A DNA stretch of 64,000 nucleotides from Actinotalea lenta. Its GTDB lineage: Bacteria > Actinomycetota > Actinomycetes > Actinomycetales > Cellulomonadaceae. The translations under genes were made by a program, and so were the position numbers. Positions 1 to 64,000 of the stretch are shown here, piece by piece. How positions within the stretch are numbered: position 1 is the first letter of the stretch; the number at the start of each line of letters is the position of its first letter. Under the pieces are notes generated by a model. The model saw nothing but the letters and a program-made list of their open reading frames with translations, made no database searches and had not been told where the DNA came from. The stretch lies in the NCBI RefSeq assembly GCF_030586465.1, contig NZ_JAUQYP010000001.1:1286834-1350833 (forward strand). The letters run 5' to 3'.

Positions 1-1
1 C

Positions 2-1957
2 GGCATGCAGCCCGTGGCCGCCGGACGCATCGTCCTCGACGGCGCCGAGATCACGACCGCGCCGGTCGCCCAGCGGCGCGCGGCCGGGCTCGCCTACATC
101 CCCGAGGACCGGCACGAGGTCGGCTCGGGCCCGAACCTCTCCGTCGCGGAGAACGTGATCCCCACCCACCTCACCCCGCCCGTCGCACGGTACGGGTGGG
201 TCGACAACGCGGCCGCCGCCGCGTTCACGCGCGAGCTCATCGAGCAGTTCGACATCCGCGGTGCTGGCCCGGCGACGCCGATCAGCTCGTTGTCCGGCGG
301 CAACATGCAGAAGGTCATCATCGCCCGCGAGTTCGCGAGCGAGCCCCGGCTCCTCGCGGTGAGCCAGCCCACCCGGGGCGTCGACGTGGGCGCGATGGAG
401 TTCGTCCACAACGCGATCGTGGCGCGCCGCGACGCCGGCGCCGGCGTCCTGCTGCTGAGCGCGGACCTCAACGAGGTCATGTCCCTGTCCGACCGGCTGC
501 TGGTGATGCACCGCGGTCGGATCGTGGCCGAGTTCACCCAGGAGACGATGAGCGAGGCCGCCGTCGGGCTCGCGATGGCCGGTACCGCGCCGACCGAGGA
601 GGACATCGCTCGGGCGCGCGAGCAGCACGAGCGCACCGCGGCCGCCGTCGCGACGAGCGCGCAGGGCGCGCCGGTCGCGCAGGCCGCCGGTGTCGGGCAC
701 GCCGCCAGGGAGGCCGCGGCGGCGCCCGACCGCCCGGCGCGGTCGCGCAGGACGGAGCGAGGAGCGCCCGAGACCTGGTCGGCCAGGGTGGCCCGCGGAG
801 CCCGCCGCGCGCTCGCGGCCTCCGTGCAGCCGGTCGTCGCGATCGTCCTCGCCCTGCTGATCGGGATGGGCATCATCCTGGCCCTGGGCGAGAACCCGAT
901 GGACGCCTACGACCAGCTCTTCTTCTCCAGCTTCCGCACCCCCTTCGGGGTCGCGGCCTTCCTGGCCCAGTTCATCCCGTTGGTCGTGCTGGCCTCGGCC
1001 GTGATCGTGTCCTTCCGGGCCGGCTTCTTCAACATCGGTGGGGAGGGGCAGCTCTTCCTCGGCGCGTTCACCGCGGCCTGGGCCGGTTTCACCTTCACGG
1101 GACTGCCCGGTCCCGTGCTCACGCTCGTGGTGCTCCTGGCGGGCTTCGTCGGCGGGATGGTGTGGGGCTTCATCCCGGGGCTGCTGCTCGCGCTGTGGCG
1201 GGTGGACATCATCGTGACGACCTTGATGATGTCGAGCATCGCGGCGCTCCTGACGGCCTACCTCGTGACCGGCCCGTTCAAGGACCCGACCGCGGGGATG
1301 GCCGCGTCGGCGAAGATCGCGCCCGACGCCCACCTGCCACTCTTCGTGGCGCGGTACGGCATCGGCCTGGACCTGGTGATCGCCCTCGCGATCGCGGTCG
1401 TGCTCGGGCTCATCCTCACGCGGTCGACATGGGGCCTGAACGTCCGACAGCTCGGTGAGATGAACCGGTTCGCGGAGTACACCGGCGTCAGCGCCAAGAA
1501 GATGAGTGTCCAGGTGATGTCCCTGGCCGGCGGCGCGGCGGGGCTCGCGGGTGCGATCTTCGTGCTCGGCCCGAACGGCGGCCGGTTCCTGCAGAACTTC
1601 TCCCCGGGGTACGGGTTCCTCGGCATCACGGTCGCGCTGCTCGCCCGGCTCAACCCGTGGGCCGCGATCCTGGCGGCGGCGTTCTACGCCAACATGATGT
1701 CCGGCGCGAACGGTATGCAGATCAACACGGACGTCCCGTTCCCGCTGGTCAACGTGCTCCAGGGCATCATCATCCTGATCATCACCGCGGTGTTCGTGAT
1801 CGATCGGCGTACCCGCGAGCGCATCCTCGCGATGCTCCCCTTCCGGCGGCGCGGTGCGACCGCGTCCGGCCCCGGTCCCGAGACGGCCGCACGGCAGGGC
1901 GACGTGGCCGTCGCTCCGGTCGCCGCGAGCTCCGACCACCACCGAGGAGACGTGTGA
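2..1957 (+). CDS. Nucleoside-type ABC importer: ATPase fused to permease (5' end outside window)
   Basis: The reading frame is open to the window edge, so the start and most of the ATPase lie upstream. About the first 195 visible residues are the end of a second nucleotide-binding domain: PEDR, the signature LSGGNMQ (about residues 96-102) and QPTRGVDVGA. The Walker B site reads AVSQPT instead of LDEPT; a degenerate second site is common in BmpA-linked nucleoside importers (NupA/YufO type). A charged, Ala-rich linker (about 195-270) leads without any stop into a complete NupB/YufP-like permease with many hydrophobic segments and the motif FNIGGEGQLFLGA. In known systems these are separate proteins, so the fusion is unusual. 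It forms the membrane complex with the next permease, and the stop overlaps the next ATG by one base. Substrate (nucleosides) is inferred from the hydrolases downstream. Confidence 0.85.
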   Translation, partial: GMQPVAAGRIVLDGAEITTAPVAQRRAAGLAYIPEDRHEVGSGPNLSVAENVIPTHLTPPVARYGWVDNAAAAAFTRELIEQFDIRGAGPATPISSLSGGNMQKVIIAREFASEPRLLAVSQPTRGVDVGAMEFVHNAIVARRDAGAGVLLLSADLNEVMSLSDRLLVMHRGRIVAEFTQETMSEAAVGLAMAGTAPTEEDIARAREQHERTAAAVATSAQGAPVAQAAGVGHAAREAAAAPDRPARSRRTERGAPETWSARVARGARRALAASVQPVVAIVLALLIGMGIILALGENPMDAYDQLFFSSFRTPFGVAAFLAQFIPLVVLASAVIVSFRAGFFNIGGEGQLFLGAFTAAWAGFTFTGLPGPVLTLVVLLAGFVGGMVWGFIPGLLLALWRVDIIVTTLMMSSIAALLTAYLVTGPFKDPTAGMAASAKIAPDAHLPLFVARYGIGLDLVIALAIAVVLGLILTRSTWGLNVRQLGEMNRFAEYTGVSAKKMSVQVMSLAGGAAGLAGAIFVLGPNGGRFLQNFSPGYGFLGITVALLARLNPWAAILAAAFYANMMSGANGMQINTDVPFPLVNVLQGIIILIITAVFVIDRRTRERILAMLPFRRRGATASGPGPETAARQGDVAVAPVAASSDHHRGDV

Positions 1958-2901
1958 TGGACGTCCTCCAGCAGATCCTCACGACGGCGACGCTGTTCGT
2001 CATCCTCATGAAGGTCGCTCCGATCCTGCTGGCCGCGATCGGCGGCTCGTTCACCCAGCAGGGCAACATCCTGAACATCGGCCTCGAGGGCATGATGCTC
2101 ATGGGTGCGTTCACGGCGATCGCGGTGGGCTCCGCCACGGGCAGCGCCCTGGTCGGGGTGCTCGCCGCAGCCGGGGCCGGGCTGGCCCTCGCCCTGCTCT
2201 TCGCCCTGGCGACCCTGTGGTGGAAGGCCGACTTCATCGTGGTCGGCATCGGGGTGAACCTGCTCGCCGCAGGCCTGACGATCTTCCTGCTTCTCGTGGT
2301 CTACGGGAGCCCGGGCGTCACCCCCCCGACGGCCAGCATCCGTCTGCCGCGCATCCCCCTCGGGCCGGTGGCGGACATCCCGGTGATCGGGCCCACGATC
2401 AACAACCAGACGGCCCTGGTGTGGCTGGCGTTCCTCAGCGTGCCGCTGGCCTCGCTGCTGCTCTACCGGACGCGGTTCGGGGTGCACCTGCGCGCCGTCG
2501 GCGAGGACGAGCCCGCCGCCGAGGCCGCCGGCATCGCGGTGCGTCGCGTCAAGCTGGGCGGGGTGCTGATCTCCGGTCTGCTGTCCGGCATCGCCGGTGC
2601 CCAGCTGTCCATGGCCACGCTCGGCAGCTTCACGGCCAACATGACCTCCGGCCGGGGGTTCATCGCCGTCGCAGCCCTCACGTTCGGGCTCGCCAGACCC
2701 CTGCGCACCATGATCGCCGCGGTCATCTTCGGCGCCGCGGACGCGGTCGCCGACCAGCTGGGGATCGCCGGGTTCAACTCGAACCTCGCCCTCATGACGC
2801 CCTACGTCATCACGATCATCGCTCTCGTCCTCGTCGGCATCAGGTTCCGCGGCGCCTGGCGCGCGCGGGCCTCGGCGGCCCCCGCGCCGCAAGCCGGTTG
2901 A
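1957..2901 (+). CDS. ABC transporter permease, nucleoside/simple-sugar type (NupC/YufQ-like)
   Basis: A 314-residue integral membrane protein made almost entirely of hydrophobic helices, with the BPD_transp_2-type motif NILNIGLEGMMLMGA near residue 35 and the cytoplasmic coupling region ATGEDEPAAEAAGI-like (here RAVGEDEPAAEAAGIAV) near residue 185. It is the second permease of the importer begun by the preceding fusion protein, with which it shares one base (TGATG). A GAGGAGA ribosome-binding site precedes the ATG. No periplasmic-type lipoprotein (BmpA) gene is visible in the window; it may lie upstream. Substrate assignment to nucleosides comes from the operon context. Confidence 0.88.
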   Translation: MDVLQQILTTATLFVILMKVAPILLAAIGGSFTQQGNILNIGLEGMMLMGAFTAIAVGSATGSALVGVLAAAGAGLALALLFALATLWWKADFIVVGIGVNLLAAGLTIFLLLVVYGSPGVTPPTASIRLPRIPLGPVADIPVIGPTINNQTALVWLAFLSVPLASLLLYRTRFGVHLRAVGEDEPAAEAAGIAVRRVKLGGVLISGLLSGIAGAQLSMATLGSFTANMTSGRGFIAVAALTFGLARPLRTMIAAVIFGAADAVADQLGIAGFNSNLALMTPYVITIIALVLVGIRFRGAWRARASAAPAPQAG

Positions 2902-2947
2902 GCGTGTCCTGCCCGCATGCCCCCACCAGCAAGGAGTGCTTGGCCCG

Positions 2948-3898
2948 ATGACCGAACGCCTGATCCTCGACTGCGACCCGGGACACGACGACGCGCTGGC
3001 GATGATCCTCGCCGCGGGAGACCCGCGCGTGGAGCTGCTCGCCGTCACCACGTGCGCCGGCAACCAGACCATCGAGAAGGTCACGCGCAACGCGCTGGCC
3101 GTGTGCGCGGTCGCCGGCATCGACGTGCCCGTCGCCCAGGGCGCCGCGCTGCCGCTGGTCCGTGAGCAGACGGTGGCTGCCGACATCCACGGCGACTCCG
3201 GACTGGACGGTCCCGTCCTGCCGGAGACGACCCGTGCGCTCGACCCCCGGCACGCGGTCGACCTCATCGTGGAGGAGGTCATGGCCGCGGAGCCCGGAAG
3301 CATCACGTTGGTGCCGACCGGTCCGCTGACCAACATCGCCCTTGCGATGCGCAAGGAGCCGCGGATCGTCGAGCGGGTCAAGCGGGTCGTGCTCATGGGC
3401 GGGGGGTACTCGCGCGGCAACGTGACCCCCACGGCCGAGTTCAACATCTACGTCGACCCGGAGGCGGCGGAGGCCGTGTTCGCCGCCGACTGGCCGGTGA
3501 CCATGGTCGGCCTCGACCTCACGCACCAGGCCACGGCCGACGCCGACGTCGTGGAACGGATCCGCGCGATCGGGTCCCCGCTGTCGCAGTTCGTTGTCGA
3601 CGTCCTGACGTTCTTCGGGTCGACGTACCGTGAGCGGCAGGGCTTCGACGCGCCCCCCGTGCACGACCTGTGCTGCGTGGCAGCCCTGTGCGACCCGGCG
3701 GTGCTGGCGACCCGGCCCGCGTTCGTGACGGTCGAGCTGGCCGGCCGGTGGACCGCGGGCACGACCGTCACGGACTTCGGTGACCTGCTGGGCCGGCCGC
3801 ACAACACGGACGTCGCCACCACCCTGGACCGGACGCGGCTGTGGGACATGACCGTCGAGGCGATCGAGCGCCTCTCCCGGACGGGAGGCGCACGATGA
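2948..3898 (+). CDS. Nucleoside hydrolase 1 (inosine-uridine preferring family)
   Basis: Members of this family split the N-glycosidic bond of ribonucleosides to free base and ribose using a calcium ion held by an N-terminal Asp cluster. Here the cluster is LDCDPGHDD (residues 7-15). The family motifs PTGPLTNIALA, VLMGGGYSRGNVTPTAEFN and DPEAA follow, and the C-terminal VHDLCCVAA provides the His-Asp pair. Length (316 aa) is normal. The ATG at 2948 is chosen because AAGGAG lies 11 bases upstream and the Asp cluster should begin a few residues in; an in-frame GTG at 2936 overlaps that site. It is the first of four homologues in the operon, and its stop overlaps the next start (ATGA). Confidence 0.92.
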   Translation: MTERLILDCDPGHDDALAMILAAGDPRVELLAVTTCAGNQTIEKVTRNALAVCAVAGIDVPVAQGAALPLVREQTVAADIHGDSGLDGPVLPETTRALDPRHAVDLIVEEVMAAEPGSITLVPTGPLTNIALAMRKEPRIVERVKRVVLMGGGYSRGNVTPTAEFNIYVDPEAAEAVFAADWPVTMVGLDLTHQATADADVVERIRAIGSPLSQFVVDVLTFFGSTYRERQGFDAPPVHDLCCVAALCDPAVLATRPAFVTVELAGRWTAGTTVTDFGDLLGRPHNTDVATTLDRTRLWDMTVEAIERLSRTGGAR

Positions 3899-4836
3899 CC
3901 GCGATCATCCTGGACTGCGACACCGGCATCGACGACTCGATGGCGATCGTGCACGGCGCGGGCAACGGCGCGCGGTTCGTCGCGTGCACCGTCACGCACG
4001 GCAACGTACCCGTGCACGTCGGGGCGCGTAACACGGTGACCGTGCTGGACCTCCTCGGGCTGAGCGACGTCCCCGTGCACGCCGGCGCCGCCCGGCCGAT
4101 GGCCCAGCCCCTGCTCACCGCCGAGTGGGTGCACGGCCAGGACGGGCTCGGAGACGCAGGCATCCAGGCGTCGGACCGCGAGATCGCGGGCGACCTGGCG
4201 GCCGCGGAGATCGTCCGGCTCGCCAGGCTCCACCCGGGTGAGCTCACGGTGGTCGCGGTGGGTCCGCTCACCAACATCGGCCTGGCCCTGCTCCTCGAGC
4301 CGCGGCTGCCCGAGCTGGTGCGCGGGATCGTCCTCATGGGCGGGGCCGTCGGCGTGCCGGGCAACGCCTCCGAGCTCGGCGAGGCGAACGTCTGGCACGA
4401 CCCGGAGGCCGCCCAGCTGGTGATCGACGCGCCGTGGGACGTGCTGCTCGTCGGCCTGGAGACCACCATGCGCACCGTCCTGCCGGACGAGGCGCTGCAG
4501 CGGATCGCGACGAGCCCCGACCCCCGGGCGCAGTTCGTCTGGCGCATCCTGCACCACTACCTCGGGGTGTATGAGCCGATGTTCGGGCGCCGCACCTGCG
4601 TGCTGCACGACCCGTTGGCCATGGCGCTCGCGCTCGAGCCCGAGCTCGCGACCTACCGGCTGCTGCGGGCCGGTGTCGAGCTGCGCGGCGAGCGCTCCCG
4701 CGGCCAGGTGGTCGCCGACCTGCGGGGCTTCGACGCGCCCCCGACCGACCCCCGCGAGCCCGGTGTGGTGCGGGTCGTGGACGTCCTGGACGTGTCGACC
4801 TTCCACGAGCGCTTCCTCCGGGCGATGGGGGCCTGA
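3895..4836 (+). CDS. Nucleoside hydrolase 2
   Basis: A 313-residue homologue of the preceding gene with Asp cluster LDCDTGIDD (about 6-14), VGPLTNIGLA, VLMGGAVGVPGNASELGEAN, and LHDPLAMA with the His-Asp pair. It carries WVHGQDGLGDAG near residue 80, a segment typical of the family's substrate loop. It starts by ATGA overlap with the previous gene, implying translational coupling. Divergence from its neighbours is high, so it is not a recent duplicate; different base preferences among the four are a reasonable inference but cannot be read from sequence. Confidence 0.92.
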   Translation: MTAIILDCDTGIDDSMAIVHGAGNGARFVACTVTHGNVPVHVGARNTVTVLDLLGLSDVPVHAGAARPMAQPLLTAEWVHGQDGLGDAGIQASDREIAGDLAAAEIVRLARLHPGELTVVAVGPLTNIGLALLLEPRLPELVRGIVLMGGAVGVPGNASELGEANVWHDPEAAQLVIDAPWDVLLVGLETTMRTVLPDEALQRIATSPDPRAQFVWRILHHYLGVYEPMFGRRTCVLHDPLAMALALEPELATYRLLRAGVELRGERSRGQVVADLRGFDAPPTDPREPGVVRVVDVLDVSTFHERFLRAMGA

Positions 4837-4837
4837 G

Positions 4838-5818
4838 GTGCCGGTTCCTCTGCTCCTGGACTGCGACACCGGCGTCGACGACACGCTCGCGATCCTGCTC
4901 GCCGCCCTGCACCCCGACGCCGAGCTGGTGGGTGTGGGTTCGGTGTGGGGCAACGTCGACGTGGGTACCGCGACGCGCAACTCGCTGCACACCGTGCACA
5001 TGGCGGGCCGCCCCGACGTCCCGGTCGCGCAGGGTGCCGCCGGGCCGCTGCTCGGGACGCCGCCGGTGTACGCGTTCCACGTGCACGGCGACGACGGGCA
5101 GGGCAACGCCGGTACAGGTCGGGCGGTCGGCACTCCGGTCGCCGAGAGCGCGGCGGAGCAGATCGTCCGGCTCGCGCGCTCGCGTCCCGGCGAGATCGAG
5201 CTCGTCGCGGTCGGTCCGCTGACCAACCTCGCGCTCGCCCTCGGCCTGTGCCCGGAGCTGCCCCGGCTGGTGCGGGGCGTCACGATCATGGGTGGTGCCG
5301 CCCTCGCCCCGGGCAACGTGACCGAGGTGGCCGAGGCGAACATCTGGTGCGACCCGGAGGCCGCGGCCGCGGTGTTCCGCGCACCGTGGCCGCTGACCAT
5401 GGTCGGGCTCGATGTCACGATGCGGACCACCCTCGACGAGGGGCACCGTGCACGGCTGGCCGCAGGAGGATCGCTCGGCCGCTACGTCGCCCGCATCCTC
5501 GACCACTACATGGGGTACTTCGCGGCCGCCTCGTTCGGGGAGCGGCGCAGCTGCATGCACGACGCGCTGGCCGTCGCCGTGGCGTGCGGTGCTCTCGTCC
5601 CCCACCTCGCTCCGACCGTGCGCGCCTTCGTCGTGACCGATGGTCCCGCCCGGGGCCAGACGGTGTGCGACCTGCGTGGCCGGTACATGGGGTACCCCGC
5701 GCAGGACGGCGCGCACTGCCGGGTCGTCCTGGACAGCGACCCCGCCTACGCCGACGTCGTCGTGGACCTCCTGGTCGCGGCGGGCGATGCGGCCATCGAC
5801 GTGGAGGTGCAGCAGTGA
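4838..5818 (+). CDS. Nucleoside hydrolase 3
   Basis: A 326-residue family member with Asp cluster LDCDTGVDD (about 7-15), HVHGDDGQGNAG, VGPLTNLALA, IMGGAALAPGNVTEVAEAN and MHDALAVA. The GTG start lies one base after the previous stop, preceded only by a weak G-rich site, so translation probably depends on coupling. The sequence is closest to hydrolase 2 in the Asp-cluster, HGxDG and MGGA regions. The stop overlaps the GTG of the SDR gene (GTGA). Confidence 0.92.
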   Translation: MPVPLLLDCDTGVDDTLAILLAALHPDAELVGVGSVWGNVDVGTATRNSLHTVHMAGRPDVPVAQGAAGPLLGTPPVYAFHVHGDDGQGNAGTGRAVGTPVAESAAEQIVRLARSRPGEIELVAVGPLTNLALALGLCPELPRLVRGVTIMGGAALAPGNVTEVAEANIWCDPEAAAAVFRAPWPLTMVGLDVTMRTTLDEGHRARLAAGGSLGRYVARILDHYMGYFAAASFGERRSCMHDALAVAVACGALVPHLAPTVRAFVVTDGPARGQTVCDLRGRYMGYPAQDGAHCRVVLDSDPAYADVVVDLLVAAGDAAIDVEVQQ

Positions 5819-6624
5819 TCGACCTCACCGAGCAGGTGGCGCTCGTCACAGGCGCAGCGCGGGGCATCGGACGGGCGACCGCCATCGCCCTCGCCGAGGC
5901 GGGTGCAGCGGTGGTGGTGACGGACCTGGCCCACCAGCTGGACGGCCTGACCTACCGCACCGCCACGGACGACGACCTGGCGCAGACCCTGTCCGCGGTG
6001 CGGGCCGCCGGGGGCCGCGCCGCGGCGGCGCCGGCCGACGTGCGTGACTACGCCGCGCTGGTCGCAGCGGTCGAGCTCGCCATGAGCCGGTTCGGTCGGC
6101 TCGATCTCGTGGTCGCCAACGCCGGCGTCGCGAGCTGGCCGGAGAGCACGTGGCAGGCCACGCCCGAGCAGTGGCAGACCATGATCGATGTGGTCCTGAC
6201 CGGCACCTGGAACACGGTCCGGGCCGCGGTGCCGGCGATCCTGGCCGGGGGGCGGGGCGGGTCGATCGTGCTGATGGGCTCCACCGCGGCGGTCAAGCCG
6301 CTGCCGACCATCGGGCACTACGCGGCGGCGAAGTTCGGCATGGTCGGCCTGATGAAGAGCCTGGCGCTCGAGCTGGCCGGGGACCGGATCCGGGTCAACG
6401 CCGTCCACCCGGGTGGCACGGGCACCGAGATGACCCAGAACCCGGCGGCCGAGCACTGGCAGGCGACCGCGCCGGGCGTCGGCGGCGCTCTCGAGCTGCC
6501 GCTGCCGATCCACCGGATGGAGCCCGTCGACGTCGCGCACGCGGTGCGGTGGCTGTGCTCGTCCGAGGCCCGCTACATGACCGGAGCCGAGCTCGTGCTC
6601 GACGCCGGCGCGACCCTGCGCTGA
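5815..6624 (+). CDS. SDR-family NAD-dependent oxidoreductase, resembling mycofactocin-coupled SDRs
   Basis: A 269-residue Rossmann-fold short-chain dehydrogenase: TGAARGIGRA (about 12-21), NAG (about 101-103), catalytic Ser in MGSTAA and Tyr/Lys in HYAAAKFG. Between the second beta strand and the DVRD motif it has an insert ending ATDDDLAQTLSAVRAAGG; together with GRLDLVVANAGV and the HP-GGTGTEM segment this recalls the SDRs that work with the redox peptide mycofactocin. No mycofactocin maturation gene is in the window. Placement between nucleoside hydrolases and psuG suggests oxidation of a nucleoside or ribose, but the substrate is unknown. Starts by GTGA overlap. Confidence 0.85.
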   Translation: MIDLTEQVALVTGAARGIGRATAIALAEAGAAVVVTDLAHQLDGLTYRTATDDDLAQTLSAVRAAGGRAAAAPADVRDYAALVAAVELAMSRFGRLDLVVANAGVASWPESTWQATPEQWQTMIDVVLTGTWNTVRAAVPAILAGGRGGSIVLMGSTAAVKPLPTIGHYAAAKFGMVGLMKSLALELAGDRIRVNAVHPGGTGTEMTQNPAAEHWQATAPGVGGALELPLPIHRMEPVDVAHAVRWLCSSEARYMTGAELVLDAGATLR

Positions 6625-6657
6625 CGGTCCCCCGCGCGCGAACCGAAGGAGGACGTG

Positions 6658-7581
6658 ATGGACAGCCCTGTCGTCGTGGCCGAGGAGGTGGCCGACGCGC
6701 TCGCGGACGGGCGCCCCGTGGTGGCGCTCGAGTCGACGATCATCTCGCACGGCTTCCCGCGCCCCCGCAACCTCGAGGCCGCGCGGCTGTTCGAGCGCCT
6801 CCTCGTGGACGCCGGCGTCACGCCGGCGACGATCGCGCTGATCGACGGCGTGCCGCGCGTCGGGCTCGACGAGGCGGCCCTGGTCCGGATCGCCGAGGAC
6901 CCGGCGGTGGTCAAGGTGTCCGGGCGGGACCTGCCGGTCGCGATGGTCCAGCGGGTCACCGGCGCCACCACGGTCGCGGCCACGGCGTTGCTCGCGCACA
7001 GGTCCGGGATCCGGGTGTTCTCCACCGGCGGCCTGGGCGGGGTGCACCGGCAGGCTGCGCGGACCTTCGACGAGTCCGCGGACCTGACGACGCTGGCCCG
7101 GGTGCCCATCGCCGTGGTCTCCGCCGGCGCGAAGTCCATCCTGGACATCCATGCCACGCTCGAGCGGCTGGAGACGCTCGGGGTGACCGTGGTCGGGTAC
7201 CGCACCTCGCGATACCCGGGCTTCTACCTCTCCGACTCCGGTCACCCGGTGGACTGGCGTGTCGAGACGCCGGAGGAGGTGGCCGAGGTGATGGCGGCGA
7301 GGGACTCGCTCGACGCCCCCCAGGCCGTCCTGGTGGCGAACCCGCTCCCCGCCGACCTGCAGCTCGACCCGACCGTGCACGACCGTGTCCTGACCGACGC
7401 GCTGGCCGAGGCAGACCGGCGCGGGGTGACCGGCAAGGCGGTCACCCCGTTCCTGCTCGCCTACCTCCAGGAGCACACCGGTGGGGCGAGCCTGGACGTC
7501 AACATCGACATCGCACGCAACAACATCGTTCTCGGCGGCCGGATCGCTGCGGCGTGGTGCGCCCGGGCCGCGGAACGGTGA
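6658..7581 (+). CDS. psuG: Pseudouridine-5'-phosphate glycosidase
   Basis: PsuG reversibly cleaves the C-C glycosidic bond of pseudouridine 5'-phosphate to uracil and ribose 5-phosphate. The 307-residue protein carries the hallmark blocks ALESTIISHGFPRPRN (general-acid Glu near residue 25), STGGLGGVHR (about 122-131), VSAGAKSILD with the lysine that forms the imine with ribose phosphate (near 162), GYRTSRYPGFY and VNIDIARNN near the C-terminus. The ATG at 6658 is preferred over the GTG three bases earlier because AAGGAGG (6646-6652) is then 5 bases away. It is followed, with GTGA overlap, by a PfkB kinase, the usual PsuK partner. Confidence 0.95.
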   Translation: MDSPVVVAEEVADALADGRPVVALESTIISHGFPRPRNLEAARLFERLLVDAGVTPATIALIDGVPRVGLDEAALVRIAEDPAVVKVSGRDLPVAMVQRVTGATTVAATALLAHRSGIRVFSTGGLGGVHRQAARTFDESADLTTLARVPIAVVSAGAKSILDIHATLERLETLGVTVVGYRTSRYPGFYLSDSGHPVDWRVETPEEVAEVMAARDSLDAPQAVLVANPLPADLQLDPTVHDRVLTDALAEADRRGVTGKAVTPFLLAYLQEHTGGASLDVNIDIARNNIVLGGRIAAAWCARAAER

Positions 7582-8492
7582 CCCCCCGGGTCCTGGTGGT
7601 CGGGGACGTCATCAACGACCTCATCGTCCGCCCGCTGTCTGCGACGGTGCCGGACTCCGACACGCGTGCCGAGATCGTGCAGCGGCCGGGTGGCTCGGCC
7701 GCCAACCAGGCGTGCTGGTTGGGGCTGCTCGGCGCACCGGTGACCTTCGTCGGCAGGGTCGGCCGGGCAGACCTCGACCGGCACGTCGCCGAGCTGCGGC
7801 GCTGGGGGGTCCAGCCGGCGCTGGTCGCGGACGACACCGAGACCGGCTCCATCGTGATCGTGGTGGCCGAGGGCGCCCGCACGATGTACGTGGACCGCGG
7901 CGCCAACCTGAACCTCCACGAGCGGGACGTGCCCGAGGCCGCCTGGGCCGACGCGGGGCTGCTGCACCTGACCGGCTACTCGTTCTTCGAACGCGGCACC
8001 CGCGCCGCAGCACTCGCGCTGCTGGACCGTGCCCGGGCTCGGGGAGTCCCGGTCTCGGTGGACCCGAGCTCCGTGGGGTTCCTGTCCGAGGTCGGTCCCG
8101 AGGAGTTCCTCCGGTGGACCGACGGCGCGGAGCTGTGCTTCCCGAACCGGGCCGAGGCGGCCCTGCTCACCGGGACCGACGACCCGGCCGAGGCCGCCGT
8201 CCGCCTCACGGAGCGCTGCCGCACCGCCGTGGTCACGCTGGACGCGGACGGCGCGGTGGTGGCCAGCCGCGGGAGCGCACCCGTGGCGATCCCGGCCCTA
8301 CCCGGCCCGGTCCTGGACACGACGGGCGCCGGAGACGCCTTCTGCGCCGGCTTCCTGCGCCGGTGGACGGTCGACCGGGACCCGGTCGCCGCGGCCCGGG
8401 ACGCCGTGCGGGTCGCCACCTCGGCCCTGCGCCGGCTCGGCGGCCGCCCGGGCCCGGTCGCCGAGCTCGCCGCCGGCGCGCCGGCGACCTGA
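7578..8492 (+). CDS. psuK: PfkB-family carbohydrate/nucleoside kinase, probable pseudouridine kinase
   Basis: A 304-residue ribokinase-fold protein: N-terminal VVGDVINDLIV, PGGSAANQACWLGLLG (about 38-53) and the C-terminal ATP and catalytic-base motif DTTGAGDAFCAGF (about 252-264). PsuK phosphorylates pseudouridine at the 5' position to make the PsuG substrate, and the direct coupling to psuG (GTGA overlap) is the main reason for the name. Ribokinase, handling ribose from the four hydrolases, is the alternative and would also fit the operon; the sequence alone does not separate them. Confidence 0.8.
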   Translation: MTPRVLVVGDVINDLIVRPLSATVPDSDTRAEIVQRPGGSAANQACWLGLLGAPVTFVGRVGRADLDRHVAELRRWGVQPALVADDTETGSIVIVVAEGARTMYVDRGANLNLHERDVPEAAWADAGLLHLTGYSFFERGTRAAALALLDRARARGVPVSVDPSSVGFLSEVGPEEFLRWTDGAELCFPNRAEAALLTGTDDPAEAAVRLTERCRTAVVTLDADGAVVASRGSAPVAIPALPGPVLDTTGAGDAFCAGFLRRWTVDRDPVAAARDAVRVATSALRRLGGRPGPVAELAAGAPAT

Positions 8493-8524
8493 CCTTCCCA
8501 TCCCTGACGAACGGAGCCGACATC

Positions 8525-9463
8525 GTGCAGAAGATGATCATCGACACGGACACCGCGTCCGACGACGCCGTGGCACTCGTGCTCGCGTTGACCGACCCTC
8601 GCGCGCAGGTCCTGGCCGTGACCGTGGCGTCCGGGAACGTGCCGCTCACCCCGGCCGTGCAGAACGCGCTCTACACGGTCGAGCTGTGCGGGGCGGACGT
8701 GCCCGTGCACGCCGGGGCGGACCGGCCGCTGCAGCGCCCGGCGCAGTACGCGACGGACGTGCACGGCCAGGACGGCATGGGAGACATCGGACTCGTGCTG
8801 CACGGCCGGGAGCCGCGGCCCGAGCACGCCGTCGACGTCCTCATCGACCTCGTCCGGCGCAACCCGGGTGAGATCACGCTGGTGACGCTCGGCCCGCTCA
8901 CGAACATCGCCCTCGCGCTGCGCAAGGCCCCGGACATCGCCGCGCTGATCCCGCGCGTGGTGATGATGGCGGGTGCCGCAGACGGGCTGGGCAACGTCAC
9001 CCCGGCGGCGGAGTTCAACGTCTGGGTCGACCCGGAGGCGGCCGACATCGTCTACCGCTCGGGCATGCCCCTGGTCCAGGTCGGCTGGGACGTGTCCCGC
9101 AAGGACGCCACCCTGACGCTCGCCGAGGGCGACGAGCTGGCGGCCCGGGGTCCGCTCGGCGAGTTCTGCGTCCGCATCCAACGCCAGCTCGTCGAGTTCT
9201 GCCGCGAGGTCACCCACATCGACGGCTTCGACCTGCCGGACCCGGTCACGATGGCCGTCGCGCTCGAGCCCGCGGTCGCGACCCGGGTCGAGCGTCGCTA
9301 CGTCGTGGTCGAGACGTCCGGGGACCACACCACGGGAGCGACCCTCGTCGACCACCTGGGGGTCACGGGGGAGCCGCCCAACGTCGACGTCGTGCTGGCC
9401 GCAGACCGGGCCCGCTTCCGGGAGATGCTCCTGCAGGCAGGTGCCGCCAGGGCGGGACGGTGA
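8525..9463 (+). CDS. Nucleoside hydrolase 4, divergent (His of HD pair replaced)
   Basis: A 312-residue family member with Asp cluster IDTDTASDD (about 6-14), DVHGQDGMGD, LGPLTNIALA and MMAGAADGLGNVTPAAEFN. Where the other three copies have a His-Asp pair late in the protein, this one reads DLPDPVTMA: the calcium-binding Asp is kept but the His, a general acid or leaving-group contact in characterised enzymes, is Pro. The third cluster residue block also has AS instead of G plus I/V/H. GTG at 8525 is chosen with GGAG about 10 bases upstream; ATG 8534 is possible. It overlaps the transporter gene (GTGA). Confidence 0.9.
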   Translation: MQKMIIDTDTASDDAVALVLALTDPRAQVLAVTVASGNVPLTPAVQNALYTVELCGADVPVHAGADRPLQRPAQYATDVHGQDGMGDIGLVLHGREPRPEHAVDVLIDLVRRNPGEITLVTLGPLTNIALALRKAPDIAALIPRVVMMAGAADGLGNVTPAAEFNVWVDPEAADIVYRSGMPLVQVGWDVSRKDATLTLAEGDELAARGPLGEFCVRIQRQLVEFCREVTHIDGFDLPDPVTMAVALEPAVATRVERRYVVVETSGDHTTGATLVDHLGVTGEPPNVDVVLAADRARFREMLLQAGAARAGR

Positions 9464-10302
9464 CCGGCGGCGTCCTCCTCGCACTGCTCACCAGCGCGCT
9501 GTACGGGGTCGGCGACTTCGTCGGCGGCCTGGTGTCGCGTCGCCGGCCGTTGACCTCTGTGCTGTTCGTGGCACAGACGGCGGCCGTCGTGCTGCTGGTG
9601 CCGCGAGGTGTCGGAGCCCTCGAGCACGCGAGCGCGTCATCCCTCGCGTGGGGCGCGCTCGCGGGGGCCGGGGTCGCGCTGGGGATGGCCGGCCTCTTCC
9701 GCGGGCTGGCGATCGGCACGATGGGGGTGGTGGCGCCCATCTCGGCGCTGAGCGTGGTGATCCCCGTCCTGGCCGGCGTGCTGTCGGGGGAGAGGTTCGG
9801 CCTGCTGGTCGCGTTCGGCCTGGTGGTCGCCGTGGCCGGCGCGGTGCTGGCCAGTGGTCCGGAGCGACGTCGCGGTGGCGACCGCGCCTCGCTGCAGCCC
9901 GTCGTGATGGCGGTGCTCGCCGCCGTGGGGTTCGGGATCGCGCAGCTGGCCATCGCCCGCGGCAGCGCCACGGGCGTCACCGCGACCGTGTTCTGCGCGA
10001 ACCTCGTCACCTGGGTGCTGTACGCAGGCGCCGCGGCGCTGCGCCGCGCACCGGTCCGGATGCGCGGGTGGGACCTTGTCGGAGCGCTCGGGGTCGGCGC
10101 TGCGGGCGTCGGGGCGACCCTCGCCTTCGGGACGGCGTCGAGGGCAGGTGCGTTGACCGTGGTCGCCGTCCTGGCCGCCCTCTACCCGGCGATCACCGCC
10201 GTGCTCGGCTGGCGCCTGCTCGGTGAGCACCTGCGCGGCATCCAGCGTGCCGGGGTCGTCGCCGTGCTTGCGGGGGTCGCGCTGATCGCGGGTGGCGCCT
10301 GA
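9460..10302 (+). CDS. EamA/DMT-family transporter
   Basis: A 280-residue membrane protein with about ten hydrophobic helices arranged as two similar five-helix halves, as in the drug/metabolite transporter superfamily; the ends of both halves carry PxxxxxxG-type EamA features (VIPVLAGVLSGERF; ITAVLGWRLLGEHL). It closes the nucleoside operon by GTGA overlap. A plausible role is export of unused base or import of a related compound, but this is inference only. Confidence 0.85.
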   Translation: MTGGVLLALLTSALYGVGDFVGGLVSRRRPLTSVLFVAQTAAVVLLVPRGVGALEHASASSLAWGALAGAGVALGMAGLFRGLAIGTMGVVAPISALSVVIPVLAGVLSGERFGLLVAFGLVVAVAGAVLASGPERRRGGDRASLQPVVMAVLAAVGFGIAQLAIARGSATGVTATVFCANLVTWVLYAGAAALRRAPVRMRGWDLVGALGVGAAGVGATLAFGTASRAGALTVVAVLAALYPAITAVLGWRLLGEHLRGIQRAGVVAVLAGVALIAGGA

Positions 10303-10327
10303 CTGTTCCCGGTCCTGCCCGTCGCCC

Positions 10328-10333
10328 TAGGCT
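10328..10333 (+). promoter_or_regulatory. Candidate -10 box for the universal stress gene
   Basis: TAGGCT in the short gap after the EamA stop. It would start a transcript near 10340 with a leader of about 64 bases ending in a strong GGAGGGAGAG ribosome-binding site. No good -35 is seen. Confidence 0.45.
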
Positions 10334-10403
10334 GGCGGCGCGTGCGGTGCGCCGCGCGGGCCGCCGACGGAGGCGGTCCGCCCGGCCCCGGAGGGAGAGT
10401 CCG

Positions 10404-10943
10404 ATGTCGCACCCTGTGCCCCAGCCGAGTCCCGAGCGGATGGTCCCGGTCTCCGGCCATCCCCTGGTGCTCGCTCTCGAGCCGGACCAGCCGGAGCTCG
10501 TGGCGCTCACCGCCGCGGAGTGGGCGCGGGCCGCCGGGGCGTCCGCGTTGTACTGCGCCTACGTCGACCAGGCGCGCTACGTCGCCCAGGAGTACCCGGA
10601 CGGCACCGTGCTGCACGCCCCGATCGACCCGGACGGGCTGGACGACGCGTGGCAGGCGCGCGAGCGGACCTACGTGGCGCACCTGGAGTCGGTGCTGGCC
10701 GACGCCGGGCTGCCGTGGGAGTTCAGGTACCTCGCCGGCCGCCCCGACCGCGCGCTGACGCACCTCGCCCGGGCGGTGGACGCCGCCGGCTTCGTGGTCG
10801 GCACGCGGGCGCCGGGGCCCGGCGCCCGGGTACGGGAGTTCGTCGACGGTTCGGTCGCCGTGCGGCTGACCCACCACCAGCACCGGCCGGTCCTGATCGT
10901 GCCGCTCGAGGTGATCGACTGGCGCGCCAGCCACTGGAGCTGA
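10404..10943 (+). CDS. Universal stress protein family (UspA-like)
   Basis: A 179-residue single-domain protein. The end GTRAPGPGARVREFVDGSVAVRL followed by RPVLIVP matches the nucleotide-binding loop (G-2x-G-9x-G-S/T style) and final beta strand of ATP-binding UspA proteins. The ATG at 10404 has a strong site GGAGGGAGAG just upstream. It has its own promoter candidate, so it is probably not part of the nucleoside operon. The specific stress role is not deducible. Confidence 0.82.
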   Translation: MSHPVPQPSPERMVPVSGHPLVLALEPDQPELVALTAAEWARAAGASALYCAYVDQARYVAQEYPDGTVLHAPIDPDGLDDAWQARERTYVAHLESVLADAGLPWEFRYLAGRPDRALTHLARAVDAAGFVVGTRAPGPGARVREFVDGSVAVRLTHHQHRPVLIVPLEVIDWRASHWS

Positions 10944-11042
10944 GGCCGCCGCGCACGCTGCGTCGTGGTCGTCGTGGTGCGCGACCACCGATCGGGTGAC
11001 AGGTTTGACGGGAACGTCGCCGACGCGCACACTAGTGACCAG

Positions 11043-11081
11043 ACAGTGCGCGTCGCCTGCCCCCTGCGCGGCGCGCACTGT
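11043..11081 (+). terminator. Large hairpin after the universal stress gene
   Basis: ACAGTGCGCG pairs perfectly with CGCGCACTGT and the stem extends to about 14 pairs (one T-G wobble) around a loop at 11057-11067. There is no T-run, so termination would be atypical; the hairpin lies 100 bases past the stop. The rest of the 10944-11239 gap shows only a shorter inverted repeat (GTGGTCG...CGACCAC) and the promoter listed next. Confidence 0.45.
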
Positions 11082-11227
11082 CGTATGTCCGGGCACTGCG
11101 GCTCCGGGCACTGTCGGCCGCGGCGACCGCCGCGCCCACTCCTTCGCGCTCCGCTCCCGGACCGCCCGGCGATGGCATCCCACCGGCCCGACGGCGCGCC
11201 TCACGCCCCGTACCGAGACCGCCCCGT

Positions 11228-11233
11228 TAGCGT
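11228..11233 (+). promoter_or_regulatory. Leaderless-type -10 box before the helicase-like gene
   Basis: TAGCGT ends 6 bases before the GTG start, the spacing expected when transcription begins at the start codon itself. No ribosome-binding site is visible, which agrees. Confidence 0.6.
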
Positions 11234-11239
11234 GCTGGG

Positions 11240-14200
11240 GTGATCCCCGCCCAGCACCCCGGGACGAGCCCGGCGGACCCCGAGACCGGCAGCCGGCCGG
11301 TGGCTGCGGTGACCACGGCCGACCTGGTCGCCACCGCGGTGCGCCGATGGCGGGACGCGCTCGCGGACGCCGCCGGCGACTCGGCACTCTCGGACGTCGA
11401 GCGCCTCGGCGACGCCCAGCTCGACCTGTCCGCGGCCCACCCGTCCGGCATCGCCCAGCTCTTCGCCGGACGGCCCACCAGACTGTCCAACCTGGTACGG
11501 GAGGGTGCCGCCCTGGCGCTGGCGCGCCGCCGCGCGCGCGCCGTCGGAGCGCTCGCGGAGCAGCATGCCCTGCGGTCCGGTCTCGCGACCGCCTTCCTCG
11601 CGATCGGGGTGGCCTCCTGGAACGAGCCGGAGGATGGCTCCGAGGCCGGCTCGTCGGAGGACGGCGACACCGTGCCGCGCGCCGTCGAAGGCGACACCCC
11701 CCACGGGACCGCGAGCGAGGAGGAGCCCCGCCGGATGCGCGCGCCGGTCCTGCTACGTCCCGTCACGGTGACGCCGAGGGGGCGTGGCGAGGCCGACTAC
11801 GACCTGGTCCTGGAACCGTCCCTGGAGATCAACCCGCTGCTGGCGACGGCTCTGCGCCGCCGCGGGGCGCTGCTGGACCCGGCCTCCCTGGCGCGCGGGG
11901 CGTTCACCGCGCAGGGCTTCGACCCGCGTGCGGCGCTCGAACGGCTCGGCTCGCTCGGTGGCGCGCTGCTGGACGACTTCGAGCTCGTCGACCGCGTGGT
12001 CGTCGGGACCTTCATGCACCCCGAGCAGACGCTGCTCGACGACCTCGACCAGCTGGCGCCGACGCTGGCGGGGCACGAGGTGGTCGCCGCCGCGTGCGGG
12101 GATCAGCGGGCCGCGGCCGCTCTCGCCCACCCGTTGCCGACGCCGGTGCGCGGGGATCGAGGACTGGACCAGGAGCGCGGGGTCGGCGACCTCGATCCCG
12201 CCCAGGCGCACGTCCTGGACAGCCTCGCGGGCGGGCACCATCTCCTGGTCGACGCCCCGGCCGGCGCCGACGTGCCCGGAACCTTGGCGGCGGTGGTCGC
12301 CGACGCGGCCGCGGCGGGGCGCAGGGTGCTCTACGTGGCGGGGCATCGCCGGGCGGCGACGGCGATGACCGCGCGGCTCGGCGCGCTCGGTCTCGGGGAC
12401 CTCGTGCTGGACGTCGCACCCGACTCGGGCTGGCGTTCCGAGGTGGCGCGTCGCCTGCTGGGCGCCATGACGATCGAGCCGGTGCTGGTCGACGCGGAGA
12501 AGGTCTCGATCGTCGAGCGGGAGCTGCTCGACCGCCGCGCCCGGCTGTCCGGCTACGTCGAGGCGCTGCACACCGTGCGCGACCCGTGGGGATGCTCGGC
12601 CTACGACGCGCTGCAGGCCCTGGCACGGTTGACGGCGGACCGTCCGTGCCCGCGTACCACCGTGCGCCTGACCGCCCAGGTGGCCGAGTCGCTGACCGCC
12701 GAGCGCCGCGCCCAGGCGGCTGCCGACCTGGTCACCGTCGCGGGGCTCGGGGCCTTCACCGCGAGCACCACGACGACGGCCTGGTACGGGGCGGACCTGC
12801 CGACCGCCGATCGTGCGGCCAAGGCCCTGGAGCGGGTGGCCAGGCTCCGCGAGCGCCTGCCCGAGCTCGAGGAGCAGACGGCGGAGGTCGCGGAGGCCAC
12901 CGGGCTGGTGCAGGCCAGGACACCCGCGCAGTGGGCTGAGCAGCTGGCCATGCTCGGGGGCGTCCGCCAGGTCCTGGACGTGTTCCAGCCGATCGCCTTC
13001 GAACGGTCGGCCGCGGACCTGATCTCGGCCACAGCGAGCACGCAGTGGCGTGCCGAGCACGGCGTGGAGATGCCCGGGCGGGTGCGGCGGCGGTTGCGCC
13101 GGCAGGCCAAGGACCTGCTGCGGCCGGGTCGCCCGGTGGCGGACCTGCACGGCGCGCTCGTCGAGCTGCACGCGCAACGCGAGATCTGGCAGGCGCACTG
13201 CCCGGCCGGAGGGTGGCCCCGCCTGCCCGAGGGCCTCGCGGCGATCGAGCGCGAGCACCGCACGGTCGCGGAGGACCTCGCCGAGCTCTCCGCCGTCCTG
13301 CGGCCCACGGCCGACGGGGGCGGCCTCGCGGAGCTGACGTGGGCGGATCTGCGCGCTCGCCTGGACCGGCTGCACGCGGACGCCGCGGCGCTGGAGTCGC
13401 TGCCCGGCCGGACCGCGCTCCTGCGGGACCTGACCAAGCGCGGGCTCGGCGAGCTGCTCGAGGACCTGGCCCGCCGGCACGCCGTGGCCGGTGTGGTGGC
13501 GTCCGAGCTCGACCTCGCCTGGTGGTCCACCGCGTTCGAGGAGATCCTCCGCCAGGACCCGGCGATGGCCGCGGCCGACGGGGCCGCCCTGGCCCGGCTC
13601 GCGGCGGAGTTCCGCACGCTCGACCGCCGGCACCTCACCGACCGCGCGCTGCTGCACGTCGCAGGCTCCCGGGAGTCGCTGCGTCAGCGCCTGCACCGCT
13701 GCGACGAGCAGGCCCAGGCACTGTTCGGCGAGATCGTCGAGGACCGCTTCACGAGCCTGCGCGCCGCGGTCGAGCGGTACCCCGACGTCACCCGGCACCT
13801 GCGCCCGTGCCTGGTCGTCGGGCCGATGCTGGTGCCGCACGTGCTGCCGCCCACGAGGTCCGAGGACCTGGTGATCCTGGACGCGGCCGGCCACCTGCCG
13901 ACCGAGCTGGTCGTCGGCGCGCTGGCCCGAGGCAAGCAGGTCCTCGTGGTCGCGGACACCCGCACCGCGACCGGGTCGGCGATCCGGTCGTTGGCCGAGG
14001 TGCTGCCGCGCGTGACCCTGCACAGCGACGCCACCCCGCGTCACCCCCGCCTGACCAGGTTCCTGGCCGAGCACGGGTACGGCGACAGCGTGACCGCGAC
14101 CCCGCTGCCGAGCACCGCCGGACTGCTGCGTCTGGACGTCGTCGACGGCACGGGGATGCCCGGGCCGGACGGCGCCGTCGCGTCGACGCCCGCCGAGGTG

Positions 14201-15313
14201 CGGCACGTCGTGGAGACCGTCGTGGAGCACGCCGTGACGCGGCCCGAGGAGAGCCTGGCCGTGGTGGCGCTCAGCACCGCGCACGCCGACCAGGTGCGCC
14301 AGGCCGTGCTCGCGGAGGTCCGGGCCAGTCCCGCCCTCGGGCGGTTCTTCGACCCCTTGGCGCGCGAGCCGTTCGTCGTCGTGGACCTCGGCTCGACCGA
14401 GGCGCTGCGGCGCGACGCGGTAGTGCTCACGGTGGGGTACGGACGGACGCCGCACGGTCGCGTGCTGCACCGCTTCGGCCCGCTCGCCGAGCCTGGCGGG
14501 GACGCGCGGCTGCTCGAGGCGCTGGGCGTGGCGCGTCGTCGGCTCGCCGTGGTGTCGTGCTTCGGCGCCCAGGACCTCGACCCCGAGCGCCTCGGGGCCC
14601 CGGGCGCGGCCCTGCTGCGTGATCTGCTCGCCTCGGCGGCCGAGGCGGACGCGACCGGTTCCGGCCGGCGCGCGCCCGAAGGAGCCGACCGCCTCGTCCT
14701 CGACCTCGCCGAACGGCTCTGGCGGATGGGGCTGACGGTCGTCCTGGACCACGGTGCGGCGGGCACCACGGTGCCGATCGCCGTCGGGCACCCGGACCTG
14801 CCCGACGAGCTGCTCGTCGCGGTCCTCACCGACGACGACGACTACCTCGGCGAGCCGAGCGTGCGGGTCAGGGACCGGCAGGTGCCCGAGCGGCTCGAGC
14901 GGCTGGGATGGAGCGTGGTCCAGGTCTGGTCCGCGGCCGCGTTCGGCGACCCGCAGGCCGAGGCGGACGCGATCGCCCAGGCCGTCGTCGAGGCATACCA
15001 GGCCGCGGTGCGCGACCGGCCCGGACCGGCCCCGGTACCGGACCGGGTGGACGCCGCCGACGCGGTGCCGGTCGAGCCGCGCGCGTCCGGTGCCGTACCG
15101 GTCCGGCCGGCCGTGTCGCCCGGTAAGCCGATCAATGCCTACTCCGACGACGAGCTCGACGACCTGGTGGCCTGGTTGCGCGCCCGGGACGACGCCCGGG
15201 ACGACGAGGAGCTCGCGGCCGCGGTGCGCGCGGAGCTCGGGTTGAAGCGTCGCGGTTCCCGGATCGACGCGGTCGTCGGGGCGGCCGTCCGGCGGGCCCT
15301 GGGCTCATCGTGA
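11240..15313 (+). CDS. Helicase-nuclease-like protein (DUF4011/UPF1-type layout) with altered catalytic motifs
   Basis: A 1357-residue protein. Residues about 50-120 (LDLSAAHPSGIAQLFAGRPTRLSNLV) resemble the DUF4011 region of actinobacterial superfamily-1 helicase proteins; the middle contains a RecA-like fold; the motif VLTVGYGRTPHGRVLHRFG (about 1065) matches the late helicase motif; residues about 1135-1235 resemble the MTES_1575 restriction-endonuclease-fold domain ending LERLGWSVVQVWS. However, the Walker A position reads DAPAGADVPGT with no GKT/S, Walker B reads VILDAAG instead of DEAS, and the nuclease core reads AVLTDDDDY where Glu-Cys-Asp-Gly is usual. It may therefore be a pseudo-enzyme or scaffold. 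A C-terminal DELDDLVAWLR segment is typical of the family. Confidence 0.7.
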   Translation: MIPAQHPGTSPADPETGSRPVAAVTTADLVATAVRRWRDALADAAGDSALSDVERLGDAQLDLSAAHPSGIAQLFAGRPTRLSNLVREGAALALARRRARAVGALAEQHALRSGLATAFLAIGVASWNEPEDGSEAGSSEDGDTVPRAVEGDTPHGTASEEEPRRMRAPVLLRPVTVTPRGRGEADYDLVLEPSLEINPLLATALRRRGALLDPASLARGAFTAQGFDPRAALERLGSLGGALLDDFELVDRVVVGTFMHPEQTLLDDLDQLAPTLAGHEVVAAACGDQRAAAALAHPLPTPVRGDRGLDQERGVGDLDPAQAHVLDSLAGGHHLLVDAPAGADVPGTLAAVVADAAAAGRRVLYVAGHRRAATAMTARLGALGLGDLVLDVAPDSGWRSEVARRLLGAMTIEPVLVDAEKVSIVERELLDRRARLSGYVEALHTVRDPWGCSAYDALQALARLTADRPCPRTTVRLTAQVAESLTAERRAQAAADLVTVAGLGAFTASTTTTAWYGADLPTADRAAKALERVARLRERLPELEEQTAEVAEATGLVQARTPAQWAEQLAMLGGVRQVLDVFQPIAFERSAADLISATASTQWRAEHGVEMPGRVRRRLRRQAKDLLRPGRPVADLHGALVELHAQREIWQAHCPAGGWPRLPEGLAAIEREHRTVAEDLAELSAVLRPTADGGGLAELTWADLRARLDRLHADAAALESLPGRTALLRDLTKRGLGELLEDLARRHAVAGVVASELDLAWWSTAFEEILRQDPAMAAADGAALARLAAEFRTLDRRHLTDRALLHVAGSRESLRQRLHRCDEQAQALFGEIVEDRFTSLRAAVERYPDVTRHLRPCLVVGPMLVPHVLPPTRSEDLVILDAAGHLPTELVVGALARGKQVLVVADTRTATGSAIRSLAEVLPRVTLHSDATPRHPRLTRFLAEHGYGDSVTATPLPSTAGLLRLDVVDGTGMPGPDGAVASTPAEVRHVVETVVEHAVTRPEESLAVVALSTAHADQVRQAVLAEVRASPALGRFFDPLAREPFVVVDLGSTEALRRDAVVLTVGYGRTPHGRVLHRFGPLAEPGGDARLLEALGVARRRLAVVSCFGAQDLDPERLGAPGAALLRDLLASAAEADATGSGRRAPEGADRLVLDLAERLWRMGLTVVLDHGAAGTTVPIAVGHPDLPDELLVAVLTDDDDYLGEPSVRVRDRQVPERLERLGWSVVQVWSAAAFGDPQAEADAIAQAVVEAYQAAVRDRPGPAPVPDRVDAADAVPVEPRASGAVPVRPAVSPGKPINAYSDDELDDLVAWLRARDDARDDEELAAAVRAELGLKRRGSRIDAVVGAAVRRALGSS

Positions 15314-15495
15314 CCGAGCGCGACGAGCCCTCGGAGCCTCGTCCGCGCCGCAGGCACCGGCGGGCGATCGGCGGGACGCCGTCGACAGGGCCGGAGCCGC
15401 GCGCCCCGCGCGACGAGCCGGAGGGCTGGGGCGGGGCTCCTGAGGCCGAGGACGACGACGAGCGCATCCGGCGGGAGAAGCCGCCGCACTGGTGA
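15310..15495 (+). CDS. Small conserved actinobacterial protein (61 aa), function unknown
   Basis: Starts by GTGA overlap with the helicase-like gene. The protein is highly charged and Pro/Arg rich, with no membrane segment, and ends RIRREKPPHW; a short acidic stretch (EAEDDDER) followed by a KPPHW-type tail is a pattern I have seen in small actinobacterial proteins. Codon usage is consistent with neighbours. Coupling implies it acts with, or is produced in ratio to, the large protein. No function can be assigned. Confidence 0.65.
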   Translation: MTERDEPSEPRPRRRHRRAIGGTPSTGPEPRAPRDEPEGWGGAPEAEDDDERIRREKPPHW

Positions 15496-15498
15496 CGG

Positions 15499-15900
15499 CT
15501 AGCGCTTGAGCAGGTCCCGGATCTCCGTGAGCAGCAGGATGTCCTCGGCTGGTGCGGCGGGCTCGGGCTCCGCTCCCGACTTGCGGCGCTCCGCGAGCCT
15601 GTTCATCGGCACGACCACGGCGAGGTAGACCGCGAGGGCGATCAGGACGAAGTTCAGCGCCGAGCCCAGGAACGCCCCGATCGACAGGACCGTGGCGGGT
15701 GTGTCGCCCTCGGCGGGGCGCACGGTCCAGGCGAGGACGCCGGACAGGTCCGGCTGGCCGAACACCGCGGCGATGAGCGGGTTGATCACGTTGGTCACGA
15801 GCGAGGTCACCACGGCGCCGAACGCCGCGCCGATGACGATGCCGACCGCGAGGTCGACGACGTTCCCGCGCATCACGAAGTCCTTGAAGCCCTTGATCAC
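15499..15900 (-). CDS. mscL: Large-conductance mechanosensitive channel
   Basis: A 133-residue protein with the MscL N-terminal block IKGFKDFVMRGNVVDLAVGIVIGAAFG (amphipathic helix plus first membrane helix), a periplasmic loop, a second membrane helix (about 85-107) and a charged cytoplasmic tail ending in the coiled bundle ILLLTEIRDLLKR. The channel opens under membrane tension and releases solutes on osmotic downshock. GTG start at 15900 with GGAGGA ahead on the minus strand. It converges with the small protein gene, with three bases between the stops. Confidence 0.95.
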   Translation of the reverse strand: MIKGFKDFVMRGNVVDLAVGIVIGAAFGAVVTSLVTNVINPLIAAVFGQPDLSGVLAWTVRPAEGDTPATVLSIGAFLGSALNFVLIALAVYLAVVVPMNRLAERRKSGAEPEPAAPAEDILLLTEIRDLLKR

Positions 15901-15956
15901 TGGTTCCTCCCGATGGCCGGCCCAGCGGCCGCTCGTCCGGTGATGTGCGCGCCCGA

Positions 15957-16514
15957 TCATCGCACGAGCACCGCGGCCAGGGAGCAGACGTCCCTCAGCG
16001 CGGTGAGCGTGGTCGCCTCGGCGGGGGAGACCGCGAGGAGCACGGTTCGGCTCCCTGCGTCCGGCCGCTCGGCGACCAGTGCGCGGTGGGCGACCCGCGT
16101 GGTGGTCTGCGGGCAGCCCGCGGGCAGCAGGTCCACGTGGTCCCCGGCTCGGAGCACGTCCGCCTCGGCCAGCGCGACCGGTGCCACGACGGCGCGGTCG
16201 GGGACCGGCACGTCGAAGCGGTCGGCGAGGAGCTCGGGGACCAGGGGGAGCCCGGCGGGCACCGCGAGCGCCAGCCGGTGGCCCACGAGCGCTTCCGGGT
16301 CCGTCCCGGCGCCGACCGGCGGGTCGCCCACGGCGCGCAGGCGCAGGTCGCTCGCGGCGAGCACGTGCCCGGCGGCCAGGGGCCGACCGGCGGCGAGCAC
16401 GCGTGGCGCGGGCTCGGTGACGACTCGGGCCGTCGCGAGTGCGGCGATCAGGACGCCGGCCGCCACCACGGCGGGACGGGCCCGCCACCACCAGATCCGC
16501 AGGGTCAGGAGCAC
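15957..16514 (-). CDS. SAF-domain protein, CpaB/RcpC-like
   Basis: A 185-residue protein with one N-terminal membrane helix (about 12-30) and an extracytoplasmic SAF domain (about 35-100; RPLAAGHVLAASDLRL, GHRLALAVPAGLPLVPELL). SAF domains are found in pilus assembly proteins CpaB/RcpC and in antifreeze-like enzymes. In actinobacteria a stand-alone copy often sits beside mscL and an FmdB zinc-ribbon gene, as here. GTG at 16514 precedes the membrane helix; a longer upstream reading frame is Arg/Pro-rich and unlikely to be translated. Role unknown. Confidence 0.72.
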   Translation of the reverse strand: MLLTLRIWWWRARPAVVAAGVLIAALATARVVTEPAPRVLAAGRPLAAGHVLAASDLRLRAVGDPPVGAGTDPEALVGHRLALAVPAGLPLVPELLADRFDVPVPDRAVVAPVALAEADVLRAGDHVDLLPAGCPQTTTRVAHRALVAERPDAGSRTVLLAVSPAEATTLTALRDVCSLAAVLVR

Positions 16515-16599
16515 GCGTCCACGATCGCGCGGGCGGGCGTGCTGCCGGCGCCGCGACCGGTCGCGTGGGGGACGGGTCCGGGGTCCGCCGGCCTGTGGA

Positions 16600-16950
16600 T
16601 CAGGCCGGCGCCGCGGCCGCGGCGGTCCTACCCGTCGAGCCGGAGGCGCCCGAGCCCGACCCTCCGGCGCCCCCGCTCGACTCCCCGCCGGACGTGCCGG
16701 AACCGGCGTCCCCCGACGCGCTCGTCGAGCCGGGGGTGCTGCCCGTGGTCGAGGGCGCCTTGCTGCGGCCGTTGTCCCGCGCATCGGTGCGGTAGAAGCC
16801 TGGGCCCTTGAAGACCACGCCGACCGAGCCGAACAGCTTGCGGAGCCGACCCCCGCACTGCGGGCACTGCGTCAGCGCGTCGTCGGTGAACGCCTGCTGG
16901 GCGTCGAAGCGGTGGCCGCACTCGGTGCAGGCGTAGGAGTAGGTGGGCAC
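16600..16950 (-). CDS. FmdB-family zinc-ribbon regulatory protein
   Basis: A 116-residue protein. The N-terminal 50 residues are an FmdB/CxxC_CxxC_SSSS zinc ribbon: PTYSYAC (Cys8), Cys11, Cys29 and Cys32, then KLFGSVGVVFKGPGFYRTD. The rest is a low-complexity Gly/Ser/Ala/Thr tail, as in actinobacterial relatives. GTG start at 16950 with GGAGGAC upstream. It is divergent from the acylase gene, whose -10 box lies 31 bases away. The family name comes from a regulator of formamidase genes; the function here is unknown. Confidence 0.85.
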   Translation of the reverse strand: MPTYSYACTECGHRFDAQQAFTDDALTQCPQCGGRLRKLFGSVGVVFKGPGFYRTDARDNGRSKAPSTTGSTPGSTSASGDAGSGTSGGESSGGAGGSGSGASGSTGRTAAAAAPA

Positions 16951-16980
16951 GGTCGTCCTCCGGTCGGTCAGATCCGCGGA

Positions 16981-16986
16981 TAGTCT
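16981..16986 (+). promoter_or_regulatory. Leaderless-type -10 box before the acylase gene
   Basis: TAGTCT ends exactly 6 bases before the GTG at 16993, with no ribosome-binding site between, so the mRNA probably begins at the start codon. Confidence 0.65.
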
Positions 16987-16992
16987 CGCACC

Positions 16993-19533
16993 GTGACCCG
17001 ACGACGTGCGCCTCGTGTCCTCGCCGGGGTCGCCGGCCTGGTCGTCGTGGCGTTCCTGGCGCTGGCGGGCGCCGGCCTCGTCGTGGTGCGCCGGCCGTTG
17101 CCCAACCACGACGGCACGGCGACCCTGGTCGGCCTGGACCGCGAGGTGACGGTGCGACGCGATGCGCGGGGCGTCCCCGCGATCCGGGCCGGAACCGCGA
17201 CGGACCTGTTCCGTGCCCAGGGGTACGTCGACGCGCAGGACCGCTTCTTCCAGATGGACCTGCGACGGCACATCGCCTCCGGCCGGCTCGCCGAGCTGGT
17301 GGGTGACGACCCCGACGCGATCGCGTCGGACACGGTGATGCGCACCCTCGGCCTGCGGCGGGTCGCCGTCGCAGAGTGGGCCCAGCTCGACGGCACCACC
17401 CGCGGCTACCTGCAGGCCTACGCCGACGGTGTCAACGCCTACCTGGCGACCCGCGGCCCCGATGGCCTCGCGGTGGAGTACACGGTCCTGGGGACCCGGG
17501 CGGACGTGGGCGAACCGGCGCCGTGGGACCCGGTGGACTCGCTGGCGTGGCTCAAGGCGGTGGCGTGGGAGCTGCGCTCCAACGACCGCGACGAGCTCGC
17601 CCGGGTCCAGGTCTACGACGCCATCCGGGACGTCGCCAGGACGGAGCAGCTCTTCCCGCCCGCCTCGGCGAGTCCGCCGATCGTGGCCGGTGAGGCGAGA
17701 CCGGCGGCCATGACCACGCGCGTGACGCTGGATCCCGGTGCAGCCGCCGCCGCGCGGTCCGCGCAGCAGGCCCTCGACGCCGTGCCGGACCTGGTCGGCC
17801 GCGGTGAGGGCATCGGCTCGAACTCCTGGGTGCTCTCCGGCGCGCACACCGCCAGCGGTGCACCGCTGCTGGCGAACGACCCGCACCTGGCGCTCGCCGC
17901 TCCGGGCGTGTGGTCCCAGGTCGCGCTGAGGTGCGCCCCTGTCACCGCGGGCTGCCCGTTCGACGTGGCGGGCTTCTCCTTCGCCGGCTTCCCCGGGGTG
18001 ATCATCGGCCACAACCCGCATCTCGCCTGGGGGTTGACCACGATGGGGGCCGACACGTCGGACTTCTTCCTCGAGCGCCTGGACCCGGGGAGCGGGACCT
18101 ACCAGCGTGACGGCGCGCAGATCGCCCTGGAGTCGCGCACCGAGACCATCGAGGTGGCCGGCGGTGAGCCGGTGGCGCTCGAGGTGACCTCCACCGTCCA
18201 CGGTCCGATCGTGTCGGACGTCCTCGACCCGCTGTGGGGTGCGCCCGTCCCACCGGGCGGCTGGGGGACGGGCGCGGTCGCCCTGAGCTGGTCGGGCCTG
18301 GAGCCGGGCCGCACCGCGCAGGCGGTGTTCGCGATGGACACCGCGGCCGATGCGGCCGACGTCCGGGAGGCCGCCGCGCTGTTCGACGCCCCCGCGCAGA
18401 ACATCGTGTTCGCGACGGTCGACGGGCACATCGGGTACCAGGCCCCGGGCCGGATCCCGATCCGGCGGGTGATCACGGACGGCCCCGTCCCGTCCGACGG
18501 CACCTGGCCCCGCCCCGGCTGGGACTCGCGCTACGACTGGCAGGGCTGGGTCGCCCCGGAGGACCTGCCGGCTCAGCTCGACCCGCCCGAAGGGTTCATC
18601 GTCGCCGCGAACCAGGCCGTCACCGCGCCCGGGACCGGCCCGTTCATCGCCCGGGACTGGGACTACGGCTACCGGGCGGCGCGGATCCGCCAGGTGCTCA
18701 CCGCGCAGATCGCCGCGGGACGCCCGATCGACGTCGCCTCGGCGCAGACCCTCCAGATGGACGCCCGGACGGCCCTGGTGGACGCCCTGGTCCCCGCCCT
18801 GCTCGCCGTGTCCGTCGACGACGCCTTCACCCGCCAGGCGGTCGACCTGCTGCGGGGCTGGGACGGCCAGATGACCGCGGACTCGCCGGCGGCGGCGTAC
18901 CTGGCCGCCGTGTGGGACGTGCTGCTCGCGGACACCTTCCACGACGACCTGCCGCAGTCCCAGTGGCCGGACGGCGGTGACCGCTGGTATGCGGTGGTCG
19001 ACGGGCTCCTGGGGGAGTCGGACAGCCCCTGGTGGGACGACCGGACGACCGTGAGCGTCGTGGAGAGCCGGGACGAGGTGCTCGAGCGCGCCCTCACCCA
19101 GGCGCGGGTGAGGCTGACGGTCGCACTCGGCAAGGACCCGTCCGGGTGGCGGTGGGGTCGGCTGCACCGCGTGGCCCTGCACCACCCGGTGCTCGGTGGG
19201 GGCGCGGCGCCCTGGCCGGTGACGATGCTCGTGAACCCTGCGCCGGTGCCCGTCGACGGTGGTGGCTCGATCGTGGAGGCCACCGCGTGGGACGCCTCCT
19301 CCGACTCGTTCGAGGTGGTCAGCGGGCCGTCGATGCGGATGGTGTGCGACCTGGCCGACTGGGACGCCTCGACCTGGGTGAACGCCACCGGGACGTCGGG
19401 ACACCCGGCTTCCCGGCACTACACCGACCAGCTCGCCGACTGGGTCGCCGGCCGCCAGGAGCCGTGGCCGTTCAGCGAGGACGCGGTGACCGCGGCGACC
19501 CGCGCGACGCTGGTCCTGCGCCCGCCCGCCTGA
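16993..19533 (+). CDS. Penicillin acylase family protein (Ntn-hydrolase), membrane-anchored or secreted
   Basis: An 846-residue precursor of normal length for this family. An N-terminal hydrophobic helix (about 10-32) gives export or anchoring. The alpha region (about 40-250) precedes the autocleavage site: GIGSNSWVLSG with Ser276 as the expected N-terminal nucleophile of the beta chain, followed by PLLANDPHL and the family's GFPGVIIGHN and LAWGLTTMGADTSDFF blocks. Such enzymes hydrolyse amides of penicillins, acyl-homoserine lactones or aculeacin-like lipopeptides; the substrate here is not predictable. Leaderless promoter at 16981. It converges with the cyclo-ligase gene. Confidence 0.9.
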   Translation: MTRRRAPRVLAGVAGLVVVAFLALAGAGLVVVRRPLPNHDGTATLVGLDREVTVRRDARGVPAIRAGTATDLFRAQGYVDAQDRFFQMDLRRHIASGRLAELVGDDPDAIASDTVMRTLGLRRVAVAEWAQLDGTTRGYLQAYADGVNAYLATRGPDGLAVEYTVLGTRADVGEPAPWDPVDSLAWLKAVAWELRSNDRDELARVQVYDAIRDVARTEQLFPPASASPPIVAGEARPAAMTTRVTLDPGAAAAARSAQQALDAVPDLVGRGEGIGSNSWVLSGAHTASGAPLLANDPHLALAAPGVWSQVALRCAPVTAGCPFDVAGFSFAGFPGVIIGHNPHLAWGLTTMGADTSDFFLERLDPGSGTYQRDGAQIALESRTETIEVAGGEPVALEVTSTVHGPIVSDVLDPLWGAPVPPGGWGTGAVALSWSGLEPGRTAQAVFAMDTAADAADVREAAALFDAPAQNIVFATVDGHIGYQAPGRIPIRRVITDGPVPSDGTWPRPGWDSRYDWQGWVAPEDLPAQLDPPEGFIVAANQAVTAPGTGPFIARDWDYGYRAARIRQVLTAQIAAGRPIDVASAQTLQMDARTALVDALVPALLAVSVDDAFTRQAVDLLRGWDGQMTADSPAAAYLAAVWDVLLADTFHDDLPQSQWPDGGDRWYAVVDGLLGESDSPWWDDRTTVSVVESRDEVLERALTQARVRLTVALGKDPSGWRWGRLHRVALHHPVLGGGAAPWPVTMLVNPAPVPVDGGGSIVEATAWDASSDSFEVVSGPSMRMVCDLADWDASTWVNATGTSGHPASRHYTDQLADWVAGRQEPWPFSEDAVTAATRATLVLRPPA

Positions 19534-19540
19534 CCTGGGC

Positions 19541-20194
19541 CTAGACGGGCTCGGACCAGTCGCGCAGCTCGCGCAGCTTCGTGGTCGTCACGGCGGCGTG
19601 CACGCGACGGTCGTGCGGCTCGACGGGCAGCGGCTGGGAGTCGGCGTCGTAGATCTCCTCACCGAAGACCAGGGCGATCACCGGCACCCCGGGGCGCACG
19701 TGCTCGAGCACGCGGTCGTACCACCCGCCGCCGTGGCCGAGCCGGTATCCGGCGGTGTCCACGGCCAGGGCCGGGACCACGACGACGTCCGCCTCGGCCA
19801 GGGCGTCGGGGCCGAGCGTCGGCCCGGCGGGTTCGGGCGGCCGGCCAGGGGCCCGGATCTCGAGCTCCTCCACCGAGGTCAGCGGCGCCCACTCGCGCTG
19901 CAGCCCGGTGCCGAGCACGGGCAGGAGCACCCGGGTGCCGCGGCGGGAGAGCCGGTCGAGCAGCGGCGAGGTGCCGGGCTCGGACGCTCGCGCGGCGTAC
20001 GCGGCCACGGTCCGGGCGGCGCGCACCTGCTGCAGGTCGCCGACCACCTGGGCGAAGTCGTGGGCGGCGCGCTCGAGCTCGCGCGGCGAACGCTTGTCCC
20101 GTTCCGCGATGATGGCGCGGCGGAACTGCTCCTTGACCACCGGGAGCTCGTCGCCCGAGCCGAACGGTACGTAGGGCTGGGCGATGGCGCTCAT
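19541..20194 (-). CDS. 5-formyltetrahydrofolate cyclo-ligase
   Basis: Converts 5-formyl-THF to 5,10-methenyl-THF with ATP. The 217-residue protein shows KEQFRRAIIAERDKRSP near the start, and the diagnostic ATP/substrate loop LGHGGGWYDR (about 164-173; usually GYGGGYYDR). Start ATG at 20194. It is divergent from galU, with about 90 bases between. The same arrangement (cyclo-ligase opposite galU-moeA-rimJ) is known in Mycobacterium, which supports the call. Confidence 0.9.
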   Translation of the reverse strand: MSAIAQPYVPFGSGDELPVVKEQFRRAIIAERDKRSPRELERAAHDFAQVVGDLQQVRAARTVAAYAARASEPGTSPLLDRLSRRGTRVLLPVLGTGLQREWAPLTSVEELEIRAPGRPPEPAGPTLGPDALAEADVVVVPALAVDTAGYRLGHGGGWYDRVLEHVRPGVPVIALVFGEEIYDADSQPLPVEPHDRRVHAAVTTTKLRELRDWSEPV

Positions 20195-20271
20195 GGCTCC
20201 ATCCTTGCAAACGTCACGGCCGGGGGCCCCGTCGCCGCGCGGCACGGGGCGACGCTCGGGGCAGGTCCGGC

Positions 20272-20277
20272 TAGCCT
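20272..20277 (+). promoter_or_regulatory. Leaderless-type -10 box before galU
   Basis: TAGCCT ends 7 bases before the galU ATG at 20285 and no ribosome-binding site is present. Confidence 0.6.
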
Positions 20278-20284
20278 GCCCGTC

Positions 20285-21172
20285 ATGGCCATCCGAAAAG
20301 CTGTCATTCCCGCCGCCGGACTGGGCACCCGCTTCCTGCCCGCGACCAAGTCGACGCCCAAGGAGATGCTGCCGGTCGTCGACAAGCCGGCCATCCAGTA
20401 CGTCGTCGAGGAGGCCGTCGCGGCCGGGCTCGACGACATCCTCATGATCACCGGACGCGGCAAGCGCACCCTCGCGGACCACTTCGACTCCGTCCCCGAG
20501 CTGGAGGCTGCGCTCGAAGCCAAGGGGGACGCGGCCCGGCTCGAGGCGGTCCGCGCCTCGACCGACCTCGCGAACATGCACTTCGTGCGGCAGGGCAAGC
20601 CGCGAGGCCTCGGCCACGCCGTGCTGTGCGCCAAGCAGCACGTGGGCGACGAGGTGTTCGCCGTGCTGCTGGGTGACGACCTCATGGATCCGCGCGACCC
20701 GCTGCTCGCGCCGATGCTCGACCTGCAGCAGCGCGTCGGCGGCTCCGTGGTCGCGCTCATGGAGGTGCCGCCGGAGCAGACCTCGATGTACGGGTGCGCA
20801 GTGATCGAGGACGGGCCGGAGAACGACCAGCCCCGGATCACCGGCATGGTCGAGAAGCCGGACCCCGCCGATGCGCCGAGCAACCTGGCGATCATCGGTC
20901 GCTACGTGCTGCACCCCCGGGTGTTCGAGGTCCTGGAGCGCACCGAGCCCGGCCGCGGTGGGGAGATCCAGCTCACCGATGCGCTCGCGACCCTCGCCGG
21001 GATGCCGGCCGAGGAGGGCGGCGGCGTGCACGGGGTGGTGTTCCGGGGTCGGCGCTACGACACCGGTGACCGCCTCGACTACCTCAAGGCGCAGATGCGC
21101 ATCGCCGTCGACCGCCCCGACCTCGGGCCGGACCTGGTCGCGTGGCTGAAGGAGTACGTGGCGACGCTGTGA
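20285..21172 (+). CDS. galU: UTP-glucose-1-phosphate uridylyltransferase
   Basis: Makes UDP-glucose, a precursor for glycans such as those built by the locus at 47-64 kb. The 295-residue protein has the nucleotide-binding start IPAAGLGTRFLPATKSTPKEM (lysines of the active site), VDKPAIQYVVEEAV, LGDD (about 130) and the late RGRRYDTGDRLDYLKA block. Length and motifs match bacterial GalU closely. It heads a + strand run galU-glp-rimJ-glpR conserved in actinobacteria. Confidence 0.96.
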   Translation: MAIRKAVIPAAGLGTRFLPATKSTPKEMLPVVDKPAIQYVVEEAVAAGLDDILMITGRGKRTLADHFDSVPELEAALEAKGDAARLEAVRASTDLANMHFVRQGKPRGLGHAVLCAKQHVGDEVFAVLLGDDLMDPRDPLLAPMLDLQQRVGGSVVALMEVPPEQTSMYGCAVIEDGPENDQPRITGMVEKPDPADAPSNLAIIGRYVLHPRVFEVLERTEPGRGGEIQLTDALATLAGMPAEEGGGVHGVVFRGRRYDTGDRLDYLKAQMRIAVDRPDLGPDLVAWLKEYVATL

Positions 21173-21179
21173 CCCGTCG

Positions 21180-22454
21180 ATGAGAACCGTCGCCGACCAC
21201 CTCGCCGCGGTGCTCGACGCCGCCAGGCCGGTCCCGGCGCTGGACGTGGTGCTGGCGGACGCCGCGGGCTGCGTGCTGGCCGAGGACGTGGTCGCGGGGC
21301 GGGACGTGCCCGTGCTGGCCGTGGCCGGCTGCGACGGGTATGCGGTGCGCACCACCGACGTCGGGGTCCCCGGTCCGGGTCCGACGGCCGAGGTCACGCT
21401 GCCGGTGGTCGAAGACGTGCCGGTCACCACGCCGGAGCCCTTGCGCCTGATCCCTGGAGCCAGTGCGCTGGTCGCGGCCGGGGCCCCGGTCCCGGCCGGG
21501 GCGGACGCGGTGGTCCCGCTCGAGCGCACCGACCGCGGACGGGCGCGGGTGGCGATCCGCGGCGGGGCCGAGCCGGGCGAGAACCTGCGGGCGGCCGGCT
21601 CCGACGTGCCGGTGGGTGCCAGGGTCCTCGCGGCGGGCACGCGTCTGGCGGCCCGCCACCTCGCCGTGGCCGCGACGGTGGGGCGCAGTCGGCTGCGGGT
21701 GCACCCGCGTCCTCGGGTCGTGGTGCTCACCGTGGGCGACGAGCTCGTCGAACCCGGTCGTCCCGTGCCGCGGGGGCGCCGGCACGACGCGGACGGCCAC
21801 GCCCTTGCGGCGGCCGCGCGGGACGCCGGTGCGATGCCGGTGCGGGTGGGTCCGGTCCCCGACGAGCGCGGCGCGCTGCGCGAGGTGATCGCCGACCAGC
21901 TGGTCCGTGCCGACCTCATGCTGATCACCGGGGGGCTGTCGGCGGGCCCGTGGGACACGGTCACCGATGTGCTCGCCCCGCTGGGCACGGTGCGGTTCGA
22001 CCACGTGGCGATGACCCCGGGTGACCGCCAGGGCTTCGGCACCGTGCGCGTCACGGAGGACTCGACGGACCTGGTGCATCCCGGAGGGCTGGGGTCCGGG
22101 GGTACGGGCGTGCCGCTGTTCGCCGTGCCCGGGCACCCCGTCGCGGCGATGATCTCCTACGAGGTGTTCGTCCGGCCGGCGCTTCGCGCAATGGGTGGGC
22201 ACGCCGACGTCTACCGGTCCTCGTTGCGGGCCGCCGTCGCGCGGCCGCTGCAGTCCCCTGCCGGCATGCGACACTTCGTCCCCGCCCGGCTGAGCGGGTC
22301 GCCGACGGAGGGCTACGTCGTGGACCCGGTGGGGGACCCCTCGGAACCGTCGATCGTGGGTCTGGCTTCGGCGAATGCGCTGATGGTGGTGGGCGAGGAC
22401 ACCACCAGGGTGCGGGCCGGGGACAGCCTGCCCTGCCTCGTGCTGGAGGGCTGA
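21180..22454 (+). CDS. MoeA-like gephyrin-family protein (Glp candidate)
   Basis: A 424-residue protein with the MoeA four-domain layout: AEDVVAGRDVPVLAVAGCDGYAVR (about 33-56), GENLRAAGSDV (about 138-148), VVVLTVGDEL (about 180-190), LITGGLSAGPWDTVTDVL (about 240-257) and PLFAVPGHPVAAMISYE (about 310). The usual catalytic-domain MKPGKP reads MTPGDR here. In Corynebacterium the homologue in this exact gene order (galU-glp-rimJ-glpR) is Glp, which binds FtsZ and works in division with its membrane receptor GlpR. No other molybdenum-cofactor gene is in the window, so a divisome role is at least as likely as molybdate insertion. Confidence 0.8.
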   Translation: MRTVADHLAAVLDAARPVPALDVVLADAAGCVLAEDVVAGRDVPVLAVAGCDGYAVRTTDVGVPGPGPTAEVTLPVVEDVPVTTPEPLRLIPGASALVAAGAPVPAGADAVVPLERTDRGRARVAIRGGAEPGENLRAAGSDVPVGARVLAAGTRLAARHLAVAATVGRSRLRVHPRPRVVVLTVGDELVEPGRPVPRGRRHDADGHALAAAARDAGAMPVRVGPVPDERGALREVIADQLVRADLMLITGGLSAGPWDTVTDVLAPLGTVRFDHVAMTPGDRQGFGTVRVTEDSTDLVHPGGLGSGGTGVPLFAVPGHPVAAMISYEVFVRPALRAMGGHADVYRSSLRAAVARPLQSPAGMRHFVPARLSGSPTEGYVVDPVGDPSEPSIVGLASANALMVVGEDTTRVRAGDSLPCLVLEG

Positions 22455-22455
22455 G

Positions 22456-23076
22456 ATGGCGCCCGGATGGCCCGCGGTGCTGCGCGAGGGCGATGTGGTG
22501 CTGCGACCGCTGCGACGGTCCGACGCGCGCGACTGGCTCGACGTCCGGGCCCGCAACGCGGACTGGCTGGCGCCGTGGGAGGCGACGTCTCCCGAGCCGC
22601 CGCGCGGTCCGACGCCGACCTTCGCGCAGTACGTGCGCCTGCTGCAGCGGCAGGCCCGCCGCGGCGAGGCGCTCCCGTTCGCGGTCGAGTACGGGGGGAA
22701 GGTCGTCGGTCAGCTCACCGTGTCCGCCATCGCCCGTGGGTCGGCGTGCTCGGGTTCGATCGGCTACTGGGTCAGTCGGGACGTCGCGGGTCGCGGGATC
22801 ATCCCGACGGCCGTCGCGATGACGGTGGACCACTGCTTCGGCCCGGTGGGCCTGCACCGCCTCGAGATCGCGATCCGGCCGGAGAACGCCGCGAGCCTGC
22901 GTGTGGTCGCCAAGCTCGGGCTGCGCGAGGAGGGCGTGCGGGAACGCTTCCTGCACATCCAGGGTGCCTGGCGTGACCACCGGACGTTCGCGGTGACCAC
23001 GGAGGAGGTTCCCGAGGGGCTGCTGGCCCGATGGCGCACGCACGGGGGTGCCGACACGCCGCCCGCCCTGCGATAG
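22456..23076 (+). CDS. GNAT acetyltransferase, RimJ/RimL type
   Basis: A 206-residue N-acetyltransferase of the RimJ/RimL group: VLREGDVVLRPLRRSDARDWLDVR at the start, GSIGYWVSRDVAGRGIIPTAV (acetyl-CoA loop, about 100-118), LHRLEIAIRPENAASLRVVAKLGLREEG (about 138-163). RimJ/RimL acetylate N-terminal amines of ribosomal proteins; the true target here is unknown. ATG with GGAGGG upstream, one base after the previous stop. Conserved position between glp and glpR. Confidence 0.88.
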   Translation: MAPGWPAVLREGDVVLRPLRRSDARDWLDVRARNADWLAPWEATSPEPPRGPTPTFAQYVRLLQRQARRGEALPFAVEYGGKVVGQLTVSAIARGSACSGSIGYWVSRDVAGRGIIPTAVAMTVDHCFGPVGLHRLEIAIRPENAASLRVVAKLGLREEGVRERFLHIQGAWRDHRTFAVTTEEVPEGLLARWRTHGGADTPPALR

Positions 23077-23094
23077 GCGGCTGACCTGCTCGCC

Positions 23095-23100
23095 TACCGT
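23095..23100 (+). promoter_or_regulatory. Leaderless-type -10 box before the GlpR-like gene
   Basis: TACCGT ends 6 bases before the GTG at 23107, so the gene may be transcribed separately from glp and rimJ. Confidence 0.55.
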
Positions 23101-23106
23101 CTCCTT

Positions 23107-24087
23107 GTGGGGAAGGAGCAGGCCGGCTTCGTGCTCGCCGCGGTGGCCGGCCTGTGGATCGTCTACCTGGTGCCCCAGCTGCTCCGGCACCGCCGCCAGC
23201 TCGCGGACGCCAGGGTCGACGACCGGTTCTCGGAGCGCCTGCGGGTGCTGCGGGTGGCGGAGTCCCCCGCGTCGGCGGGAGCGCACGTCCCGTCGCAGGG
23301 CCGGGTGCAGCTGCACCCGCGAGGAGGGGACCGGGCGATGCACCGACCGCAGTCCGTCGCAGACCGGGTCAGCGCCGACGGCGCGTACCTGACGGCGTCG
23401 GAGCGCGCCGCGCGCGCCGCCGCCCTGGCCCGACGCGCCGCCGCTGCGCGCCGACGAGCCCGGCTGGTGGCCGGGCTGCTGCTCGTGACGCTGATCACCT
23501 GGGGGGCGGTCCTCACGGCGCAGCTGGCCGTGCTGGTCGCGGTCGCTCCGACCCTGCTGCTCGGGGCCGTGCTGATCGCCGGGCGCCGGGCGGTGCTGGC
23601 CGGTCAGCGGGCCGACGCCGCGTGGGCCGCCGGTGCCGCACGCCGGGCCGCGCGCCCCGGTGGCTCTTCTCGGACCCTTGCCGTGGGTCGGGCCGTGCAC
23701 CCGTCGGAGGCCGTCACCGAGATCCTGGAGAAGGTTCCGGCGGGACCCGTGCGCTCCGCCGCCGAGCGGGTGCTCGCCACCGGTGAGGTGCCGGTCGTCG
23801 CCGGCACCGAGGCGCGCGAGTCGCGTCCGGCGGCCACCGAGCCGGCGCCGACCCCGAGCCCCGCACCGTCCGAGGACGCCGCCTGGGTGCCGGTGCCGGT
23901 GCCGCCGCCCACCTACGTCCTCAAGCCCGAGGCCCGTCGGCCCGAGCCCCGCCCGCTGACCGGCCCGCAGCCGGCGGTGCCGGCGGCGTCCGGTGCGGGC
24001 GCCGACGAGGCGCCCGAGGTGCGGCCGACCACGGGTGGCGTGGCGCTGGACGCGATCCTGGCCCGCCGTCGCGCGTCGGGGGAGTAG
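23107..24087 (+). CDS. Membrane protein, GlpR-like (gephyrin receptor candidate)
   Basis: A 326-residue protein. The N-terminal helix (about 6-24, GFVLAAVAGLWIVYLVPQLL) is followed by a cytoplasmic-type basic region with RHRRQLADARVDDRFSERLRVLR, then two adjacent helices (about 121-160) and a Pro/Ala-rich C-terminal half ending GGVALDAILARRR. This layout and position next to galU-glp-rimJ match the actinobacterial Rv0996/GlpR family, where the protein anchors Glp to the membrane at the divisome. Assignment rests on synteny and topology, not on a diagnostic motif. Confidence 0.65.
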   Translation: MGKEQAGFVLAAVAGLWIVYLVPQLLRHRRQLADARVDDRFSERLRVLRVAESPASAGAHVPSQGRVQLHPRGGDRAMHRPQSVADRVSADGAYLTASERAARAAALARRAAAARRRARLVAGLLLVTLITWGAVLTAQLAVLVAVAPTLLLGAVLIAGRRAVLAGQRADAAWAAGAARRAARPGGSSRTLAVGRAVHPSEAVTEILEKVPAGPVRSAAERVLATGEVPVVAGTEARESRPAATEPAPTPSPAPSEDAAWVPVPVPPPTYVLKPEARRPEPRPLTGPQPAVPAASGAGADEAPEVRPTTGGVALDAILARRRASGE

Positions 24088-24171
24088 CCCCGAGCGGGGA
24101 TCGCTCCGTCCCGCGGGAACGCTTCCGACCAAGGACCCATGCCTGAGGTCCCATCCCGAGGCGGCACTCAT

Positions 24172-24192
24172 TGTTATGGTTCTTCTATAACA
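24172..24192. promoter_or_regulatory. Inverted repeat, candidate GntR operator with overlapping -10
   Basis: TGTTAT and ATAACA form a perfect 6-bp inverted repeat with a 9-base spacer, and TATAAC at its right arm can serve as a -10. The site lies 20 bases before the DUF1648 gene, which is followed by a YtrA-type GntR gene; such regulators usually bind their own promoter. The rest of 24088-24212 shows only a weak CCCCGAGCGGGG hairpin. Confidence 0.45.
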
Positions 24193-24212
24193 GTTTGAGC
24201 AAAGGATCGAGC

Positions 24213-25214
24213 ATGGCCGCGTCAGCCCGCACCGTCGTCGCGCGCGCCACCTGGGTGGCACTCGTGGTTCCCGTCGTCGTCACCGCCGTCGCCGTGGCCC
24301 TCCAGCTGGCGTGGCTCGGAAGCCTCCCGGACCCGGTGGCGATCCACTGGGGCCTGGCGGGCGGCCCCAACGGCTTCGCGGCTGCGTGGGTCTCGATCGC
24401 GATCACGAGCGCCGCCGGGCTGCTCCTGCCGGTGCTGATGGCCGCTGCGACGATCCCCGCGTTGCGCCGCGGCGCGCAGGGCCCCACGTTCCGGTTCATG
24501 GCGGCGCTGTCAGCAGGCATGTCCGTCCTCATGGGCGTCGTGGCCACCTGGGCGCTCGCGATGCAGCGCGGCCTGGCGGACGCCACGGCGGCGCCCTCGA
24601 TCACGCCGGCGCTGCTGGTCGGCCTGGCGGCCGGAGCGGTCGTCGGGGCCGTCGGCTGGGCGGTCCAGCCAGGCCAGGAGCAGGTGATCGTCGGCGCGTC
24701 GGCCGCCGAGCCCATGCCGGTGCGCCCGGGGGAGCGGGTCCTGTGGACGCGCACCGCCACGGCGGCGCCCTGGCTGATGCTGCTGCTCGGCGCCACCGCG
24801 CTCGTCACGGTCGCTCTCGGCGTCGCCGCGTGGTTCACCGACCCGGCCCGCGCATGGACCTGGCTGGCCACGACGGTGGTCGTCGTGCTCGCGATCGCCG
24901 GGACCGGGGCCTACACGGTGCGCGTGGACGGCGACGGGCTCACCGTGACCGCGGCGCTCGGCCTGCCGCGCTTCCACGTGCCGCTCGCGGAGATCGACGC
25001 CGCCGGGACCGGCGACGTGGTCGGCCTGGGCGAGTTCGGCGGCTACGGGATCCGCCATGCGCCGCACACCACCGGCGTGATCCTGCGCAACGGGCCCGCC
25101 CTGCGGGTCCGGCGCACCGACGGTCGGTACCTCGTGGTGACCGTGGACGACGCGCCGGTCGCGGCGGCACTCATCGAGGGGCTCGTCGAACGTCGCGCCC
25201 GGTCCCGCGGCTGA
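24213..25214 (+). CDS. DUF1648-domain membrane protein with C-terminal PH-like region
   Basis: A 333-residue protein with about seven hydrophobic helices. The DUF1648 hallmark is near the start: LGSLPDPVAIHWGLAGGPNGFA (about 30-50). The C-terminal region (about 225-333) is soluble and beta-rich (TVRVDGDGLTVTAALGLPRFHVPLAEIDAA), similar to PH-like domains in such proteins. ATG at 24213 with AAAGGA. It is followed five bases later by a GntR regulator, a frequent pair in Gram-positive bacteria, where the protein may take part in envelope stress or transport. Function unknown. Confidence 0.72.
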   Translation: MAASARTVVARATWVALVVPVVVTAVAVALQLAWLGSLPDPVAIHWGLAGGPNGFAAAWVSIAITSAAGLLLPVLMAAATIPALRRGAQGPTFRFMAALSAGMSVLMGVVATWALAMQRGLADATAAPSITPALLVGLAAGAVVGAVGWAVQPGQEQVIVGASAAEPMPVRPGERVLWTRTATAAPWLMLLLGATALVTVALGVAAWFTDPARAWTWLATTVVVVLAIAGTGAYTVRVDGDGLTVTAALGLPRFHVPLAEIDAAGTGDVVGLGEFGGYGIRHAPHTTGVILRNGPALRVRRTDGRYLVVTVDDAPVAAALIEGLVERRARSRG

Positions 25215-25219
25215 CCGCG

Positions 25220-25618
25220 ATGCTGATCCGGATCGACCCCGGCAGCGACGTCGCGCTGTTCGCACAGGTCGCCGCGTCGCTGCGCGGAGAGATGGCCCAG
25301 GGGCGGCTGCGCCCGGGCGACCGGCTCCCGGCGGCGCGGGAGGTGGGGACGTCGCTCGGCGTGAACCTGCACACCGTGCTGCGCGCCTACCAGGACCTGC
25401 GCGACGAGGGGCTGGTGGACATGCGCCGTGGCCGGGGCGCTGTGGTCACGCCGCGCGCCGCCGCCCTGAGCGACCTGCGCGCGGAGATCCTCGCGCTGGG
25501 CGACCGCGCACGGGCCCTGGGGATGACGGCCGACACGCTCGCCTCCCTCGTGCGCGACAGCCTGAGCGACGGTCAGCCGGGCACCGGGTGGCCCGAGGGA
25601 CCGCGCGAGCAGGTGTGA
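25220..25618 (+). CDS. GntR-family transcriptional regulator, YtrA subfamily
   Basis: A 132-residue protein consisting of the GntR winged helix-turn-helix (about 10-75; LFAQVAASLRGEMAQGRLRPGDRLPAAREVGTSLGVNLHTVLRAYQDLRDEGLV) and a short helical dimerisation tail, the size of the YtrA subfamily that lacks a large ligand domain. It probably represses its own operon through the inverted repeat at 24172-24192. Confidence 0.9.
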   Translation: MLIRIDPGSDVALFAQVAASLRGEMAQGRLRPGDRLPAAREVGTSLGVNLHTVLRAYQDLRDEGLVDMRRGRGAVVTPRAAALSDLRAEILALGDRARALGMTADTLASLVRDSLSDGQPGTGWPEGPREQV

Positions 25619-25637
25619 GCCCACGCCGCGGCGGTGG

Positions 25638-25643
25638 TAACCT
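25638..25643 (+). promoter_or_regulatory. -10 box of tRNA-Ala
   Basis: TAACCT lies 13 bases before the first base of the mature tRNA, a normal distance for a tRNA promoter. Confidence 0.55.
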
Positions 25644-25656
25644 GTCCGCGCACTTC

Positions 25657-25731
<75 letters not shown>

Positions 25732-25736
25732 CCAGG

Positions 25737-25760
25737 ACGGCCCGGCTGACGCCGGGCCGT
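25737..25760. terminator. Hairpin terminator between tRNA-Ala and the mannosyltransferase gene
   Basis: A perfect 10-bp stem, ACGGCCCGGC with GCCGGGCCGT, around the loop TGAC, 7 bases past the tRNA. It can serve both the tRNA and the convergent gene that ends at 25801. Confidence 0.8.
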
Positions 25761-25800
25761 TCGTGTCTGTGCGGGTCGCTCCGGCCGGCCGCCGGACGCC

Positions 25801-27318
25801 TCAGACCCAGCTCGGCAGCCACATGTGCAGCTGCCAGAACCAGAACGGCACCACCGCGGCGGTCCAGATGGGGTAGAAGAACGCCGTCACCAGCACGATC
25901 AGACCGCCGGCGACGATCACGGTCACCCGGCGCCACGTCACGACCTCGCGCCACCGCGCCCCGGGCTCGTTCAGGCCGAGGAACCGCACCGCGGTCCAGG
26001 TCACCAGGAGCGCGACGAACGGCAGCATGACGATCGCGTAGAACGTGAAGATCGTCCGCTCCGGGAACAGGAACCACGGCAGCCACCCGGCGGCGAGCCC
26101 GGTCAGCGCCGCGACCAGGATCGCGTCGCGGCGGCGCACGACCCACCAGATCGCCGCCAGGATCGCGATGCAGCCCAGCCACCAGATCAGCGGGTTGCCC
26201 AGCGACGTGATGGCCTGCGAGCAGTGGTCGCTGCCGCACCGCTGCTGAGCGGGCTCCGGGGTCTCGTAGAAGAACGACGTCGGCCGCCACTGGATCATCC
26301 AGGTGAAGGCCTTCGCGGCGTAGTCGTGCGGCGTGGTCAGGTGGGTGTGGAAGTCCCACATCTGGGCGTGGTAATGCAGCCACGAGTTCAGGCCGTCGGG
26401 CAACCACGTCACACCCTGACCGGGGTGCTTCGCGGCCCACTGGTGCAGGTAGGAGTCGGGCTCGGAGAACCACCGGAACCAGCTCGCCAGGTACGTGACG
26501 GCGGACACCAGGACCAGCGAGACGAACGCCGGGACACTGTCGCGCAGCAGCGTCCCCGTCAGCCACCGCGGCACCCCGGCGCGGCGTCGGGCGGCGGCGT
26601 CCCAGCCCACCGAGAGCAGGCCGAACGCGGCGACGAACCAGATCCCCGACCACTTGACCCCGCAGGACAGGCCCAGCAGCACCCCGGCGACCAGGCGCCA
26701 CCCGCGCACGCCCAGGTGGGGGCCGAACGGCCCCCACTGCACCTGCGGTCCGAGCGCCGCCAGCCGCTCGGCGGTGCGGTCGCGGTCGATCAGGAGCGCG
26801 CCGAACGCGGCCGTGACCAGCAGGGCCAGGAAGCCGTCGAGCAGGCCCGTGCGCGACTGGACGATCGCCAACCCGTCGAGCGCGACCAGGAGGCCGGCGA
26901 CGCCGCCGAGCCAGTCCGAGCGCATCAGGCGACGACCGATCCGGGTCACCAGCAGCACCAGCATGATGCCTGCGACGGCGGCGGAGATGCGCCAGCCCAC
27001 CGAGCTCTCGACGCCGACCACCTTCTCGCCGACCGCGATGAACCACTTGCCCACCTGCGGGTGGACCACGTAGGACGCCTGGTGCAGGTAGCTGGTGACG
27101 TCCCCGGCCTCGAACGCCGGGTTCGGTGTGTCCGGCCACTGGGCCGGGTAGCCCAGCTTGAGCAGCGTCCAGGCGTCCTTGACGTAGTACGTCTCGTCGA
27201 ACACCAGCTTGTGGGGTCGGCCCAGGTTGGGCAGGCGCAGGACTGCCGCGAGCAGCGTGACGCCGGTCGCGATGAGCCAGCCCCGCAGCCGGTGGGCTCT
27301 CAGGTCGGCGTCGGGCAC
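25801..27318 (-). CDS. Dolichyl-phosphate-mannose-type protein mannosyltransferase
   Basis: Actinobacterial Pmt attaches mannose from polyprenyl-phosphate-mannose to Ser/Thr of exported proteins during translocation. The 505-residue protein has an N-terminal LPNLGRPHKLVFDETYYVKDAW, with the Asp-Glu pair of the PMT active site in the first external loop (about 40-41), about ten further hydrophobic helices, and the conserved late blocks LGNPLIWWLG and FPERTIFTFYAIVMLPF. GTG at 27318 is chosen because TAGCCT lies 7 bases upstream on the minus strand. Confidence 0.92.
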   Translation of the reverse strand: MPDADLRAHRLRGWLIATGVTLLAAVLRLPNLGRPHKLVFDETYYVKDAWTLLKLGYPAQWPDTPNPAFEAGDVTSYLHQASYVVHPQVGKWFIAVGEKVVGVESSVGWRISAAVAGIMLVLLVTRIGRRLMRSDWLGGVAGLLVALDGLAIVQSRTGLLDGFLALLVTAAFGALLIDRDRTAERLAALGPQVQWGPFGPHLGVRGWRLVAGVLLGLSCGVKWSGIWFVAAFGLLSVGWDAAARRRAGVPRWLTGTLLRDSVPAFVSLVLVSAVTYLASWFRWFSEPDSYLHQWAAKHPGQGVTWLPDGLNSWLHYHAQMWDFHTHLTTPHDYAAKAFTWMIQWRPTSFFYETPEPAQQRCGSDHCSQAITSLGNPLIWWLGCIAILAAIWWVVRRRDAILVAALTGLAAGWLPWFLFPERTIFTFYAIVMLPFVALLVTWTAVRFLGLNEPGARWREVVTWRRVTVIVAGGLIVLVTAFFYPIWTAAVVPFWFWQLHMWLPSWV

Positions 27319-27325
27319 GCGCCAC

Positions 27326-27331
27326 AGGCTA
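27326..27331 (-). promoter_or_regulatory. Leaderless-type -10 box before the mannosyltransferase gene
   Basis: TAGCCT on the minus strand ends 7 bases before the GTG at 27318. It is back to back with the rsmI promoter. Confidence 0.6.
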
Positions 27332-27380
27332 CGGCGTGCACGCCGCCCGGGGCGCGGCTTCGGCGCGGCGCGGCGACCCG

Positions 27381-27386
27381 TAGGCT
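27381..27386 (+). promoter_or_regulatory. Leaderless-type -10 box before rsmI
   Basis: TAGGCT ends 6 bases before the GTG at 27393, with no ribosome-binding site. Confidence 0.6.
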
Positions 27387-27392
27387 GGCGAC

Positions 27393-28226
27393 GTGAGCCC
27401 CGTCGTCCTGGCCGCCACCCCGATCGGCGACCCGGGGGACGCCTCCCCACGACTGCGCGCCCTGCTCGCCGAGGCGGACGTCGTCGCAGCGGAGGACACC
27501 CGCAAGCTCATGGACCTGGCCCGCCGGCTCGGTGTGACGGTGGGCGGCCGGGTGGTCAGCCACCACGAGCACAACGAGTCCCAGCGGGTCGACGAGCTGC
27601 TCGACGCGGTCCGCGCCGGAGGGACCGTCGCGGTGGTCTCGGACGCCGGGATGCCGACCGTCTCCGACCCGGGCCTGGCACTGGTGCGTGCGGCCGTGCG
27701 CGAGGCGCTGCCGGTCACGGCCCTGCCGGGCCCCAGCGCCGTGCTGACCGCGCTCGCGCTGTCCGGGCTGCCCACCGACCGGTTCTGCTTCGAGGGCTTC
27801 GTGCCGCGCCGACCTGGTGCCCGGGCCGCGGCGCTCGGGGCGCTCGCCGACGAGCGGCGCACCCTCGTGCTGTTCGAGGCGCCGCACCGGCTCACCGCCA
27901 CGTTGCGCGCCATGGTCGACGCGTTCGGGCCGGACCGGCCCGCCGCCGTGTGCCGCGAGCTGACCAAGACCCACGAGGAGGTCGTTCGCGCCCCGCTCGC
28001 GGAGCTCGCGGCCTGGGCCGAGACGTCCGCTCCGCGCGGGGAGATCGTCCTCGTGGTCGGTGGTGCGCCGCACGTCGTCCCCGCCGTGGAGACGCTGGTC
28101 CCGCAGGTCCTGGCCCGGGCGGACACCGGGGAACGGCTCAAGGACGCGGTGTCCGCCGTGGCGGGGGACACCGGCGTGTCCAAGCGTGAGCTGTACGAGG
28201 CTGCGTTGGCCGCCAGGAAGGGCTGA
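27393..28226 (+). CDS. rsmI: 16S rRNA (cytidine1402-2'-O)-methyltransferase
   Basis: RsmI adds the 2'-O-methyl group to C1402 in the ribosomal P site using SAM. The 277-residue tetrapyrrole-methylase-fold protein has LAATPIGDPGDASPR, AEDTRKLMDLARRLG, VVSDAGMPTVSDPG (about 82-95), LPGPSAVLTALALSGLP and FEGFVPRR, all signature RsmI blocks. In Mycobacterium it is likewise divergent from the pmt gene, and the same pair is seen here. Confidence 0.95.
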   Translation: MSPVVLAATPIGDPGDASPRLRALLAEADVVAAEDTRKLMDLARRLGVTVGGRVVSHHEHNESQRVDELLDAVRAGGTVAVVSDAGMPTVSDPGLALVRAAVREALPVTALPGPSAVLTALALSGLPTDRFCFEGFVPRRPGARAAALGALADERRTLVLFEAPHRLTATLRAMVDAFGPDRPAAVCRELTKTHEEVVRAPLAELAAWAETSAPRGEIVLVVGGAPHVVPAVETLVPQVLARADTGERLKDAVSAVAGDTGVSKRELYEAALAARKG

Positions 28227-28233
28227 GCAGTGC

Positions 28234-28818
28234 TCAGGCGGCGTCGGAGGGGACCAGCTCGGCGCCGGCCTCGGCCATCCGGGCCCGCGCCTGCACGCCG
28301 AGCTCCTCGCTCACCGGCACCGTCAGGTCGGTCAGCACGCGGGCGCCGAAGCCCTCGCGCACCGCGTCCAGGGTGGTGTGCAGCACGCAGTGCGACTCGG
28401 CGATGCCGACCACGTCGACATCCGTGATCCCGGCGTCGCGCAGCACGGAGCGCAGGTCGCGCGAGTCGCCCGTCGAGCCGTCGAAGCCGGAGTACCCGGC
28501 CGAGTACTGGCCCTTGCGGACCGAGGCGTCGGGTGCAAGGTCCGCGAGGGCGGGGTGCAGCTCGGCGTTGGGGGTGCCCGCCTGCCCGTGCGGCGGCCAG
28601 GTGTCCACGAAGTCCGGCTCGTCGGGCGGGGTGGCGAAGTGGCGACCGGGGTCGACGTGCCAGTCCTGGGTGGTCACCACCAAGGCGTAGCGGTCCCGGT
28701 GCGCGGCGGCGTACCGCGCGATCGCCTCCGCGACCGCGGTGCCACCGGTCACCGCGAGCTCGCCGCCCTCGCAGAACGTGGGCTGGACGTCGACGACGAT
28801 CAGGGCGCGACGGGTCAT
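28234..28818 (-). CDS. pncA: Nicotinamidase-like isochorismatase-family hydrolase
   Basis: Nicotinamidase deamidates nicotinamide to nicotinate in NAD salvage. In this 194-residue protein the catalytic triad can be seen: Asp in IVVDVQPTF (about 10), Lys in VRKGQY (about 101) and Cys in GIAESHCVLHTTLDA (about 144). Metal ligands fit TQDWHVDPGRHFA. Length equals typical PncA. The Cys block (usually LATDYCV) deviates, so a related amidase is possible. ATG at 28818 sits 6 bases behind a TACCCT box. Confidence 0.82.
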   Translation of the reverse strand: MTRRALIVVDVQPTFCEGGELAVTGGTAVAEAIARYAAAHRDRYALVVTTQDWHVDPGRHFATPPDEPDFVDTWPPHGQAGTPNAELHPALADLAPDASVRKGQYSAGYSGFDGSTGDSRDLRSVLRDAGITDVDVVGIAESHCVLHTTLDAVREGFGARVLTDLTVPVSEELGVQARARMAEAGAELVPSDAA

Positions 28819-28824
28819 GGCTCC

Positions 28825-28830
28825 AGGGTA
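28825..28830 (-). promoter_or_regulatory. Leaderless-type -10 box before the nicotinamidase-like gene
   Basis: TACCCT on the minus strand ends 6 bases before the ATG at 28818. GGAG occurs in the spacer but too close to the ATG to act as a normal ribosome-binding site. Confidence 0.5.
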
Positions 28831-28924
28831 GGCGGCCGGCGGGCGCCGATGCAGGGTGCGGGTGCACGGACGAGTCCGCGCCGCTGACGGCACGGTGATG
28901 CCGATCCCGCGGCCCTGACCGACC

Positions 28925-28930
28925 TAGACT
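28925..28930 (+). promoter_or_regulatory. Leaderless-type -10 box before the LPG-synthase-TM gene
   Basis: TAGACT ends 8 bases before the ATG at 28939; no ribosome-binding site is visible. Confidence 0.55.
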
Positions 28931-28938
28931 CCCGGACC

Positions 28939-31281
28939 ATGGCCACGAGCGGGGTGCAGGTCGTCGACCGCTCGTCCGCGCGGATCCGCAGTGCCGAGGA
29001 CGCCGCCGGGGCCGCCCTCGCCGCAGCGGGCGTGGTGGTCGTGCTGCTCCTCGCCGTGTACGCGCACGCGACGACCTCGGGTGTGGCACAGGACGTGCAG
29101 GGCATCGACGCGCTGCTCGGCAAGCTGCTCGTCGTTCCGGTCGCAGTGCTCGCCGGCGCGGTCGCGGTGCTCGTGCCGGTGACCGTGCTGCTCGACCTCG
29201 CCGTCCGACGCTCCGGTCGGCTCGTGGTGGAGACCGTCCTGGGTGGGCTCGCCGGCGTCGCGATCGCCGCCGCGATGGTCGCGGTGCTGCAGGCGGTGGG
29301 GAACGACCCGCTCACCCAGGCGCTGACGCTTCCCGGGTCGGCCGTCGTGTCGGTCCCGCTCGAGTGGGCCACGATCGCCGGGCTCCTCACCGTGGCCGGG
29401 CCCCGGTCCGTGCGGCGCAGCGTCGCGTGGTCGCAGAACGCCGTGGGGATCACGATCGGAGTCCAGCTGGTCGCCGGCCGGGTGTCGCTGCCGGGCGTCG
29501 CAGTCGCGCTGCTGCTCGGGCGCCTGGCGGGCTGCCTCGTGCGGCTCGTCGGCGGGGTGCCGACCGAGCGCGCCTACGGATCGGCACTGGTGGAGGGGTT
29601 GCGCCGCGTCGGGATCCAGCCGCGGCGGCTGACCCGGCTGCCGGGTGACGGCGCCCGGACGTACGAGGTCACGACGGACGACGGCGAGCTCGCGCTGCGG
29701 GTGCTCGACGGCGACCGGCAGGTCCTCGGTGTGGCCACGCGGCTGTGGCGGTCGCTGCGACTGCGAGGGATCGAAGGGCGCGCCTGGCTGTCGTTGCGGC
29801 AGGCCGCCGAGCGCGCCGCCCTGGTCGCGCACGCCGCCCGCGTCGCCGGGGTGCGCACCCCGCTGCTGCTCGCCGTCGGGCAGTCTCAGGACTCGATGCT
29901 GCTGGTGTCCGAGCCGGCACCAGGGACCGTGCTGGCCGAGGCGGAGCCGTCCGACGAGGTGCTGGTCGACGCGTGGCGGCAGCTCGCCGCGGCGCACCAT
30001 GCGGGCCTGGCGCACCGCACGTTGGACGCGGACGCCGTGCGGGTCGACGACCAGGGGCAGGCGTGGCTGCTCAGGTGGGACGACGGCGACCTCGCGGTGC
30101 CCGACCTGACGCGCCGCATCGACGAGGCTCAGATGCTCGCGGTGCAGGCGATCGCCGTCGGGGTTCCTCGCGCCCTGCGCGCCGCCCGGGAGATCCTGCC
30201 GGCCGAGGAGCTGGCGGCGGTGGCTCCCGTCGTTCAGCCGGTCGTGATGCCGCGGGCGACCCGCGCCGCGCTGCGCGAGCGCGCCGATCTGCTGCCCGCG
30301 CTGCGGGAGGCCCTGGCCCAGGACCTCGGGGAGAGTGAGGTCGAGCCCGTCCGGCTGACGCGGTTCTCCCTGGGCACGCTGCTCACGGTGGTCCTGCCGG
30401 TGGTCGCGCTGGTGGTGCTGCTGGCGCGGTTCAACGTGGACCAGGTGGTCGCCGCCGTCGAGGGCAGCGACTGGCGCTGGTCCCTGGTGTCCTTCGGACT
30501 CGGCCTGGCGACGTTCGTCGGTGCGGCGCTGACCGTCCAGGCGTTCTCACCGGTGCGGCTCCCGCTGTGGCGGGTGACGCTGGTGCAGGCCGGCGGCGCG
30601 TTCCTCGCCCTGGCGGCGCCCGCACACCTGGGCGCGGGGGCCCTGAACGTGCGACTGATGGTGCGGCGCGGGGTGGCAGCCTCGCTCGCCGTGGCGACGG
30701 TGGCACTGGTGCAGATCTCGCAGTTCGTGGTGACCCTGGCGCTGCTGGTGGTGCTCTCGGTCGCCTCGGGCTCGGCGGCGGCGACGGCGCTGCTGCCCAG
30801 TGAGGGGACGCTCGAGCTCATCGCGGCCGCGGTGCTGCTGCTCGCGGTGCTCGGGTTGATCGCACCGCTGCGGCGGTGGGCGCTGGGCAAGATCGTGCCG
30901 ATGCTGGAGCAGGTGTGGCCGCGCCTGATCGACGTGCTCGGCGAGCCGGGTCGGGTGGTGGTCGCGCTCCTCGGCAACGCGGTGCTGACGGTGGGTTGGG
31001 TGCTCGCGTTCGATGCGGCCCTGGCCGCGTTCGGCATCCGGCTGTCGTTGATCCAGGTCGCGGTCATCTACTTCGCCGGCAACCTGGCCGGGTCGGCGGT
31101 GCCGACGCCCGGCGGGCTCGGCGGGATCGAGTTCGCGCTGATCGGCCTGCTCACCGCTGCTGGGGTGAACGCCGGGGTGGCGGCCAGCGCGGTGCTGCTG
31201 TTCCGGGTGGCCACGTACTGGCTGCAGATCCCCATCGGCTGGGGTGCGATGCGTCTGCTGCACCGCGCCGGCGAGCTCTAG
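28939..31281 (+). CDS. Lysylphosphatidylglycerol-synthase-TM (flippase-like) protein with pseudokinase-like middle
   Basis: A 780-residue membrane protein. Five or six helices occupy about residues 20-215; a soluble region (about 220-465) follows; the C-terminal half (about 480-780) is an eight-helix lysylphosphatidylglycerol synthase TM domain (UPF0104/YbhN type) with the signature NLAGSAVPTPGGLGGIEFALIGLL (about 715-738). The soluble part reads like a kinase fold: a putative loop HHAGLAHRTLDADAVRVD and LLRWDDGD occupy the places of HxDLxxxN and DFG, but the catalytic Asp and Asn are absent. The protein may move or modify lipids in response to a bound ligand; this is inference. Confidence 0.8.
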   Translation: MATSGVQVVDRSSARIRSAEDAAGAALAAAGVVVVLLLAVYAHATTSGVAQDVQGIDALLGKLLVVPVAVLAGAVAVLVPVTVLLDLAVRRSGRLVVETVLGGLAGVAIAAAMVAVLQAVGNDPLTQALTLPGSAVVSVPLEWATIAGLLTVAGPRSVRRSVAWSQNAVGITIGVQLVAGRVSLPGVAVALLLGRLAGCLVRLVGGVPTERAYGSALVEGLRRVGIQPRRLTRLPGDGARTYEVTTDDGELALRVLDGDRQVLGVATRLWRSLRLRGIEGRAWLSLRQAAERAALVAHAARVAGVRTPLLLAVGQSQDSMLLVSEPAPGTVLAEAEPSDEVLVDAWRQLAAAHHAGLAHRTLDADAVRVDDQGQAWLLRWDDGDLAVPDLTRRIDEAQMLAVQAIAVGVPRALRAAREILPAEELAAVAPVVQPVVMPRATRAALRERADLLPALREALAQDLGESEVEPVRLTRFSLGTLLTVVLPVVALVVLLARFNVDQVVAAVEGSDWRWSLVSFGLGLATFVGAALTVQAFSPVRLPLWRVTLVQAGGAFLALAAPAHLGAGALNVRLMVRRGVAASLAVATVALVQISQFVVTLALLVVLSVASGSAAATALLPSEGTLELIAAAVLLLAVLGLIAPLRRWALGKIVPMLEQVWPRLIDVLGEPGRVVVALLGNAVLTVGWVLAFDAALAAFGIRLSLIQVAVIYFAGNLAGSAVPTPGGLGGIEFALIGLLTAAGVNAGVAASAVLLFRVATYWLQIPIGWGAMRLLHRAGEL

Positions 31282-31368
31282 CACGAGCTCGTCGTCGGGT
31301 CCGCGTTCCGCCGAGCGGCAGGCGGCCCACGCGGCGGGGAGTCGTGGGAGGCCATCGGGCGACCGGAG

Positions 31369-31437
31369 GGTGGATGGTCGTGCAGCGCCGCGCGCGTGGG
31401 CGCGCCGTCGCCGCGTGGGGCGCCGGTGCTGCACGCC
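31369..31437 (+). repeat. Left copy of an imperfect 69-bp direct repeat
   Basis: Matches 32462-32530 at 51 of 69 positions without gaps, the best stretch being the TCGCCGCGTGGG-CGCCGGTG part. The two copies flank the DUF559 pseudogene. The left copy ends in the first unit of the 31-bp tandem array. In DNA this rich in G and C part of the match is expected by chance. Confidence 0.5.
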
Positions 31438-31499
31438 GTCGCCGCGTGGGGCGCCGGTGCTGCACGCCGTCGCCGCGTGGGGCGCCGGTGCTGCACGCC
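31407..31499 (+). repeat. Three perfect tandem copies of a 31-bp unit
   Basis: Copies at 31407-31437, 31438-31468 and 31469-31499 are identical; each begins GTCGCCGCGTGG and ends GCTGCACGCC. A decayed copy precedes it (31377-31406). The length is not a multiple of three and no gene covers it. The rest of 31282-31607 holds no recognisable gene or promoter. The array is a good variable-number tandem repeat candidate. Confidence 0.92.
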
Positions 31500-31607
31500 G
31501 TGGGCGATGAGTCGTCGCGCTGTCCACGTGCCGCACCGCGGGCCGGTTGCCCACAGCTCCGCGCACCGGCCGCCACCCGACGCCTCGGGGCCGGGCACGG
31601 TCGGGCG

Positions 31608-32441
31608 GTGACGATCGAGGAGCGGGTGCGTGGCCGTGGTGGCGTGGCGCGGTCCGGCGATGTCGCTCGTACCTCCACGGACCGCGCGCGACTCGCCGAC
31701 GCCGTCCGCGACGGGCGGCTGGTCCGGGTGGCGCGCGGCATCGTGGCCGTGCCCGCCGCGGTCCCCCAGGGCAGGGCACTGGCCTGCGGAGGGTCGTTGA
31801 CCTGTGTCAGCGCACTCGCGGTGCGGGGCATCCCGCTGCTCGCAGAGCCCGCGGCGCTGCATGTCGCGGTGCCGCGCCGCCGCGGGCCGTCACTCGGCGT
31901 CGTCAAGCACTGGGGCGGGGACGCGGAGTAGTCCGGGGTCGCCTCGTTGCCCGCGGCGCTCGTGCATGCCGCTCGCTGCCTGCCCCGAGCCGAGTGGGTC
32001 GCGGCGGCCGATGCGGCGGTTGCGCGAGGCATGGACCCGGCACGGCTGCATCGGCCGCGAGCCGCACGGGGCGGGCGTGCCATGGCATCGCTGATCGGCC
32101 TGATCGACGCCCGCAGCGGTTCCCTGCCCGAGAGCCTGCTACGCGTGGCGATGCTCGATGCCGGGCTGCCGGTCCAGCCCCAAGTTCTGCTGCCGGGCAT
32201 CGGGCGCGTCGACTTCCTGGTGGACGGCGTGGTGGTCGAGGTCGACGGCTTCGCGTACCACTCGGGGCGTGCCGAGTACCGCGCCGACCGGCGCCGCGAC
32301 CGCGAGGCGCACCGGCAGGGCTACGTGGTGCTCCGGTTCACGTTCGAGGAGGTCGTGCACCACCGGGACAGGGTGGTCGCGGAGGTGGCGGCGTTCTGCG
32401 GGGTGGCCCTCCCGGCACCGCACGCGGCGAACGACAGGTGA
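31608..32441 (+). pseudogene. DUF559 (Vsr-like fold) protein with AbiEi-type N-terminus, interrupted by in-frame TAG
   Basis: From the GTG at 31608 the frame encodes an N-terminal winged-helix-like region (DRARLADAVRDGRLVRVARGIVAVP; ALAVRGIPLL; LHVAVPRRRG) as in AbiEi-like antitoxin proteins, stops at TAG 31929-31931, then continues in the same frame with a complete DUF559 endonuclease-fold domain: LPGIGRVDFLVDGVVVEVDGFAYHSGRAEYRADRRRD...GYVVLRFTFEEVV, with the catalytic-type Asp, Glu-x-Asp and Arg residues intact. Homologues are one continuous protein, so a single nonsense change explains the break. A downstream restart (GTG 31962 or ATG 32082) could still make the nuclease domain alone. Confidence 0.8.
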
Positions 32442-32461
32442 GGGGCTCAGGGCGTCCGGAT

Positions 32462-32530
32462 GGTGGACGGCCGTGCGGCGTGGCACGCGTGGGTCGTCCT
32501 TCGCCGCGTGGGCCGCCGGTGGTGCGGCGG
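32462..32530 (+). repeat. Right copy of the imperfect 69-bp direct repeat
   Basis: Partner of 31369-31437, lying between the DUF559 pseudogene and metG. See the left copy for identity. Confidence 0.5.
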
Positions 32531-32571
32531 CGGATGGGACCCCTGCGGCGCGGGCGGCTGGCGCGCCTCAC

Positions 32572-32577
32572 TAGGAT
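32572..32577 (+). promoter_or_regulatory. Leaderless-type -10 box before metG
   Basis: TAGGAT ends 8 bases before the ATG at 32586; no ribosome-binding site is visible. Confidence 0.55.
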
Positions 32578-32585
32578 CGGGCCCC

Positions 32586-34403
32586 ATGGCCCACATCCTC
32601 TCGGCGGTCGCATGGCCGTACGCCAACGGCCCGCGCCACATCGGTCACGTCGCCGGGTTCGGCGTCCCCTCGGACGTCTTCAGCCGGTACATGCGGATGG
32701 TGGGCCACGAGGTGCTCATGGTCTCCGGCACCGACGAGCACGGCACCCCGATCCTGGTCCAGGCGGACAAGGAGGGCGTGAGCGCCAAGGAGCTGGCCGA
32801 CAAGAACAACGCGATCATCGTCCAGGACCTCGTCGACCTCGGGCTGTCCTACGACCTGTTCACCCGAACGACGACCGGCAACCACTACCGGACGGTCCAG
32901 GAGCTGTTCACCACGGTGCACCGCAACGGGTACATGGTCGAGCGCACCACCCAGGCGGCGATCAGCCCGTCGACCGGCCGTACGCTGCCGGACCGCTACA
33001 TCGAGGGCACCTGCCCGATCTGCCGGTACGCCGAGGCGCGCGGGGACCAGTGCGACAACTGCGGCAACCAGCTCGACCCGACCGACCTGATCGAGCCGCG
33101 CAGCAAGATCAACGGCGAGACGCCGGAGTTCGTGCAGACCCAGCACTTCTTCCTCGACCTGCCCGCGCTCGCCGAGGCGCTCGGCGCGTGGCTGGACGAG
33201 CGCGAGGCGACCGGCCTGTGGCGGCCGAACGTGATCAAGTTCAGCCAGAACATCCTGGGGGACATCAGGCCGCGCGCGATGACCCGGGACATCGACTGGG
33301 GCATCCCGATCCCGCTGGAGGGCTGGCGCGAGCAGCGCAGCAAGCGCCTGTACGTCTGGTTCGACGCGGTGATCGGCTACCTGTCGGCGAGCATCGAGTG
33401 GGCGCGCCGGATCGGCGACCCGGACCGGTGGCGCGAGTGGTGGAACGACCCCGAGTCGCTCTCCTACTACTTCATGGGCAAGGACAACATCGTCTTCCAC
33501 TCCCAGATCTGGCCCGCCGAGCTGCTCGCCTACAACGGCGAGGGGGAGCGCGGCGGGGCGCCGGGGCAGTACGGCCGGCTCAACCTGCCCACCGAGGTGG
33601 TCTCCAGCGAGTTCATGACGATGGAGTCCAAGCAGCTGTCCACCTCGCGCGGGCACGTCATCCTGGTCGGTGACATGCTCGCGCGCTACCAGCCCGACGC
33701 GCTGCGGTACTTCATCTGCGCGGCCGGACCGGAGACCTCCGACGCCGACTTCACCTGGGCGGAGTTCGTGCAGCGCACGAACTCCGAGCTGGTCGCCGGC
33801 TGGGGCAACCTGGTCAACCGCACCGCCACGATGATCGCCAAGAACTTCGGCGAGATACCGCCCGTCGGTGCGCTCGAGCCGGTCGACGAGACCGTGCTGG
33901 CCACCGTGCGGGCGGGGTTCGACGCGGTCGGTGGCCTGATCGGCCGGCACCGGCAGCGGGCCGCGATCGCCGAGGCGATGCGTGTCGTGGGCGAGGTGAA
34001 CAAGTACCTGACCGTCACCGAGCCGTACAAGATGAAGGACCCCTCGCAGCGTGAGCGGCTGGCGACCGTCCTGCACGTCGCCGCGCAGTGCGTGCAGGAC
34101 TGCAACACCCTGCTGGCGCCCTTCCTGCCGCACTCGGCGAACCGCGTGCACCAGGTGCTCGGCGGAACGGGCGAGCTCATGCCGATGCCGCGCATCGACC
34201 ACGTCACGGAGCTCGACCCGGGCGACGGCGCGGGCCTGGACCGCTACCCGGTGATCACGGGGGACTACTCGGCGACGCCGGCCTGGGAGTCCCGCCCTGT
34301 GGTGCCGGGGACGCCCGTCGCCAAGCCCACTCCGGTGTTCACCAAGCTCGACCCCGCGGTCGTGGACGAGGAGCTCGGGCGGCTGGGCTCGGCCGGGGAG
34401 TGA
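32586..34403 (+). CDS. metG: Methionyl-tRNA synthetase
   Basis: Charges tRNA-Met. The 605-residue protein has the class I HIGH-type motif [14 protein letters not shown] (about 11-24), [10 protein letters not shown], a zinc knuckle CPIC...CDNCGN (about 142-162), and the second signature in the form LSTSRG (about 355), a variant of KMSKS used by some actinobacterial enzymes. An anticodon-binding helical domain follows; no C-terminal tRNA-binding OB fold is present. The ATG at 32586 is chosen over an upstream in-frame ATG (32460) because the catalytic domain should start near [15 protein letters not shown] and a TAGGAT box precedes it. First gene of the metG-tatD-rpfB-rsmA-ispE block. Confidence 0.96.
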
Positions 34404-34413
34404 GCCGCCCGCG

Positions 34414-35385
34414 ATGAGTCGCAAGCGCCGCGACCGGTCCTGGCCGCCGGCTCCCGAGCCGCTGCCCAGGCCGCTCGTCGACAACCACACCCACCTGGAC
34501 CACGTCCTGGAGGTGGCAGACGGGTTCGGCTGGCGCGAGCGATCCGCGGACGGCCCCGGCCAGGAGTGGCTGGGCCGTGAGCCGGTGGCGGCGGATCATC
34601 TCCTCCGGGCCGCGGAGGTCGGGGTGGACAGGGTCGTCCAGGTGGGGTGCGACCTGCCGTCGATCGGCTGGACCCGGGAGCTGCTGTCGGGCCCGCCGCT
34701 GCCCGGTGCCCGGGTGCTGGGCGCGGTCGCGATCCACCCGAACGAGGCGGTGCTGCACGCCGGGGTGCGCGAGGTCGCGCCCGACGGCCTGGACCCGGCC
34801 CCCCGCGCCCATCACGACGTGCCGCTGGACGAGGCGATCGCCGAGGTCGCGAGGGTTGCCGCGGCCGAGCCCCGGATCCGGGCGATCGGCGAGACGGGCC
34901 TGGACCACTTCCGGGCCGGCCGGCGCGGCCGTGTGGCGCAGCGTGCGGCCTTCCGGGCTCATGTCGCGCTCGCCAAGGAGCTGGACCTCGTGCTGCAGAT
35001 CCACGACCGGGACGCGCACGCCGAGGTGGTCGACGTGCTGCTGGCCGACGGCGCACCCGCCCGCACGGTGTTCCACTGCTACTCCGGTGACGGTGCCCTG
35101 GCGGAGGTCTGCGCGGAGCACGGCTGGTACCTGTCCTTCGCCGGCCCGGTGGGGTATCCGGCGTCGGACGACCTGCGCGACGCCCTGCGCCGCACCCCGC
35201 TGGACCACCTGCTCCTCGAGACCGATGCGCCCTACCTACCGCCGCACCCGTACCGGGGGCGGCCGAACGGTCCGTACCTGGTGGCGGCGACGGCGGCCAC
35301 GGTCGCCGAGGAGCTCGGCTGGGACCTGGGCGCGCTGTGCGACCGGGTGAGCGCGACCAGCGAGGAGCTGTACGGGCCCTGGTGA
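34414..35385 (+). CDS. tatD: TatD-family metal-dependent deoxyribonuclease
   Basis: A 323-residue TIM-barrel hydrolase with metal ligands in VDNHTHLDHVLE (about 24-35), an IGETGLDHFRAG block with the conserved Glu and Asp (about 161-172), LQIHDRDAH (about 199), FHCYSGD (about 224) and the final LETDAPYLPPHPYRG. TatD enzymes act as 3'-5' DNases in DNA repair and quality control. Starts 10 bases after metG, so the two are likely co-transcribed; the pair also precedes rpfB in Mycobacterium. Confidence 0.93.
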   Translation: MSRKRRDRSWPPAPEPLPRPLVDNHTHLDHVLEVADGFGWRERSADGPGQEWLGREPVAADHLLRAAEVGVDRVVQVGCDLPSIGWTRELLSGPPLPGARVLGAVAIHPNEAVLHAGVREVAPDGLDPAPRAHHDVPLDEAIAEVARVAAAEPRIRAIGETGLDHFRAGRRGRVAQRAAFRAHVALAKELDLVLQIHDRDAHAEVVDVLLADGAPARTVFHCYSGDGALAEVCAEHGWYLSFAGPVGYPASDDLRDALRRTPLDHLLLETDAPYLPPHPYRGRPNGPYLVAATAATVAEELGWDLGALCDRVSATSEELYGPW

Positions 35386-35495
35386 CGTCCGGGTGAGACT
35401 GGGACGGCCCCGGTGGAAGGTCCGCTTCGCCTCTCTTCTGCACGACTCTCGGCCACTCGACGCGCCGACGACTACCACCATCGTGTCCGTTCCGT

Positions 35496-35501
35496 TACCG
35501 T
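35496..35501 (+). promoter_or_regulatory. Candidate -10 box before the first rpfB-like gene
   Basis: TACCGT within TCCGTTACCGTC, about 44 bases before the chosen GTG. The same GTTAC(G/C)GTC core occurs in the promoter of the second rpfB-like gene (36813-36821). A clear -35 is not seen. Confidence 0.4.
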
Positions 35502-35544
35502 CAGGAGGTCTTGGACTGCCCGCTCCCCTCCGAACGGATACCGA

Positions 35545-36723
35545 GTGCCTGTGTCGCCCCTGCCCCGACGCCCGCGCGACAGGCGCGCCGGCGTGCGGAT
35601 CGGGGTGCAGGCAGCGGTGCTGGCCGCCGTCGTCGCCGGCACCACAGGGTTCACGACGTTGCACAAGCAGGTGCTCGTCCAGGTCGACGGGCACACGGTC
35701 GCCGTGACGGGTTTCGGCCGCACCGTGGGTGACGTGCTGGCCGGCGGCCACATCGCGGTCGCCGACGGTGACGCCGTGGTCCCTGGGCTGGACCAGGCGG
35801 TGGGAAACGGCGACACGATCGTCGTCGAGCACGGTCAGCAGGTGCATGTCGAGGTGGACGGGCAGCGCCGCACGCTGTGGACCACGGCCCGCACCGTGGG
35901 CGGGGTGGTCGACGAGCTGGGCCTGCGCGATGCGCGCGCCTCGGCCCTGCGGTCCTCCGCCGTCGGCCGCGGCGTGCTGCGGGTCTCGACCCCCAAGGAC
36001 GTCCGGGTCGCCGTGGACGGGGCCACGCACGAGGTGCACACGGCGGCCTCGACCGTGCGTGAGGTCCTCGCGGACGCCGGCGTCGTGCTCGGCGCGCACG
36101 ACCTGGTCTCGGTCCCGTTGGACACGACCGTGGTCGACGGGCTGGTCGTCATGGTCACCAGGGTCACGACCGAGGTGCGCACGAGGACGGTCACGGTGCC
36201 GTTCTCGACCGTCAAGCAGGACGACGCCTCGATCATGCAGGGCACGCAGGTCGTGGCCAGCGCCGGCTCCGAAGGGCGCGAGGTGGAGACCTACGAGGCG
36301 TACCTCGTGGGCGGGGCCGAGGTCGGCAGGACGGTGCTGACGCGGTCCGTGCTGGCCACACCGGTCGACCGGGTCATCAAGGTCGGGACCAAGCAGCTCC
36401 CACAGGTCGCCGCGGTGGCTCCGGGCACGGCGCGCGCGATCGGCCTGCAGCTCGTGCTCGCCCGCGGCTGGTCGCAGCAGGAGTTCGCCTGCCTGGACTC
36501 GCTGTGGACGCGGGAGAGCAACTGGCGGGTCGACGCCCACAACGTCTCCAGCGGGGCCTATGGCATCCCGCAGGCCCTGCCGGGATCCAAGATGGGGTCC
36601 GTCGGTGCCGACTGGCGGACGAACCCGGCGACCCAGATCACCTGGGGCCTGAACTACATCGCCGGCCGCTACGGCACGCCGTGCGCCGCCTGGGCGTTCT
36701 CCAACGCCCACCACTGGTACTAG
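35545..36723 (+). CDS. RpfB-like cell-wall protein: DUF348 repeats, G5 domain and SLT-type lytic transglycosylase end
   Basis: A 392-residue exported protein. A membrane or signal helix (about 18-38) precedes three DUF348 repeats (about 39-205), a G5 domain (about 205-285) and a C-terminal domain with LDSLWTRESNWRVDAHNVSSGAYGIPQALPGSKM, the catalytic-Glu-containing fold found in SLT enzymes and aggregation-promoting factors, ending AWAFSNAHHWY. It therefore shares the wall-binding arm of RpfB but carries a different muralytic module from its neighbour. GTG 35545 is chosen because it precedes the basic start of the membrane segment; GTG 35551 is an alternative and the ribosome-binding site is poor. 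Confidence 0.85.
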   Translation: MPVSPLPRRPRDRRAGVRIGVQAAVLAAVVAGTTGFTTLHKQVLVQVDGHTVAVTGFGRTVGDVLAGGHIAVADGDAVVPGLDQAVGNGDTIVVEHGQQVHVEVDGQRRTLWTTARTVGGVVDELGLRDARASALRSSAVGRGVLRVSTPKDVRVAVDGATHEVHTAASTVREVLADAGVVLGAHDLVSVPLDTTVVDGLVVMVTRVTTEVRTRTVTVPFSTVKQDDASIMQGTQVVASAGSEGREVETYEAYLVGGAEVGRTVLTRSVLATPVDRVIKVGTKQLPQVAAVAPGTARAIGLQLVLARGWSQQEFACLDSLWTRESNWRVDAHNVSSGAYGIPQALPGSKMGSVGADWRTNPATQITWGLNYIAGRYGTPCAAWAFSNAHHWY

Positions 36724-36789
36724 GAGCGAGCGCGGCCCGGTCTCGACGGACTGTGTGCGCGATCTCCACAGCCCTCTCACACCAGGGGT

Positions 36790-36820
36790 TTGACACCCTA
36801 GGTCACGATTCGGTTACGGT
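36790..36820 (+). promoter_or_regulatory. Sigma-70-type promoter of rpfB
   Basis: TTGACA (36790-36795) and TACGGT (36815-36820) with 19 bases between, or GTTACG with 17. The start would be near 36827, giving a leader of about 165 bases to the GTG at 36994. Long leaders before rpf genes are known sites of regulation, but no described riboswitch is evident in this one. Confidence 0.6.
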
Positions 36821-36993
36821 CGGTGTGTCATCCCACGGGTGACCGACCATCGCGATCCACGCGGTGGTGAGACGGCCGGATCAGGGAGTCCGGACCAGCC
36901 GCGGGCCGTCGAGCCCATCCCCCCTTCACGACCGGCTGGGCGCTGCGTGCGCACCTTCTCCCTGTGCCCGGATGGAACGACGACAGGAACCTC

Positions 36994-38172
36994 GTGCGCT
37001 TCTCCCTCCGACGCACTCAGACGCAGCAGCCCGCGCCCGACGGCGCGACCGACCTCCCCACTCCCGACGACTCCCGCCGTCGACGCCGTATCCCGATCGT
37101 GCTCGCCACCACCGGCGCCCTCGTGCTGGCCGGCGCGGGCGTGGCGTTCGCCCAGGCCCACAAGACCGTCACCCTCGACGTCGACGGTCAGCGCGAGCAG
37201 GTCTCCACGTTCGCCGGCACCGTCTCGGGCCTGCTCGGCGACCAGGCCGTGACGATCGGCACGCACGACGCACTGACGCCGACCGCCTCCACTGCGCTGT
37301 CCGACGGGGCCACGATCGTGGTCCGGCACGCGCACCGCGTGCAGGTCAGCGTGGACGGGGCGACCAGCACGGTCTGGTCCACCGCCCTGTCCGCCGCCGA
37401 CGCGCTCGGCGCCCTCCAGGCGCGCGGCTCGGACGTCGCCCTCGTGCCGGCGCGGTCCACCACCGGCCGGGTCGCGCTGCCGCTGCGTCTGGCCGCCGCG
37501 GGTACGGTCGACGTGCTCGCCGACGGCTCGACCTCGACGGTGTCGGCGACCGGGGACGTGGCGTCCGCGCTCGCGGCCGCGAAGGTCAGCGTCGGCCCGC
37601 GCGACCGCGTCCTGGTGCACACCGTCGACGGCCGGCTGACCGTGCAGGTCCAGCGCGTCGTGGTCGAGGACAAGACCGAGACGTCGCCGGTGGACTTCTC
37701 CACCACGACCCGCAAGACGTCGGCGCTGTACACCGGCCAGAAGCGGACCGTCCGCAAGGGCGAGCCGGGGGTGCGCACCGTCGTGTACCGCGTGACCACC
37801 GTGGACGGCAAGGAGACCGAGCGCACCAAGGTCAGCGACGAGGTCACCCAGGCTCCGGTCGACGCGGTGGTCGAGGTCGGGACCAAGGCTCGCCCGGCCC
37901 GACCCGCCCCGGTGGTGAGCTCGCCCGTCGGCGGTGACGTCTGGGCGGCGCTGGCCCAGTGCGAGTCCGGCGGCAACCCGCGGGCGGTGTCCTCCAACGG
38001 GCTCTACTACGGCCTGTACCAGTTCACGGTCGGCACGTGGCAGGCCATGGGCGGCTCGGGGCTGCCCTCGCAGGCCTCGCCCGCCGAGCAGACCGCACGC
38101 GCCAAGGCGCTGCAGGCGCGGTCCGGCTGGGGCCAGTGGCCCGCGTGCTCGCTCAAGCTCGGCCTGCGCTGA
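36994..38172 (+). CDS. rpfB: Resuscitation-promoting factor RpfB
   Basis: A 392-residue exported protein: membrane or signal helix (about 33-53), DUF348 repeats (about 55-225), G5 domain (about 225-300) and the Rpf transglycosylase domain (about 315-392) with VWAALAQCESGGNPRAVSSNGLYYGLYQFTVGTWQAMGG, where the Glu of CESGG is catalytic. It cleaves peptidoglycan and stimulates regrowth of dormant cells in Mycobacterium and Micrococcus. GTG at 36994 has AGGA six bases upstream; an in-frame GTG at 36964 lacks one. Followed by rsmA and ispE, the same order as in Mycobacterium. Confidence 0.92.
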   Translation: MRFSLRRTQTQQPAPDGATDLPTPDDSRRRRRIPIVLATTGALVLAGAGVAFAQAHKTVTLDVDGQREQVSTFAGTVSGLLGDQAVTIGTHDALTPTASTALSDGATIVVRHAHRVQVSVDGATSTVWSTALSAADALGALQARGSDVALVPARSTTGRVALPLRLAAAGTVDVLADGSTSTVSATGDVASALAAAKVSVGPRDRVLVHTVDGRLTVQVQRVVVEDKTETSPVDFSTTTRKTSALYTGQKRTVRKGEPGVRTVVYRVTTVDGKETERTKVSDEVTQAPVDAVVEVGTKARPARPAPVVSSPVGGDVWAALAQCESGGNPRAVSSNGLYYGLYQFTVGTWQAMGGSGLPSQASPAEQTARAKALQARSGWGQWPACSLKLGLR

Positions 38173-38183
38173 CGGCACCCGTT

Positions 38184-38219
38184 CGACGGCCCGGTCCCGC
38201 TCGCGGGGCCGGGCCGTCG
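38184..38219 (+). terminator. Strong hairpin after rpfB
   Basis: CGACGGCCCGG...CCGGGCCGTCG forms a stem of about 16 pairs with one T-G wobble and a small loop (CGCTCGCG region), 12 bases past the rpfB stop and just before the rsmA promoter. Confidence 0.75.
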
Positions 38220-38227
38220 CGTCCCGG

Positions 38228-38233
38228 TAGGTT
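38228..38233 (+). promoter_or_regulatory. Leaderless-type -10 box before rsmA
   Basis: TAGGTT ends 6 bases before the GTG at 38240, immediately after the rpfB terminator. Confidence 0.6.
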
Positions 38234-38239
38234 CGTGGC

Positions 38240-39118
38240 GTGACCGACCCCCTGCTGGGCCCCTCCGCGGTGCGCGCGCTCGCCGCGAGCATCGGCGCGC
38301 GGCCCACCAAGACGCTCGGGCAGAACTTCGTCGTCGACCCCGGCACCGTGCGACGCATCGTGCGGACCGCGCGGGTCGCGCCGGGCGAGCGCGTCGTGGA
38401 GGTGGGCCCGGGGCTGGGCTCGCTCACCCTGGGGCTGCTCGAGGCCGGTGCGTCCGTGGTCGCCGTCGAGATCGACCCGGTGCTCGCGACCCGGCTCCCC
38501 GCCACGGTCGCGGAGCGGCTGCCGGAGGCCGCAGATCGGCTCACCGTGGTCGGTGCGGACGCGTTGCGGGTCACCGAGCTGCCCGGCGCGCCGCCGACCG
38601 CGCTCGTGGCCAACCTGCCCTACAACGTGGCGGTCCCCGTGCTGCTGGCGTTCCTGGAGCGGTTCAGCACGCTCCGGCGCGGTCTGGTGATGGTGCAGGC
38701 CGAGGTGGCCGACCGGCTCGTGGCCGGTCCGGGCTCGCGCACCTACGGTGTCCCGTCGGTCAAGACCGCGTGGTACGCGCACGCTCGCCCCGCCGGCGTG
38801 GTGGGGCGGGCCACGTTCTGGCCGGTGCCTCGGGTCGACTCGGCGCTGGTCGCCTGGGACCGGCACGAGCCCCCGCCCGGCGACCGTGATCAGGTGTTCG
38901 CGCTGGTCGACGCCGCGTTCGCCCAGCGCCGCAAGATGCTGCGGGCCGCCCTTGCCGACGCCGCCGGGTCCGGTGCGGTCGCCTCCGCGGCTCTGACCGC
39001 CGCAGGGGTCGATCCGACCGAGCGTGGTGAACGGCTCGGTGTCGAGCAGTTCGCGGCGGTCGCCCGGGCGCTCGCCGACGCGGGCGTCGTGGTCGCGAGC
39101 CGGCGCCCGAGGTCGTGA
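38240..39118 (+). CDS. rsmA: 16S rRNA (adenine1518-N6/adenine1519-N6)-dimethyltransferase
   Basis: KsgA/RsmA dimethylates two adjacent adenines near the 3' end of 16S rRNA late in 30S assembly. The 292-residue protein shows [19 protein letters not shown] (about 19-37), the SAM site [19 protein letters not shown] (about 54-72), [13 protein letters not shown] (NLPY catalytic motif, about 116-128) and the C-terminal helical [11 protein letters not shown] block. Starts at a GTG with a TAGGTT box. Confidence 0.96.
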
Positions 39119-39152
39119 GCGTGGCCCTCGTGGACGTGCCAGAGTGGGGCGC

Positions 39153-40055
39153 GTGAGCATCCCCGACGCCGTGACCGTCCGTGCGCCAGGCAAGCTCAAC
39201 CTGAGCCTCGGCGTGGGTCGCCGACGCCCGGACGGCTTCCACCCGCTGGCCACCGTCTTCCAGGCGGTCTCGGTCTACGAGGAGGTCACCGCGACGGCCG
39301 CCGACGCCATGAGCCTCACGGTGGAGGGCGCCGACGCGGACCGTGTCCCGACGGACGAGTCCAACCTCGCCTGGCGCGCCGCGCTGCTCGTGGCTCAGGA
39401 CGTGGGCATGGAGCCCCTGGTGCGGCTGCACGTGCGCAAACGGGTCCCGGTCGCGGGCGGGATGGCCGGCGGCTCAGCGGACGCCGCCGCGGCGCTCCTG
39501 GCCTGCGACGCGCTGTGGGGCGCCGGGCTCAGCAAGGACCGCCTCGTGGAGCTGGCCGCGGAGCTGGGGTCGGACGTGCCGTTCGTGCTGCTCGGGCACA
39601 CCGCGGTGGGCACGCAGCGCGGCGACCTGCTCAGCCCCGCGCTGTGCCGGGGGCGCTACCACTGGGCCCTGGCCACCCGGCGCGCGGGCCTGTCCACAGC
39701 TGACGTCTACCGGCGGTTCGACGAGCTCGTCGACCCGGGGACGCGGGACCCGGAGCCCGACCGGGACCTGCTCGTGGCGCTGCGCGCGGCGGACCTGGCC
39801 GCCGTGGGCCGCTGTCTGGGCAACGACCTGCAGGCGGCGGCCCTGGAGCTCGCTCCGGAGCTCGAGCGGACCCTGGACGCGGCGACCCGGGCCGGGGCGC
39901 TCGGCGCCGTGGTGACCGGTTCGGGCCCCACCGTGGCGGCCCTCGGGCGCAGCCGGCGGCACGCGACCGAGCTGGCCACGGCGATGCGCGCGGCCGGCGA
40001 GGCCGACCAGACGCTCACGGTCGTCGGGCCTGTGGCGGGGGCTCGCGCGCAGTGA
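39153..40055 (+). CDS. ispE: 4-diphosphocytidyl-2-C-methyl-D-erythritol kinase
   Basis: Fourth enzyme of the MEP isoprenoid pathway; a GHMP kinase. The 300-residue protein has VRAPGKLNLSLGVGRRRPDGFH (about 9-30), the ATP loop VPVAGGMAGGSADAAAALLA (about 97-116), SDVPFVLLGHTA and the late GAVVTGSGPTVAAL. The GTG at 39153 fits the family's N-terminus. It follows rsmA by 34 bases, as in many actinobacteria, and overlaps the ABC-F gene by GTGA. Confidence 0.95.
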   Translation: MSIPDAVTVRAPGKLNLSLGVGRRRPDGFHPLATVFQAVSVYEEVTATAADAMSLTVEGADADRVPTDESNLAWRAALLVAQDVGMEPLVRLHVRKRVPVAGGMAGGSADAAAALLACDALWGAGLSKDRLVELAAELGSDVPFVLLGHTAVGTQRGDLLSPALCRGRYHWALATRRAGLSTADVYRRFDELVDPGTRDPEPDRDLLVALRAADLAAVGRCLGNDLQAAALELAPELERTLDAATRAGALGAVVTGSGPTVAALGRSRRHATELATAMRAAGEADQTLTVVGPVAGARAQ

Positions 40056-41833
40056 GCCACCTGCTCGGTCTGGACGCGGTGGGCCTCGCGGTCGGCACCC
40101 GCACCCTGCTGGACGGGCTGAGCCTCGGCCTGGACGACGGCGACCGGGTGGGCGTGCTCGGCCCCAACGGCGCGGGCAAGTCGACCCTGCTGCGCATCGT
40201 CGCACGGCGCCAGGAGCCCGACGTCGGCCGGGTCACGCACGTCGGCGGCCTGCGGGTGGGACTCCTCGACCAACGCGACCCGGAGGTCGCGGGCACGGTG
40301 CTGGACCTCGTGCACGGCTCCGCTGCGGAGCACACCTGGGCGTCGGACGCCGCGGTGCGCCAGGTCCACGCCGGTCTGCTGGCCGACGTCGACCTGGGCG
40401 CCCCGGTCTCGACGCTGTCCGGCGGCCAGCGGCGTCGCGTGGCACTGGCCGCGCTGCTCGTGCAGCGCCCCGACGTGCTGCTGCTGGACGAGCCCACCAA
40501 CCATCTGGACGTCGAGGGCGTCGCGTGGCTCGCCGACCACCTGGTCCGTCGGTACTCGGGCACCGGTGCGCTGGTCGTGGTGACGCACGACCGGTGGTTC
40601 CTGGACGCGGTGTGCACCCGGACCTGGGAGGTGGTGGGCAACGGCGACGTCAGCCCGCTGGACGGCGGCTACGCGGCGTGGGTGCTGGCCCGTGCCGAGC
40701 GGGCCCGTACGGCCCAGGTCACGGCGGAGAAGCGCGCCAACGCGCTGCGCAAGGAGCTGGCCTGGCTGCGCCGAGGCGCCCCGGCGCGCACCAGCAAGCC
40801 GCGCTTCCGGCTGGACGCCGCGGCGGCGCTGATCGCGGACGAGCCGCCGCCGCGGGACGCCCTGGAGCTGACCCGTCTGGCCACCGCCCGGCAGGGCAAG
40901 GACGTGCTGGACCTCGAGGGCGCCACGATCGGCTACCCGAGCGCACCGCCGCTGCTGACGGACGTGACCTGGCGGTTGGGCCCGGGCGAACGCTGGGGCG
41001 TGGTGGGCGTCAACGGCGCGGGCAAGACCTCGCTGCTGCGCGTGCTCGACGGCTCGCTCGCCCCGGTGCGCGGCCGGGTCAAGCGTGGCAAGACGGCCGT
41101 GGTCGCGACGCTGTCCCAGGACGTCGCCGAGCTGGACGCACTCGGCGGTCTGCGCGCCGTCGAGGTGGTCGAGCGGGAGCGCCGTCGCACCACCGTCGGC
41201 GGGGCGGAGCTCACGGCCGCCCAGCTCGTCGAGCGACTCGGCTTCACCCGGGAGCGCGCGTTCACCCCGGTGCGGGACCTGTCCGGCGGCGAGCGGCGCC
41301 GGCTCGCCCTGCTTCGCCTCATGGTCGGCGAGCCGAACCTCCTGCTGCTCGACGAGCCGACCAACGACCTCGACACCGACACGTTGGCCGCCGTGGAGGA
41401 CCTGCTGGACGGCTGGCCCGGGACGCTCGTGGTGGTCTCGCACGACCGCTACCTGCTGGAGCGGGTGTGCGACCGGCAGGTGGCCCTCCTGGGTGACGGC
41501 GCCCTGCGCGACCTGCCCGGGGGAGTCGAGCAGTACCTGGAGCTGCGGCGGCAGGCGGCCCAGGAGCAGGCCGCACCGGAGCCGGAGCAGGACCGTCAGT
41601 CCGGGCGATCCGCCACCCCCGCGCAGTCGCGCCAGGCGCGCAAGGACCTGGCGCGGATCGAGCGGCGTCTGGACCGGTTGGCCGGCGAGGTCGAGCGGCT
41701 GCACGTCGCGATGGTCGACAGCGCCGTGGACCACGAGGCGTTGCTGGCGCTGGACGCGCAGCTGCGCGAGCTCGAGGCGGAGCGTGAGCGCCTCGAGGAG
41801 GAGTGGCTGGCCGCGGCCGAGGCCGCGGGCTGA
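40052..41833 (+). CDS. ABC-F family ATPase (Uup/EttA-like)
   Basis: A 593-residue soluble protein with two ATP-binding cassettes and no membrane helix. Cassette 1: GPNGAGKST (about 37), LSGGQRRRVALAALL, LLLDEPTNHLD. A charged linker (about 215-275) is the P-site tRNA interaction motif region of ABC-F proteins. Cassette 2: GVNGAGKTS (about 322), LSGGERRRLALLRL, LLLDEPTNDLD. The C-terminus (about 525-593) is a coiled coil, as in Uup. ABC-F proteins act on ribosomes in translation or antibiotic protection. In actinobacteria this copy next to ispE is a housekeeping one. Confidence 0.92.
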   Translation: MSHLLGLDAVGLAVGTRTLLDGLSLGLDDGDRVGVLGPNGAGKSTLLRIVARRQEPDVGRVTHVGGLRVGLLDQRDPEVAGTVLDLVHGSAAEHTWASDAAVRQVHAGLLADVDLGAPVSTLSGGQRRRVALAALLVQRPDVLLLDEPTNHLDVEGVAWLADHLVRRYSGTGALVVVTHDRWFLDAVCTRTWEVVGNGDVSPLDGGYAAWVLARAERARTAQVTAEKRANALRKELAWLRRGAPARTSKPRFRLDAAAALIADEPPPRDALELTRLATARQGKDVLDLEGATIGYPSAPPLLTDVTWRLGPGERWGVVGVNGAGKTSLLRVLDGSLAPVRGRVKRGKTAVVATLSQDVAELDALGGLRAVEVVERERRRTTVGGAELTAAQLVERLGFTRERAFTPVRDLSGGERRRLALLRLMVGEPNLLLLDEPTNDLDTDTLAAVEDLLDGWPGTLVVVSHDRYLLERVCDRQVALLGDGALRDLPGGVEQYLELRRQAAQEQAAPEPEQDRQSGRSATPAQSRQARKDLARIERRLDRLAGEVERLHVAMVDSAVDHEALLALDAQLRELEAERERLEEEWLAAAEAAG

Positions 41834-41835
41834 CG

Positions 41836-42324
41836 TCAGGCGTCGAAGGGCGCGACGAGCTCGCGCAGCAGATCCGCGAGCCGGGCGCGCTCGGCAGGCG
41901 GCAGAGCGCCGAGCAGGGACCGCTCGACGTCCAGCAGGTCGGCCATCGCGCCGTCCACGACGGTGCGGCCGGACGGCGTGAGGCGGACCAGAACGCCGCG
42001 CCGGTCGGCCGGAGCAGGACGCCGCTCGACCAGACGGCGTGCCTCGAGGCGGTCGATCCGGTTGGTCATGGTGCCGCTCGTCACCAGGGTCTGGGTCACC
42101 AGGGCGCCCGGGGAGAGCTCGTACGGCTCGCCAGCGCGGCGCAGGGCGGACAGCACGTCGAACTCCCACTGCTCCAGGCCGTGCCCGTCGAAGGCCCGCG
42201 CCCTGGCCAGGTCGAGGTGCCGCGCCAGCCGGCTGATGCGGGACAGCACGGCCAGCGGCGCCACGTCGAGGTCGGGGCGCTCGCGGCGCCACGCCTCGAT
42301 GATCCGGTCGACCTCGTCGATCAC
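41836..42324 (-). CDS. MarR-family transcriptional regulator
   Basis: A 162-residue winged-helix protein: LEQWEFDVLSALRRAGEPYELSPGALVTQTLVTSGTMTNRIDRLEARRLVERRPAPADRRGVLVRLTPSGRTVVD is a complete MarR DNA-binding domain with the DRR wing. GTG at 42324 precedes the first dimerisation helix; upstream sequence in the same frame is Arg/Pro-rich and not protein-like. It lies 16 bases after the TetR gene on the same strand, so the two are probably co-transcribed; it converges with the ABC-F gene. No effector or target is evident. Confidence 0.9.
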   Translation of the reverse strand: MIDEVDRIIEAWRRERPDLDVAPLAVLSRISRLARHLDLARARAFDGHGLEQWEFDVLSALRRAGEPYELSPGALVTQTLVTSGTMTNRIDRLEARRLVERRPAPADRRGVLVRLTPSGRTVVDGAMADLLDVERSLLGALPPAERARLADLLRELVAPFDA

Positions 42325-42340
42325 CGTCGGCCCGCCGGGC

Positions 42341-43021
42341 TCACGACGTCCGCCCGTCCCGACCGGTCGCTGCGCGCCCGTTGCCGCGCACCGCGGCAGG
42401 CATCGCACCGCGCAGGGTCGGGCTGCGCTGCAGGCCGGCGAGCCCGTTCCAGGCGAGGTTGACCAGGTGGGCGGCGACCTCGGCCTTCTGGGGCTTACGG
42501 GCATCCAGCCAGTACTGACCGGTGAGCGCCACCATGCCCACCAGCATCTGTGCGTAGATCGGCGCGGTCCGGGCGTCCAGGCCGCGCCGGGTGAACTGGT
42601 CCGCGAGCAGGTGCTCGACCTGCATCGCGACGTCGCCGATCAAGCTGGAGAACGTCCCGGTGGACTGGGTGACGGGGGAGTCGCGCACCAGGATCCGGAA
42701 GCCGTCCGTCGAGGACTCGATGTAGTCCAGCAGAGCCAGTGCGGTGCGCTCGACCAGCACCTGGGGGTGGCCGCCCGCCTCGAGAGCCCCGGTCAGGGCT
42801 CCGGTCAGGGCCTGGATCTCCCGGTCGACGACGACGGCGTACACGCCCTCCTTGCCGCCGAAGTGCTCGTAGACCACGGGCTTGGAGACTCCCGCGCGGG
42901 AGGCGATCTCCTCCACGCTGGTCTGGTCGAACCCCTTCTCCGCGAACAGCCGGCGCGAGACGTCGAGCAGCTGCTCGCGTCGCTGCGCCGCCGTCATGCG
43001 GGTCCTAGGGGTGCTGGCCAC
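42341..43021 (-). CDS. TetR-family transcriptional regulator
   Basis: A 226-residue regulator. The N-terminal helix-turn-helix reads RREQLLDVSRRLFAEKGFDQTSVEEIASRAGVSKPVVYEHFGGKEGVYAVVVDRE, the standard TetR domain, followed by an all-helical ligand domain (about 65-215) with DSPVTQSTGTFSSLIGDVAMQVEHLL, as in a widespread actinobacterial TetR group. GTG at 43021 is preferred as a CATGAT box lies 6 bases ahead; ATG 42997 is an alternative. Ligand unknown. Confidence 0.9.
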   Translation of the reverse strand: MASTPRTRMTAAQRREQLLDVSRRLFAEKGFDQTSVEEIASRAGVSKPVVYEHFGGKEGVYAVVVDREIQALTGALTGALEAGGHPQVLVERTALALLDYIESSTDGFRILVRDSPVTQSTGTFSSLIGDVAMQVEHLLADQFTRRGLDARTAPIYAQMLVGMVALTGQYWLDARKPQKAEVAAHLVNLAWNGLAGLQRSPTLRGAMPAAVRGNGRAATGRDGRTS

Positions 43022-43103
43022 CCGCCCATCATGCCGTGACCGGGTGGCACCTGCTGGCAGACTGGCCCGGCGGCACCGTGCTCCGACGGGCACCGGGTGC
43101 CGG

Positions 43104-43175
43104 TCCGCCCTGGTGTAACGGCAGCACGCAGGCCTTTGGAGCCTTGCGGTCCAGGTTCGAATCCTGGGGGCGGAG
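43104..43175 (+). tRNA. tRNA-Gln (anticodon TTG)
   Basis: A 72-base cloverleaf: acceptor TCCGCCC pairs with GGGCGGA, anticodon loop CTTTGGA (anticodon TTG) on stem AGGC/GCCT, T arm CCAGG-TTCGAAT-CCTGG, discriminator G. The outermost anticodon-stem pair (C-T) is a mismatch. CCA is not encoded. Confidence 0.95.
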
Positions 43176-43218
43176 CCGCGTGCGAGGCCCCGCGGTCTCC
43201 GAGCCCGCGACGCGACGG

Positions 43219-43224
43219 TAGAGT
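43219..43224 (+). promoter_or_regulatory. -10 box of the glmU operon
   Basis: TAGAGT; transcription from about 43231 gives a 34-base leader with CGGGAG (43254-43259) ahead of the GTG at 43265. Confidence 0.55.
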
Positions 43225-43264
43225 GGCCGCGGCCGTCCTCGCTGGTGAACCGACGGGAGTCCTG

Positions 43265-44845
43265 GTGACCGCTGTCCGCCCCGCCGCCGTCGTCGTCCTC
43301 GCCGCAGGCGAGGGCACCCGGATGCGGTCGGCCACACCCAAGGTGCTGCACACGCTGGCCGGGCGCAGCATGCTCGGGCACGCGTTGGCCGCCGCCTCGG
43401 CCCTGCAGCCCGACCGCCTCGCCGTCGTGGTGCGGCACGGGCGCGACCAGGTCGCCGCGCACGCCCGCGAGCTCGAACCCGGCGTGCTGATCGCCGACCA
43501 GGACGACATCCCGGGGACGGGGCGCGCCGTGCAGTGCGCGCTGTCCGCGCTGGACGCCGCCGCGGCTGCGGCTGCGGCCTCGTCGGAGGCCGGCGAGGAC
43601 GTCGTCTCCGGGCCGGTCGTCGTGATGGCCGGTGACGTGCCGATGCTCGATGCGGAGACGCTCGCGGAGCTGCTGGCCGCGCACGTGGCGGACGGCAACG
43701 CCGTCACGGTGCTGACCACCGAGGTCGACGACCCGACGGGCTACGGCCGGGTGCTGCGTGCCCCGGGCACGGGCGAGGTGCTCGGGATCGTCGAGCAGCG
43801 CGATGCGACGGTCGAGCAGCGCGCCGTCCGGGAGATCAACTCCTCCACGTACGTGTTCGACGCCGCGGTGCTGCGCTCGGCGCTCGGCCGGCTGGGCCGG
43901 GACAACGCGCAGGGCGAGGTGTACCTCACCGACGTGCTGGGGATCGCGCGGGCGGACGGTGGCGCGGTGCGCGCCGTCCAGGTCGACGACCCGGTGCTCG
44001 TCGAGGGCGTCAACGACCGGGTGGCCCTGGCCCGTCTCGCGGCGGAGATGAACAGGCGGATCCTGGTGGGCTGGATGCTCGACGGTGTCACCGTGGCGGA
44101 CCCGGCCACCACGTGGGTGGACGTGGACGTCGAGCTCGAGCCCGACGTCACCCTGCTGCCCGGTACCCAGCTGCTCGGGTCCACGAGCGTGGCGTCCGGC
44201 GCCGTGGTCGGCCCCGACACCACGCTGCGCGACGTGATCGTGGAGGCCGGTGCCCAGGTCGTGCGCAGCCACGGCACCGGGTCGCGGATCGGTCGGCGCG
44301 CCGTGGTCGGGCCGTTCTCGTACCTGCGGCCCGGCACCGACCTGGGCGAGAGCGGCAAGATCGGCGCCTACGTGGAGACCAAGGCCGCGACGATCGGTGC
44401 GCACTCCAAGGTCCCCCACCTGTCCTACGTCGGCGACGCCACGATCGGGGAGCACTCGAACATCGGGGCCGGCACGATCTTCGTCAACTACGACGGCGTC
44501 ACCAAGCACCACTCGACGGTCGGCGACCACGTCCGCATCGGCTCGGACAACGCCCTGGTGGCGCCGGTCGAGATCGGCGACGGCGCCTACACCGGCGCGG
44601 GGTCGGTGATCCGCCGGGACGTGCCGGCCGGCGCCTTGGGTGTCAACACCGCTCCGCAGCGCACGATCGACCGTTGGGTCCTGCGCCGGCGGAGCTCCAG
44701 CCCGTCGGCCACCGCGGCCAGGGCGGCGCTGGGGGAGAGCGAGGAGGGCGAGGTCGCGCTCGCCCCGCAGGCGATGGCCGAGCGGCGCTCGCACGCGAAC
44801 CACACGGACCCTGGGACCTCCGACGAAGGGCAGCCGCGTTCATGA
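43265..44845 (+). CDS. glmU: Bifunctional UDP-N-acetylglucosamine pyrophosphorylase / glucosamine-1-phosphate N-acetyltransferase
   Basis: Makes UDP-GlcNAc for peptidoglycan and other glycans. The 526-residue protein has the uridyltransferase start [20 protein letters not shown] (about 10-29), [16 protein letters not shown] and GDVPM; the C-terminal left-handed beta-helix acetyltransferase (about 265-480) has [28 protein letters not shown] and [10 protein letters not shown] with the catalytic His. The last 45 residues are a charged tail. The stop overlaps the prs ATG. Confidence 0.96.
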
Positions 44846-45825
44846 CCGGGATCGTCTCGACAGACGGCGAGCGGCGGCTCGTCCTGATCTCCGGCCGGGC
44901 GCACCCCCAGCTGGCCGAGGACGTGGCCCGGGAGCTCGGCGTCGAGCAGGTGCCGACCACCGCGTACGACTTCGCCAACGGTGAGATCTACGTGCGGTTC
45001 GGCGAGAGCGTCCGGGGGGCCGACGCGTTCGTGCTGCAGAGCCACACCTCGCCGATCAACGAGTGGATCATGGAGCAGCTGCTCATGGTCGACGCCCTCA
45101 AGCGCGCGTCGGCCAAGACGATCACGGTGATCATGCCGTTCTACGGGTACTCCCGGCAGGACAAGAAGCATCGCGGCCGGGAGCCGATCTCGGCGCGCCT
45201 GATGGCCGACCTGTTCCGGACGGCGGGCGCGGACCGGCTGATGAGCGTGGACATGCACTCGGCGCAGACCCAGGGCTTCTTCGACGGGCCGGTGGACCAC
45301 CTGTGGGCCATGCCGTTGCTGGTCGACTACGTGCGCACCCGGGTCGACCCGACCAACGTCGCGGTGGTGTCCCCGGATGCCGGGCGGATCCGGGTGGCCG
45401 AGCAGTGGGCCGCGAAGCTCGGTGGGTGCCCGTTGGCGTTCATCCACAAGACCCGGGACATCACCCGGCCCAACCGTGCGGTCGCCAACCGCGTGGTGGG
45501 CGACGTGGAGGGCCGCACGGCGATCCTCACCGACGACCTCATCGACACCGGCGGCACCATCGCCGAGGCGGTCCGGGTGTGCATGGCGGCGGGCGCCAAG
45601 GACGTCATCGTCGCGGCCACGCACGGGGTGCTCTCCGAGCCGGCCGCACAGCGTCTGACGGGCTCGGGGGCGCGTGAGGTCGTGGTGACCGACACGTTGC
45701 CGATCGCCGAGGAGAAGAAGTTCGACACCCTGACGGTGCTGTCGATCGCCCCGCTCCTGGCCCGTGCCATCCGCGAGGTGTTCGACGACGGGTCGGTCAC
45801 CTCGCTGTTCGACGGCGCGAGCTGA
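44842..45825 (+). CDS. prs: Ribose-phosphate pyrophosphokinase (PRPP synthetase)
   Basis: Converts ribose 5-phosphate and ATP to PRPP for nucleotide, His and Trp synthesis; PsuG in the first operon would supply its substrate. The 327-residue protein has [34 protein letters not shown] (flexible loop region), [19 protein letters not shown] (about 134-152) and the PRPP loop [13 protein letters not shown] (about 231-243). Starts by overlap with glmU (ATGA), the classical glmU-prs pair. Confidence 0.97.
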
Positions 45826-45899
45826 CCGGTCGCCCGCGCGACGCAGCCGCGCCGCGCTGGGCGGGTCTCGGCGCGTGCGCCGGCCCGTGCACCACCCGC

Positions 45900-45905
45900 T
45901 AGAAT
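45900..45905 (+). promoter_or_regulatory. -10 box of rplY with long structured leader
   Basis: TAGAAT, giving a leader of about 155 bases to the GTG at 46068. The leader contains a perfect 6-bp hairpin, GGCGAC-TCAG-GTCGCC (45934-45949), and other GC-rich stems. This leaves room for autoregulation by the ribosomal protein. Apart from this the 45826-46067 gap shows no gene. Confidence 0.55.
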
Positions 45906-46067
45906 GCTGCGGTTGCCTCGGCGAGGGAGGGCGGGCGACTCAGGTCGCCACGGTCCTCGGATCGACCTCCGTGATCGACGCGGTGTGCTCCGTGCGCGCC
46001 CGCCGTCCCGCGCCGAGGCCCACCGCCTGCCGTCGGGGCCACCCCCCACCTACCGAAGGAACCCACC

Positions 46068-46700
46068 GTGTCCGACCTGAAGCTTCCGGCCACCGTCCGC
46101 ACCGAGTTCGGCAAGGGCGCCGCGCGCCGGCTGCGCCGTGCCCACCTGATCCCCGCCGTGCTGTACGGGCACGGCGAGAAGCCGCAGCACATCACGCTGC
46201 CGGGTCACGAGACGATGCTGGCCCTCAAGCACCACAACGCACTGATCACCCTGGACGTCGAGGGCACCGAGGAGCTCGCGATCGCCAAGGACGTGCAGCG
46301 CGACCCGGTCCGTCAGGAGATCGAGCACGTCGACCTGCTGCTGGTGCGCCGCGGCGAGAAGGTCACGGTCGAGGTCACCGTGCACGTGGTCGGCGAGTCC
46401 GCGCCCGGCACCATCCACATGGTCGACGCCCAGAGCATCACCCTGGAGGCCGAGGCGACGCACCTGCCGGAGGTCATCGAGGTGTCGGTGGAGGGCCTGG
46501 AGGCCGGTACCCAGGTGCGCGGTGCGGACCTCGTGATGCCGGAGGGCGCCGTGTTCGCCGGCGACCCCGAGGCGACCATCGTCACCATCGCGATCCCGCG
46601 CGCCGAGGTCGAGGAGCCCGTCGAGGGCGCCGAGGGCGTCGAAGGCGTCGAGCTGCCCGAGGCCGAGGGCGAGGGCGAGGAGCCCGCCGACGAGGCCTGA
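46068..46700 (+). CDS. rplY: 50S ribosomal protein L25/general stress protein Ctc
   Basis: The 210-residue two-domain form (CTC) binds 5S rRNA. The N-terminal L25 domain (about 1-92) reads [31 protein letters not shown] and [23 protein letters not shown]; the C-terminal TL5 domain (about 95-185) follows, with an acidic tail rich in Glu. GTG at 46068 with GAAGGA upstream. In actinobacteria it commonly precedes pth, as here. Confidence 0.95.
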
Positions 46701-46749
46701 GCGCCTGGTCACCTGGCTCCGCGGGCGGCGTCGGGGAGGAGGGTCGAGC

Positions 46750-47343
46750 GTGGCGGATCCGTGGCTGGTGGTCGGGCTCGGCAATCCCGGGCCCGGGTAT
46801 GCCGGCAACCGGCACAACGTGGGTCAGATGGTCACCGCCGAGCTGGCGGCGCGGTCAGGCACCGCGTTCGGGTCGGACCGGTCGCGCGCCAAGGTCGCCG
46901 ACGTGCGGCTGGGGACGCTGCCCGGGGGTCTGCCGGGGCCACGGGTGCTGCTGGCGCAGCCGACCACCTACATGAACGTGTCGGGCGGTCCGGTGGCGGC
47001 GCTGCTGCGCTACCACCGGCTGTCGCCCGAACGGCTGGTCGTGGTGCACGACGAGCTCGACGTGCCGTTCGGGGACGTCCGGCTCAAGGCCGGTGGCGGC
47101 GAGGGTGGTCACAACGGGCTGCGCAGCATCAGCCAGGCGATCGGCACCCGCGAGTACCTGCGGGTCCGTGTCGGCATCGGGCGTCCTCCCGGCCGCACCG
47201 ACCCGGCCGACTTCGTGCTGTCGGACTTCTCCACGGTCGAGCGCAAGGAGCTGGCCTGGCTGGTCGACGCGGCGGCGGACGCCGTGGAGATGCTCGTCAC
47301 GCAGGGCCTGGCCGCGGCGCAGCAGCGATTCCACTCACCCTGA
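46750..47343 (+). CDS. pth: Peptidyl-tRNA hydrolase
   Basis: Releases tRNA from peptidyl-tRNAs that drop off the ribosome. The 197-residue protein has [23 protein letters not shown] with the active-site Asn (about 11) and His (about 22), [41 protein letters not shown] (catalytic Asp about 98) and [14 protein letters not shown] at 46750 with a strong GGAGGAGGG upstream. Confidence 0.97.
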
Positions 47344-47419
47344 CGGAGCTGGCCGCGGCGCCCGGACCTGGCCAGACGGTCACGGTCGGATCACGGGCCG
47401 TGAGGAAGGTCCTGCCGAA

Positions 47420-47444
47420 CGGGTGAAATCGGGCATAGGGGACA
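47420..47444 (+). promoter_or_regulatory. Shared upstream motif, copy A (before the sugar transferase gene)
   Basis: CGGGTGAAA-N-CGGGC-N5-GGACA, ending 22 bases before a TAGCCT -10 box. A near-identical motif (one base longer inside) lies at 60596-60621 before another glycan gene. The placement just upstream of the -35 position suggests an activator site for the glycan locus. Confidence 0.5.
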
Positions 47445-47466
47445 TGCTGGGAGCAACCCGTCGCGA

Positions 47467-47472
47467 TAGCCT
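47467..47472 (+). promoter_or_regulatory. -10 box of the sugar transferase gene
   Basis: TAGCCT; transcription from about 47479 leaves a leader of 20-30 bases. The -35 position (47444-47449, TGCTGG) is poor, which fits dependence on an activator. Confidence 0.5.
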
Positions 47473-47498
47473 CGGCGCGAGGTCATCGACGAGACGGG

Positions 47499-49034
47499 GT
47501 GAGTGCTGTGACGCTTGCGGTCGACGACTCCGCCCAGTGGCCCCTCGAGTCCGACCGTCGGGGGCTCGCGGTAGAACCCCGGCGCTCGTGGGCGTCGCCG
47601 CAGCCTGCTGAGCTGCGCGGCACACCGTTCAACGACTCCCGTGCGGCGGCCCGCCGGTGGCCGGTCGTGGCCCGCGGTCACCAGCGTCGCACGCTCGCGA
47701 TCGACCTGGTCGTGGCGACGGCGGTCACCGTGCCGTTCCTCGTGAGCGTGCTCGGGTGGTCGTGGCAGGTTCCCCTGTTCACCGCGTGCGTCGTCGGGGG
47801 CCTCGTGGTGCTCGTCATGCTCACCCGGGGGTACGACGTCAAGCACCTCGGTGACGGGCCTGAGGAGTACCAGGCCGTCCTGCGGGCGGGCTCGTACGGC
47901 GCCGCCCTCGTGATCGGGCTGTCGTACGCCGGGCGGATCGAGGTGTCCCGGTTCCTGGTCTTCGTCGGGATGCCGGTCCTGATGCTCGCCCTCATGGCGG
48001 TGCGGTACGCCGGACGCCGGGTCCTGCACCGGGCGCGGGCCAAGGGCCTGTCGATGCGGAACACCCTGCTCGTGGGCACGTCGTCCGACGTCGAAGGGAT
48101 CGCGCAGCGGCTCGCCTCGGCCACGTATCACGGGTACGACCTGTCGGGGGTGTGCCTGCCGAGCATCGACGAGTGCGACCGAGTCGCGGGGCTGCCCGTC
48201 GTCGGTGCGGTCGCCGACGTCGCCCAGGTGGTGGTCGACCGCGCGGTCGACGTCGTGGTGGTTGCCGGGCCGTCGCTGTCGCCCGAGGCCCTGCGGCGGC
48301 TGTCCTGGGCGCTGGACCGCGTGGGCGCGCAGCTGGTCGTCGTCCCGGGCCTCGTCGAGGTCACCGGGCCGCGTATCACGCTGCGTCCTGCCGCCGGGCT
48401 CTCCCTCCTCGAGCTCGAGGTGGCCGCGCCACGACGCCGCCTCGTCGCCAAGAGCGTCCTGGACCGCGTGGCCGGGATCTCGCTGATGATCGCCGCAGCG
48501 CCGATCATCGCCGTGGCCGCGCTGGCCGTCCGGCTGACATCCAGGGGGCCGGCGTTCTACCGCCAGACAAGGGTCGGCGTGGACGGCACACCCTTCACCA
48601 TGTGGAAGCTGCGCAGCATGTACGTCGACGCCGATCGCCGCCGGGCGGCGCTCGCGGAGAGCAGCGACGGCAACGGCGTGCTGTTCAAGATGCGCGCGGA
48701 CCCGCGGGTGACGCCGGTGGGTCGCGTCCTGCGCCGCTACTCGATCGACGAGCTCCCGCAGCTGCTCAACGTGGTGCGCGGCGACATGTCGCTGGTCGGC
48801 CCCCGGCCGCCGCTCGGCGAGGAGGTCGCCGCCTACGAGGACGCCGTGCACCGGCGGCTGCGCGTGCGCCCCGGGCTGACCGGACTGTGGCAGGTGTCCG
48901 GCCGCTCGGATCTGACCTGGGAGGAGTCCGTCAGGCTCGACCTGCGCTACGTCGACAACTGGTCCGTGACGATGGACCTGATGATCCTGTGGAAGACCGC
49001 GCGCGCCGTGCTGCGTGGGTCCGGGGCGTATTGA
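47499..49034 (+). CDS. Polyprenyl glycosylphosphotransferase initiating exopolysaccharide synthesis
   Basis: Transfers a sugar phosphate from a nucleotide sugar to a polyprenyl phosphate, starting each repeat unit. The 511-residue protein has four or five N-terminal membrane helices (about 66-175), a Rossmann-like middle (about 185-300; NTLLVGTSSDVEGIAQRL), another helix (about 325-350) and the bacterial sugar transferase domain (about 315-511): RVAGISLMIAAAPI, GPAFYRQTRVGVDGTPFTMWKLRSM, YSIDELPQLLNVVRGDMSLVGPRPP, RPGLTGLWQVSGRSDLTW. GTG 47499 is used; GTG 47508 with GGGGTGA ahead is possible. First gene of the glycan locus. Confidence 0.93.
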   Translation: MSAVTLAVDDSAQWPLESDRRGLAVEPRRSWASPQPAELRGTPFNDSRAAARRWPVVARGHQRRTLAIDLVVATAVTVPFLVSVLGWSWQVPLFTACVVGGLVVLVMLTRGYDVKHLGDGPEEYQAVLRAGSYGAALVIGLSYAGRIEVSRFLVFVGMPVLMLALMAVRYAGRRVLHRARAKGLSMRNTLLVGTSSDVEGIAQRLASATYHGYDLSGVCLPSIDECDRVAGLPVVGAVADVAQVVVDRAVDVVVVAGPSLSPEALRRLSWALDRVGAQLVVVPGLVEVTGPRITLRPAAGLSLLELEVAAPRRRLVAKSVLDRVAGISLMIAAAPIIAVAALAVRLTSRGPAFYRQTRVGVDGTPFTMWKLRSMYVDADRRRAALAESSDGNGVLFKMRADPRVTPVGRVLRRYSIDELPQLLNVVRGDMSLVGPRPPLGEEVAAYEDAVHRRLRVRPGLTGLWQVSGRSDLTWEESVRLDLRYVDNWSVTMDLMILWKTARAVLRGSGAY

Positions 49035-49040
49035 GCGTTG

Positions 49041-49087
49041 CCCACGCGAAGGGCCCCGGGCTGCCGGCCCGGGGCCCTTCGCGTGGG
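49041..49087. terminator. Bidirectional terminator: perfect 21-bp hairpin
   Basis: The left arm 49041-49061 (starting CCCACGCGAAGG) and right arm 49067-49087 are exact reverse complements around the loop TGCCG. It lies 6 bases after the sugar transferase stop and 7 bases after the end of the convergent beta-helix gene, so it can end both transcripts. Confidence 0.9.
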
Positions 49088-49094
49088 GTGGTGG

Positions 49095-51155
49095 TCAGCG
49101 CGTGATGGTGACGGGTGCGCCGTCGGTGAAGTAGTTGCCCGTCAGGGCCAGCCGGTAGCTGGTGTTGGGCATCTTGATGCCGCAGCTCGGGTAGATGGCG
49201 TGGCGGCCGAAGGTGTTGTCGGCCAGGCGCACGTTCTGCGGTGCGGTGGGCTGGTTCTTGATGTTGACCACGCAGGCGCCGTAGTCGAGGAGGTTGTTCT
49301 GGATGTCGAGGTCGGCGACCAGGCCCTGGTCCTCGGTAACCATGATCGCGGCGTTGTGGGATCCGGTGATCACGTTGTTGCGCAGGGTGATGTTGCGCCC
49401 GACCTGGATCTGCACGCCGTCGTCGTGGCTGGGCGTCCCGCCGTGGTTGGGGTCGTTGAGGAAGTGGGCGTTGTCGTGCAGCCACGAGTCAGTGATGGTG
49501 ACGTTGTCGCCGTAGATGTGCACCTGGTCGACCACGCCGTGAATGTTCAGGCGGGTGGCGGTGATGTTCATGCCGCGCAGTCCGTCCTGGTAGGGCGAAG
49601 AGATCTCAGGAACGATCTCGGTGTCCTGCACCGTGGCCGAGTAGGCCGAGGAGGGCACGGTGATCAGGCCCCGGCTGTAGGTGGTGGGGGTTCCGCCGCG
49701 CACGATCGAGTTGCGGATCACGACATTCCTGGCCTTGACCACGACGTAGCCGTGGACGTCGAGCCCGTCCAGCACGGTGCCGTCCCGGGTCACCACGATG
49801 TCCCCGTCATGCCGGGTCAATGACGTACCGGTCGGAACCCCCGTCGTGCTCGGACCTGGGGTGACGGGCGCGGGCTGCGCCGGGGCGATCTCTGGGAGCG
49901 GGGAGCCGTCGCCCACGTAGTAGCCCTGCAGATCGACGAAGAGCCGTGTTGCGCCGGCATTGTTGTAGAGCGTCACCTGATTCCCACGGGGGCCACCGAG
50001 CTTGAGGACCGCGTTGTTCGCGGTGTCGGCGAGTGGACGGGGATTCAGCGTCGAGGACTCCCGGCAGTCGGCGAGCGAGGTACCGGTCGGGCAGGCCGAG
50101 ACGTAGGAGGCTCCGGCGGCGGCCGTGGCGGTCACGTTGACGACGGCGGCGGTGGCTCCGGAAGGCACGTTCGGAAGTGTCACCGTGGTCGTCGCCCCGC
50201 TGCCCATCGCCGCGCCCGCGAGAACGCGCTGGGGCTGGACCTTCGCCAGGTTCGCGGAGCCTGCCGGCGCCTTGCTCGAGTCGACGAAGAAGCCCTCGAC
50301 GTCCGCCATCAGGAGTGCGGTCCCGGAGTTGTTGTAGAGGCGGACCTGGTTCCCTGAGCCGCTCAGCTTGACGATCGCCAGATTGGCGACGTCGATCCCC
50401 GGATGCACGTTCAGGGAGGAGGTCGACGTGCACGACGACAGCGCCTGGCTGGCGGGGCACGCGGATACGAACGACAGCGCCGACGCATGGCTGCCCGTGA
50501 GATTCAGCGCGACGGCGACGGCTCCGGCCGGTGCCTCCGGGAACGACAGGGTGTAGTTGCTGCGAGCCCCGAAGGTCCTCGGCTGCATCGCCCGGTACGG
50601 CGTCGTGGGGATGAAGTCGCTACCCCCGGTCGTTCCCGCGGGCACGTAGTACCCCGAGATGTCGGCGACGAGTTGAACCGTGCCGACGTTGTTGTACAGC
50701 ATCACCGAGTTCTTGGCGCTACCGCCCAGTGCGACCAGGGCGGCAGTCGCGGTGTCCACGCGGGGCGTTGGATTCAGCGCCGATGTCTGCCGGCAGGTCA
50801 AGACGGGTGTGCCGGCGGCGCACGCAGAGATGAAGGTGTTCGTGCTCGCCCGGCTTGCCGTGACGGTGAGCTGGACTGCGGTGGCCCCCGAGGGAAGTCC
50901 GGGGATGACCAGCGTCCTGCTGGTGCCGGCGCCGAAGGAGGTCGCAGACATCACCCTGTGCGGCGCCACTGGCACGAAGACCGCGTCGGCGGCCGTGGGC
51001 GTCGACGCCGACAGGGTCGTAGCCCGTGCCGGGGCGCCCGGCACGGCGAGCACCGACACCAGCGCGAGGCCGAGGGAGAAGACCGGGACAGCGACACGCC
51101 GCGCCGCCGCGAGGAGTGCGGATACGGCGGTGCGCCGCTGGGAGGGGTGGTTCAC
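49095..51155 (-). CDS. Secreted beta-helix protein 1: three ~115-residue repeats plus shared beta-helix domain
   Basis: A 686-residue exported protein. A signal peptide (about 1-45, ending APARA) is followed by three similar repeats (about 58-171, 178-291, 301-413), each with a conserved Cys pair, LYNN and an end like DISGYYV; such repeats occur in surface proteins of actinobacteria. A Pro/Thr linker leads to a right-handed parallel beta-helix domain (about 439-686) with SWLHDNAHF, PSHDDGVQIQ (575-584) and two Cys (628, 658). The domain is shared with the genes at 51642 and 54551. Pectate-lyase-like folds of this kind are found in glycan lyases and epimerases and in adhesins; the activity here is unknown. 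GTG at 51155, with GGAG directly behind a c-di-GMP aptamer. Confidence 0.85.
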   Translation of the reverse strand: MNHPSQRRTAVSALLAAARRVAVPVFSLGLALVSVLAVPGAPARATTLSASTPTAADAVFVPVAPHRVMSATSFGAGTSRTLVIPGLPSGATAVQLTVTASRASTNTFISACAAGTPVLTCRQTSALNPTPRVDTATAALVALGGSAKNSVMLYNNVGTVQLVADISGYYVPAGTTGGSDFIPTTPYRAMQPRTFGARSNYTLSFPEAPAGAVAVALNLTGSHASALSFVSACPASQALSSCTSTSSLNVHPGIDVANLAIVKLSGSGNQVRLYNNSGTALLMADVEGFFVDSSKAPAGSANLAKVQPQRVLAGAAMGSGATTTVTLPNVPSGATAAVVNVTATAAAGASYVSACPTGTSLADCRESSTLNPRPLADTANNAVLKLGGPRGNQVTLYNNAGATRLFVDLQGYYVGDGSPLPEIAPAQPAPVTPGPSTTGVPTGTSLTRHDGDIVVTRDGTVLDGLDVHGYVVVKARNVVIRNSIVRGGTPTTYSRGLITVPSSAYSATVQDTEIVPEISSPYQDGLRGMNITATRLNIHGVVDQVHIYGDNVTITDSWLHDNAHFLNDPNHGGTPSHDDGVQIQVGRNITLRNNVITGSHNAAIMVTEDQGLVADLDIQNNLLDYGACVVNIKNQPTAPQNVRLADNTFGRHAIYPSCGIKMPNTSYRLALTGNYFTDGAPVTITR

Positions 51156-51167
51156 GCTTTCGCTCCG

Positions 51168-51248
51168 TCGGGTTCGGTAGCCTGGCGAGCCCAAGTGGGC
51201 CCCATGGCTTTGCGTCTCCGCCTCTCGGCGGGTTTGCCTTTTCGTCCA
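51168..51248 (-). ncRNA. Cyclic-di-GMP-I (GEMM) riboswitch
   Basis: On the minus strand the leader reads AAAAGGCAAACC (GGCAAACC at 51238-51231), a short stem capped by the GNRA loop GAGA, GACGCAAAGCC (51216-51206), a second variable stem (GGCCCACTTGGGC) and CTACCGAA (TACCGA at 51179-51174). These are the conserved blocks, in order, of the GEMM-I c-di-GMP aptamer, including the tetraloop and the GACGCAAAGC strand. The aptamer ends only a few bases before the GGAG ribosome-binding site and GTG of beta-helix gene 1, so translational control is likely. On or off cannot be told from sequence. Confidence 0.85.
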
Positions 51249-51304
51249 CGGCAGCAGTTGCGCTCCTCGCGGAGTGCGCTGCCGCGAAGAGCAAATCAAC
51301 ATGC

Positions 51305-51332
51305 TCAGTACTGCTCGTGACATACGTTACAA
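51305..51332 (-). promoter_or_regulatory. Candidate promoter of beta-helix gene 1
   Basis: On the minus strand TTGTAA (51332-51327) and TACTGA (51310-51305) are 16 bases apart; the start would be near 51298, just ahead of the riboswitch. Confidence 0.45.
51316..51331. promoter_or_regulatory. Imperfect CRP-type site
   Basis: CGTGA-CATACG-TTACA matches the CRP palindrome TGTGA-N6-TCACA at 8 of 10 positions and overlaps the candidate -35. It is 43 bp from the perfect site, about four helical turns. Confidence 0.4.
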
Positions 51333-51358
51333 GCGACACGCGGGTGATTTCATGCGCC

Positions 51359-51374
51359 TGTGAGGAAGATCACA
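51359..51374. promoter_or_regulatory. Perfect CRP-type palindrome (TGTGA-N6-TCACA)
   Basis: TGTGAGGAAGATCACA is an exact match to the CRP/GlxR consensus. It is centred about 68 bases upstream of the candidate start of beta-helix gene 1, close to positions used by class I CRP sites. A cAMP-responsive regulator of the Crp/Fnr family is the expected ligand-bound partner. Confidence 0.7.
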
Positions 51375-51393
51375 GACGCATAAAGATCACCGC

Positions 51394-51408
51394 GGGGCAA
51401 TTCGGACA
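51394..51408 (+). promoter_or_regulatory. Partial copy of the shared glycan-locus motif
   Basis: GGGGC-AATTC-GGACA matches the second half (CGGGC-N5-GGACA) of the motifs at 47420 and 60596. The first half is absent. The remaining gap (51409-51641) is less GC-rich than its surroundings, contains a GCCGCGC-CAG-GCGCGGC hairpin (51485-51501) that may end beta-helix gene 2, and a repeated GAGTATTCG; no gene is seen in it. Confidence 0.35.
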
Positions 51409-51641
51409 TATCCTTTCGAATCTGGCTCTTGCCTCGCCGGGTCCGGTGAGGTGTGCCGGGGTGCTCGAAGGGCGGGGGCGGCTCGCCGCGCCAGGCGCGG
51501 CCCAGCAGGTGAGTTGCTCGCGGTGCGCAGCTCGCTCCATTCTCGGGTCTTGATCGGACTGAGTTTCGCGGTCGGCCGCACCCGAATTCTGCAGCGTCGA
51601 GTATTCGCCGATTGTCTTCTTGAGTATTCGTGCGCAGATTC

Positions 51642-53174
51642 TCAGGGTGTGCGCCCAACCGGCGCCCCATCGGTGAATGCGTTGTTCGCCAGGTCGAGCT
51701 GGTAGGCGGCATTGGGCACCTTGATCCCGCAGCTCGGCCATCGGGCGTGCCTGCCGAAGGTGTTGCCCCGGATGCTGACGGCTGTAGGGGACGGCCCCTG
51801 GTCCTTGATGTTGACCACGCACGCGCCATCGTCGAGGAAGTTTCCCTTGACGACGAGGTTGCTGACGGGGCCCCCGTCCTGGGTGACCATCAGGGCGGCG
51901 TTGGTGGCACCTTCGAGGCGGTTGCCAGCGATCGTGATGTCGGTGCCGGTCTGGATCTGGATCGAGTCGTCGTGGCTGGGGCCGCCCCCGTGGTTGGGAT
52001 CGTGCGCGAAGTGCGTGTTCCCGTGCAGCCAGGAGTTGGCGATCGTGACGTGGTCCCCGTAGAGGTGGGCGCCATCAACGACGCCGCGGATCTCTACCCG
52101 GCGCGCGGTGAAGCTCATCCCACGGATGCCGTCTTGCAGGGGCGACGAGATAGTCGGGGCCAGGGTGCTGTCCTCGATGGTGAGGCTGTACTGCGCCGAG
52201 GGCACGGTGACGAGCCCCCTGCTGCTCGTTCCCGGGGTGCCGCCGCGGATCACGGAGTTGCGGATCACCACGTCGCGCGCACGGATCGTCACATAGCCGC
52301 GGATGTCGAGGCCGTCGAGGAGGGTGCCGTCCTTGGTGATGACCATGTCGCCCTGGTGCACGGTGAGGTGTGTGCCTGCCGGGACGCCAACCGACCCGGC
52401 CTGCGGCGTCGGGGCCGGCGCGGGTGTCGCGGTCGGGCTGGGGGCGCTGGCGGTCGAGCCGCTCACGGGTGTACATCCGATGGTCCCGGTCGCCCCTCCG
52501 CTGGCGGCGACGACGCAGAGCTCGTGGCGCCCGGCGGGGACCTTCACGGCCCCGCGGAAGCCGGCCCGCGAGGACATCCCGGGGTACACCCGCGGGACGT
52601 CCGGGCGAGCGAGTCCTGTCGACGTGGTTCCGGCGGTCGCGCCGTCCAGGGTCAGGTGAACGTCGGCGTGCGCGTTGGCCATGAGCCTGTCGGCCCAGCC
52701 GCGCACGGCCACCGCACCGTCCCGGTCCACCGTGCTGTCGAGGTGCCCGACGACGCCGCTGCCCGGGTGCACCAGGGTCCGGCACCCCAGCCATCGGTCC
52801 GAGCCGGGGCCGACGTTCACGACCGTGGCGCAGACCGTGTGCCGCCCGGGCGAGGCGGGTACGACGACGTCGAATCCCTGGTGGCCACCGATCTGCGGGT
52901 AGACACGTGAGACGTCGGGCCGGGCGGCGCCCGTGCGGACAGCGGTCGTGGCGCCGTCCACAGTGACGTCGACCGTGACCGGGCCTGTGCTGTCGGCGTC
53001 GGCAGCCCAGCCCTGGAGTGCGATCCCCGTCCGGGTGAGGCCGACCTGGTCGACGTTGCCGATCGGGGAGGTGCCGACGGCTGCTGCCGCGGGGGCGAGG
53101 CCGACGAGCGCCAACCCGAGCGAGGCGGCTCCGGCCGTCAACGTGCGCCGGGGGGCTCGCCAGGTTCGCGGCAT
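51642..53174 (-). CDS. Secreted beta-helix protein 2: two ~95-residue Ig-like repeats plus shared beta-helix domain
   Basis: A 510-residue exported protein with signal peptide (about 1-33). Two repeats follow (about 38-131 and 141-232) of the type GNVDQV...GWAADADS...VTVDVTVDG...RPDVSRVYP...GF...G-H-VC...LGC, a domain often attached to actinobacterial lysozymes and other secreted enzymes. After a Pro/Ala/Thr linker comes the shared beta-helix domain (about 263-510) with SWLHGNTHF, PSHDDSIQIQ, GACVVNIKDQ and PSCGIK. ATG at 53174, AAGG about 10 bases upstream; own promoter at 53254-53282. Activity unknown. Confidence 0.85.
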   Translation of the reverse strand: MPRTWRAPRRTLTAGAASLGLALVGLAPAAAAVGTSPIGNVDQVGLTRTGIALQGWAADADSTGPVTVDVTVDGATTAVRTGAARPDVSRVYPQIGGHQGFDVVVPASPGRHTVCATVVNVGPGSDRWLGCRTLVHPGSGVVGHLDSTVDRDGAVAVRGWADRLMANAHADVHLTLDGATAGTTSTGLARPDVPRVYPGMSSRAGFRGAVKVPAGRHELCVVAASGGATGTIGCTPVSGSTASAPSPTATPAPAPTPQAGSVGVPAGTHLTVHQGDMVITKDGTLLDGLDIRGYVTIRARDVVIRNSVIRGGTPGTSSRGLVTVPSAQYSLTIEDSTLAPTISSPLQDGIRGMSFTARRVEIRGVVDGAHLYGDHVTIANSWLHGNTHFAHDPNHGGGPSHDDSIQIQTGTDITIAGNRLEGATNAALMVTQDGGPVSNLVVKGNFLDDGACVVNIKDQGPSPTAVSIRGNTFGRHARWPSCGIKVPNAAYQLDLANNAFTDGAPVGRTP

Positions 53175-53253
53175 GCTCGGTCAACCTTCGTCTCGTGGGT
53201 GGATGATGCGTCCGGATGACCATGCATAACGGTTTGGTCACGAACAGGGGTTG

Positions 53254-53282
53254 ACCGTAGGCGACGCCGAACGGCTTGCCAA
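53254..53282 (-). promoter_or_regulatory. Sigma-70-type promoter of beta-helix gene 2
   Basis: On the minus strand TTGGCA (53282-53277) and TACGGT (53259-53254) are separated by exactly 17 bases. The start near 53247 gives a leader of about 70 bases with no c-di-GMP aptamer. The rest of 53283-53473 shows no gene. Confidence 0.65.
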
Positions 53283-53473
53283 CTTCCGCTGACCCGTCCT
53301 GACCTGCGCGGCTGCCCAGGCCGAGCGGTCGCGACATCGCCAACCCGCAGGTCACGGCGCGGTCTCGGTTCACGCTCCCGATTCGTCCGATCGGGTGAAT
53401 GTGACCATTCTCACTGGCGGGCCGCGGCGGCCCGCATCTCTAGGTTGGCATCGCGAGCGGACCTCGCTGCCCC

Positions 53474-53479
53474 TAGCCT
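53474..53479 (+). promoter_or_regulatory. Leaderless-type -10 box before the GT4 gene
   Basis: TAGCCT ends 7 bases before the GTG at 53487; no ribosome-binding site is present. A CGGGTGAA sequence at 53393-53400 recalls the start of the motif at 47420 but lies too far upstream to be judged. Confidence 0.55.
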
Positions 53480-53486
53480 TCGGGGC

Positions 53487-54548
53487 GTGCAGGTGACCTT
53501 CGACGGGTTCTGGTGGGCCGATGGACCGCTCGCGAACCGCACCGTCCAGCGAGAGCTGGTGCTGGCGTGGGCGGACGCGTTCCCCCAGGACGACCTCACC
53601 GTCGCGCTGCGGCATGGCGCCCCGGCCGACGATCTCCCCGCCCATGCGAGCATCGTCCGTACCCGGCTCTGGCCGCACGGGCTGTCGAACGGCGCGGAGC
53701 TCGGCGTCCTGGCGCGTCGGCAAGGGGCCGACCTCGTCATCGCGCACAACTACACGGCGCGTCACCCCCGCGCCGTGACCTTCGTGCACGACGCGATGTT
53801 CGGGGATCACCCGGAATGGTTCTCCCGACCCGAGCGCGTCTACTTCGCGCGGATGCTTCCGGGACTGCGGCGGGCTCGACTGACGGTCACATCGACGGCC
53901 ACCGAGGCGAGGCGCATCGAGCGGCTCGCCCCGCACAGCGCCCCGGTTGCGGACATCGGGCTCGCGGTCTCGACCGCGCTTGTGGGCGCTGACGCGGTCC
54001 GTCCCCCGGATGTGCCGGACGACTTCGCCCTGACGGTCGGTCGCTTGAACGTCCGCAAGAACCTCGAGGCCGTCATCCGGGCTGCCGTGGCGAGCACGTC
54101 GGTGACGCCCTCCTCACCGCTGCTGGTGGTCGGTAGCGGTGAGCACTCGGGGGTGGGCGCGAACCTGCCGGACCAGGTGAGGCAGCACGTGGCGGAGGGC
54201 AGCGTACGGTTCCTCGGTCGGATTGCCGACGCGGAACTCGCGTGGCTCTACACCCACGCCGCCGTCACGCTGTGCCTCTCGCTGGACGAGGGTTTCGGCC
54301 TCCCGGCACTCGAGGCGGTGCAGTTCGGGTCACCGGCGGTCGTCAGCGACATCCCGGTGTTCGCGGAGACTGTGGGTCGCTACGCGCGTCTGGTCGACCC
54401 GCGGGCGGACGCGGCGGTGCTCGCAACGACCCTGGACAGCGCCTGGGGACACCACCCCGATCCGGCAGTCCGTGACCGCATACTCGCGCGGTACTCCTGG
54501 CGCCGGTCCGTCGAACGGCTGCGCGAGGCCGTGGCGCCGCTCGTGTGA
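53487..54548 (+). CDS. Glycosyltransferase family 4 (GT-B fold)
   Basis: A 353-residue cytoplasmic glycosyltransferase. The N-terminal half has an acceptor-side Rossmann fold (TFDGFWWADGPLANRTVQREL; HDAMFGDHPEWFSRPERVYFARM); the C-terminal half has the donor domain with LTVGRLNVRKNLEAVIRA (about 180-200), VRFLGRIADAELAWLYTHA and the nucleotide-sugar motif LSLDEGFGLPALEAVQFGSPAVVSD (about 270-294). It adds a sugar to the lipid-linked repeat unit; donor unknown. It stands alone on the plus strand between two beta-helix genes. Confidence 0.9.
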   Translation: MQVTFDGFWWADGPLANRTVQRELVLAWADAFPQDDLTVALRHGAPADDLPAHASIVRTRLWPHGLSNGAELGVLARRQGADLVIAHNYTARHPRAVTFVHDAMFGDHPEWFSRPERVYFARMLPGLRRARLTVTSTATEARRIERLAPHSAPVADIGLAVSTALVGADAVRPPDVPDDFALTVGRLNVRKNLEAVIRAAVASTSVTPSSPLLVVGSGEHSGVGANLPDQVRQHVAEGSVRFLGRIADAELAWLYTHAAVTLCLSLDEGFGLPALEAVQFGSPAVVSDIPVFAETVGRYARLVDPRADAAVLATTLDSAWGHHPDPAVRDRILARYSWRRSVERLREAVAPLV

Positions 54549-54550
54549 TC

Positions 54551-55813
54551 TCAGGCAGTACGGCCCACCGGCACCCCGTCGATGAAGAAGTTGCGCTGCA
54601 GCTCGAGCGGGTAGGTCGTGTTGGGTACCTTGATGCCGCAGTTGGGATAGACCGCTCCTCGACCAAAGGTGTTGTCGGTCAGGGCGACGCCCTGCGGGGC
54701 CGGACCCTGGTCCTTGATGTTCACGACGCATGTGCCGTCGTCCAGCCAGTTGTCACTGATGCTCAGCGAACTGACTCGTCCGGCGTCCTGGGTGAGCATG
54801 ATCGCTGCGTTGTGCGAGCCGGAGAGGTCGTTGTGCGTGATCGTGATGCGCGCGCCGACCTGGATCTGGACGTTGTCGTCGTGGCTGGGCGCGCCGTTGC
54901 GCGTCGGGTCCTGGGCGAAGTGTGCATTGCCGTGCAGCCAGGAGTCCACCACGCGGACATCGGAACCTGTGATGTGGACCTGGTCGATGACGTTGGCGAC
55001 CTCCACCCGCCGGAGCGTGAAGCCCGCGCCCTGGACCCCGTTGAGGTATGGGGACGCGGTCGACGCCACGATCGTTGAGTCGACGATCGTGGCCCCGGAT
55101 CCCGCCTGGACGGTCACCAGCGCCGTCGGGCTGTTCACCGGCCTGCCGCGGATCACGCTGTCGCGGACCGTGACCCCGGTGGTCTCGATCCGCACCAGGC
55201 CGTGCACGTCGAGCGAGTCGATCACCGTCCCCGGTTGCGTGATCGTCAGGTCGCCCTGGTGCACGGTCAGCGAGGTGCCAGCAGGCACGCCGGTGTTCGT
55301 GGCCGACGGGCGGGAGCTGCTCCCGCTGCTGGGTGGTGGGCTGCTGGCCGATGGGCGCGGGGAGGGCGAGACCGCGGGGGCGGACGGTGGCGCGGACGCG
55401 GTCGAAGGGTGGCTCGCCGCGGGAGCTACCGTGCCCGGCCGCGAAGGTGCCCCCGCTGGCGTCTCCGCGGGGCGTGGGCTCACGGACGGCGCATCAGACG
55501 GAGTCGGACCGGACGCGGGGTCACTCGTCGGGCTTGCGTGCGAGGGCGTCGTGGTCGCATCGCCCGGGGAGGGGTCGGGCCGGTCTGGAGCGACTCGGAC
55601 CGAGCTCCGGGAGGCGCTTTGCGCATCCCGCTGTGCCAACAGGGCGCCGACGGTCGGCTGCGGGGCACCGGCCAGGGACGTCGCGGCCGGAGCGGCCGGA
55701 GTGCCGAGCAGCACCAGCGCCGTGAGGGCCACGAGCCGGGTCCCCGCTCGAACCCGGTGGTCAACCGGACTCGGGCCGGCATGCTTGCCCCGTTGCGCAG
55801 CCCGTCCTCGCAT
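54551..55813 (-). CDS. Secreted beta-helix protein 3: low-complexity stalk plus shared beta-helix domain
   Basis: A 420-residue exported protein. A basic N-terminus and hydrophobic segment (about 25-45) form the signal; a Pro/Ser/Thr/Ala-rich region (about 70-172) looks like an extended, possibly O-mannosylated stalk; the shared beta-helix domain (about 175-420) has SWLHGNAHF, PSHDDNVQIQ, GTCVVNIKDQ and PNCGIK. Protein mannosyltransferase is encoded at 25801. ATG at 55813 is chosen for GGAG five bases upstream; GTG codons at 55843 and 55855 are in frame. It lies 93 bases after the GT2 gene on the same strand. Confidence 0.82.
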   Translation of the reverse strand: MRGRAAQRGKHAGPSPVDHRVRAGTRLVALTALVLLGTPAAPAATSLAGAPQPTVGALLAQRDAQSASRSSVRVAPDRPDPSPGDATTTPSHASPTSDPASGPTPSDAPSVSPRPAETPAGAPSRPGTVAPAASHPSTASAPPSAPAVSPSPRPSASSPPPSSGSSSRPSATNTGVPAGTSLTVHQGDLTITQPGTVIDSLDVHGLVRIETTGVTVRDSVIRGRPVNSPTALVTVQAGSGATIVDSTIVASTASPYLNGVQGAGFTLRRVEVANVIDQVHITGSDVRVVDSWLHGNAHFAQDPTRNGAPSHDDNVQIQVGARITITHNDLSGSHNAAIMLTQDAGRVSSLSISDNWLDDGTCVVNIKDQGPAPQGVALTDNTFGRGAVYPNCGIKVPNTTYPLELQRNFFIDGVPVGRTA

Positions 55814-55857
55814 CCGGTCTCCGATCCTTGGCGCTCGCTCCACCCGCGAGGGCACCC

Positions 55858-55863
55858 AGCATA
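55858..55863 (-). promoter_or_regulatory. Candidate -10 box before beta-helix gene 3
   Basis: TATGCT on the minus strand, about 45 bases before the chosen ATG. No convincing -35; read-through from the GT2 operon is the alternative. Confidence 0.35.
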
Positions 55864-55906
55864 GGCCGAACGGGTGACGCGGATGGCGGACCCGCGCCCC
55901 GCCCGC

Positions 55907-56791
55907 TCAGCGGCGGAGCATCGACGCCAGGACCGCCCCGATCCCCTGTGTCGTACCCGCGGCCAGCGCGCCCAGCGCCGGGGTGAGACGTCGCGCCTGG
56001 GTGCGCGTGATGCCAGCGCGCCTCAGCAGCGTTGCCGCGTATCGCACGGAGCCCAGCACCCATCGCCACCGGTCGGCCCGGGTCAGGTGCTTGCTGGCGA
56101 ACACCAGTCGGTTCCGCGCATTGTGCCGCAGGTAGCCCAGCGACTTGCCGCCCTGGGTCCCGCCGACGTCGTGCTCGACCGCGAGGTCTGGACGCACCTC
56201 CAGCCGCCCCCCGACGGCGCGGACCCGCCAGGCGAGGTCGACGTCCTCCCAGTAGAGGAAGTAGTCGTCGTCGAAGCCGCCGCACGCCCGCCACAACTGG
56301 GCACTGACCGCGAGGCAGGCCCCGCTCAGCCATCCCGTGTGCGCGGTGGAGTCGGCGCCCGCAGTGCGGGTGGTTCCCTCACGGACCGCGACCTCGCCGC
56401 CGGAGAACCACACGCTCCCGTCCGGCCGGAGCACGCGTGGTGAGCGCATGGTCCACGGGTCCGCACGGCACGCGGCGGCGAGCTCACCCAGCACAGCTGC
56501 CGTCGCGCGCAGGTCGGGGTTGACCAGCAGGAGCTCGGTACGGCCGAGCTCGAGCGCCCGCGCCGTGCCCAGGCCGACGCCGGCGCCGAAGCCCAGGTTG
56601 ACCGCCGGCGTCAGCAGCTCCCATCCGCGGCGACGCGCTACGTCACGTGCCTCGTCGCGGTCGCGTGCCGACCGGTAGTTGTCCACCAGGACGACGAGGG
56701 CGTCCAATCCGTCGAGTGCCGCTGGCGGCAGGTTCCGGTCGACCAGTGCCGCGCTGCCGTAGCTGACGACCACGATCGCAGTTCCGCTCAT
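55907..56791 (-). CDS. Glycosyltransferase family 2, WbbL/rhamnosyltransferase-like
   Basis: A 294-residue GT-A enzyme: AIVVVSYGSAALVDRNL at the start, LNLGFGAGVGLG-type block (NLGFGAGVGLGTARA, about 84-98), LLLVNPDLRA (the DxD-equivalent region), TGWLSGACLAVSAQLWRACGGFDDDYFLYWEDVDLAWRVRAVGG (about 158-200), then a C-terminal amphipathic region. The EDVDLxxR motif and overall layout match actinobacterial rhamnosyltransferases such as WbbL, but the sugar is not certain. Coupled to the flippase gene by ATGA overlap. Confidence 0.88.
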   Translation of the reverse strand: MSGTAIVVVSYGSAALVDRNLPPAALDGLDALVVLVDNYRSARDRDEARDVARRRGWELLTPAVNLGFGAGVGLGTARALELGRTELLLVNPDLRATAAVLGELAAACRADPWTMRSPRVLRPDGSVWFSGGEVAVREGTTRTAGADSTAHTGWLSGACLAVSAQLWRACGGFDDDYFLYWEDVDLAWRVRAVGGRLEVRPDLAVEHDVGGTQGGKSLGYLRHNARNRLVFASKHLTRADRWRWVLGSVRYAATLLRRAGITRTQARRLTPALGALAAGTTQGIGAVLASMLRR

Positions 56792-58251
56792 CGGCCGCGG
56801 CTCCGGGCCATCCTGATGGCCTCCGCGACTCCGGCGAGGTCTCGGCGCACCGCGGGCACCGCCAGCGCCGCGAGGCCGTAGACGGCCATTCCAACCGCGC
56901 CGGCTGCGGCGATCCGCGCCAGGGCGGGGGAGCTCACCAGCTCGGCGCTGACCGCGGCGGCGCTCAGCGCCGCGGCTCCGGCGACGGCCAGGATGCGCAG
57001 CGCCCCGGTGGCGAGGTCGCGCGCGGGGATGGAGGTTCGCCGGTTGAGCCACCACAGGGAGAGCGGCCAGGCAAGCGCGGGTGCCACCGCGTAGCCAGCG
57101 GCGACCCCGACGATCCCGCCGAGGCTGCCCACCAGCACGCACGTGATCTTGATCGCGGCGCTGACCAGCGTGTATCGGAACAGGTCGGTGGTCAGGTCGC
57201 GCGAGAGGTAGACCCAGTAGCCCACGTACGACAGGGTCTGGAAGATCCCGGCTATCGCGAGCAGCCTCAGCACGGGTGCGACCGCGGACCACGTCCCCCC
57301 CAGGAACACGGCGGTCACGGGGTCGGCGGTCGCAGCCACCAGCGCGAGTGCCGCCACCAGTGTGTAGCCCAACGCGAGCTGCCCGCGACGCACGAAGTCG
57401 GCGTAGCGCTCCGGCTCGGCGTGCAGCCGGGACAGCACGGGTAGGGCGACCGTTGTGGTCGGGGCTCGCAGCTGGCTCAGTGGGCGCATCAGTAACTGGA
57501 ACCCGCGGTTGTACAGGCCGAGCGGCCCGGCCCCGAATCGCAGACCGATAACCAGTGTGTCGGTGTTGTTGCTCGCGTAGCCCACCAGCTGCGTGCCGAC
57601 CAGGCGCCAGCCGAAGCTCAGCAGAGCGCGCATGGGGACTCCACGGCGCGGCCGACCCGGCAACCAGCGGCCGCCGATCACCATCCCGACGAGCAGCACC
57701 GTGGACTGGGTGAGGTTCTGTGCCACTAGGGCCCAGTAGCTCCCGGTCGTGAGCGCCCAGGCCGTGGCCACTGCCAGGGCAACGGTGGGTGCGGCCACCT
57801 CGGCCACCGCAACGCGGGCGAACTTCATGCCCCGGAGCAGGCTCGCCCGGTACTGCGTCGCCATCCCGTTGAGGAGGAATGTGACGGCGAGGGCTCGGGC
57901 GATTCCCACGAGCTCGGACCGGGAGTACACGGCCGCTATCAGGCCGGCTCCGCCCGCGACGAGGGTCGCCAGCACAAGCCCGATACCGGTGTTGATCCAG
58001 AACAGGTTGTTCCGCTGTGCGGTGGACAGCTCCTTGGCCTGCACTGCGGCCGACGAGAGTCCGAAGTCGCGGAAGATCTCCCCGACGCCGACGATCACTG
58101 CCACCATGGCCAGGAGGCCGTAGTCCTGCGGGCTGAGCAGTCGTGCGAGCACAGTGACGGACAGCACCTGCACCGCGATCCGGATCGCCTGGCCCGTCAG
58201 GGTCACGGCCGCACCACGGGCGGCACGCCTACCCAGACCCGCGGTGCTCAT
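56788..58251 (-). CDS. Polysaccharide flippase (Wzx-like, MOP superfamily)
   Basis: A 487-residue membrane protein with about twelve to fourteen helices in the pattern of lipid-linked oligosaccharide flippases: RGAAVTLTGQAIRIAVQVLSVTVLARLLSPQDYGLLAMV (about 10-48), YASNNTDTLVIGLRFGAGPLGLYNRGFQLLMRPLSQL (about 222-258) and VYLSRDLTTDLFRY. It carries the lipid-linked repeat unit across the membrane for polymerisation outside. ATGA overlaps at both ends tie it to the F420-hydrogenase-beta-like gene and the GT2 gene. Confidence 0.92.
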   Translation of the reverse strand: MSTAGLGRRAARGAAVTLTGQAIRIAVQVLSVTVLARLLSPQDYGLLAMVAVIVGVGEIFRDFGLSSAAVQAKELSTAQRNNLFWINTGIGLVLATLVAGGAGLIAAVYSRSELVGIARALAVTFLLNGMATQYRASLLRGMKFARVAVAEVAAPTVALAVATAWALTTGSYWALVAQNLTQSTVLLVGMVIGGRWLPGRPRRGVPMRALLSFGWRLVGTQLVGYASNNTDTLVIGLRFGAGPLGLYNRGFQLLMRPLSQLRAPTTTVALPVLSRLHAEPERYADFVRRGQLALGYTLVAALALVAATADPVTAVFLGGTWSAVAPVLRLLAIAGIFQTLSYVGYWVYLSRDLTTDLFRYTLVSAAIKITCVLVGSLGGIVGVAAGYAVAPALAWPLSLWWLNRRTSIPARDLATGALRILAVAGAAALSAAAVSAELVSSPALARIAAAGAVGMAVYGLAALAVPAVRRDLAGVAEAIRMARSRGR

Positions 58252-59444
58252 CCCGTGCTCCGTCGGACTGCGCGCACCCGGCTGAACGAGCCACGTGCAG
58301 TGCGCACCGTGTCCCGCCACTCGGCGAGTGCCAACCGGGTCAACCCGAAGCCGCGGTAGCGCGGGGTGCGGCGCCCAGCGAGGCGCGCACCTGCCAGGCG
58401 CCCGAGCAACGTCGCACGGCGGCGGCGGTGCAGCGGCTGGACGGCGGCGACGGTCTCCGGGTCGACGGGCTCAGCCACCAGGACGCCGGCCGCAACGGCG
58501 CGGCGGATGACATCGGCACCGCGCTCGGTGCGTGCCACCAGTGCACTGACGCCGGGAGACTCGGAGAAGACCGGGTAGCCGCGCTCGTCGCTCGTCCACA
58601 GGTCTCCTGCGGTGATGTCGCTGGCCTCGCCCACGCCGTCCGGGCAGATCTTGCAGCGCCACTGGACCGTGGGCCCCAGGGCCTTGCCCCACGAGTCGTG
58701 GTAGCTGGCGTCGACCTCGGTACCGTCCTGCGCAGTGGCCACGAACCGCCCGGGCCAACCGTGGCCGCGGTAGCGCAGGCGGGCGAGTGGTGCGGTCGCG
58801 GGCAGGCCGAGGTCGGTGACCAGGCCGTCCGTCGCGGCCTGGTTGGGGGTGCCGGCGCAGAAGAACGACATCAGCAGGGGACCTTGGGATCCGCTCAGGG
58901 CGCGGAGCGCCGAGGCCTCGCAGGGCTTGGCTACCACGGCGGAGCCCTGGGCGAGCACCGCGGGCGCAGCGGCGGTGGCGACAGGGGCGTACCGCGAGCC
59001 GGCGGCGCGCAGGGCGCTCGTCCGGTCGGTGATCGTCACGCTCATGGTCCGGCGTGGGTCGGGCGCCGCGGCAGCGCCGACTACCCGGACCGCCTCACCG
59101 CTCTCAGTGAGCCAGGAGGCGAGTGCGGTGAGGACCCCGCCACTGCTCCCGCTGCGGCGGATCTCCGGGTCGGTCGCCCAGGCGCGCCATGACCCGACTA
59201 CCGGGCCGAGGGTCGCGTGCCTGCGGGACCCCACGGGGCGTGCGGCGTCGACGTGGACACCTGGGCAGACGGCGCGGAAGCGACGAGCGTCGACCCGGGC
59301 GGGGGGCGGCCCGGTTCGACGCGGCCGCAGCTGCCCCTGGTCGAGCTCCATCGACAGGCCGGCGTCAAGGAGCGTGCATGCCCCGCACCCCGAGCAGGCA
59401 TCGGCCGCCAGGACTCGGGCGACCTCGCGATCCAGCCCGGTCAT
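58248..59444 (-). CDS. Coenzyme F420 hydrogenase/dehydrogenase beta-subunit-like iron-sulfur protein
   Basis: A 398-residue protein. The N-terminal ACSGCGACTLLDAGL with CPG further on (about 16-62) is a cysteine cluster of the ferredoxin type; the middle has SGGVLTALASWLTESG and SRYAPVATA, and the C-terminal FrhB domain has WRCKICPDGVGEASDITAGDLW (about 260-280). Such proteins often lie beside polysaccharide pyruvyltransferases in glycan loci, as here, where their reaction is not established. ATGA overlaps with both neighbours. Confidence 0.87.
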   Translation of the reverse strand: MTGLDREVARVLAADACSGCGACTLLDAGLSMELDQGQLRPRRTGPPPARVDARRFRAVCPGVHVDAARPVGSRRHATLGPVVGSWRAWATDPEIRRSGSSGGVLTALASWLTESGEAVRVVGAAAAPDPRRTMSVTITDRTSALRAAGSRYAPVATAAAPAVLAQGSAVVAKPCEASALRALSGSQGPLLMSFFCAGTPNQAATDGLVTDLGLPATAPLARLRYRGHGWPGRFVATAQDGTEVDASYHDSWGKALGPTVQWRCKICPDGVGEASDITAGDLWTSDERGYPVFSESPGVSALVARTERGADVIRRAVAAGVLVAEPVDPETVAAVQPLHRRRRATLLGRLAGARLAGRRTPRYRGFGLTRLALAEWRDTVRTARGSFSRVRAVRRSTG

Positions 59445-60508
59445 GATGCCGACCGTAACGCGTCCAGCGCGGGCCGGAGCAGGTCGCCCGCCGTCGTGCG
59501 GACCTTCGCCACATGCCGGTCGAGGTCGGTCCGGGCCAGCGCAACGACCGCTTCCGCTGGATCCGCGGAGGACCGCAGGTCAATGGTGTGGGGCCAGCCG
59601 AGCTCGTCCAGCAGCGGGGCGAACTTGCGGGAGTACGCCAAGGGGATGGCGGCAGTTCCCATCGACAGCGCGTTCAAGCAGGCGTGCATCCGTGAGCCGA
59701 CCACGAGAGCGGCGCCACCCACCATGAGTCGCACCTCGTCCAGGTTCGTGGGCAGGAGGACCTCCAGGCCGAGTTCGCGGCCGAGCTCGGTCGCTGCTGG
59801 AACGTCGTTGTCCGCTGACGGGGACTCGAGCACGTGGGCGAGCAGGGCAACCTCCCGGCCCTCAGCCACGAGTCCGTCGGCCACGGCGCGGACCGTTGCG
59901 CGATAGCGCTCGGCGTCGATGTGTGGCCCCGGGTTCCACAGCAGGCCGGACACGTTCAGCAGCACGTCGTGCGAGCGGGCGACCGGGGGGGCCGGTAGCG
60001 CGAACACCACGTCGGTCGTGTGCACGTCCACCGGGCGGCCGGCCCGGGCGGCTGCCTCGGCGCTCTCCGCGTCGCGGGCCATGACGACTGACGCGGTGCG
60101 CAGGGAACGGCGGCCGAGGAGCTGACCACGCTTAGTCCCGAACGGGCCGATCGTCTGGGGGGCCAGCACCAGCGGGGTTCCGGCGCGCGCTGCCAACTCA
60201 GCCACCGTCGACATCGTGAGAAGCCGCTTGATGCCGTAGATGTCGGCGAACGAGTCCCCGGACCGTGTGTCGAGGATCAGGTCGAAGCCTCCCAGCCAGC
60301 GCACGAGGCCGTACCGGTGGGTCACCGCCTCGCGCACCAGCGTGCGCGGCTCTCGAAACGGCAACGGGCTGGGCCCGCGACCGAAGTTCTGGAAACTGAC
60401 CTCCGCCTCCGGCCAGACCTGCCGCACCAGGGCAGCGGTGCCCTGTCCGAGGGCACGGACCCCGAGGTTGGGTGAGACGTCGTCCGCCCACAGGACGAGG
60501 ATGCGCAT
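59441..60508 (-). CDS. Polysaccharide pyruvyltransferase family protein (WcaK/CsaB-like)
   Basis: Adds a ketal-linked pyruvate from PEP to a sugar of the polymer, giving it negative charge. The 355-residue protein has ILVLWADDVSPNLGVRALGQGTAALVRQ at the start, LILDTRSGDSFADIYGIKRLL (about 75-95), LVLAPQTIGPFGTKRGQLLGRRSL (about 112-135), RDAESAEAA, and the C-terminal VGSRMHACLNALSMGTAAIPLAYSRKF (about 280-306) with the conserved Arg and His. First gene of a four-gene coupled minus-strand operon. ATG at 60508 with AGGAAGG upstream. Confidence 0.9.
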   Translation of the reverse strand: MRILVLWADDVSPNLGVRALGQGTAALVRQVWPEAEVSFQNFGRGPSPLPFREPRTLVREAVTHRYGLVRWLGGFDLILDTRSGDSFADIYGIKRLLTMSTVAELAARAGTPLVLAPQTIGPFGTKRGQLLGRRSLRTASVVMARDAESAEAAARAGRPVDVHTTDVVFALPAPPVARSHDVLLNVSGLLWNPGPHIDAERYRATVRAVADGLVAEGREVALLAHVLESPSADNDVPAATELGRELGLEVLLPTNLDEVRLMVGGAALVVGSRMHACLNALSMGTAAIPLAYSRKFAPLLDELGWPHTIDLRSSADPAEAVVALARTDLDRHVAKVRTTAGDLLRPALDALRSAS

Positions 60509-60556
60509 CCGGCCCTTCCTGTCGCATCGGCTCGATCCGGGAGCCCGGAGGCTAGG

Positions 60557-60562
60557 ACTATA
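60557..60562 (-). promoter_or_regulatory. -10 box of the pyruvyltransferase operon
   Basis: TATAGT on the minus strand; start near 60550 gives a 42-base leader. No good -35. Confidence 0.55.
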
Positions 60563-60595
60563 GCGGCCGCTCACCCGGCTGAGCCTCTCGGCGTT

Positions 60596-60621
60596 CGGGT
60601 GAAAAGCGGGCGAATCGGACA
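60596..60621 (+). promoter_or_regulatory. Shared upstream motif, copy B (between the divergent glycan operons)
   Basis: CGGGTGAAA-N2-CGGGC-N5-GGACA, the same blocks as at 47420-47444 with one extra base in the first spacer. It lies 34 bases upstream of the TATAGT box for the minus operon and 98 bases upstream of the plus-strand ATG at 60720; a weak GGACCT sits 22 bases downstream, the same distance as the -10 in copy A. Confidence 0.5.
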
Positions 60622-60719
60622 GCAACGGGGGACGGCGACACGGGGACCTGAGACCATGGTCTTTCGCCCGCCCAAGGGGGTCAGATCGACCGGTCGGCGG
60701 GGCATGGCGTGGGGGTCGT

Positions 60720-62867
60720 ATGGCTGATCGAGGTGGCGACGTGCTGGACGACGAGCCTGCGCCGCCGCTGGTGCTGCAGTCGATCAGCGCCCTTCGCTCG
60801 ACCACGAATCCATACATCACGCAGCTCGTGCGCGGCCTTCCCGGCGCGGCGCTGTTCTCCTGGCGCACGGCGCTGCTGGGTCGGTGGGACGTGCTGCACC
60901 TGCACTGGCCCGAGCTGGTCTTCCGACGCGCCGCACGGTGGCGTACCGCAGTGGGCCTCGTCCTGTTCGCGTTGCTGATGCTGCGTGCCCGGGTCACGCG
61001 ACGGGCGGTGGTGCGCACTGTGCACAACACTGCCCCGCATGAGCCGGGGGGCCGCGTCGAGCGCGCGGTCCTGGCGCTCGCGGACCGCTGGACGACGATC
61101 CAGATCCTGCTGAGTCCGCAGGTTCGCCTACCCGGCCCCACGCCGAGCGTTCTCATCCCGCACGGGGACTACCGGGACTGGTATGCGGGGCACGAGGTCC
61201 CGCCCGTGGTCCGCGGGCGCGTGCTTGTCTTCGGCCTGATCCGTCGGTACAAGGGGGTCGAAGATCTCATAGCTGCCGTGCGGCGGTCCACCGACGTCGC
61301 CCTCGAGCTGCATGTGGTGGGCCGCCCGGCAGATGCGGAGGTGGCGCAGGGCATCCGGGCCGCCGCAGGTGAGGATCCACGCATCAACCTGCGCCTCGAG
61401 CATGTCGACGACGCGGCCCTGGCCCGGGAGATCGGCGAGGCCGAGCTCGTCGTGCTCCCTTACCGCACGGCGCAGAACTCCGGTGCCGCCCTGCTGGCCC
61501 TCTCGCTCGGCCGCCCGGTACTGATGTCGGACAGCCCGGTGAGCCGCGCGCTGTCCGCCGAGGTGGGACCGGGCTGGGTCCAGACGTTCTGCGGCGAGCT
61601 CACCGCCGACGTCCTGGAGGGGGCAGTGCGCACGCCCGGGCGTCGCGGGGCCGCGCCGGACCTGTCCGCGCGGGGCTGGCCCACCGTCCTGGCGCACCAT
61701 GAGGACGTCTACCGACAGGCTCTGGACCTGGTCCGCCGTCGCCGGCAGCCTAGCGTCGCCCTGGTCGGGACCCGCGGTGTGCCCGCGCGGTACGGCGGCT
61801 TCGAGACGTGTGTCGAGGAGGTAGGCAGGCGCCTGGTCGACCTCGGCCACGAGGTCGTCGTGTACTCGCGCGGCGACGGGCCCCGCGAGCACCTGGGAAT
61901 GCGGTGCGTGCGGCTGCCGGCGCTGCGGCACCGGGTGCTGGAGACCCTGAGCCACACCGCCCTGTCCGTCGCGCACCTCCTCGTACACCGGGCCGACGCG
62001 GTGATCGTCTTCAACGCGGCCAACGCCCCGCTGCTGCCTCTGCTGCGGCTTGCTCGGCTCCCTGTGGCGACGCATGTAGACGGCCTGGAGTGGCAGCGCG
62101 CCAAGTGGGGTCGCGCCGGCCGGTCCTACTACCGCAGGGCCGAGCGCTGGGCGGTGCGGTGGTCGGACGCGCTGATCGCCGACGCACGCGGTATCCAGGA
62201 CTACTACCTCACGCGGTTCGGTGCGCAGACCGTGCTGCTGGCCTACGGCGCACCAGTGGTGGCGCGCCGCACCGATCGGCTGGGCGAGTTGGGCCTGGAG
62301 GCAGATGGCTACCACCTGGTCGTGGCGCGGTTCGAGCCCGAGAACCACGTCGACGTGATCGTGCGAGGGTATGTTCGGTCCGACGCGCGGCTACCGTTGG
62401 TCGTTGTCGGCAGCGCACCGTACGCCGACCAGTACATCCGTCAGGTGCACGACCTGGCCGACGAACGGGTGCGCTTCCTCGGTTCGCTCTGGGATCAGGA
62501 ACTGCTGGACCAGCTGTACGCCGGCGCGCGCACGTACCTGGACGGCCACAGCGTGGGGGGTACCAACCCCTCCCTCCTCCGTGCGATGGGAGCGGGTGCG
62601 CCGACCGTCGCATGGGACGTCGTGTTCAATCGGGAGGTCCTTGGGGCCGCAGGGTTGTGGTTCGCGTCTCCGGGTGACGTGGCGGCGCGAGTGCACGAGG
62701 CGGAGCAGGATGCGCGGGCCTGGCATGAGCGCGGCACGGCGGCGCGTGTCCGCGCGGGGGACTACGACTGGGACGACGTGGCGAGGGGCTACAGTGCCCT
62801 CGCCCGGCGGCTGGCGGCGCGTTCACGCGGGGTGGCGGCGCGCGATCGGACAGGAGGCCGGCGATGA
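60720..62867 (+). CDS. Fusion of two glycosyltransferases (GumH-like GT4 + DUF1972/rhamnosyltransferase-like GT4)
   Basis: A 715-residue protein with two complete GT-B enzymes. Half 1 (about 15-340): LHLHWPELVFRR, VRTVHNTAPHEPGG, LIPHGDYRDWY, VLVFGLIRRYKGVEDLIAAVR and LPYRTAQNSGAALLALSLGRPVLM, as in beta-mannosyl/glucuronosyl-type transferases. Half 2 (from about 344): VALVGTRGVPARYGGFETCVEEVGRRLVDLGHEVVVYSR, the DUF1972 start, then HVDGLEWQRAKWGR, VARFEPENHVDVIVRGY and GHSVGGTNPSLLRAMGAGAPTVAWD, as in WchF-like rhamnosyltransferases. The frame is unbroken. It probably adds two successive sugars. ATG 60720 is used; the nearby ATG at 60704 is out of frame. Confidence 0.88.
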   Translation: MADRGGDVLDDEPAPPLVLQSISALRSTTNPYITQLVRGLPGAALFSWRTALLGRWDVLHLHWPELVFRRAARWRTAVGLVLFALLMLRARVTRRAVVRTVHNTAPHEPGGRVERAVLALADRWTTIQILLSPQVRLPGPTPSVLIPHGDYRDWYAGHEVPPVVRGRVLVFGLIRRYKGVEDLIAAVRRSTDVALELHVVGRPADAEVAQGIRAAAGEDPRINLRLEHVDDAALAREIGEAELVVLPYRTAQNSGAALLALSLGRPVLMSDSPVSRALSAEVGPGWVQTFCGELTADVLEGAVRTPGRRGAAPDLSARGWPTVLAHHEDVYRQALDLVRRRRQPSVALVGTRGVPARYGGFETCVEEVGRRLVDLGHEVVVYSRGDGPREHLGMRCVRLPALRHRVLETLSHTALSVAHLLVHRADAVIVFNAANAPLLPLLRLARLPVATHVDGLEWQRAKWGRAGRSYYRRAERWAVRWSDALIADARGIQDYYLTRFGAQTVLLAYGAPVVARRTDRLGELGLEADGYHLVVARFEPENHVDVIVRGYVRSDARLPLVVVGSAPYADQYIRQVHDLADERVRFLGSLWDQELLDQLYAGARTYLDGHSVGGTNPSLLRAMGAGAPTVAWDVVFNREVLGAAGLWFASPGDVAARVHEAEQDARAWHERGTAARVRAGDYDWDDVARGYSALARRLAARSRGVAARDRTGGRR

Positions 62868-63607
62868 CCGACCGACCGGAAAGCTACCGCCAGACCCTCG
62901 CCCGGCTGGCCGGGGCCCAGAAGGCCGCGGCGCGAAGCGCTCCTGCCTACTCGCGCTACGTGAATCGCAGACTCGGCAGGCTCCTGGCCGCCTGGGCCTA
63001 CCGCGCCGGTCTGACGCCCGATGCGGTCACCGGGATCAGCGCGGCTTTCACCTACTCCGGTATCGCGGTCCTCGCCCTCACTCGCCCGACCTGGTGGACC
63101 GGCGTGCTGATCGGCACGCTGCTGGTGATCGGCTACGCCTTCGACTCCGCGGACGGGCAGGTCGCTCGGCTGCGGGGTGGTGGGACCCCGGCGGGCGAGT
63201 GGCTGGACCACGTCGTCGACGCGCTCAAGGTGGTGACGTTGCCGCTGGCCCTCCTGGTGGGCTTCGCCCGCGCCGGTGTCGTGGACACGTGGTGGCTGCT
63301 CGTGCCGCTCGCCTCGGCGATCGTCTCCTCGGTGCTCTTCCTGGCCATGATCCTCACCGAACAGCTACGGAGGGCTGCCGGGACGGCGTCGATTGCGCGT
63401 GACGAGGCAGGGCGGCCGTCCTGGGTGCGCTCGGTCCTGGTCATCCCGACCGACTACGGCCTCCTGTGCCTGTCCTTCCTGCTGCTCGGCGCGCTCCCCG
63501 TCTTCCAGGTGCTTTACACGGTCGTGACGGCGGCGACCGCGGGCTTCCTCGCGCTCGCCTTGGTCAAATGGTTCCGCGAGCTGCAGGAGCTCGGAGGTCG
63601 GTCATGA
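62864..63607 (+). CDS. CDP-alcohol phosphatidyltransferase family protein
   Basis: A 247-residue membrane enzyme with about six helices and a perfect CDP-alcohol phosphotransferase motif, D-x2-D-G-x2-A-R-x8-G-x3-D-x3-D (from DSADGQVAR, about 94, to HVVD, about 118). The family moves a phosphoalcohol from a CDP donor to an alcohol, e.g. making phosphatidylinositol phosphate. Within a glycan locus, ATGA-coupled to the glycosyltransferase fusion, it may make a lipid anchor or transfer a polyol phosphate to the polymer; this is inference. Confidence 0.88.
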   Translation: MTDRPESYRQTLARLAGAQKAAARSAPAYSRYVNRRLGRLLAAWAYRAGLTPDAVTGISAAFTYSGIAVLALTRPTWWTGVLIGTLLVIGYAFDSADGQVARLRGGGTPAGEWLDHVVDALKVVTLPLALLVGFARAGVVDTWWLLVPLASAIVSSVLFLAMILTEQLRRAAGTASIARDEAGRPSWVRSVLVIPTDYGLLCLSFLLLGALPVFQVLYTVVTAATAGFLALALVKWFRELQELGGRS

Positions 63608-64000
63608 GCCGGCTCACCGTGGCGGTGCTCACCTATCTCCGCCCCGCGGACCTGGCGGCGGTTGTCCCGATGCTCGTCGAGCAGGTTGCCGAGGTCGGGG
63701 GAGGCAGCGTCCTCGTGGTCGACAACGACCCGGACTGCGGTGCTCGCGAGCAGGTCGCGGCGTTCGGGTCCGGGGTCTGTTACGTCCACGAACCCGCGCC
63801 GGGGATCGCTGCGGCGCGCAACCGCGCCCTGGAGGAGGCGGACGCCGATCTCGTCGTCTTCATCGACGACGACGAGCGGCCGCGTCCCGGCTGGCTCGCG
63901 GCGCTGCTCGCCACGTATCAGGCCTCGCGCCCGGCGGCCGTCGTGGGCCCCGTCGTCTCGGAGTACGAGGTGGAGCCCGAGCAGTGGGTGCGGGACGGAC
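63604..64000 (+). CDS. Glycosyltransferase family 2 (3' end outside window)
   Basis: ATG at 63604 overlaps the previous stop (ATGA). The 132 visible residues form a GT-A N-terminal half: LTVAVLTYLRPADLAAVVPMLVEQV, SVLVVDNDPDCG, VHEPAPGIAAARNRALEEA, LVVFIDDDERPRPGWLAALL (the DDD metal/nucleotide motif near residue 82) and AAVVGPVVSEYE. No stop occurs before the window end. It continues the plus-strand glycan operon. Confidence 0.88.
   Translation, partial: MSRLTVAVLTYLRPADLAAVVPMLVEQVAEVGGGSVLVVDNDPDCGAREQVAAFGSGVCYVHEPAPGIAAARNRALEEADADLVVFIDDDERPRPGWLAALLATYQASRPAAVVGPVVSEYEVEPEQWVRDG

Follow-up and report, generated by a model that had tools for sequence, protein, structure and literature searches.

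The window analysed here is a 64,000-nt stretch of the Actinotalea lenta genome (GCF_030586465.1, contig NZ_JAUQYP010000001.1, positions 1,286,834 to 1,350,833, forward strand). Working along it from left to right, we see a glycan locus that opens with a sugar transferase gene (Bac_transf, PF02397; 47499..49034, plus strand), after which come three minus-strand genes, P0001 (49095..51323), P0002 (51642..53174) and P0003 (54551..55855), with a glycosyltransferase of group 1 / GT4 type (53445..54548, plus) lying between the second and third. Beyond P0003 the locus continues with a GT2-like glycosyltransferase (55907..56791, minus; 25.3 bits, below the 27-bit cut-off), a Wzx-type polysaccharide flippase (Polysacc_synt_3; 56788..58251, minus), an FrhB_FdhB family protein (58248..59444, minus) whose gene adjoins that of a polysaccharide pyruvyltransferase (59441..60520, minus), and a glycosyltransferase with two group-1 stretches (60720..62867, plus).

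The first-pass annotation had described P0001, P0002 and P0003 as sharing a C-terminal domain, with common motifs, behind three unrelated N-termini; both points are borne out. All three reading frames are open, and their C-terminal ~250 residues (49098..49841, 51645..52388 and 54554..55291, all minus) align at 54–60% identity with the motifs present; the core motif of P0002, H401-D402-D403-x-x-Q406, lies at 51957..51974 (minus), with H384 at 52023-52025 and D367 at 52074-52076, and the histidine of the equivalent SHDD is residue 633 in P0001 and 325 in P0003. On the N-terminal side, P0001 carries three ‘u1’ repeats of 118–124 residues (50637..50993, 50265..50636 and 49911..50264, minus), P0002 two ‘u2’ repeats of 98–104 residues, taken as Ig-like in the first-pass annotation (52758..53069 and 52464..52757, minus), and P0003 a Pro/Ser/Thr-rich stalk (55292..55579, minus), these three amino acids making up 62% of residues 93–182. 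Judged by eye, each protein begins with a signal-like segment, and all three are apparently secreted; as the signal-peptide-like stretch of P0001 directly follows a GTG at 51155, its start is probably this codon and not the ATG at 51323. A genome-wide search at E 0.001 returned the three window copies only, in a genome estimated by the tool used to be 100% complete. A tyrosine kinase match in the PDB to residues 46–109 of P0002 (E 0.0034) was set aside as likely chance.

The u1 unit of P0001 (50268-50639) is predicted by AF2 (pLDDT 93.9) as a mostly beta-stranded sandwich, with likeness to a fibre-tip domain and to carbohydrate-binding modules. This genome also has the u1 repeat on proteins resembling wall enzymes, whilst relatives of the window family carry PKD or CW_binding_2 modules at the N-terminal position; both observations fit the earlier suggestion that the N-termini would set location.

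For the constant domain, AF2 gives a confident right-handed beta-helix (P0002, 51645-52412; pLDDT 96.8), whose nearest folds are polysaccharide lyases, epimerases and tailspikes, pectate/alginate lyases and polygalacturonases among them. General libraries name its members as beta-helix alone: against Pfam Beta_helix (PF13229, cut-off 25.9 bits) P0002 scores above threshold (28.4) and P0001 (24.8) and P0003 (22.0) below, a six-frame search placing P0001 (28.9) and P0002 (28.6) above and P0003 (23.3) below. NosD is reached just above its Pfam cut-off of 23.6 bits by P0001 (24.1), with P0002 and P0003 not listed; tested on C-domains alone, P0002 scores 10.5 bits and there are weak matches in 24 of 52 members (best E 3.1e-5), the NCBIfam cut-off for NosD being 300 bits. 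Tailspike families match the P0002 domain at E 3.7e-4 (phrog_2234) and 0.01 (phrog_7458), for which the beta-helix repeats may account, and a structural search of a viral library gave general beta-helix matches alone (best E 1.2e-4). The sole PDB sequence-profile match below E 0.001 is the GH28 polygalacturonase 1k5c (6.6e-5, 2.1e-4); no match to PL31, PL6 or RbmB-type families appeared in these searches, the likeness to such lyases being the right-handed beta-helix of the predicted model. GH28 enzymes bear the signatures NTD, (Q)DD, GHG and RIK, and D367 and D403 align with Asp of the NTD and DD elements. Membership of GH28 can nevertheless be rejected: Glyco_hydro_28 (PF00295) matches one of 52 C-domains (best E 0.073), NTD, GHG and RIK are absent, and the signature positions hold Asp (402) in only 9% of 33 class-wide copies, His (424) in 44% of the close set and Lys (457) in 5%.

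The first-pass annotation knew of no described system with this layout; the layout does have precedent, in bacterial beta-helix enzymes whose genes lie in the exopolysaccharide system of the same cell or which are linked with it. According to the available excerpt of its description, WceF of Pantoea stewartii is a tailspike-like right-handed beta-helix encoded in the exopolysaccharide cluster on whose polymer it acts, and with which it aggregates (PMC7949094). It shares with the window family the placing of a bacterial beta-helix in a polysaccharide-synthesis locus; it differs in coming from a Gram-negative organism and in being a native trimer, and the same excerpt, the basis of this comparison, mentions neither swapped N-terminal modules nor tandem paralogues. 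RbmB of Vibrio cholerae is a VPS lyase (PMC11637428), its structure (9ozd) having 12% identity to our predicted domain; modular tethers and a paralogue array go likewise unmentioned in the part of that paper available. Phage tailspikes and depolymerases (6f7d, 5w6p, 6tku) have the same fold but are virion-associated and lack a secretion signal, whereas in the window proteins signal-like starts (by eye) and surface-type modules replace the virion attachment domains. The alginate lyase 6kfn, which we take to be PL31, the AlgE/AlgG epimerases and PL6 lyases are 12–20% identical to the constant domain. Our literature search, the sole basis for saying so, returned no paper on the window’s own beta-helix family; a group of Streptomyces beta-helix proteins adjoining cysK, named in PMC13118837, might belong to it. 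WceF and RbmB are functional precedents.

Conservation was followed in 130 copies (the window and loci L082–L156), numbered here as in P0002. The motifs had been called invariant, which holds for H401, D403, D367 and C452 (130/130) and nearly so for N455 and Q406 (98%) and H384 (94%), but fails for K457 of CVVNIK (5%). Similarly, in the HDD triplet suggested as a catalytic or metal site, the histidine and second aspartate are conserved class-wide; the first aspartate varies, as given above, which removes HDD as a metal triplet. Some invariant residues occupy ladder-like positions (N445, N471, N498) and some are probable disulfide cysteines; H384 and Q406, from the alternation of strand residues, should face outwards. 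One alternative is that these are non-catalytic glycan-binding or matrix proteins, a lectin-like or structural beta-helix keeping the secreted polymer on the cell and the N-modules serving as wall anchors. The N-modules do resemble surface or binding modules, beta-helix adhesins exist (PfbA), the aggregation of WceF with its polymer would be a parallel, and no textbook catalytic set is conserved (neither the GH28 motifs nor, on our reading, a lyase Lys/Tyr). Against it, H401 is present in all of 70 copies and D403, D367, H384 and Q406 in 84–96% of them, seemingly more than a scaffold needs, and viral copies often keep the same five residues; we consider this alternative somewhat unlikely.

A genome-contig search with a single protein found no relative; an alignment-based search did, and the arrangement proved recurrent. 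Two or more full copies are present at 45 of 76 loci examined. Of 64 same-locus pairs, 53 lack N-terminal similarity and 11 show it (both directions compared); where each N-terminus of a pair reaches 150 residues or more, similarity is lacking in 28/39, or in 25/36 once three inflated pairs are taken out, lengths being taken from stop-to-stop frames, of which one each in L099 and L137 overruns the preceding gene. Identical tracts of 345 nt and 436 nt between paralogues in two relatives (Actinotalea sp. K2 and Cellulomonas sp. HZM) suggest, at the level of sequence, gene conversion in those lineages; no such tract exists between the window paralogues, and conversion is rejected for them.

The link to glycan loci recurs too. 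Kin of the window glycan genes lie near the domain in 47 of 75 named loci (drawn from the best 80 of 103 candidates, and so dominated by close relatives), in 17 of 20 stretches from relatives (15 genomes; a match on a 3.4-kb contig of G013 left out) and in 15 of 20 class-wide stretches picked from 33 genomes with a match, these being lower bounds since kin of only six window glycan genes were sought; by that search a glycan gene is lacking from 28/75 named loci. Because the three sets share members (several Actinotalea genomes, at least one Cryobacterium), they are not summed. None of 40 random stretches contained such kin (seven contigs of the same genome and relatives, each stretch centred 40 kb or more from any known copy), a control matched to the stretches from relatives and not to the named genomes. 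The domain is thus not equally common away from glycan loci. Scavenging enzymes for external plant or algal polysaccharides, beside the locus by chance, would agree with the pectate/alginate lyases and polygalacturonases among the nearest folds and with the life of Cellulomonas relatives on plant polymers; we hold this to be very improbable, as the eight scanned locus neighbours are assembly and export-type genes, the association with such genes is class-wide, and tandem copies with unrelated tethers fit it poorly.

The domain is also found in viruses. An IMG/VR search gave 41 viral loci, and tblastn of the P0002 domain against INPHARED phages no match at E 0.001. Across seven loci scanned for neighbours, the domain occurs without a signal among structural genes on some phage contigs, near tail genes (L232, L235, L240) or terminase/portal genes (L233, L259), and once fused to a baseplate protein. 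In 40 viral copies (including two seemingly identical pairs, L242/L243 and L251/L253; no usable domain could be taken from five of the 41 loci), H401 is kept in 38, H384 in 28, D403 in 27 (plus five Glu), Q406 in 22 and D367 in 13. Carriage on viral contigs, together with those copies that lie away from any recognised glycan locus (L087 and L149, for example), could mean that the proteins are passengers in a hypervariable island of surface genes, for instance surface proteins or decoys evolving fast under pressure from phages, and are not directly linked to the chemistry of the polymer. This we find improbable: the motif is intact in 119/130 copies, unexpected for decoys, and 19 named loci combine glycan genes with a pth/rplY flank.

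The explanation that we favour, at about an even chance, is that the constant beta-helix acts on the surface polysaccharide or exopolysaccharide produced by its own locus, or at the least holds it, and that the N-modules place each paralogue. Computed directly are the conservation of H401, D403, D367, H384 and Q406, the clustering, the unrelated N-termini, the glycan link, the occurrence among phage structural genes and the two conversion-like tracts in relatives, along with the predicted fold. On this footing we infer that the action would most likely be cleavage or trimming; that u1, u2, PKD/CW_binding_2 modules or a flexible Pro-rich stalk would set retention and reach, each paralogue presenting the domain at a different place; and that the copies may stem from duplication in place, accompanied by the exchange of N-modules, the C-domains being homogenised in some lineages. 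A more specific version, which we regard as rather doubtful, has a family of actinobacterial proteins that remodel the cell’s own polysaccharide, in which a catalytic beta-helix stays uniform in any one genome (by conversion in some lineages) and, with swapped ‘addresses’, performs the same reaction at several envelope sites at once; as phages would share the domain in tails that attack or hold the same polymers, specificity may pass between the host and phage forms.

The three proteins may thus be a set of tools with which the cell trims or grips its own sugar coat. If so, actinobacteria would possess a family of proteins active on surface glycans and spread across the class, whose motif offers clear targets for mutation and whose natural paralogue sets separate the action of the C-domain from its placement; phage counterparts could point to polymer specificity, and the family would offer possible tools for trimming actinobacterial exopolysaccharides.

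Three uninterrupted reading frames for secreted-type beta-helix paralogues lie on the minus strand of the window: P0001 (49095–51323), P0002 (51642–53174) and P0003 (54551–55855). Their C-terminal ~250 residues (the ‘C-domain’, a predicted right-handed beta-helix) align with pairwise identities of 54–60% and carry, in all three proteins, the motifs listed in the first-pass annotation, whose claim of three differing N-termini also holds: P0001 has three u1 repeats (118–124 residues each), P0002 two u2 repeats (98–104 residues each) and P0003 a Pro/Ser/Thr stalk. The likely start of P0001 is GTG 51155, which lies 56 codons into its longest frame, rather than ATG 51323; signal-like N-termini, assessed by eye, suggest that all three would be secreted. 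The organism's own genome (3.3 Mb, 3 contigs) holds just these three copies, with no further C-domain at E 0.001. A further beta-helix protein outside the window (contig C1, 1736338–1736937; a 571-aa frame with two PF13229 stretches) does not match the C-domain query; a UDP-glucose/GDP-mannose dehydrogenase-type gene (1739418) lies ~2.5 kb away.

The glycan locus in the window is headed by a Bac_transf sugar transferase, which lies downstream of L25 (rplY) and pth; after it come glycosyltransferases, a flippase of Wzx type, an FrhB-like protein, a pyruvyltransferase and one more glycosyltransferase, which contains two group-1 stretches. Relatives of six of these glycan genes (phmmer, E 1e-6; fetched stretches of up to ~20 kb) number at least one in 47 of 75 named loci—drawn from the best 80 of 103 candidates in a pattern scan of GTDB genomes, and mostly from Cellulomonas, Actinotalea and Cryobacterium, plus other actinobacteria—as well as in 17/20 stretches from relatives and 15/20 class-wide stretches; 40 random 20-kb control stretches gave none at the same threshold, a zero that is credible for the own genome because none of its 15 Glyco_trans_1_4 matches falls within its eight control stretches. 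Among the 47 positive loci, a relative of Bac_transf, Wzx or the pyruvyltransferase is present in 31, and a GT2 is the sole match in 12; by genus, Cryobacterium contributes 14 of its 28 loci (12 via GT2 alone), against 33 of 47 for all others. At one Cryobacterium glaciale site (L087, 2518–12400), perhaps a second chromosomal home for these proteins, a copy pair, judged by eye from gene starts alone, adjoins scpAB, tyrA, cmk and der-like housekeeping genes, not a glycan locus. Contig C2 of the own genome carries u1-repeat proteins (Amidase_2, SpoIID and Peptidase_S8 types) amid Glyco_trans_1_4 genes at 291304–318646, perhaps a second surface-glycan island; the u1 frame at 291304–291972 has an internal stop, and the genome's second Bac_transf gene is on this contig too, at 255660.

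With the P0002 C-domain as query, and the own genome counted, matches occur in 17 of 59 nearest-relative genomes (E 0.001) and 33 of 296 class-drawn genomes (E 1e-10). At least two full-length copies are present in 45 of 76 loci (the named loci plus the window) and in 10/20 class-wide stretches. One 741-residue frame (L220, 8841–11063) holds a full beta-helix domain at 498–740 and a partial one at 273–388. In 53 of 64 same-locus pairs, whose C-domains are 42–87% identical, neither N-terminus matches the other (E 1e-3 over 50 residues or more, compared in both directions); this is partly trivial, since one N-terminus in some pairs is barely more than a signal peptide, and where both reach at least 150 residues 28 of 39 pairs lack similarity. 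Actinotalea subterranea mirrors the window, with one copy bearing three u1, another five u2 and another neither.

In a C-domain tree of 75 rows (drawn from the window and from 34 of the 75 named loci; bootstrap incompletely settled), the window's three copies group together (support 98/81). As we read the printed tree, 10 of the 31 loci with several copies have all of them in one exclusive group (starred support in 8), and u1 and u2 are scattered over several separate clades; in the C. fimi/terrae group, older paralogues persist as separate orthologue lines. We infer from this pattern an apparently repeated recombination of N-modules with C-domains, accompanied in some lineages by duplication at the locus or by homogenisation.

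As to gene conversion, paralogue pairs in Actinotalea sp. K2 and Cellulomonas sp. HZM, with C-domains 88–89% identical overall, share identical tracts of 345 and 436 nt within that domain, against codon-shuffled maxima of 115 and 93, respectively, and a longest run of 56 in between-locus controls (35 pairs, 75–90% protein identity); both assemblies are drafts, so an artefact is possible. The remaining 62 pairs have longest runs of 12–70 nt (nominal p <0.05 in a few), those of the window paralogues among them being 17–18 nt.

A search for the C-domain on IMG/VR viral contigs gave 41 loci; named phage genomes gave no match. L232 encodes a 256-residue protein that is wholly C-domain, its start not signal-like, amid matches to PHROGs families for tail and neck proteins and, weakly, for endolysin; L233 has terminase and portal genes, L259 terminase genes and L235, within the stretch retrieved, a minor tail protein gene, and the scanned neighbours at L242 and L254 gave replication-type family matches or none at all. 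At L240, an 845-residue protein begins like a baseplate wedge protein (residues 7–144 match phrog_203, E 5.5e-53) and has a C-domain at 590–840. Among 40 aligned viral copies (P0002 numbering), H401 is kept in 38, H384 in 28, D403 in 27 (Glu in 5 more), Q406 in 22 and D367 in 13; the L240 copies retain only H401 of these, with Glu replacing D403. Sec-like starts in 25 of the 40, called by a crude script, argue against a general virion role, and such copies may belong to the host or be carried as cargo by prophages.

A beta-helix of polysaccharide type is at the centre of a recurrent modular arrangement. The function with the best support is action on the cell's own polymer or binding to it, though we rate this as evenly balanced; cleavage would be the likelier form of the action predicted for the C-domain, and a purely non-catalytic role is a rather doubtful alternative. 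For such action on a cell's own polymer, WceF of Pantoea stewartii and RbmB of Vibrio cholerae, beta-helix proteins tied to their own exopolysaccharide systems, serve as functional precedents.
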